Below are positions 1-21,166 of a stretch of DNA of 21,166 bases, in pieces; the first letter of the stretch is position 1; every line of letters begins with the position of its first letter. Source of the stretch: a virus. The position numbers were made by a program, and so were the translations under genes. The notes beneath the pieces were generated by a model. That model did not search any database and was not told where the DNA came from. It was given only the letters and a program-made list of their open reading frames with translations. Where the stretch lies: positions 1-21,166 of the IMG/VR virus record IMGVR_UViG_3300025120_000690. One strand, written 5' to 3'.

Positions 1-111
1 AAAGGAGATCTATATATATGGCCAGCGGGGTTTACCCATAGTCATCAAGGAGTTATAAGTAAAACTGAAGAAAAATATATTGTAACCGGTTGGTTAAATA
101 TTTTAAAATAA
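1..111 (+). CDS. 2OG-Fe(II) oxygenase, C-terminal fragment (partial, cut by window start)
   Basis: Reading frame 1 is open from the first base to a TAA at 109-111, giving the last 36 residues of a protein whose start lies outside the window. The fragment reads GDLYIWPAGFTHSHQG, then KYIVTGWLNILK. This is the C-terminal signature of phage and bacterial 2-oxoglutarate/Fe(II) oxygenases of the prolyl-4-hydroxylase type: a 'G-x-L-x-I-x-P' strand, the distal iron-binding histidine in 'THxH', then the final 'KYI-TGW' strand. Such enzymes hydroxylate or demethylate a substrate using oxygen, 2-oxoglutarate and iron. The substrate cannot be told from this piece. It ends 8 bases before the next gene, which is also oxygenase-like, so the two are probably cotranscribed. 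The assignment rests on recalled family motifs and only 36 residues. Confidence 0.72.
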   Translation, partial: KGDLYIWPAGFTHSHQGVISKTEEKYIVTGWLNILK

Positions 112-119
112 AAGGATAT

Positions 120-818
120 ATGAAAAAGAAAAAGAAAAAAATTAAAAAACCTAGTTACCCTAAACAGTTAAGTAGAGAAGATTATTTTAAATGTCCTATA
201 TGGTTTGGTAATGCACCAGAATTTGTTGATGATATAAATAAAGCATCTGATAGTTACATTGACAAAGCTAAAAAAAATCTACAGCCCGATATTGATAAAC
301 GTAACAAGACAAACAATACTAAAGGTGATCTAGGTAGTGTTTATCATTCAACAACTTTAATAGGAGACCCTAAATTTAAAACATTAACAGATTATATAGG
401 TGCAACATCACATAATTTACTTTTAGAAATGGGTTTTGATATGAGTGGTCACCGATTATTTACTACAGAAATGTGGGTACAAGAATTTGCTAAAAGTGGA
501 GGTGGTCATCATACACTACACACGCATTGGAATGGTCACATCTCTGGTTTTTATTTTTTAAAAGCTAGTGAAAAAACATCAATGCCTTTATTTGAGGATC
601 CAAGACCAGGTAATGTAATGAATCTTTTACCTGAATTAGATAAAACAAAACTAACCTATGCAAGTTCAATGGTACATTACAAGGTAGAGCCAGGTCGAAT
701 GATATTTTTTCCTTCGTACATGCCTCATCAATATATTGTAGATTTAGGTGTAGAGCCATTTAGATTTATACATTGGAACTGTCAAGCAATACCAAAAGGA
801 GCATTAAATGTCGTTTAA
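120..818 (+). CDS. Putative 2OG-Fe(II) oxygenase-like protein (TIGR02466 / 2OG-FeII_Oxy_5 type)
   Basis: 232 residues. The ATG at 120 is chosen because AAAAGGA sits just upstream; an in-frame TTG at 90 would run into the preceding gene and has no such site. After a very basic start (KKKKKKIKK) the protein has a jelly-roll-like core. Residues 131-145 (HTLHTHWNGHISGFY) and 192-206 (GRMIFFPSYMPHQYI) match the two iron-site strands of phage proteins annotated as putative 2OG-Fe(II) oxygenases. Likely metal ligands are H134/H136 and H203, and R215 could hold 2-oxoglutarate. The usual HxD/E is replaced by HxH, which is common in this family, so activity is plausible but not certain. The last 11 bases overlap the next oxygenase gene, indicating translational coupling. 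The substrate is unknown; phage capsid or tail proteins, nucleotides or a host metabolite are all possible. Confidence 0.68.
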   Translation: MKKKKKKIKKPSYPKQLSREDYFKCPIWFGNAPEFVDDINKASDSYIDKAKKNLQPDIDKRNKTNNTKGDLGSVYHSTTLIGDPKFKTLTDYIGATSHNLLLEMGFDMSGHRLFTTEMWVQEFAKSGGGHHTLHTHWNGHISGFYFLKASEKTSMPLFEDPRPGNVMNLLPELDKTKLTYASSMVHYKVEPGRMIFFPSYMPHQYIVDLGVEPFRFIHWNCQAIPKGALNVV

Positions 819-1443
819 GAAAAATAAATATAAAGTATTAAAAGCAGCAATATCACCTGAACTAGCAGAGTTTGTTTATACTTATTTCCTAAATAAAAGA
901 ACTACAGCTAGATTTTTGTTTGATCAAAAATACTTGTCACCATTTAACACAGAACACGGTGTATGGAATGATGAACAAGTTCCTAATACTTATTCACATT
1001 ATGGTGACCTGGTAATGGAAACTTTACTTGGTCAATTAAATGACAAAATGAATAAAGAAACTTCACTAAAGTTAAGTCCTACTTATTCCTATGCAAGAAT
1101 TTATAAAAAGGGAGATATCCTAGCAAGACACAAAGATAGATATTCATGTGAAGTATCTACTACGTTAAATCTAGGTGGTGAGTCATGGCCTATATATTTA
1201 GATCCAACAGGAAAAACAGGTCAAGCTGGTATTAAAGTTAGTCTTGAGCCAGGTGATATGTTAATTTATTCTGGTTGTGATTTAGAACATTGGAGAGAAC
1301 CGTTTGAAGGCAAAGATTGTGCACAAGTTTTTTTTCATTATAATAATTTAAAAGGTAAAAATGCTAAACAAAATTTATATGACACACGTCCTATGTTAGG
1401 TTTACCTAACTATTTTAGAGGCTTTACAATTCCTAAAAAATAA
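808..1443 (+). CDS. 2OG-Fe(II) oxygenase-like protein
   Basis: 211 residues. The start at 808 is preceded by AAAAGGAG (794-801) and overlaps the end of the previous gene. The core begins at SYARIYKKGDILARHKD (94-110), typical of the 2OG-Fe(II) oxygenase strand that ends in the HxD iron ligands, here H108 and D110. A 'GDMLIYSGCDLEHW' strand follows (149-162) with the distal ligand H161. The spacing of about 50 residues between HxD and the distal histidine fits the family. The conserved arginine that binds 2-oxoglutarate is not obvious after H161 (R163 is close; Q173 stands near the usual place), so the co-substrate site may differ. It is the third oxygenase-type gene in a row and the last before a hairpin and a new promoter, so it probably closes this transcription unit. 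The substrate is unknown. Confidence 0.7.
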   Translation: MSFKKNKYKVLKAAISPELAEFVYTYFLNKRTTARFLFDQKYLSPFNTEHGVWNDEQVPNTYSHYGDLVMETLLGQLNDKMNKETSLKLSPTYSYARIYKKGDILARHKDRYSCEVSTTLNLGGESWPIYLDPTGKTGQAGIKVSLEPGDMLIYSGCDLEHWREPFEGKDCAQVFFHYNNLKGKNAKQNLYDTRPMLGLPNYFRGFTIPKK

Positions 1444-1459
1444 TATATACAATAAGCTT

Positions 1460-1492
1460 GCGGAGGGATGATCCACCACAGATTCCCTCTGC
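1460..1492 (+). terminator. Hairpin after the oxygenase cluster, possible terminator
   Basis: GCGGAGGGA (1460-1468) can pair with TCCCTCTGC (1484-1492), a 9-bp stem with one G-U pair and a 15-nt loop. Only three T residues follow (CTTTAAAT), so if it terminates transcription it does so weakly; an RNA-stabilising or processing role is equally possible. Its position 17 bases after the last oxygenase stop and just before a promoter-like sequence supports a unit boundary. Confidence 0.45.
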
Positions 1493-1502
1493 TTTAAATC
1501 TA

Positions 1503-1529
1503 TTGAAATCACTTACAATCTGATATACT
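1503..1529 (+). promoter_or_regulatory. Candidate sigma70-type promoter for the virion block
   Basis: A TTGAAA box (1503-1508) and a TATACT box (1524-1529) preceded by TG at 1521-1522 form an extended -10 arrangement. The spacer is 15 bases, shorter than ideal, which an extended -10 can tolerate. A small inverted repeat, TACTA/TAGTA (1526-1530 and 1533-1537), overlaps the -10. It is placed 22 bases upstream of the first virion gene, which carries AGGA at 1541-1544 before its ATG. In DNA this A+T-rich such boxes also arise by chance. Confidence 0.4.
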
Positions 1530-1550
1530 ACCTAGTAAACAGGATTTTAT

Positions 1551-3752
1551 ATGCTACAAAAAATAGCCTTTTTACCAGGATTTAATAAACAAATTACTCC
1601 AACAGGTGCTGAAGGACAATGGACCGGGGGAGAAAATGTTAGATTTAGATATCAATCACCAGAAAAAATAGGGGGTTGGAATCAATTAGGAGCTGATAAA
1701 TTAACAGGTGTTGCAAGAAAACAACATCATTTAGTAAGCACAGGTTCTGTTAATTATTCTGCTATAGGAACTAATAGAATTTTATATGTTTATTCTGGTG
1801 GTATCTTTTATGATATTCATCCTATCAAATCTACATTTTCAGCAGCTACAATTACTACAACTAATGGTTCACCAACTGTTACTTTTACTATTAGTTCTAC
1901 ATCAGGCATGTTAGCCGGAGACATTATTTTTATTAGTGGAGCAAGCACCACGGTTCCTGCTACAAGTAATTTTACAGCAACAAATTTTGATAACAAAAGA
2001 TTTATGATTACTTCAATTGGTAGTGGTACTCAAATTAGTGTAACTATGGGTTCTAATGAAACAGGTGTAGGTGGAACTGGAGGACAAGCAGATGTTAATT
2101 TTTATTATCCAGTCGGACCAGCAGAACAACTAGGAGCTTTTGGTTGGGGTATATCACAATTTGGAGGAACTATTTCTGGACCAACTCCTACAGGAATTGT
2201 ATTAGCTGGAGCTTTAGCTAATGATGCTAATGGTAATAATGGTAATGCTACAACTATTACTTTAAGTTCTATAACAGGTTTACCTAGTTCAGGAACTAAT
2301 TTTATTTTAGTAGGAGCAGAGGAAATTTCTTATACCGGAATAGATGTTGCTGGCAAATTACTTACAGGAATTACAAGAGCAGCAAGAGGTTCTACAAGAG
2401 CATCACATGGCGCTACCGCATCAATTACTAATACATCATCGTTTACAGGTTGGGGTTCACCGGCGTCTAACACAGACTCAGTAACAGATCCTGGTCTATG
2501 GTCCTTAGATAATTTAGGAAGTAAACTTATAGCATTAATACATAATGGTGAATGTTTTGAATGGGATGCAGACGCAGTAAACGCTACAAATAATAGAGCA
2601 ACTATTATTGCTAATGCACCAACAGCATCACGTGACATGTTAGTATCAACTCCTGACAGACACTTAGTATTTTTTGGTACTGAAACTACAATAGGTAGTA
2701 AAGGCACACAAGATGATATGTTTATTCGTTTCTCAGATCAAGAAAATATAAATTCTTATACACCAACAGCAATCAATAGTGCAGGCTCACAAAGACTGGC
2801 TGATGGATCACGGATCATGGGTGCACAGTTAGGTAGAAATGCTTTGTATGTATGGACAGATACAGCCATGTTTACTATGAGATTTGTTGGAACTCCATTT
2901 ACGTTTGCTTTTGAACAAGTAGGTACAAACTGTGGACTAATAGGACAGAATGCAGCTGTAGAAGTTGATGGTGCTGCTTACTGGATGTCAACCAATGGTT
3001 TCTTTAGGTACACTGGACGACTAGAATCTATGCAATGTTTAGTAGAAGATTTTGTTTTTGAAGATATTAATGAGTCATCTAATCAATTAATTAATGCAGG
3101 TATTAATAATTTATTTGGTGAAATTAATTGGTGGTACTGCACTAATACTTCTAATGTAGTTGATAGATGCGTTACATATAATTATTTAGATTCTACACAA
3201 CAACGTCAAATATGGACCGTTAATACTAGTGCTTTATTTAAAAGAACTACTTGGGAAGATTCTTCTGTATTTGGTTTACCTCATGGCACAGCTTACAATG
3301 CAGATGATGATGTTTCTTATGATGTAATTGGCAATACAGATGGAACAACTATATATTATGAACACGAAACTGGTAATAATCAAATAGGAACTGCTGGCAC
3401 TGTTGCTATTCCAGCAAACATTACTTCAGGTGATTTTGACATTACACAAGATCAAAGAGAAGGAATTACTTTTAGAGGAGATGGTCAATACATGATGAGA
3501 ATTAGTAGATTTATTCCTGACTTTATTGAACAGGCAGGTAATACTATTGTACAATTAGATTTAAGAGATTATCCTAATGATTCTGCAGCTAGTTCATCTT
3601 TAGGTCCCTTTACTATTACATCTACAACTGATAAAGTAGACACTAGAGCTAGAGCTAGAGCTGTAGCACTTACTATTTCTAATACAGGACTTAATGAAAA
3701 TTGGAAGATGGGTACATTTAGATTAGATGTTCACGCAGGAGGAAGACGATAA
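1551..3752 (+). CDS. Large tail/nozzle-like virion protein
   Basis: 733 residues, start set by AGGA six bases before the ATG. The opening (LPGFNKQITPTGAEGQW, then ENVRFRYQSPEKIGGW at 28-43) matches my memory of large structural proteins of marine podophages, where a beta-propeller-like head-to-tail tube or nozzle protein is expected. Two Ser/Thr/Gly-rich stretches look like inserted beta domains: about 96-172, and about 214-302, which contains 'TITLSSITGLPSSGTNF', 'VGAEEISYTG' and 'LTGITRAARGSTRASHG'. The second pattern recurs in many phage tail and fibre proteins. Conserved later pieces include TDTAMFTMRFVGTPFTF and AAYWMSTNGFFRYTG. No transmembrane segment or signal peptide is seen. Its stop overlaps the next start (TAATG), so the two are coupled. 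The virion role is an inference from context and resemblance; a tail fibre or tube protein is the main alternative. Confidence 0.58.
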   Translation: MLQKIAFLPGFNKQITPTGAEGQWTGGENVRFRYQSPEKIGGWNQLGADKLTGVARKQHHLVSTGSVNYSAIGTNRILYVYSGGIFYDIHPIKSTFSAATITTTNGSPTVTFTISSTSGMLAGDIIFISGASTTVPATSNFTATNFDNKRFMITSIGSGTQISVTMGSNETGVGGTGGQADVNFYYPVGPAEQLGAFGWGISQFGGTISGPTPTGIVLAGALANDANGNNGNATTITLSSITGLPSSGTNFILVGAEEISYTGIDVAGKLLTGITRAARGSTRASHGATASITNTSSFTGWGSPASNTDSVTDPGLWSLDNLGSKLIALIHNGECFEWDADAVNATNNRATIIANAPTASRDMLVSTPDRHLVFFGTETTIGSKGTQDDMFIRFSDQENINSYTPTAINSAGSQRLADGSRIMGAQLGRNALYVWTDTAMFTMRFVGTPFTFAFEQVGTNCGLIGQNAAVEVDGAAYWMSTNGFFRYTGRLESMQCLVEDFVFEDINESSNQLINAGINNLFGEINWWYCTNTSNVVDRCVTYNYLDSTQQRQIWTVNTSALFKRTTWEDSSVFGLPHGTAYNADDDVSYDVIGNTDGTTIYYEHETGNNQIGTAGTVAIPANITSGDFDITQDQREGITFRGDGQYMMRISRFIPDFIEQAGNTIVQLDLRDYPNDSAASSSLGPFTITSTTDKVDTRARARAVALTISNTGLNENWKMGTFRLDVHAGGRR

Positions 3753-4756
3753 TGTCAGTAGAAAAAAAAATTAAATATAAAGATCAAAGATTAACTAAGG
3801 CTCAACAAAAAAAAACTAAACCTGCTAATCAAGGTGGTGGACCAAATTATCTAGGAAAAGAAAAAACAGTAACTGTTCCTAAAAAATGGTTGTCTTCACC
3901 AGATCATGTAGTAGCTGAACTAGCTTACATTACACCTAGAGAACAAAAAATATTATTAGATGCTAATTTATATGGATCCTTAAAAGGAAAACCAAACAAA
4001 GGACCTGGTGGAATTATGTCCTTGCAAGGTGACCTTGGTGGTTATGATGCAAGTCCAGGTGGACCAAACTCTGGTGGACCTAGTGGAAATAGAGTAGGTG
4101 AAACAGATAAAAATAAACAAAGAGCTGCTGACATTATGACAGGTAAAGTTAGTGTTAGCTCACCCACGGGTGTTACAGAAGGATACACCGGACCTGGACC
4201 TGTGGGAAGAAATAAAGCAGGAGATTTTGTTGGACCGGGTTACAGAGGAGAGATTGGAGATTTTGATGAGGGTGGAAATTTTGTAGAAGGATTAGGTTTA
4301 ACTTCTACTAACAAAGGTTTTAATTGGAAAAGTGCATTGTTTAATATTGGTCTTATGGCAATTAACCCTGCACTAGCTGCTAAATATGGTAAAGTTAAAA
4401 CAGCGTATAATACAGTAAATAAAATAGGAGAATTAGCTAATACATTTGGTCTTACTAATACAAATGTAGTAGATAATTTTACAGATAATTTAAAAGGTAG
4501 TTTCACAGGGTTTAATACTACTTCTAAAGGACCGAAAGGTCCTCCTGATGACAAAGAAGGTGGTAATGGAGGTAATGAACAAAACGCTTTGATGTCTGAG
4601 TACATATTATTATTACAAAGAATGGAACAAGGTATGTTAAGTGCTGAAGAACAAGGAAGATTTAATAGTTTAAAATCAAGACTTGGTAAAGCTGAGGGTG
4701 GAATTATGGATGTTAATATGAACAAAGGAAGATTAGGAGAAACATTATATGGCTAA
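3752..4756 (+). CDS. Gly-rich phage virion-associated protein, function unknown
   Basis: 334 residues, with a strong GGAGG site a few bases before the start and a one-base overlap with the previous stop. The N-terminus is basic. Residues 51-92 (DHVVAELAYITPREQKILLD, ending in a GPGGIMSLQ stretch) match a pattern I recall from hypothetical proteins of marine podophages: an 'AYIT-x-E-x-x-LL' helix, then a 'GP-GI-SL' turn. Residues about 90-185 are rich in Gly, Pro and Ser and probably disordered. A hydrophobic helical stretch lies around 193-215 (ALFNIGLMAINPALAAKYGK), possibly membrane-active. The C-terminus carries AEGGIM (314-319), a motif repeated in neighbouring proteins. A minor virion or scaffold-like component is likely; no enzymatic motif is visible. 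Confidence 0.6.
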   Translation: MSVEKKIKYKDQRLTKAQQKKTKPANQGGGPNYLGKEKTVTVPKKWLSSPDHVVAELAYITPREQKILLDANLYGSLKGKPNKGPGGIMSLQGDLGGYDASPGGPNSGGPSGNRVGETDKNKQRAADIMTGKVSVSSPTGVTEGYTGPGPVGRNKAGDFVGPGYRGEIGDFDEGGNFVEGLGLTSTNKGFNWKSALFNIGLMAINPALAAKYGKVKTAYNTVNKIGELANTFGLTNTNVVDNFTDNLKGSFTGFNTTSKGPKGPPDDKEGGNGGNEQNALMSEYILLLQRMEQGMLSAEEQGRFNSLKSRLGKAEGGIMDVNMNKGRLGETLYG

Positions 4757-4913
4757 AATTGTACAATCATTAACAAGAGCATCAAGAGAATATGATGAAG
4801 CAGTATCTGCTAACCAAGTTAGAGACTTAGATGCTGTTATAGAAAAATTAAATACAACGTTTCAACAAGAACTTAAACAGGAGATAGAAGCCTTTAACTT
4901 CTTTTTATTTTAA
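4749..4913 (+). CDS. Small phage protein, 54 aa, function unknown
   Basis: A short frame from ATG at 4749 to TAA at 4911-4913 encodes 54 residues beginning MAKIVQSLTRASREYDEAVS and ending EAFNFFLF. GGAGA about 9 bases upstream (4735-4739) is a ribosome site. The gene overlaps the previous one by 8 bases and the next by one (TAATG), so it sits exactly between two confirmed frames, which is strong evidence that it is real. The composition is that of one or two amphipathic helices with a Phe-rich tail. I recall similar tiny proteins at this place in marine phages, without a known function. A role as a virion or assembly partner of its neighbours is only a guess. Confidence 0.68.
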   Translation: MAKIVQSLTRASREYDEAVSANQVRDLDAVIEKLNTTFQQELKQEIEAFNFFLF

Positions 4914-5260
4914 TGGCTATACAGAATCAATACGAATTTTTTGGTGTAACTGGACAAGATTTAAGTACACCACAAACTATGTTTGGTACATCAAGTGGGG
5001 TACAATTACCTTTAATTAGTGAGACTTATATTATTAAATCTCTAAGAGTTGTATCAACTGGAACACCTGTTATTACAATTACAGACAATAACGTAACAGT
5101 TATTAAAACAGTAGCTTTGACAGCTAATGTAAGTCAAGAATTATTAACACAACCCTTAATCGTTGAAGGAGCTACAACATTAACGGTAGGTGCTAGTAGT
5201 GCTAGTGCTACAGATGTAGGCATTAGCTTTTTAAATATCAAAAAATCAACAGTGGATTAA
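4913..5260 (+). CDS. Small beta-rich phage protein, probable virion component
   Basis: 115 residues. The start overlaps the previous stop as TAATG, and the preceding 20 bases are pyrimidine-rich with no Shine-Dalgarno site, so translation probably depends on ribosomes finishing the 54-aa gene. The protein is almost wholly made of short alternating Thr/Val/Ile stretches (TPVITITDNNVTVIKTVAL, TTLTVGASSASATDVGISF), suggesting a single beta-sandwich domain as in head-decoration, tail or fibre proteins. No cysteine, catalytic motif, signal peptide or membrane helix is seen. It is embedded in the virion block. I do not recognise the family. Confidence 0.62.
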   Translation: MAIQNQYEFFGVTGQDLSTPQTMFGTSSGVQLPLISETYIIKSLRVVSTGTPVITITDNNVTVIKTVALTANVSQELLTQPLIVEGATTLTVGASSASATDVGISFLNIKKSTVD

Positions 5261-5261
5261 T

Positions 5262-5441
5262 ATGAATGAAATACCAACACTAGAACCGACAGAAGTGATA
5301 ACAACGTACAGAAACAAAGCAACCGGTGAGATTTTTAAAGAGAGAAAAGACTGGGAAGCCAAGGGATATAAGAATGAAGACATGGCACAAGACGTCAAAG
5401 TAATCATGCCAAGTCTTGATTTCTCAGGAAAAAACGGATAA
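5262..5441 (+). CDS. Small phage protein, 59 aa, function unknown
   Basis: ATG at 5262, one base after the previous stop, to TAA at 5439-5441. The protein is 59 residues (MNEIPTLEPTEVITTYRNKA at the start, VKVIMPSLDFSGKNG at the end). The central TYRNKATGEIFKERKDWEAK is charged, and the C-terminal 'QDVKVIMPSLD' pattern is one I recall from small proteins in marine phage virion operons. The ribosome site is weak (GGA 6 bases before the ATG), again suggesting coupling to the gene before. The abutting stop and start, and codon use like its neighbours, make it likely real. No function can be given. Confidence 0.58.
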   Translation: MNEIPTLEPTEVITTYRNKATGEIFKERKDWEAKGYKNEDMAQDVKVIMPSLDFSGKNG

Positions 5442-5463
5442 GGTAAGAAACCCGAGTTAAATT

Positions 5464-7512
5464 ATGATGAATTTTCAAGATCAAATGACTGACAGAATAC
5501 AGACTAACGCTCCTTCTATTAGATACGAAGGTGACTTACGTCCTGAGCAAGCTGGGATTATGCAACAACAAGCTCAAGCCATGCAACAGATGCAACAACA
5601 AGCTATGATGCAACAGCAACAACCACAACAACCTATGATGCAACAACCTCAAGGAAGAATGCCAGCAGGTAGAATGCCGGCTATGGCTATGGGCGGTTCT
5701 ATGGTAGGTCCAACTATTGAAGGTCAAGGTGGTATAAGAGGATTAAATATGCCTGGTTATAATGAAGGTGGAAGTGTTGAAGACGATGCTAATTACAAAG
5801 GATGGAAAAAAATTTACGAAACAAATCCAGATGCAGCAGCAATGAATGAAAATCATGCACAGTATTTAGATCACTACAATAGAACACCTAAAGCCTACGG
5901 TGGTATCATGGGTCAAGATGGTAGAAAACAATATGGAATCGGTTCATGGTTCCAGGAAAAAATTATGGATCCTATTAAAAACAATCCTGCTGCTGCTGCA
6001 ACTATAGCAGCTTTAGGTGTTAATCAATTTGGTATTCCAGGTACAGGTGGAGATGGAGTAGCTGATAATTTTGGTCGTGGTTTTATTGGAGATATATTTG
6101 GAAGAGATTCTATTTTAGGACCAGGCGGAGAAGGTGATCCAGTAGGAACAAGCGGACCTCAAAAAAATAAAAAATTAATTAATTTAAGTTCTATTATGAG
6201 TGATTCAGGACAAAAAGGTGTAGGCAATACTCCCTTTGGTTTAAGTACAGGAATGTTGTCAGCTATTGGTGGAGGAGTTGCAGGATTATTTTCTGATAGA
6301 TTAAATTCTTCAGAAGACGCTGAAGCTGATAGAGGTGTAGGTATTGGAATTAATAATGTAGGCCAAGCTGCAAACGTATTGGATCCTAGAGAAGGTATGG
6401 CTGCAGGTTTAAGATTTTTACCAGAACTTGAAACAAGAAAATATTCACCAGCACAAATGTTAGCTGCTTACGGAGGAGCAAACCAACCAGTTGCAACAGC
6501 TGACTTAGCTGATGGTGGTAGAGCTTTTGATATACCTGACTACAGTTACAAAAATAAAATGATGGATCCTGATATGATGGAACAGATTAAAAGATTAATT
6601 CAAGGCGGCATGGGTAAAGGAATGGGTCGTGGTGATATGGAAAAATCTGTTTTAATGCAAATGCCTGACATGACTATGGGTTATGCAGAAGGTGGTAGAT
6701 TAGATTCATTTGGTATGCAAGAACAAAGAAGAAAAGAGATTTCAAAAAAATTACAAGAAATAAATCAAGCAATGATGTCTGCAGAAACTGAAGAGTTAGT
6801 AGAATTAATGCAACAAGCGATGGTTCTTAAAGAACAAATGAGACAACTAGGTGCGAGCCCTAAACAAAATTCAGAAGACAATGTAATGCAAGCTATGTTA
6901 AGGGGTGGTAGTAGTTTTGAAGATATTATGAGTGCTCCAGGAGCAGAATCTATTGTTGATAGTGGTTATGATATTTATAAACCTGATAGAACAGGAGACA
7001 ATTATCCTGTAGAAGATGTTTCTATGGAAGAAATGGTTTCAATGCCGAACAATAATAATAGAGCTTTAATGACATCTGGTAAAATGGATAACAATTTTAA
7101 TTTCTCTGACATGATGAGAGCAGGAATGATGAGAAGACCTTCAGGAGAAGCAGAAGAGTCTGTATCAATAGAAGAAAAATTAAGAGGAACTGACACAAGA
7201 GGATATGCTGAAGGTGGAATCATGGAAACTGAACAATCAGAAATGCTAGACCTAGGTGGTATGGAAAAAGATTACAGAGAAGAAGGTGGGTTTGTACCTA
7301 TCGGAGAGTACGAAAAAAAAGATGACGTACCGGCAAGACTAAGTGTTAATGAATTTGTATTCACAGCTGATGCTGTAAGAGGTGCAGGTGATGGAGACAT
7401 TGACAAAGGTGCTGAGAGACTACAAGGTATTATGAAACAATTAGAACAACAGGGTAAACCCGAAGGCATGGAAATGATGGAAGTGTCTGAACGATTAAGT
7501 GAGGTAGTATAA
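5464..7512 (+). CDS. Met/Gln/Gly-rich phage virion-associated protein with repeated GG motifs
   Basis: 682 residues, starting with two consecutive ATGs (5464, 5467) and no clear ribosome site nearby. Residues about 30-65 are almost pure Gln/Met. GG-centred motifs follow: AMGGSM, YNEGGSVED, AYGGIMGQDG, LADGGRAFD, YAEGGRLDSF, YAEGGIMET and EEGGFVPIGE. A helical, coiled-coil-prone stretch around 415-475 (QEQRRKEISKKLQEINQAMM) lies between them. The C-terminal module at about 606-660 contains DVPARLSVNEFVFTADAVRG. Variants of that 'DDVPA-LS-x-E/NEFV-x-ADAVRG-G' block recur, in my memory, at the C-terminus of many phage structural proteins. No enzymatic motif is visible. A minor virion, scaffold or ejection protein is most likely given the neighbours; the exact role is unknown. 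Confidence 0.6.
   Translation: MMNFQDQMTDRIQTNAPSIRYEGDLRPEQAGIMQQQAQAMQQMQQQAMMQQQQPQQPMMQQPQGRMPAGRMPAMAMGGSMVGPTIEGQGGIRGLNMPGYNEGGSVEDDANYKGWKKIYETNPDAAAMNENHAQYLDHYNRTPKAYGGIMGQDGRKQYGIGSWFQEKIMDPIKNNPAAAATIAALGVNQFGIPGTGGDGVADNFGRGFIGDIFGRDSILGPGGEGDPVGTSGPQKNKKLINLSSIMSDSGQKGVGNTPFGLSTGMLSAIGGGVAGLFSDRLNSSEDAEADRGVGIGINNVGQAANVLDPREGMAAGLRFLPELETRKYSPAQMLAAYGGANQPVATADLADGGRAFDIPDYSYKNKMMDPDMMEQIKRLIQGGMGKGMGRGDMEKSVLMQMPDMTMGYAEGGRLDSFGMQEQRRKEISKKLQEINQAMMSAETEELVELMQQAMVLKEQMRQLGASPKQNSEDNVMQAMLRGGSSFEDIMSAPGAESIVDSGYDIYKPDRTGDNYPVEDVSMEEMVSMPNNNNRALMTSGKMDNNFNFSDMMRAGMMRRPSGEAEESVSIEEKLRGTDTRGYAEGGIMETEQSEMLDLGGMEKDYREEGGFVPIGEYEKKDDVPARLSVNEFVFTADAVRGAGDGDIDKGAERLQGIMKQLEQQGKPEGMEMMEVSERLSEVV
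5561..5650 (+). repeat. CAA/ATG-rich low-complexity tract inside a virion gene
   Basis: Imperfect short repeats of the kind ATGCAACAACAAGC and CAACAACCTATGATG encode a run of Gln and Met. The reading frame stays open through it, so it is a coding low-complexity tract, prone to slippage and length variation between relatives. Confidence 0.75.
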
Positions 7513-7513
7513 T

Positions 7514-8311
7514 ATGGCAACATCAACAGTACAGAATTTACCAGCACAATATATATCTGATCTAGGTAAAGATTATGGAACACAGTTAGCAGGCTTAACA
7601 TCTGTACCACTGAACACGGACCTTTATGCTCCACAAGTAGCAGGTCAAGATCCACTTCAAAAACAAGCTTACAACTTAACTGAATCAGGCATCGGTGCGT
7701 ATCAACCTTTCATGACACAAGCAGCAGCTTATTCAGGACCACAAGCTTTTCAAGATTTTATGTCACCTTACCAACAACAAGTTATCGATGCATCACTAGC
7801 AGCGTTTGACAAACAAGCTGGTGCAGGCATGAGTAACATCGGTCAACAAGCAGCAAAGACTGGTAACTTAGGTGGTGGTAGAGAAGGTGTACAAAGAGCA
7901 GAGTTTCAAGCTAACTCAGATATGAACAGAGCTTTACTACAATCAGGATTATTACAACAAGGTTTCACACAAGCTAATCAACTAGCTAACCAAGCGTTTG
8001 GCCAACAAAGAAACTTAGCAACACAACAACAACAATTACAAAATCAAGACGTAAGTCAGTTGGGTCTATTGGGCGGACTACAACAAGCACAAGAACAAGC
8101 GCAACTTACAGCTACTCAAGAACAAAATAGAATGAGAGCACAAGAACCTTACGAAAGACTAGGTCAATACGGTTCAGGTGTCATGGGTCTTATATCTGGT
8201 ATGGGTAATCAGTATCAAACATCAGTAGTTCCTAATCCAACTCCGTTGCAAACAGCGTTGGGTACAGCTTCTGTATTGGGTGGTATCTTTAATCAAAAGA
8301 AAGATAGCTAA
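7514..8311 (+). CDS. Gln-rich phage virion protein, possible internal/ejection protein
   Basis: 265 residues, start one base after the previous stop with GAGG about 9 bases upstream. Residues 81-100 (DFMSPYQQQVIDASLAAFDK) and 112-131 (QAAKTGNLGGGREGVQRAEF) carry a pattern that I recall from a widespread phage virion family: 'MxPYQQxVIDAxLxxxD', then 'GxxGGGREGVxxAE'. Residues about 140-215 are Gln/Ala/Leu-rich and helical, like internal head proteins that pass through the tail at infection. The C-terminus holds a Gly-rich apolar stretch (SGVMGLISGMG), then PNPTPLQTALGTASVLGGIF, which could touch membranes. No enzyme motif is present. The ejection role is inferred from composition and from lying just before the giant virion gene. 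Confidence 0.6.
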   Translation: MATSTVQNLPAQYISDLGKDYGTQLAGLTSVPLNTDLYAPQVAGQDPLQKQAYNLTESGIGAYQPFMTQAAAYSGPQAFQDFMSPYQQQVIDASLAAFDKQAGAGMSNIGQQAAKTGNLGGGREGVQRAEFQANSDMNRALLQSGLLQQGFTQANQLANQAFGQQRNLATQQQQLQNQDVSQLGLLGGLQQAQEQAQLTATQEQNRMRAQEPYERLGQYGSGVMGLISGMGNQYQTSVVPNPTPLQTALGTASVLGGIFNQKKDS

Positions 8312-8313
8312 TC

Positions 8314-9375
8314 ATGAGAAGAATTTTAACTAGACCAATGTTTAGAAGTGGTGGTCAAGCTAGACCTGGTTATGCAAACGGAAAAAGTATCATTGATGAT
8401 ATTGCAGTAACTGAAGATGATATAACTAAGTTCACAGCACAGCAACCACCAAGATCACCAGATAATTCTTTGAATGATTTTTTAATTAATTTTGGGTTAG
8501 ATCTTGTATCAAGATCACCACAAGGAAACATATTTCAAACAGCAGCACAGTCAGCTCAAGCACCTTTTGCTCAAATGCAAAAAGTAAAATACGCACAAGA
8601 CCAAGCAGAACGTGATGAATATAACGACATGATTAAAACTATCATGACAGCAAAAGCTAGTGCTCTAGGATCAGATGGTGGATCTAAAATGTTTGCTAAA
8701 CAATCTAACGATGCAGCTCTTACAGGTTTAATGAATGATTTATTTACATTAAAAGCAAATCAAAATAAAGAGGACACAGCTTTAGATGCTACTGAATATG
8801 CACAACAAGAGTCTATTTTGCTTCAAAGATTACAAGCTTACACTGGTAAAAACCCAGCAGTAGCTTCTTTGTTTGGTAATAAAGATCAAGCAGATTTAGT
8901 TATTAAAGGAATTCAAAAAAGCTTAACTGAAAGTGAAGAAGAAATAACTATAATTAATGCACAAGGCGAAGAAGAAGTAGTTGTTGCCGGCGATTATTAT
9001 TTAGATAACCCTGGAAAATTAGCTGAAAAAACTACTGAATTATATTTAGGACAATACAACACTGCAGTTAAACAATCTTTAGGCTTAGCTCAAGGTGGAA
9101 TGATTGATGAAACAATGACTGAAGAAGTAGCAGGTCCAGGAGGCATGGCTATGGCTTCAGAGACTATTGAAGAACCAATCATGGACCAAGGATCAGGACT
9201 TTCTTTTGAAGAACTAAGAGCAAGACTGCCTCAAGAAATTACAGATGACATTATAAATATTTTAGTAGAAAGCCCTTCAGCTTTAGTAGATTTTGCAGAA
9301 ATACAAACACAAGCAGATGTTGATCAATTCAATATGAAGTACGGAGTAAATCTAGCATTACCGTCAGGAGCTTAA
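8314..9375 (+). CDS. Phage virion-associated protein with N-terminal GG motif, function unknown
   Basis: 353 residues, start two bases after the previous stop. The N-terminus MRRILTRPMFRSGGQARPGY belongs to a short 'RPMFR-x-GG' leader that I remember at the start of many marine phage hypothetical proteins. Residues 50-125 are helical (FLINFGLDLVSRSPQGNIFQ, AQAPFAQMQKVKYAQDQAER), resembling structural proteins that form long helices. A second GG motif lies near 257-285 (LAQGGMIDETMTEEV, GPGGMAMAS), followed by a helical C-terminus. No catalytic or nucleotide-binding motif, signal peptide or membrane helix is seen. It is sandwiched between a Gln-rich virion protein and the giant virion gene, so it is probably an ejected or internal component. 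Confidence 0.58.
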   Translation: MRRILTRPMFRSGGQARPGYANGKSIIDDIAVTEDDITKFTAQQPPRSPDNSLNDFLINFGLDLVSRSPQGNIFQTAAQSAQAPFAQMQKVKYAQDQAERDEYNDMIKTIMTAKASALGSDGGSKMFAKQSNDAALTGLMNDLFTLKANQNKEDTALDATEYAQQESILLQRLQAYTGKNPAVASLFGNKDQADLVIKGIQKSLTESEEEITIINAQGEEEVVVAGDYYLDNPGKLAEKTTELYLGQYNTAVKQSLGLAQGGMIDETMTEEVAGPGGMAMASETIEEPIMDQGSGLSFEELRARLPQEITDDIINILVESPSALVDFAEIQTQADVDQFNMKYGVNLALPSGA

Positions 9376-9376
9376 C

Positions 9377-12300
9377 ATGGCCGACGAAAAAAGAACTTTA
9401 TTAAAAGATCTTCAAAAAAATATATTTGATAAGATAGGTAAAGAAAATATCATGGAAGGTGATATTACTCGTTATAAAATTCCTGAAAAATTACCAGAAG
9501 AAGCAATCAAAGTAAGACCTAAAAAAATTCCATCGGGTAAAATAGAAACTGAAACTGAATTTGAAGCAGCATTTAACTATGCTATGCAAAGAGCTTATAC
9601 GCGTAAAAAACTTCCAGTTAAATATACAGGAAAAGATTTGCTTAAATCAGCATTTGATTTAACAACAATAACAAGTCCTATAGGAAAAGCTACCATACAA
9701 AAAAAAATTCAAGAACAAGATCCTAACATTAAAAAGAAAAGAAAATACATAGAGGGTTATAGTGATATAGCTAATAGTATTTTAAGAGGTGGTCCTAATT
9801 TTGTACAATCTGCTAGTGAATTTGTTTTAACTCCGATTGATTATATTTTTAGTACAGAATTCCAAGAAAAATTTAATAAAAAAATGGATAAGATGAGAGA
9901 ACCTTTTGGTGAAGCAGAAACTTTACCGGGTGGACTTGCAGAGCTAGCAGCAGAGTATGCAATACCATTAACTGTTGCAACTAAAGTCGTCAAAGGAGCT
10001 AAGACTTTTAAACAAATACAAAACTTACAAAGGTTTATGGGTACAAGTAAGGCATCTAAAATTGCACAAAGAATGGGAAGAGATGCAACCATTCTTGGTA
10101 TTGCAGAAACAATGACGGGTTCTGGTTCACAGCCTAATGAAGATTATGGAATAGAATACAAAATTCCTTTTACAGATATTAGCGCAGGCAGAATTAATCA
10201 ACCCGAATCTACAGAAGGATTAAAAGGTAAGGAATTAATAGCAGCTACGTTTAGAAACAAAATTAAATACGCTAAAGAAGGTACACTAATAGGAGGAGGT
10301 TTTCCGTTAGGTGCTAAAGTAATACAACAGTTGTATAAATATGGTGTAAGACCAACAGCGTCTTATTCTTTACGAGGAATAGGTAAAGGCATGGATGGTA
10401 TTGCTTGGGTTAGTTCAAAACCACCAGTAAGTTATTTATCACAGCCTTTATCTAAACTTATTAGAAACACTCCTATCTTTTTAGGTACTAATGTTATTAC
10501 TCCAGCAGTCATAGGACTAGCTACAAGAACCAATCCTATTAAAGTTGCAAGACAGTTGCCTCCTTTTGCAGAATGGAGAATGCTTTCCAAGACTAATCCA
10601 AATAAAGTGTTAGCGGCTACAGCTAGCTTTGATGATTTTTTATCTAACTTTAGATCATGGAACAAAGACACACTAGAAATGGGTATTATGGGAGAAAATT
10701 TAGCTAATAAAATAAAATCTAAAACAAGAAGAATGAATAAAGGTTTAGAAGATTTAGAAAAAAGTGCTTACCAATTAGCTCAAAGTTTTCAAACTAATTA
10801 CAATAAATCAATTACTTCTCCTGTAGGAAAACAATATGATTTAGATAATGTTATACAATATTTAAAAGGTCAAAGAAAATTAAGTGATCTTCCTAAAGAA
10901 TATCAATTTTCTGCAAAAGATATAGATAAAAATTTAACTGATCTTAGAAAAATATTGTCAGACATGTTACCAAACAATGAAAAGTTCGGAGGTTTTAAAA
11001 AAGATTTATTAAGTACAACTAACAAATATATGAGAGCATCGTTTGCTATATTTGAAAATCCCATGTATCAACCTTTGGTAAAAGATAAAGCTAATGCTGT
11101 AGATTACATATTAAAAAAAGTAGTTAAAGGAAACAAAGATTTTAAAAAAGCTGCTAAAGAATCTTATCCTAATATGTCTGTTGAAGCAGGGCAAAAAGAA
11201 TATGCTTCAAGAGTAGTAGATAATATTTTGTACACAGGTAGAGCAGAAAAAATAGATCCTATTAATGCATTAAAAAAAATAGGAGTTAGATATTTAAGAA
11301 ACGATGATTACAAGTTTTTAAAAAGAGGTGAAGAATTACCTTCCGCAATTCAAAAATTATTAGGAGAAGGTAAAAGTTTGAGAAACCAAGTGTTAACAAC
11401 TACAGCAGAAATAGTAGGAGAGGTATTTACTAAACGTAACTTTGATGAATTGTATAATGTACTTAAAAAATCTGGACAAGTAGTAGACGACGAAGCTACA
11501 GCTCTTGCAAGATTATCTCCTGGAGCTATGAGAATTAGTAAGATACCAGGTCTCGGTGTTCTTAACAGTAAACTTCAAGGTAAATATGGATCAAAAGAAT
11601 TGGTCGAAGGGATCATGAATCAAGGTGGAATATTAGATAAACTTATCAGAGCTTCTATTTATAGACACTTATTACAATTTAAAGTTTTAACTCAAATGGG
11701 TAAAACAGTATTCTCACCACAGACACAAGTACGTAATATGTATTCAGCTGGATTTTTTCCATTTGCAAGAGGCCACATAGGAGGAAGAGCAAGTGTTACT
11801 GATTCATTTAGAATAGTATTAGAAGATATATTTCCTAGAGGAAAAATTTCTAAAGAAAAATTATTTGACTTTGTCGAAAAAGAAATACGACTAGGAACTA
11901 TGGATGAAAACATTATTACATCTGAACTAGGTGCGGTGTTGAATGATATTAAAGGTGGAGCTATTAATACTTTAGATAAATTTTTTGAAGCATTTACTAA
12001 AAGGCCAATGGTAAGAGACGCTACAAGATTGTATGCTGGTGGAGATAGTGGTTGGAAAATATATGGTAGACAATATGTTAAGTCACAAATGACAGAAGTT
12101 TTACCTACCATACCTAAAGCTTTAGAGTATGCCAATCACATGGGTTTAAGACTAAGAGCTATTGATCCATTAACAGGAGCTAGAAGAAGTTTGGATGATA
12201 TATTAGATCAAATTTCAGCTCATGAAATTAAAAATGTTTACCCGACTTATAGTAAAGTGCCACCATTTATTAAAGGCATAAGAAAATTACCTTTTGGTAA

Positions 12301-13807
12301 TTTCGTAGCCTTTCCTGCAGAAATCTTGCGTACTGCAACACGAATCATGGATTTTAATTTAAAACAGATGTCTCATTCTAATCCTAGAATTAGACAAATG
12401 GGAATGAAAGGAGCTTTAGGCACTACTATGGCTTTCGGTGGTGTAGGTTATGGCATTACAGCGTTAAGTCAAGCATTAACAGGTACATCTGAAGCGCAGT
12501 GGGATGCATACAAAAGATCGTTTGGTGCTGACTGGGATAGAAATGCAAACCTTGTAGCGTTTACTGGATTTGATAAAGGAAAAGCTAAAGCATTTAACTT
12601 TTCATATTTTAGTCCGTATGATTTTTTACAAAAACCTTTGAATGCTATTATTCAAAAAGCAGAAGAACAAAGTTTAAGTCCACAAGATACAAATGATTTT
12701 ATTATGGAAATGATGTTAGCTAAAGATGGACCAATTATGGAAATGTTAGCTCCTTTCTTTTCTGAACAACTAGGCTTAGAAGCTTTGTTAGATGTACAAC
12801 CTGCGGGAGTATTGCTTGGAGGTAGAGGAGGTAGAACAGCAGAAGGTACTAGAATTTATTCAGAATCTGATGACATAGGAGATAAAATACAAAAGTCATT
12901 TATGCATTTAATGAATGCAGTTGAACCAGGATTAGTATCAACAGCACAAAAAATGTATAAAGGTGCAACTGATGATCTAACAAAAGCAGGACAACCTGTT
13001 AATTTAAAAGACGAATTGATTGCTTTGTTTTCTGGAGTTAGAATTATTAATGTAGATATTTTAAAATCCATGGAATACAAAACAGGATCTTTTAATAGAT
13101 TAATGAGAGCTGTTGATGACACAGAAAGTATTTATTCTCCAGAAGGATACGCGAATAGAGGACCAGAAGTTATTCTTAGAGAATATAATCAAATGCAATT
13201 AGAAGCTTACAGAATTCAACAGGAATTTTTTCAAATGATACAAGACGCTAGAACTATTGGTCTTTCTGATTTTGATATTAGAGATAAATTAAAAGAACAA
13301 AAAGTAGGAAGAAACATGAGAAATAATTTATTAGAAGGTGTGTTTACACCGGTTAATTATTCTGAAGCTAGATTTGAAAAGAAGGTTGCAGCAGTAGAAA
13401 GATTTGCAAGACAAAAAACTAAAGACAGTAAAGATTTAAGATACAGAGTAGATAGTGATTTCTTATATCCTAAATTTCAACTTGATATGTTAAAATTAAG
13501 TTACAGGTTTAAAAAATTAGATCCCGAAGGTAGAACAAATAGTAAAGCTAATTCAGCTGAGAACAATCCTAATACATCAGGTATATTTGGCGGACCAACT
13601 TTAATTCAACGTGGTAAAAATGCAATTGAAAAAGTGTTACCAGGTAGACAGTTTGAAAGTAAAGTAACAACACCACCTTTGCCTGAAACGCCTATGCCAT
13701 CTAAACAACTAAGTCAAGTGCCAAATATTGATCCACAAACTAACTTGACATCAACGGAGACTGCATTATTATCACCGACAGAAAAGGTAATAGCAGGGAG
13801 AAGCTAA
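9377..13807 (+). CDS. Giant (1476 aa) probable internal virion / DNA-ejection protein
   Basis: The largest gene, about a fifth of the window, starts one base after the previous stop. The first 130 residues are very basic. Mostly helical sequence follows, with several apolar or Gly-rich stretches that could insert in membranes: about 300-315 (TLIGGGFPLGAKVIQQLY), 360-378 (IFLGTNVITPAVIGLATR) and 1012-1036 (GALGTTMAFGGVGYGITALS). The most family-like parts are about 768-802 (GKTVFSPQTQVRNMYSAGFF) and about 970-998 (LPFGNFVAFPAEILRTATRI). I recall such blocks from very large structural proteins of marine podophages. I see no lytic transglycosylase, protease, Walker or polymerase motif. Size, basic helical nature, membrane-prone segments and position before the lysis genes fit an ejected protein comparable in role, not sequence, to T7 gp16. 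The function is inferred. Confidence 0.6.
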   Translation: MADEKRTLLKDLQKNIFDKIGKENIMEGDITRYKIPEKLPEEAIKVRPKKIPSGKIETETEFEAAFNYAMQRAYTRKKLPVKYTGKDLLKSAFDLTTITSPIGKATIQKKIQEQDPNIKKKRKYIEGYSDIANSILRGGPNFVQSASEFVLTPIDYIFSTEFQEKFNKKMDKMREPFGEAETLPGGLAELAAEYAIPLTVATKVVKGAKTFKQIQNLQRFMGTSKASKIAQRMGRDATILGIAETMTGSGSQPNEDYGIEYKIPFTDISAGRINQPESTEGLKGKELIAATFRNKIKYAKEGTLIGGGFPLGAKVIQQLYKYGVRPTASYSLRGIGKGMDGIAWVSSKPPVSYLSQPLSKLIRNTPIFLGTNVITPAVIGLATRTNPIKVARQLPPFAEWRMLSKTNPNKVLAATASFDDFLSNFRSWNKDTLEMGIMGENLANKIKSKTRRMNKGLEDLEKSAYQLAQSFQTNYNKSITSPVGKQYDLDNVIQYLKGQRKLSDLPKEYQFSAKDIDKNLTDLRKILSDMLPNNEKFGGFKKDLLSTTNKYMRASFAIFENPMYQPLVKDKANAVDYILKKVVKGNKDFKKAAKESYPNMSVEAGQKEYASRVVDNILYTGRAEKIDPINALKKIGVRYLRNDDYKFLKRGEELPSAIQKLLGEGKSLRNQVLTTTAEIVGEVFTKRNFDELYNVLKKSGQVVDDEATALARLSPGAMRISKIPGLGVLNSKLQGKYGSKELVEGIMNQGGILDKLIRASIYRHLLQFKVLTQMGKTVFSPQTQVRNMYSAGFFPFARGHIGGRASVTDSFRIVLEDIFPRGKISKEKLFDFVEKEIRLGTMDENIITSELGAVLNDIKGGAINTLDKFFEAFTKRPMVRDATRLYAGGDSGWKIYGRQYVKSQMTEVLPTIPKALEYANHMGLRLRAIDPLTGARRSLDDILDQISAHEIKNVYPTYSKVPPFIKGIRKLPFGNFVAFPAEILRTATRIMDFNLKQMSHSNPRIRQMGMKGALGTTMAFGGVGYGITALSQALTGTSEAQWDAYKRSFGADWDRNANLVAFTGFDKGKAKAFNFSYFSPYDFLQKPLNAIIQKAEEQSLSPQDTNDFIMEMMLAKDGPIMEMLAPFFSEQLGLEALLDVQPAGVLLGGRGGRTAEGTRIYSESDDIGDKIQKSFMHLMNAVEPGLVSTAQKMYKGATDDLTKAGQPVNLKDELIALFSGVRIINVDILKSMEYKTGSFNRLMRAVDDTESIYSPEGYANRGPEVILREYNQMQLEAYRIQQEFFQMIQDARTIGLSDFDIRDKLKEQKVGRNMRNNLLEGVFTPVNYSEARFEKKVAAVERFARQKTKDSKDLRYRVDSDFLYPKFQLDMLKLSYRFKKLDPEGRTNSKANSAENNPNTSGIFGGPTLIQRGKNAIEKVLPGRQFESKVTTPPLPETPMPSKQLSQVPNIDPQTNLTSTETALLSPTEKVIAGRS

Positions 13808-14001
13808 TGGCTAAAAAAGACGAAGCATTACAAAAAATTGAATCACATGAAAAGTTATGCAGAATAATGCAAAAGCAAACTCATGACAAAATACATTCTA
13901 TTGAAACTCAAATACAAAGAATAGAAAGTATATTACTAATTACTTCTGGCGCATTGATCAGCGGTTTGATCTATGTTATATTTACATTAATCACAAAATA
14001 A
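13807..14001 (+). CDS. Holin-like small membrane protein
   Basis: 64 residues. The start overlaps the previous stop (TAATG) with GGGAG a few bases upstream. Residues 1-40 are charged and helical (LQKIESHEKLCRIMQKQTHD) with a heptad-like pattern. Residues 41-62 form a single membrane helix (SILLITSGALISGLIYVIFT), followed by a short basic end (LITK). This layout resembles XhlA-type small membrane proteins and class III-like holins, and the gene lies directly before a cell-wall endopeptidase, as holins often do. By that model it would permit the endolysin to reach the periplasm. A spanin subunit or antiholin is possible, since only topology and neighbourhood support the call. Confidence 0.6.
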   Translation: MAKKDEALQKIESHEKLCRIMQKQTHDKIHSIETQIQRIESILLITSGALISGLIYVIFTLITK

Positions 14002-14005
14002 AATT

Positions 14006-14491
14006 ATGCAACTCAGCAAACATTTTACTCTTTCAGAGATGACCCGTTCGATGACTGCTCAACGTAAGGGAATTGACAACACACCTGGAGCAGGTGAGAT
14101 TAAAGCTTTAGGTGATCTATGTTATGAAGTTTTAGAACCGCTACGGGCACACTTCGACAAGGCTGTTACAATTACTAGCGGATACCGGAGCGAGGCGCTT
14201 TGTGAAGCGATCGGTAGCAAAAAGACATCGCAGCATGCACTGGGCCAGGCGGTCGACCTAGAAATATTTGGCGTGCCCAACATTAAGGTAGCCTACTGGT
14301 TACAAAATAACGTAGATTTTGATCAGTTGATCATGGAGTACTTTGACAAAGATGATCCCGCAGGCGGATGGGTCCACATAAGCTATCACGAATCAGATTC
14401 AAACAGAAAACAAGTGCTAACCTTTGATGGTAAAAAATATTCTGAAGGCCTTCCAGATATGGAATGGAAAGACGGAAAAGTCGTAAATTAA
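14006..14491 (+). CDS. Peptidase M15-type endolysin (zinc D-Ala-D-Ala / L-Ala-D-Glu type)
   Basis: 161 residues, starting at the ATG four bases after the holin-like gene; no ribosome site is visible, so coupling is likely. Residues 3-12 (LSKHFTLSEM) and the core 56-84 match the M15_3 peptidase family: TSGYRSEALCEAIGSKKTS, QHALGQAVDLE, then WVHISY at 122-127. Predicted zinc ligands are H77, D84 and H124; the SxHxxGxAxD motif is intact. Such enzymes cut peptide cross-links of peptidoglycan at the end of infection. There is no signal peptide, so export needs the preceding holin. From about base 14041 the gene is far richer in G+C (52-55% in several 60-base rows) than the genes before it (about 23-25%), suggesting separate ancestry or recombination. 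The family call is firm; the exact bond cleaved is not known. Confidence 0.9.
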   Translation: MQLSKHFTLSEMTRSMTAQRKGIDNTPGAGEIKALGDLCYEVLEPLRAHFDKAVTITSGYRSEALCEAIGSKKTSQHALGQAVDLEIFGVPNIKVAYWLQNNVDFDQLIMEYFDKDDPAGGWVHISYHESDSNRKQVLTFDGKKYSEGLPDMEWKDGKVVN

Positions 14492-14499
14492 AAATTACA

Positions 14500-14514
14500 G
14501 CGCGCGTTGCGCGT
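14500..14514 (-). terminator. GC-rich hairpin between convergent genes, candidate terminator
   Basis: CGCGC (14501-14505) and GCGCG (14509-14513) can form a tight 5-bp stem with a 3-nt loop, plus a possible G-U pair outside. It lies in the 31-base gap between the endolysin and the converging helicase gene. Read on the minus strand it is followed by TGTAATTTTTAATTT, a U-rich run expected of a terminator, so it would mainly stop helicase transcription. On the plus strand no U-run follows. Confidence 0.5.
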
Positions 14515-14522
14515 ATATCCTA

Positions 14523-15953
14523 CTATATCCATGATCTCAATTCTTCACCTAAAACTTCTGATGCTATGTTTATTTTTGTCCGTAGAGCTTTTACGATTTT
14601 TTCATCCACCGTGTCCTCAGCATTTATGTCGATGTAAAGCACTGGTTTTTGTTGCCCGAGCCTGTGTGCTCTGTCTTCTGACTGTAATCGTTTTTCGAGA
14701 TCATATCCGTTAGAATAGTATATAACCGTGTTTGCAGCCGTCAATGTGATCCCATAGCCGCCCGTAGAGGGGGTTCCAATGAAAAACCGGCACTTAGGGT
14801 CGTCTTGAAAACGTTTAATATTGTTTTGTCTTTCTTCTTTAGGAGTGAGTCCATAATAGTCAACCACGGACCCCGGACCATATTTTTTAACTACAGCTTT
14901 GATTATAGAAGTCATATCATATTGGTAATGTGCCCAAATAATTGCTTTACCTTCTACATCTTCTAATACATCCATTAGTTCATTAATTCTATTGTTTTCA
15001 ATAGGTTGAGTAGCACCATTATCGTCTGTAAAATGACCACAAGTAATTTGTTGTAGCCTCATTAATTGAGTCAAAGCATTTTTAGTACTAGACACTTTAC
15101 CTTCTAATATAGCTAATGCTTGTTTTTTCATTTGATCATATAATTTACGTTGATCTGGTGTTAGTGTAATTTGACGTTTAATAAATATTTTATCTGGTAA
15201 ATCTAAACACTCATCTTTTAATACTCTGTAAGAAAATGTTTTTAATTGAACAGCTAACTCATCTAAATTTTTATAACTATCTACAACTTGTATAGATCTT
15301 CCATGCATATGTAATGTTTTCATTTCTGCATATCTATTTCTAAAAGCATAGTAAGAAGTAAAATCTAAATGAAACGGATCTAAAAAATAACATTGACTAA
15401 ATAAATCAAGTGGGTTTTTAGTAACAGGTGAACCTGTCATTATTCTTCTATACTTAGCTTCTTTAGCTAAAGCTAGAATACTTTTTGTACGTTTAGCAGA
15501 AGGATTTTTAATAGTAGTAGATTCGTCTATAGCCATCAGGGTATTGTGACAAGACATAAATTTTTTAGCAAAGTCTTTACCTTTGTCTGTACTAAAAGCT
15601 TCTACATTCATTATAATAATGTGTAATCCTTCACCTTCAGAAAACAAAGAATCTAAACTATCTTGTTGTTTTTTAGTTATATTTGGTTGCCACAAAACGG
15701 TCACATTTTCTATATGACTAGGTAAGTGAGTTGGTAATTCATTACTATACCAAGTTCCAACAACACCTTTTGGTGCAACAATTAATGCACCATTAACTTT
15801 ACCTTTGTCGTAAAGCATAGCTAAATTGTCTATTAATACTTTTGTTTTACCTGTACCCATTTCCATAAAATAAGCATAAGTTTCTTTGTTCCAAGACTTT
15901 TCCAATGCAGTTAGTTGATGTGCATAAGGTTTTGTTTTAAATTTATAATTCAT
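14523..15953 (-). CDS. SNF2-family superfamily 2 helicase/ATPase
   Basis: 476 residues on the minus strand, the only gene facing this way. The ATG at 15953 is preferred over an in-frame TTG 33 bases upstream, because MNYKFKTKPYAHQL is the usual family N-terminus and the TTG lies inside the promoter region. Helicase motifs are complete: YAHQ (10-13), Walker A MGTGKT (32-37), DEST (143-146), TGSPV (173-177), STGGYGITL (396-404) and QSEDRAHRLGQ (424-434), the last typical of SNF2 proteins. Such ATPases move on duplex DNA; in phages they are thought to help replication, recombination or removal of bound proteins, but the role here is unproven. Bases 14523 to about 14880, the last ~118 residues, are much G+C-richer (about 43%) than the rest of the gene (23-27% in counted rows). 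It is transcribed divergently from the early block. Confidence 0.9.
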   Translation of the reverse strand: MNYKFKTKPYAHQLTALEKSWNKETYAYFMEMGTGKTKVLIDNLAMLYDKGKVNGALIVAPKGVVGTWYSNELPTHLPSHIENVTVLWQPNITKKQQDSLDSLFSEGEGLHIIIMNVEAFSTDKGKDFAKKFMSCHNTLMAIDESTTIKNPSAKRTKSILALAKEAKYRRIMTGSPVTKNPLDLFSQCYFLDPFHLDFTSYYAFRNRYAEMKTLHMHGRSIQVVDSYKNLDELAVQLKTFSYRVLKDECLDLPDKIFIKRQITLTPDQRKLYDQMKKQALAILEGKVSSTKNALTQLMRLQQITCGHFTDDNGATQPIENNRINELMDVLEDVEGKAIIWAHYQYDMTSIIKAVVKKYGPGSVVDYYGLTPKEERQNNIKRFQDDPKCRFFIGTPSTGGYGITLTAANTVIYYSNGYDLEKRLQSEDRAHRLGQQKPVLYIDINAEDTVDEKIVKALRTKINIASEVLGEELRSWI

Positions 15954-15971
15954 AATTTTTCTTCTTTCTAC

Positions 15972-16000
15972 TTGACAAGATAACAACTCAAACCTATATT
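15972..16000 (+). promoter_or_regulatory. Strong sigma70-type promoter for the early block
   Basis: TTGACA (15972-15977), a perfect -35 box, is followed after exactly 17 bases by TATATT (15995-16000), five of six matches to the -10 consensus. This is the best promoter match in the window. Expected initiation is about 16006-16008, at or next to the ATG of the following gene, implying a leaderless or near-leaderless mRNA. It overlaps a minus-strand promoter built from the same inverted repeat. Confidence 0.78.
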
Positions 16001-16005
16001 GTCAA
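15977..16005 (-). promoter_or_regulatory. Divergent sigma70-type promoter for the SNF2 helicase
   Basis: On the minus strand TTGACA (complement of 16000-16005) is followed after 17 bases by TATCTT (complement of 15977-15982), four of six matches to the -10 consensus. Predicted initiation near 15970 gives a leader of about 16 bases before the helicase ATG at 15953. Its -35 is one arm of the inverted repeat whose other arm is the plus-strand -35, so the two promoters occupy the same DNA and probably compete for polymerase. Confidence 0.6.
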
Positions 16006-16007
16006 GC

Positions 16008-16364
16008 ATGAAAGAAAATAAAGTTTATGTAATACAACACATTGCTGGTACTGCTGATGGCAGACCTAAAATAAATATTTTAGGTGCGCAAGAATATGGT
16101 GATTTTGTTTTTTTATTACCTGAACTTTCACAAATAATATTTTCTCCTGGACCATTAATTTTTAAACTTAGAAAAGCTTTAAAAGATTTTACAACAGAGG
16201 ATTATTTATTATTAACTGGAGATCCTGCAATTATTGGTGTAGCATGTTCTATAGTTTCTGACATAACAAACGGCAAATACAATTTACTAAAATGGGATAA
16301 ACAAGAAAGAAAATATTATCCTATTACAATTAACTTATATGAAAGAGGAAAGATAGATGAGTAA
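16008..16364 (+). CDS. Conserved phage early protein, function unknown
   Basis: 118 residues. The ATG at 16008 is preferred to an in-frame TTG at 15999, since the TTG lies in the promoter -10. No Shine-Dalgarno site precedes it, and the predicted transcription start falls on or within two bases of the ATG, so translation may be leaderless. The N-terminus (KVYVIQHIAG) is a short strand. The conserved-looking part is DYLLLTGDPAIIGVACSIV (65-83), then LLKWDKQERKYYPITINLYE (93-112). I recall this 'GDP-x-IGxAxxIASDxNNG...LKWDRQ' pattern from unannotated proteins in the early regions of marine podophages. It has no nucleotide-binding, zinc or membrane motif. As first gene after the strongest promoter it may be expressed early and could bind host or phage factors; this is conjecture. 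Confidence 0.68.
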   Translation: MKENKVYVIQHIAGTADGRPKINILGAQEYGDFVFLLPELSQIIFSPGPLIFKLRKALKDFTTEDYLLLTGDPAIIGVACSIVSDITNGKYNLLKWDKQERKYYPITINLYERGKIDE

Positions 16365-16911
16365 TATAGATTTTGAAAGTGATCAAACAAAAATGTTAGG
16401 TAAGACTGAAAACATTCAGTCATTAGCTGACCAAGTAGACAAATTAAATGAACTACAAAAAAGAATAGAACTACAAGAAGATAATTTAAAAAATTCTAAA
16501 AAACAATTTGAATATTTATCTGCAGAAGTTATTCCGACTATGATGGCCGAGATGGGTTTATCTCACCTTAAACTTATGGATGGATCTTCAGTAGATGTAA
16601 AACCAAATTATAGCGCAAACATTACAATTGCAAATAAAGATGCTGCGTTTCAATGGCTTCGGGACAACGGATTAGGAGATATTATTAAGAATGAGATCTC
16701 GGTATCTTTTGGTCGTAACGAGGATAACAAGGCGGCAGATTATGCTGTCCTTGCATCAGAGCATGGGTATCAACCAACACAAAAGTTGAAGGTTGAGCCC
16801 ATGACTCTCAAAGCGCTAGTTCGAGAGCGAATAGAAAACGGCAAAGAAATGCCCGTCGAACTTTTCAACGTATTCGTTGGAAATAAAACCACAATAAAAA
16901 GGAAACAATAA
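16357..16911 (+). CDS. Conserved phage protein with N-terminal coiled coil, function unknown
   Basis: 184 residues. The start overlaps the previous gene by 8 bases with AGAGGA upstream. Residues about 20-57 form a likely coiled coil (LADQVDKLNELQKRIELQED). The C-terminal domain from about 97 has a highly patterned sequence (AFQWLRDNGLGDIIKNEISV, FGRNEDNKAADYA, PMTLKALVRERIENGKEMPV) that I recall in early-region proteins of many podophages, always unnamed. No catalytic motif is seen. The codons of this domain (about 16640-16860) are richer in G+C (40-47% in counted rows) than the flanking sequence, an odd shift inside one gene. It lies in an apparent operon with a possible ssDNA-binding protein and a primase, which suggests a replication or recombination helper role. 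Confidence 0.66.
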   Translation: MSNIDFESDQTKMLGKTENIQSLADQVDKLNELQKRIELQEDNLKNSKKQFEYLSAEVIPTMMAEMGLSHLKLMDGSSVDVKPNYSANITIANKDAAFQWLRDNGLGDIIKNEISVSFGRNEDNKAADYAVLASEHGYQPTQKLKVEPMTLKALVRERIENGKEMPVELFNVFVGNKTTIKRKQ

Positions 16912-16913
16912 AC

Positions 16914-17678
16914 ATGAACGATATAGTTAAAAAAAAAGAAGCAGGCGCGTTAGCAACAAATATGTTTGAAGCTGATGCAGACAAAGGCTCTCAAAACATG
17001 GGGCAAGACGATCTTGCATTACCATTTTTGAAAGTGTTAGGACAATTATCTCCTGAAGTTAACAAAAGAGATGGGAAATATGTTGAAGGTGCAGAACCAG
17101 GCATGATTCTTAACTCAGTCACAAACGAAGTGTTTGATGGCACTAAAGGAGTCGATGTGTTGCCAGTATTTTATGAACGAAAATATGTAGAGTGGGCAGA
17201 CAGAGGAGACAGTAGAGGCGCACCAGTTGCGATCCACAATGCTGAAAGTGATATTGTAAGTACTACAACTAGGGATAAGTCTTTTAAAGACAGACTTCCT
17301 AATGGTAACTACTTAGAAAACACTGCAAATCATTTTGTAATTGTTTTGGGTAAATCACCACAATCAGCTTTGCTTTCCATGAAAGCTACTCAATTAAAAG
17401 TTAGTAGAAAATGGAACTCAATAATGATGGGGATTAAACTTCAAGGTAAAAATGGTTTATTCACACCGCCAACTTACAGCCACATTTACAATTTAAAAAC
17501 TGTTCAAATGTCAAATGACAAAGGAACATGGTTTGGTTGGGATGTATCTAAAGTTGGACCTATTGAAGATAAATCAATTTACGAAAGTGCAAAAAGCTTT
17601 GCTGAAAAAGTAGGTAAAGGTGCTGTACAAGTAAAACCGGAACAACAAGAAACAGCTAAGAAAACAATCAATTTATAA
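16914..17678 (+). CDS. Conserved phage replication-region protein, possible ssDNA-binding role
   Basis: 254 residues, two bases after the previous stop, with AAAAAGGAAA about 10 bases before the ATG. The central part, DDLALPFLKVLGQLSPEVNK (32-51), GAEPGMILNSVTNEVFDG (59-76) and DVLPVFYERKYVEW (81-94), matches a widespread family of phage proteins next to primases and polymerases. I remember some members being suggested as single-stranded DNA-binding proteins, but this is uncertain. The fold appears beta-rich. The C-terminal tail is basic and Gln-rich rather than the acidic tail of classical SSBs. No enzyme motif is visible. A 10-bp hairpin follows the gene before the primase. The position strongly suggests a DNA replication role; the biochemical activity cannot be read from the sequence. 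Confidence 0.62.
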   Translation: MNDIVKKKEAGALATNMFEADADKGSQNMGQDDLALPFLKVLGQLSPEVNKRDGKYVEGAEPGMILNSVTNEVFDGTKGVDVLPVFYERKYVEWADRGDSRGAPVAIHNAESDIVSTTTRDKSFKDRLPNGNYLENTANHFVIVLGKSPQSALLSMKATQLKVSRKWNSIMMGIKLQGKNGLFTPPTYSHIYNLKTVQMSNDKGTWFGWDVSKVGPIEDKSIYESAKSFAEKVGKGAVQVKPEQQETAKKTINL

Positions 17679-17688
17679 TTCCTAGGAA

Positions 17689-17720
17689 CTGGGCGAGCGA
17701 GGGAGACTAAGCTCGCCTAG
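17689..17720 (+). promoter_or_regulatory. Stable RNA hairpin just upstream of the primase gene
   Basis: CTGGGCGAGC (17689-17698) pairs with GCTCGCCTAG (17711-17720): a 10-bp stem with one G-U pair and a 12-nt purine-rich loop containing GAGGGAG. No U-run follows, so it is unlikely to be a simple terminator. It ends 8 bases before the primase ATG, which has no ribosome site directly in front. The only Shine-Dalgarno-like sequence is in the loop, so the hairpin could regulate or aid translation, or be an RNA-processing or mRNA-end signal. Confidence 0.5.
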
Positions 17721-17728
17721 AAAATATT

Positions 17729-19216
17729 ATGGTTGATGATATAAAATTAAATAGTGAACCTACGACATACGAGGATTGGTATAATCTTAATTATATTTTA
17801 GTCCCATGTGATGGTAGTAGAGCTATATCTAAAGGATGGCAGTCTAAAGATTTTATATTATCAAAAGAAGAATGGAAAAGTAAATATTTAGATAGAAGTT
17901 TAGGATTAAGATTAGATAATTTAGTTGATTTTGATATAGACAATCCTAAAGCAAAAGAATTTGCAAAATTATGGCTAGGAAAATGTGATGCTGTTTTTGG
18001 AAGAGATCATAATCCATCTAGTCATTATCTATGGAAAAATACATTAGCAAAACAAAAATTTGAATTACCAAGCGACCTTACAAGATATGTTGAATTTGCT
18101 TCACATGGCAACTGTTTATGTGAAATAAGAAGTGGAGAATCTCAATACAGTATAGTTCCAGGTTCATTACATAGTAAACATGTTGAATATGTAAGGTGGG
18201 AAAAGTATGAAGGTTTTAACGAGTACGTAGGAGACTTAAATAAAATTTTAAGAAAGATAGCATTAGCTACTGCTCTTTCTCTTTTGTATGCAGTTAAAGG
18301 ACAAAGAGATGAATATTGTACAGCAATAGCAGGCATTTTAATTAAACAAACTGACTGGGATGATGCGGAAATAAATGATTTTATTTATCAAATTGCAGAA
18401 ATTTCTAATGACGATGAAGCAGAAAGTAGAAAAAATAAAGGATCAAGCACTAGAAACTCTAAAAGACAATTTGGAATGCCTAAGATTGCAGAAATTTTAG
18501 AATGTAAAAAACAATCTGTAGCTCATATATTTGGTTGGATTGGTGCAGAAGACAAAGCTCTTGCTGAAGTAAAAGAAATTGCTGATGAATCTATAGGCGA
18601 CATAGTACAGTATGGATCTAATAGATACAAAATAGATGTCAAAGGAGTCTTACAGGGCAAATCATTTAAAAAAACAATTATTGTAGATGGTCAAACGTTA
18701 ATGAATCAAAAGACTTTTTATGATGCGGTTATTTCTCAAGCACAAGTTTGGATTCCAAAAATGACACCTAAACAATATGAAGAAATTATGAACATAAAAT
18801 TTTCTTCTAGAACGCAATCAGATGATTGGGACGACGAAGCAGATAACAGTTTAATATTTAAAAAATATTTTAGTAATTACATTAATAAAGTTAAAGCATT
18901 TACTCACAAGAAAGAATTAGCTAATTATCAAATGCCATACTTTAATCAGAAAAAGAATTTTTTAGAATTTAATTTAAACAATTTTGAAGATTACTTACAC
19001 AGCCAAAAGATAAATATGGAACGTGTAGATCTTGTATTAAAAATGCAAACTATTCTTAACGCCAAAAAACATAGAGGTAAGTATCTTGGAAAATCATGTG
19101 TGTCTTGGAAAATTGAAAGTCCAGATCTTATGACTGAAGATATAGTTATAGAGGGAGAATACCATGAAGAAGGGGAAGGAGGGTTGATTGAATCATTCGA
19201 AACAGATAGAGCCTAG
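17729..19216 (+). CDS. Primase-polymerase (AEP/PrimPol type, PF09250-like)
   Basis: 495 residues. The N-terminal third has the archaeo-eukaryotic primase motifs: GLRLDNLVDFDIDNP (59-73) with metal-binding aspartates D69/D71, SSHYLW with H99, and a third block around CEIRSGESQYSIVPGSLHSK (131-150) with E132 and H148. Such proteins make primers, and often extend DNA, on single-stranded template. The middle (AIAGILIKQTDWDDAEINDF, then AEISNDDEAE) resembles the linker found after PrimPol domains in phage primases. No Walker A motif is present, so the D5-type helicase domain often fused to such primases is missing. The C-terminal ~200 residues are unrecognised. The last 29 bases overlap the UvrD-like helicase gene, suggesting coupled expression. 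Confidence 0.78.
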   Translation: MVDDIKLNSEPTTYEDWYNLNYILVPCDGSRAISKGWQSKDFILSKEEWKSKYLDRSLGLRLDNLVDFDIDNPKAKEFAKLWLGKCDAVFGRDHNPSSHYLWKNTLAKQKFELPSDLTRYVEFASHGNCLCEIRSGESQYSIVPGSLHSKHVEYVRWEKYEGFNEYVGDLNKILRKIALATALSLLYAVKGQRDEYCTAIAGILIKQTDWDDAEINDFIYQIAEISNDDEAESRKNKGSSTRNSKRQFGMPKIAEILECKKQSVAHIFGWIGAEDKALAEVKEIADESIGDIVQYGSNRYKIDVKGVLQGKSFKKTIIVDGQTLMNQKTFYDAVISQAQVWIPKMTPKQYEEIMNIKFSSRTQSDDWDDEADNSLIFKKYFSNYINKVKAFTHKKELANYQMPYFNQKKNFLEFNLNNFEDYLHSQKINMERVDLVLKMQTILNAKKHRGKYLGKSCVSWKIESPDLMTEDIVIEGEYHEEGEGGLIESFETDRA

Positions 19217-20825
19217 ATTTATTGCAGGTCCTCCAGGAACAGGTAAGACTCATAAATATATAACAAAGTTATATGAAGAATTGTTATCTAAATATAGTTA
19301 TGAAAAAATACTTATACTGTCACACACTAACGTAGCAGCTGAGCAAATTTTAGAAGCTATTATAAAATTGCCACAAATGAATCAAATTACTAAAAAAGAA
19401 TTGAGAGAAACTATAGGAACAATACACCACTACTGCAAAAACAGACCATCTTTGTTAGGTAAATTAAGTAAAACAAAATTAGAAGATCACCAAAATTTAA
19501 TTCAAGCCGATAGACGTTTTGGATTAGATGGTAATCCTGACATTGATAAACATAATCTTTATAGATTTAGATCCGATGCTAAAGGAAGAGGACTGTCGTA
19601 TGATGAATACTGGAGACTGTGTGATCAAGATTCATATAAACCTTATAATGTACAGGTAATGAAAGAATTATTTGAAACTTACAAAGAGTATAAAAAATTT
19701 AATAACAAAGAAGATTTTACAGATATGATAGAAAGGTTTATAGATCCGAGTGTTAAAGCTCCTGACGTAGATGCTGTTATTATAGATGAGTGTCAAGACA
19801 GTAATATTCCACAAACTGAAGCTATTGAAAAAATGGCTACTAATGTAAAAGACGGACATTTTTATTTGATTGGTGATGCTGATCAAACACTATTTGAGTA
19901 CGCAGGATCAAATCCAAATTACTTTCATAAGTTAGCTTCTAAACCTTATGATGAATTAGGCGAAGGTTTAAGATGTAGTGAAGCTATTAATACAAAATGT
20001 AAAACAATTATTATGCCAGTGTGGGATAAATGGAACTCACATAGAATCTGGACTCCTGCTAAATACAGAGAAGAACACGGTTTAGGGCACGTTGGTGAGA
20101 CAATAAAAGGACAGGGATATCGTTTACCTTATTTAGAAAGAGGTTCTACTCACTTAGATATTTTATTAAATAAAATAAAAAATAATCCTAATCAAACTTT
20201 TTTATTTACTTACAGAGGTAAACCAAGTGATGCTCGTGTTACTAGATTTTTATCTGGACAAGGATTAGAATATTGCATGGTGAGTGCAGACCCTAAACCT
20301 CACGCTTCTAAAAAAGAAATAAACTCACACTACGTTTGGCCAGATTTTGTTAAGGGTAAACCTATGGATCTTAAACAAATTAAAGCTTTTTGGAAATACA
20401 TGGGAAGTAAAGTTATACCTAATGGCAAAGGTAAATATGATTTTAAAAATTGGATAGAAAAAGAATATACAATTGATGAATTAATTAATTTAAAATTATT
20501 AAAACCAGATTGTAAACAATATATAGATTTTGATTTAATTCGTGTACCTAGTGAAATATCAGGTGGTGCAGAAAAATTACAATATATAAAAAGAGTTATA
20601 GCTAATGGATTTAATAACAATATACCTAATCAAATATTTTATGGCAACGTACATCAAGTAAAAGGTTTAACATTTGATAATGTTATTGTGGACCATACTA
20701 TGACTAGAAGAGAAGACTTCCACACACAATTAAGACTAGCATATACAGCATACAGTCGAGGAGTTTTCGATTACTGGGAACTTGCATCAACAACCAAAAG
20801 AATATTAGGAGTAAGATCAGCATGA
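19188..20825 (+). CDS. UvrD/Rep-type superfamily 1A DNA helicase
   Basis: 545 residues. The start is a TTG at 19188: a stop codon lies directly upstream in frame, the next internal ATG is past the Walker A motif, and AAGGAGGG ends four bases before the TTG, so this is decisive. Motifs are in order: I GPPGTGKT (14-21), Ia SHTNVAAEQI (45-54), Ib GTIHHYC (77-83), II DECQD (200-204), III GDADQTLFEYAG (229-240), IV EGLRCSEA (259-266), V NVHQVKGLTFDNVIVD (~487-502) and VI LRLAYTAYSRG (515-525). Such helicases travel 3' to 5' on single-stranded DNA. It is shorter than UvrD (about 720 aa), with reduced accessory domains. It overlaps the primase gene and the next gene (ATGA), so it is part of the replication operon, perhaps serving fork unwinding since no ring helicase is visible here. 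Confidence 0.9.
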   Translation: MNHSKQIEPRFIAGPPGTGKTHKYITKLYEELLSKYSYEKILILSHTNVAAEQILEAIIKLPQMNQITKKELRETIGTIHHYCKNRPSLLGKLSKTKLEDHQNLIQADRRFGLDGNPDIDKHNLYRFRSDAKGRGLSYDEYWRLCDQDSYKPYNVQVMKELFETYKEYKKFNNKEDFTDMIERFIDPSVKAPDVDAVIIDECQDSNIPQTEAIEKMATNVKDGHFYLIGDADQTLFEYAGSNPNYFHKLASKPYDELGEGLRCSEAINTKCKTIIMPVWDKWNSHRIWTPAKYREEHGLGHVGETIKGQGYRLPYLERGSTHLDILLNKIKNNPNQTFLFTYRGKPSDARVTRFLSGQGLEYCMVSADPKPHASKKEINSHYVWPDFVKGKPMDLKQIKAFWKYMGSKVIPNGKGKYDFKNWIEKEYTIDELINLKLLKPDCKQYIDFDLIRVPSEISGGAEKLQYIKRVIANGFNNNIPNQIFYGNVHQVKGLTFDNVIVDHTMTRREDFHTQLRLAYTAYSRGVFDYWELASTTKRILGVRSA

Positions 20826-21031
20826 GCAAACCATATGACAAACAAATTGGTGGGTCCCACTACCAAAATTTTAAAATTCAACCGAGTAAATTTGTAATTG
20901 AAAACAAGATGCTTTTTCCAGAAGGATGTGCTATAAAATATTTATGCAGGCATCCTCACAAGGGAAAGAAAGAAGATTTATTAAAAGCAATTCATTTTAT
21001 AGAAATGATAATAGAAAGGGATTATAAATAA
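20822..21031 (+). CDS. DUF3310 (SaV-like) protein
   Basis: 69 residues. The ATG overlaps the helicase stop as ATGA with AGGAG about 10 bases upstream. The full domain is visible: GGSHYQNFKIQPSKF (10-24), then GCAIKYLCRHPHKGKKEDLL (35-54) and KAIHFIEMII, which matches the conserved phage family DUF3310. The C-terminal region of the T7 nucleotide kinase gp1.7 resembles it, to my recollection, so a link with nucleotide metabolism is possible; this protein has only the small domain and no recognisable kinase motif. It sits between a helicase and a DNA polymerase, which fits a replication-side role, but no activity is established for stand-alone members. Confidence 0.85.
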   Translation: MSKPYDKQIGGSHYQNFKIQPSKFVIENKMLFPEGCAIKYLCRHPHKGKKEDLLKAIHFIEMIIERDYK

Positions 21032-21166
21032 TGTGTACCATTCCACAATTAAGTGAGCTAGATTTAACCGACATCGATACAGTTGCTATTGACTTAGAAA
21101 CATACGATCCTAATTTAAAAACAAAAGGCCTTGGTGCAATTAGATCTGATGGAGGTAGGATAGCTA
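21031..21166 (+). CDS. Family A DNA polymerase, N-terminal exonuclease part (partial, cut by window end)
   Basis: ATG at 21031 overlaps the previous stop (TAATG) with AAAGGG about 10 bases upstream, and the frame stays open to the end, giving 45 residues. VAIDLETYDPNLKTKGLGAI (18-37) is the first motif of the DnaQ-like 3'-5' exonuclease domain of phage family A polymerases: a strand, then DxE (D21, E23) holding the catalytic metals, followed by the 'YDP.LK..G.GAIR' loop typical of phage polymerases. The polymerase domain itself lies outside the window, so the call rests on this motif and on the gene's place after primase, helicase and DUF3310. A stand-alone exonuclease is the alternative. Confidence 0.75.
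   Translation, partial: MCTIPQLSELDLTDIDTVAIDLETYDPNLKTKGLGAIRSDGGRIA

Follow-up and report, generated by a model that had tools for sequence, protein, structure and literature searches.

A putative bidirectional promoter made of two interlocked sigma70-type sites between the helicase and replication genes of HTVC023P-type phages

The divergent units PR and PRM of phage lambda are read by the host polymerase from separate core promoters accompanied by repressor operators. At the locus described here, which lies in an IMG/VR virus record of 21,166 bp (the window, that is the whole stretch of DNA analysed), the two cores instead interlock over 34 bp, with no evident operator. A closer likeness is found on plasmid pLS20, whose divergent promoters Pc and Pr overlap or coincide, so that one polymerase excludes the other (PMC4207663), as would be expected in the window; pLS20, however, has the regulator Rco, operators flanking or overlapping its promoters and DNA looping, and its promoters are strong and weak, whereas the two promoters of the window are alike and no regulator or operator array is evident. 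Bidirectional promoters of bacteria were defined by Warman, Grainger and colleagues by starts 7-25 bp apart and a shared -10 element (PMC12825309, PMC10268837). These consist of pseudo-symmetric DNA from which polymerase with the primary sigma factor produces divergent RNAs, binding in one orientation or the other in a mutually exclusive manner. The symmetry and overlap of the locus suggest that it could likewise be bound in either orientation. Its geometry is different, since the two -10 boxes are separate, each abutting the -35 box of the other promoter, and the predicted starts are approximately 37 bp apart in the window and mostly 33-38 bp apart in its clade. The clade of Pelagibacter phage HTVC027P, in contrast, has predicted starts mostly 21-23 bp apart and fits the described geometry.

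Genomic setting of the 54-nt gap

Judged by its genes, the window is a pelagiphage-like fragment of the HTVC023P type, a type recognized by a homologous helicase and by the order of the replication module. Its SNF2-type helicase and the helicase of phage 023Pt_psg01 are 63% identical, the value for HTVC027P being 61%, and the order of the leftward helicase and the rightward genes is that of psg01. SAR11 would be the host of this virus and of its family. The helicase gene and the rightward block diverge, with 54 nt between both start codons:

14523..15953, minus strand: SNF2-type DNA helicase, 476 aa (PF00176, 2.7e-23; PF00271; phrog_62, 2.6e-126), predicted to be served by the leftward promoter
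16008..16364, plus strand: gp1, a Pam3 gp32-like protein of 118 aa (PF23992, 8.1e-32), opening the rightward block and probably leaderless
16357..21031, plus strand: remainder of the rightward replication block (Pam3 gp33-like, Pam3 gp34-like, primase-like, UvrD-like helicase, DUF3310)

The helicase start was placed at ATG 15953, from whose Met the proteins of the relatives align, and TTG 15986 was rejected as a start for the same reason. In Pam3 (L370) the helicase gp31 is co-directional with gp32 and overlaps it by 4 bp, while across the corresponding 14523-17678 of the window, and in its clade, the helicase lies on the strand opposite to the gp32-gp34 homologues. Elsewhere in the window, the endolysin and helicase genes converge on a GC-rich hairpin (CGCGCGTTGCGCG, 14501-14513) that may be a terminator, and a second strong promoter-like site (TTGACA-16-TATTAT, 11/12; plus strand, 13745-13772) is located within the end of a gene encoding 1476 aa, just ahead of a 64-aa gene and the endolysin gene.

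Sequence of the element and predicted transcript starts

The inverted repeat, whose coordinates and letters in the earlier note are exact on direct reading, comprises CTTGACAA (15971-15978) and TTGTCAAG (15999-16006) on either side of a 20-base gap (15979-15998). The symmetry is wider than first noted, as TTGACAAGATA and TTGACAATATA agree at 10 of 11 positions, and the repeat arms are flanked by CTTTC and GAAAG. The 34 bases at 15972-16005 hold, on either strand, a TTGACA box, a 17-bp spacer and a -10 box, with each -35 abutting the -10 of the opposite promoter (counts refer to 114 unique gaps of relatives):

15972..15977, plus strand: rightward -35, TTGACA, 6/6 (TTGACA in 85 and TTGACT in 18 of the 114)
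15995..16000, plus strand: rightward -10, TATATT, 5/6, after a 17-bp spacer (the commonest box on the gp1 side, 60 of the 114)
16000..16005, minus strand: leftward (helicase) -35, TTGACA, 6/6 (101 of the 114); base 16000 is common to the rightward -10
15977..15982, minus strand: leftward -10, TATCTT, 4/6, after a 17-bp spacer; base 15977 is common to the rightward -35
15983..15985, minus strand: TGT (TGn), an extended -10 ahead of the leftward -10; in relatives, TGn is associated with weak -10 boxes on the helicase side
15964..15969, minus strand: AGAAAG at the predicted leftward transcript start (+1 at about 15969-15970)
16010..16014, plus strand: GAAAG just past the predicted rightward start (+1 at about 16007-16008), inside gp1 codons 1-3

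Scored against the sigma70-type hexamers, the plus promoter reaches 11/12 and the minus promoter 10/12, both at 17-bp spacing, and these arrangements are conserved as such in the relatives, which supports the proposal that two divergent sigma70-type promoters overlap here. The earlier note had further expected the rightward genes to win on account of their better -10 box. This is not supported: the minus promoter possesses an extended -10 (TGTTATCTT) that had been overlooked, and strength is not readable from the sequence.

In dinucleotide shuffles of the window, TTGACA-N14-26-TGTCAA is expected 0.02 times, and one copy is present in the 21,166 bp. This AT-rich region shows no general enrichment of sigma70-like sites (42 found against 50 expected), so that the single sequence provides modest evidence and the comparison with relatives carries the case.

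In 89 of 111 elements, the first frame-opening ATG of gp1 lies 6-9 nt past the -10 box on that side. A leaderless message is therefore predicted, and the rightward mRNA of the window probably begins at or beside the A of the start codon. GAAAG occurs 8-13 nt past the helicase-side -10 in all 111 elements and at most 25 nt past the gp1-side -10 in 109 of them. The motif (A)GAAAG keeps its place shortly after both -10 boxes even in gaps with a displaced ATG (L132/L194 and L087), and in most gaps of the HTVC027P clade. A role of AGAAAG as a Shine-Dalgarno sequence was rejected, its distance to the helicase ATG being variable and as short as 0 nt, and a scan of psg01 did not support it as a general feature of the promoters of that phage. 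Our literature search retrieved no paper describing promoters of these phages. The only transcriptome found for a relative, that of HTVC027P (PMC12753301), contains in its available excerpts neither promoter or start-site data nor the temporal class of the helicase and gp1. The same paper describes all early-expressed genes of HTVC027P as being of unknown function, which makes the label "early block", previously given to the rightward genes, doubtful for a block that includes a primase-like protein and a helicase.

Conservation and natural variants among relatives

Relatives were gathered by their helicase or by gp1, so that the 114 unique gaps were not chosen for the motif. TTGAC...GTCAA arms are present in 111 of them, compared with 0.09% of shuffles; together with the excess of the motif in the window, this led us to reject a chance origin. 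In 107 of the 114 gaps neither promoter scores below 9/12, against 15% of shuffles. When 2.9 million viral contigs were scanned for the motif only, all of the matches listed were at this helicase gap; in one of them (L122) an inserted gene separates the element from the helicase. Applied to about 85,000 cellular genomes, the scan gave only 16 scattered matches. Six of these 16 exact matches, which come from unrelated bacteria (L371-L386), are 34 bp long, the length at which both spacers measure 17 bp, an excess noticed after the fact (P 0.002 against a uniform spread), and similar elements may thus recur elsewhere than in these phages.

A relative that kept the gene pair and lost both the repeat and the two -35 boxes would have spoken against the promoters; none was encountered among the relatives gathered through either gene. 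In the HTVC027P clade the gene pair is retained with weaker -35 boxes (TTTACT, TTGACT) and shared, overlapping -10 boxes. HTVC023P itself has a different right-hand gene and no such element. In one lineage, comprising L293, L015 and near-identical relatives, the gap measures 114 nt and the promoters are pulled apart: as read by eye, the helicase retains TTGACA-17-TATATT, and a separate TTGACA-16-TATATT, placed further out, belongs to gp1. The former mirror arms, unneeded there as -35 boxes, now read CTTAAG and GCTAAT. Genes inserted between the element and the helicase (L036/L122) or on the gp1 side (L189) leave the element intact. The arm-spacing class switches 11 times on the helicase tree and 11 times on the gp1 tree, and the exact 34-nt element of the window recurs in L348, whose helicase is distant. 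These patterns suggest that the gap has been exchanged between lineages by recombination at or near it, and the gap counts given above are consequently not independent events.

The length from arm to arm is 33 bp in 39 gaps, 34 bp in 28, 36 bp in 2, 37 bp in 36 and 38 bp in 6, and the middle of the element is variable among relatives. An unconstrained search for the best -10 box was uninformative, as TATA-like boxes can be read on both strands. In the 34-bp class a good -10 is found at a spacer of 17 on both strands in 26 of 26 unique elements; many -10 boxes of the 33 and 37/38 classes are without the final T (TATATG, TATATA) and match a promoter less well. The TATA boxes lie mostly 16-19 bp from their own -35 in the 33/34 and 37/38 classes alike, and their distance to the adjacent arm goes from 0-1 bp in the former to mostly 2-6 bp in the latter.

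Among helicase-side -10 boxes of the 33/34 class that read TAnnnT, a subset picked post hoc, TGn accompanies 24 of 25 weak boxes and none of 13 strong ones. TG changes 8 times on the helicase tree; five independent pairs with support agree with this association and none is contrary, although with so few independent events the median p is 0.06. A rank test of TGn against -10 score with all classes pooled showed no association (p 0.33), because the classes with TATATG or TATATA lack TGn. L360, whose gp1-side -35 is degenerate (TTGTGT), has TGGTATGTT on that side.

Co-expression weighed against the alternatives

We consider it very probable that the 54-nt gap is a bidirectional promoter for the housekeeping polymerase of the host, made of two alike, interlocked promoters that probably co-express both units. 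Each of the two near-identical promoters, on opposite strands, would follow the plan TTGACA, 16-18 bp, a TATATT-like box, about 7-9 nt and (A)GAAAG, and the palindrome would arise from the interlocking of two like promoters, with no need for a protein operator. One polymerase at a time would occupy the site, in either orientation, such that a single compact site could serve both the helicase and the replication block. What the sequences show is the element, its conservation, the behaviour of its spacing and one natural variant with separated promoters; recognition by sigma70, the start sites, co-expression and steric exclusion are inferred. In PMC12753301 a phage RNA polymerase is reported as specific to the other pelagiphage, HTVC022P, which would leave the promoters of the window to the host enzyme.

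The symmetry invites the reading, also raised in the earlier note, that a dimeric regulator of phage or host origin uses the repeat as its operator, the resemblance to promoters being secondary or shared. The near-perfect symmetry, including the outer CTTTC and GAAAG arms, would agree with this, as would the nearly fixed length of the window's own class (33/34). Half-sites of a rigid dimer operator are expected at fixed or helically phased spacing, whereas the lengths of 33, 34, 36, 37 and 38 bp include half-turn shifts; moreover, the TATA boxes track the far -35 and not the adjacent arm, the middle of the element varies, and the lineage with separated promoters has lost the arms yet kept both -35/-10 pairs. 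The operator reading is weakened accordingly, to the point of being quite improbable, and the variable spacing, the distance of each TATA box to its own -35 and the TGn on weak minus -10 boxes appear to fit promoters better. A hairpin of DNA or RNA at the edge of the replication module, such as a replication origin or a cruciform, can also be drawn: either strand folds better than 200 of 200 shuffles, at about -11 kcal/mol, and the position adjoins replication genes. Two alike promoters set head to head yield such a fold automatically, however, and the conserved spacing obeys promoter rules; no Rfam family matches, the repeat is dispensable where the promoters separate, and the HTVC027P clade is without these arms. 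We therefore rejected a hairpin, origin or structured RNA in place of a promoter, and give this reading next to no credence.

More weight is due to the proposal that interlocking was selected because a polymerase bound one way blocks the other, the site acting as a built-in choice between helicase and replication block whose balance shifts during infection. The overlap is physical and has persisted in two different geometries. Both -35 boxes match the consensus, and the promoters may therefore be strong enough to compete; in E. coli, a direction that is activated can repress the opposite one through competition for polymerase binding (PMC12825309). Five of five E. coli bidirectional promoters tested were nonetheless free of competition at basal activity, which is too low for it, competition appearing only once one direction is activated (PMC12825309); regulatory choice by exclusion is not supported by these promoters, and whether competition applies in the window would depend on how strong its promoters are, a property that the sequence by itself does not reveal. 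A gap of 54 nt also forces two promoters to overlap, such that compaction alone suffices, one lineage tolerates their separation, and there is no evident site for a regulator. Both genes have roles in replication, and the overlapping, co-directional arrangement of their homologues in Pam3 makes joint expression the likely need. Balanced co-expression of the helicase and the replication operon is in our view at least as likely as choice, which we regard as unlikely. It is less likely still that the interlocking itself is regulated, with occupancy alone setting the balance between helicase and replication operon across HTVC023P-type phages in two geometries and with the conserved AGAAAG near each start serving as a shared element for a phage or host factor.

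Kept in almost every relative, the site looks like a genuine, highly compact switch that turns on two sets of DNA-copying genes, and not like a coincidence. Overlapping divergent promoters have usually been studied singly in model bacteria; here, more than 100 related marine viruses offer natural variants, including different arm spacings, compensation by an extended -10, a version with the promoters apart and a sister clade whose -10 is shared. These variants make it directly testable what the polymerase requires of two promoters packed into the same 34 bp, and whether such overlap represents regulation or compaction. For the phages themselves, the element provides a practical prediction of where transcription of the replication module would start.
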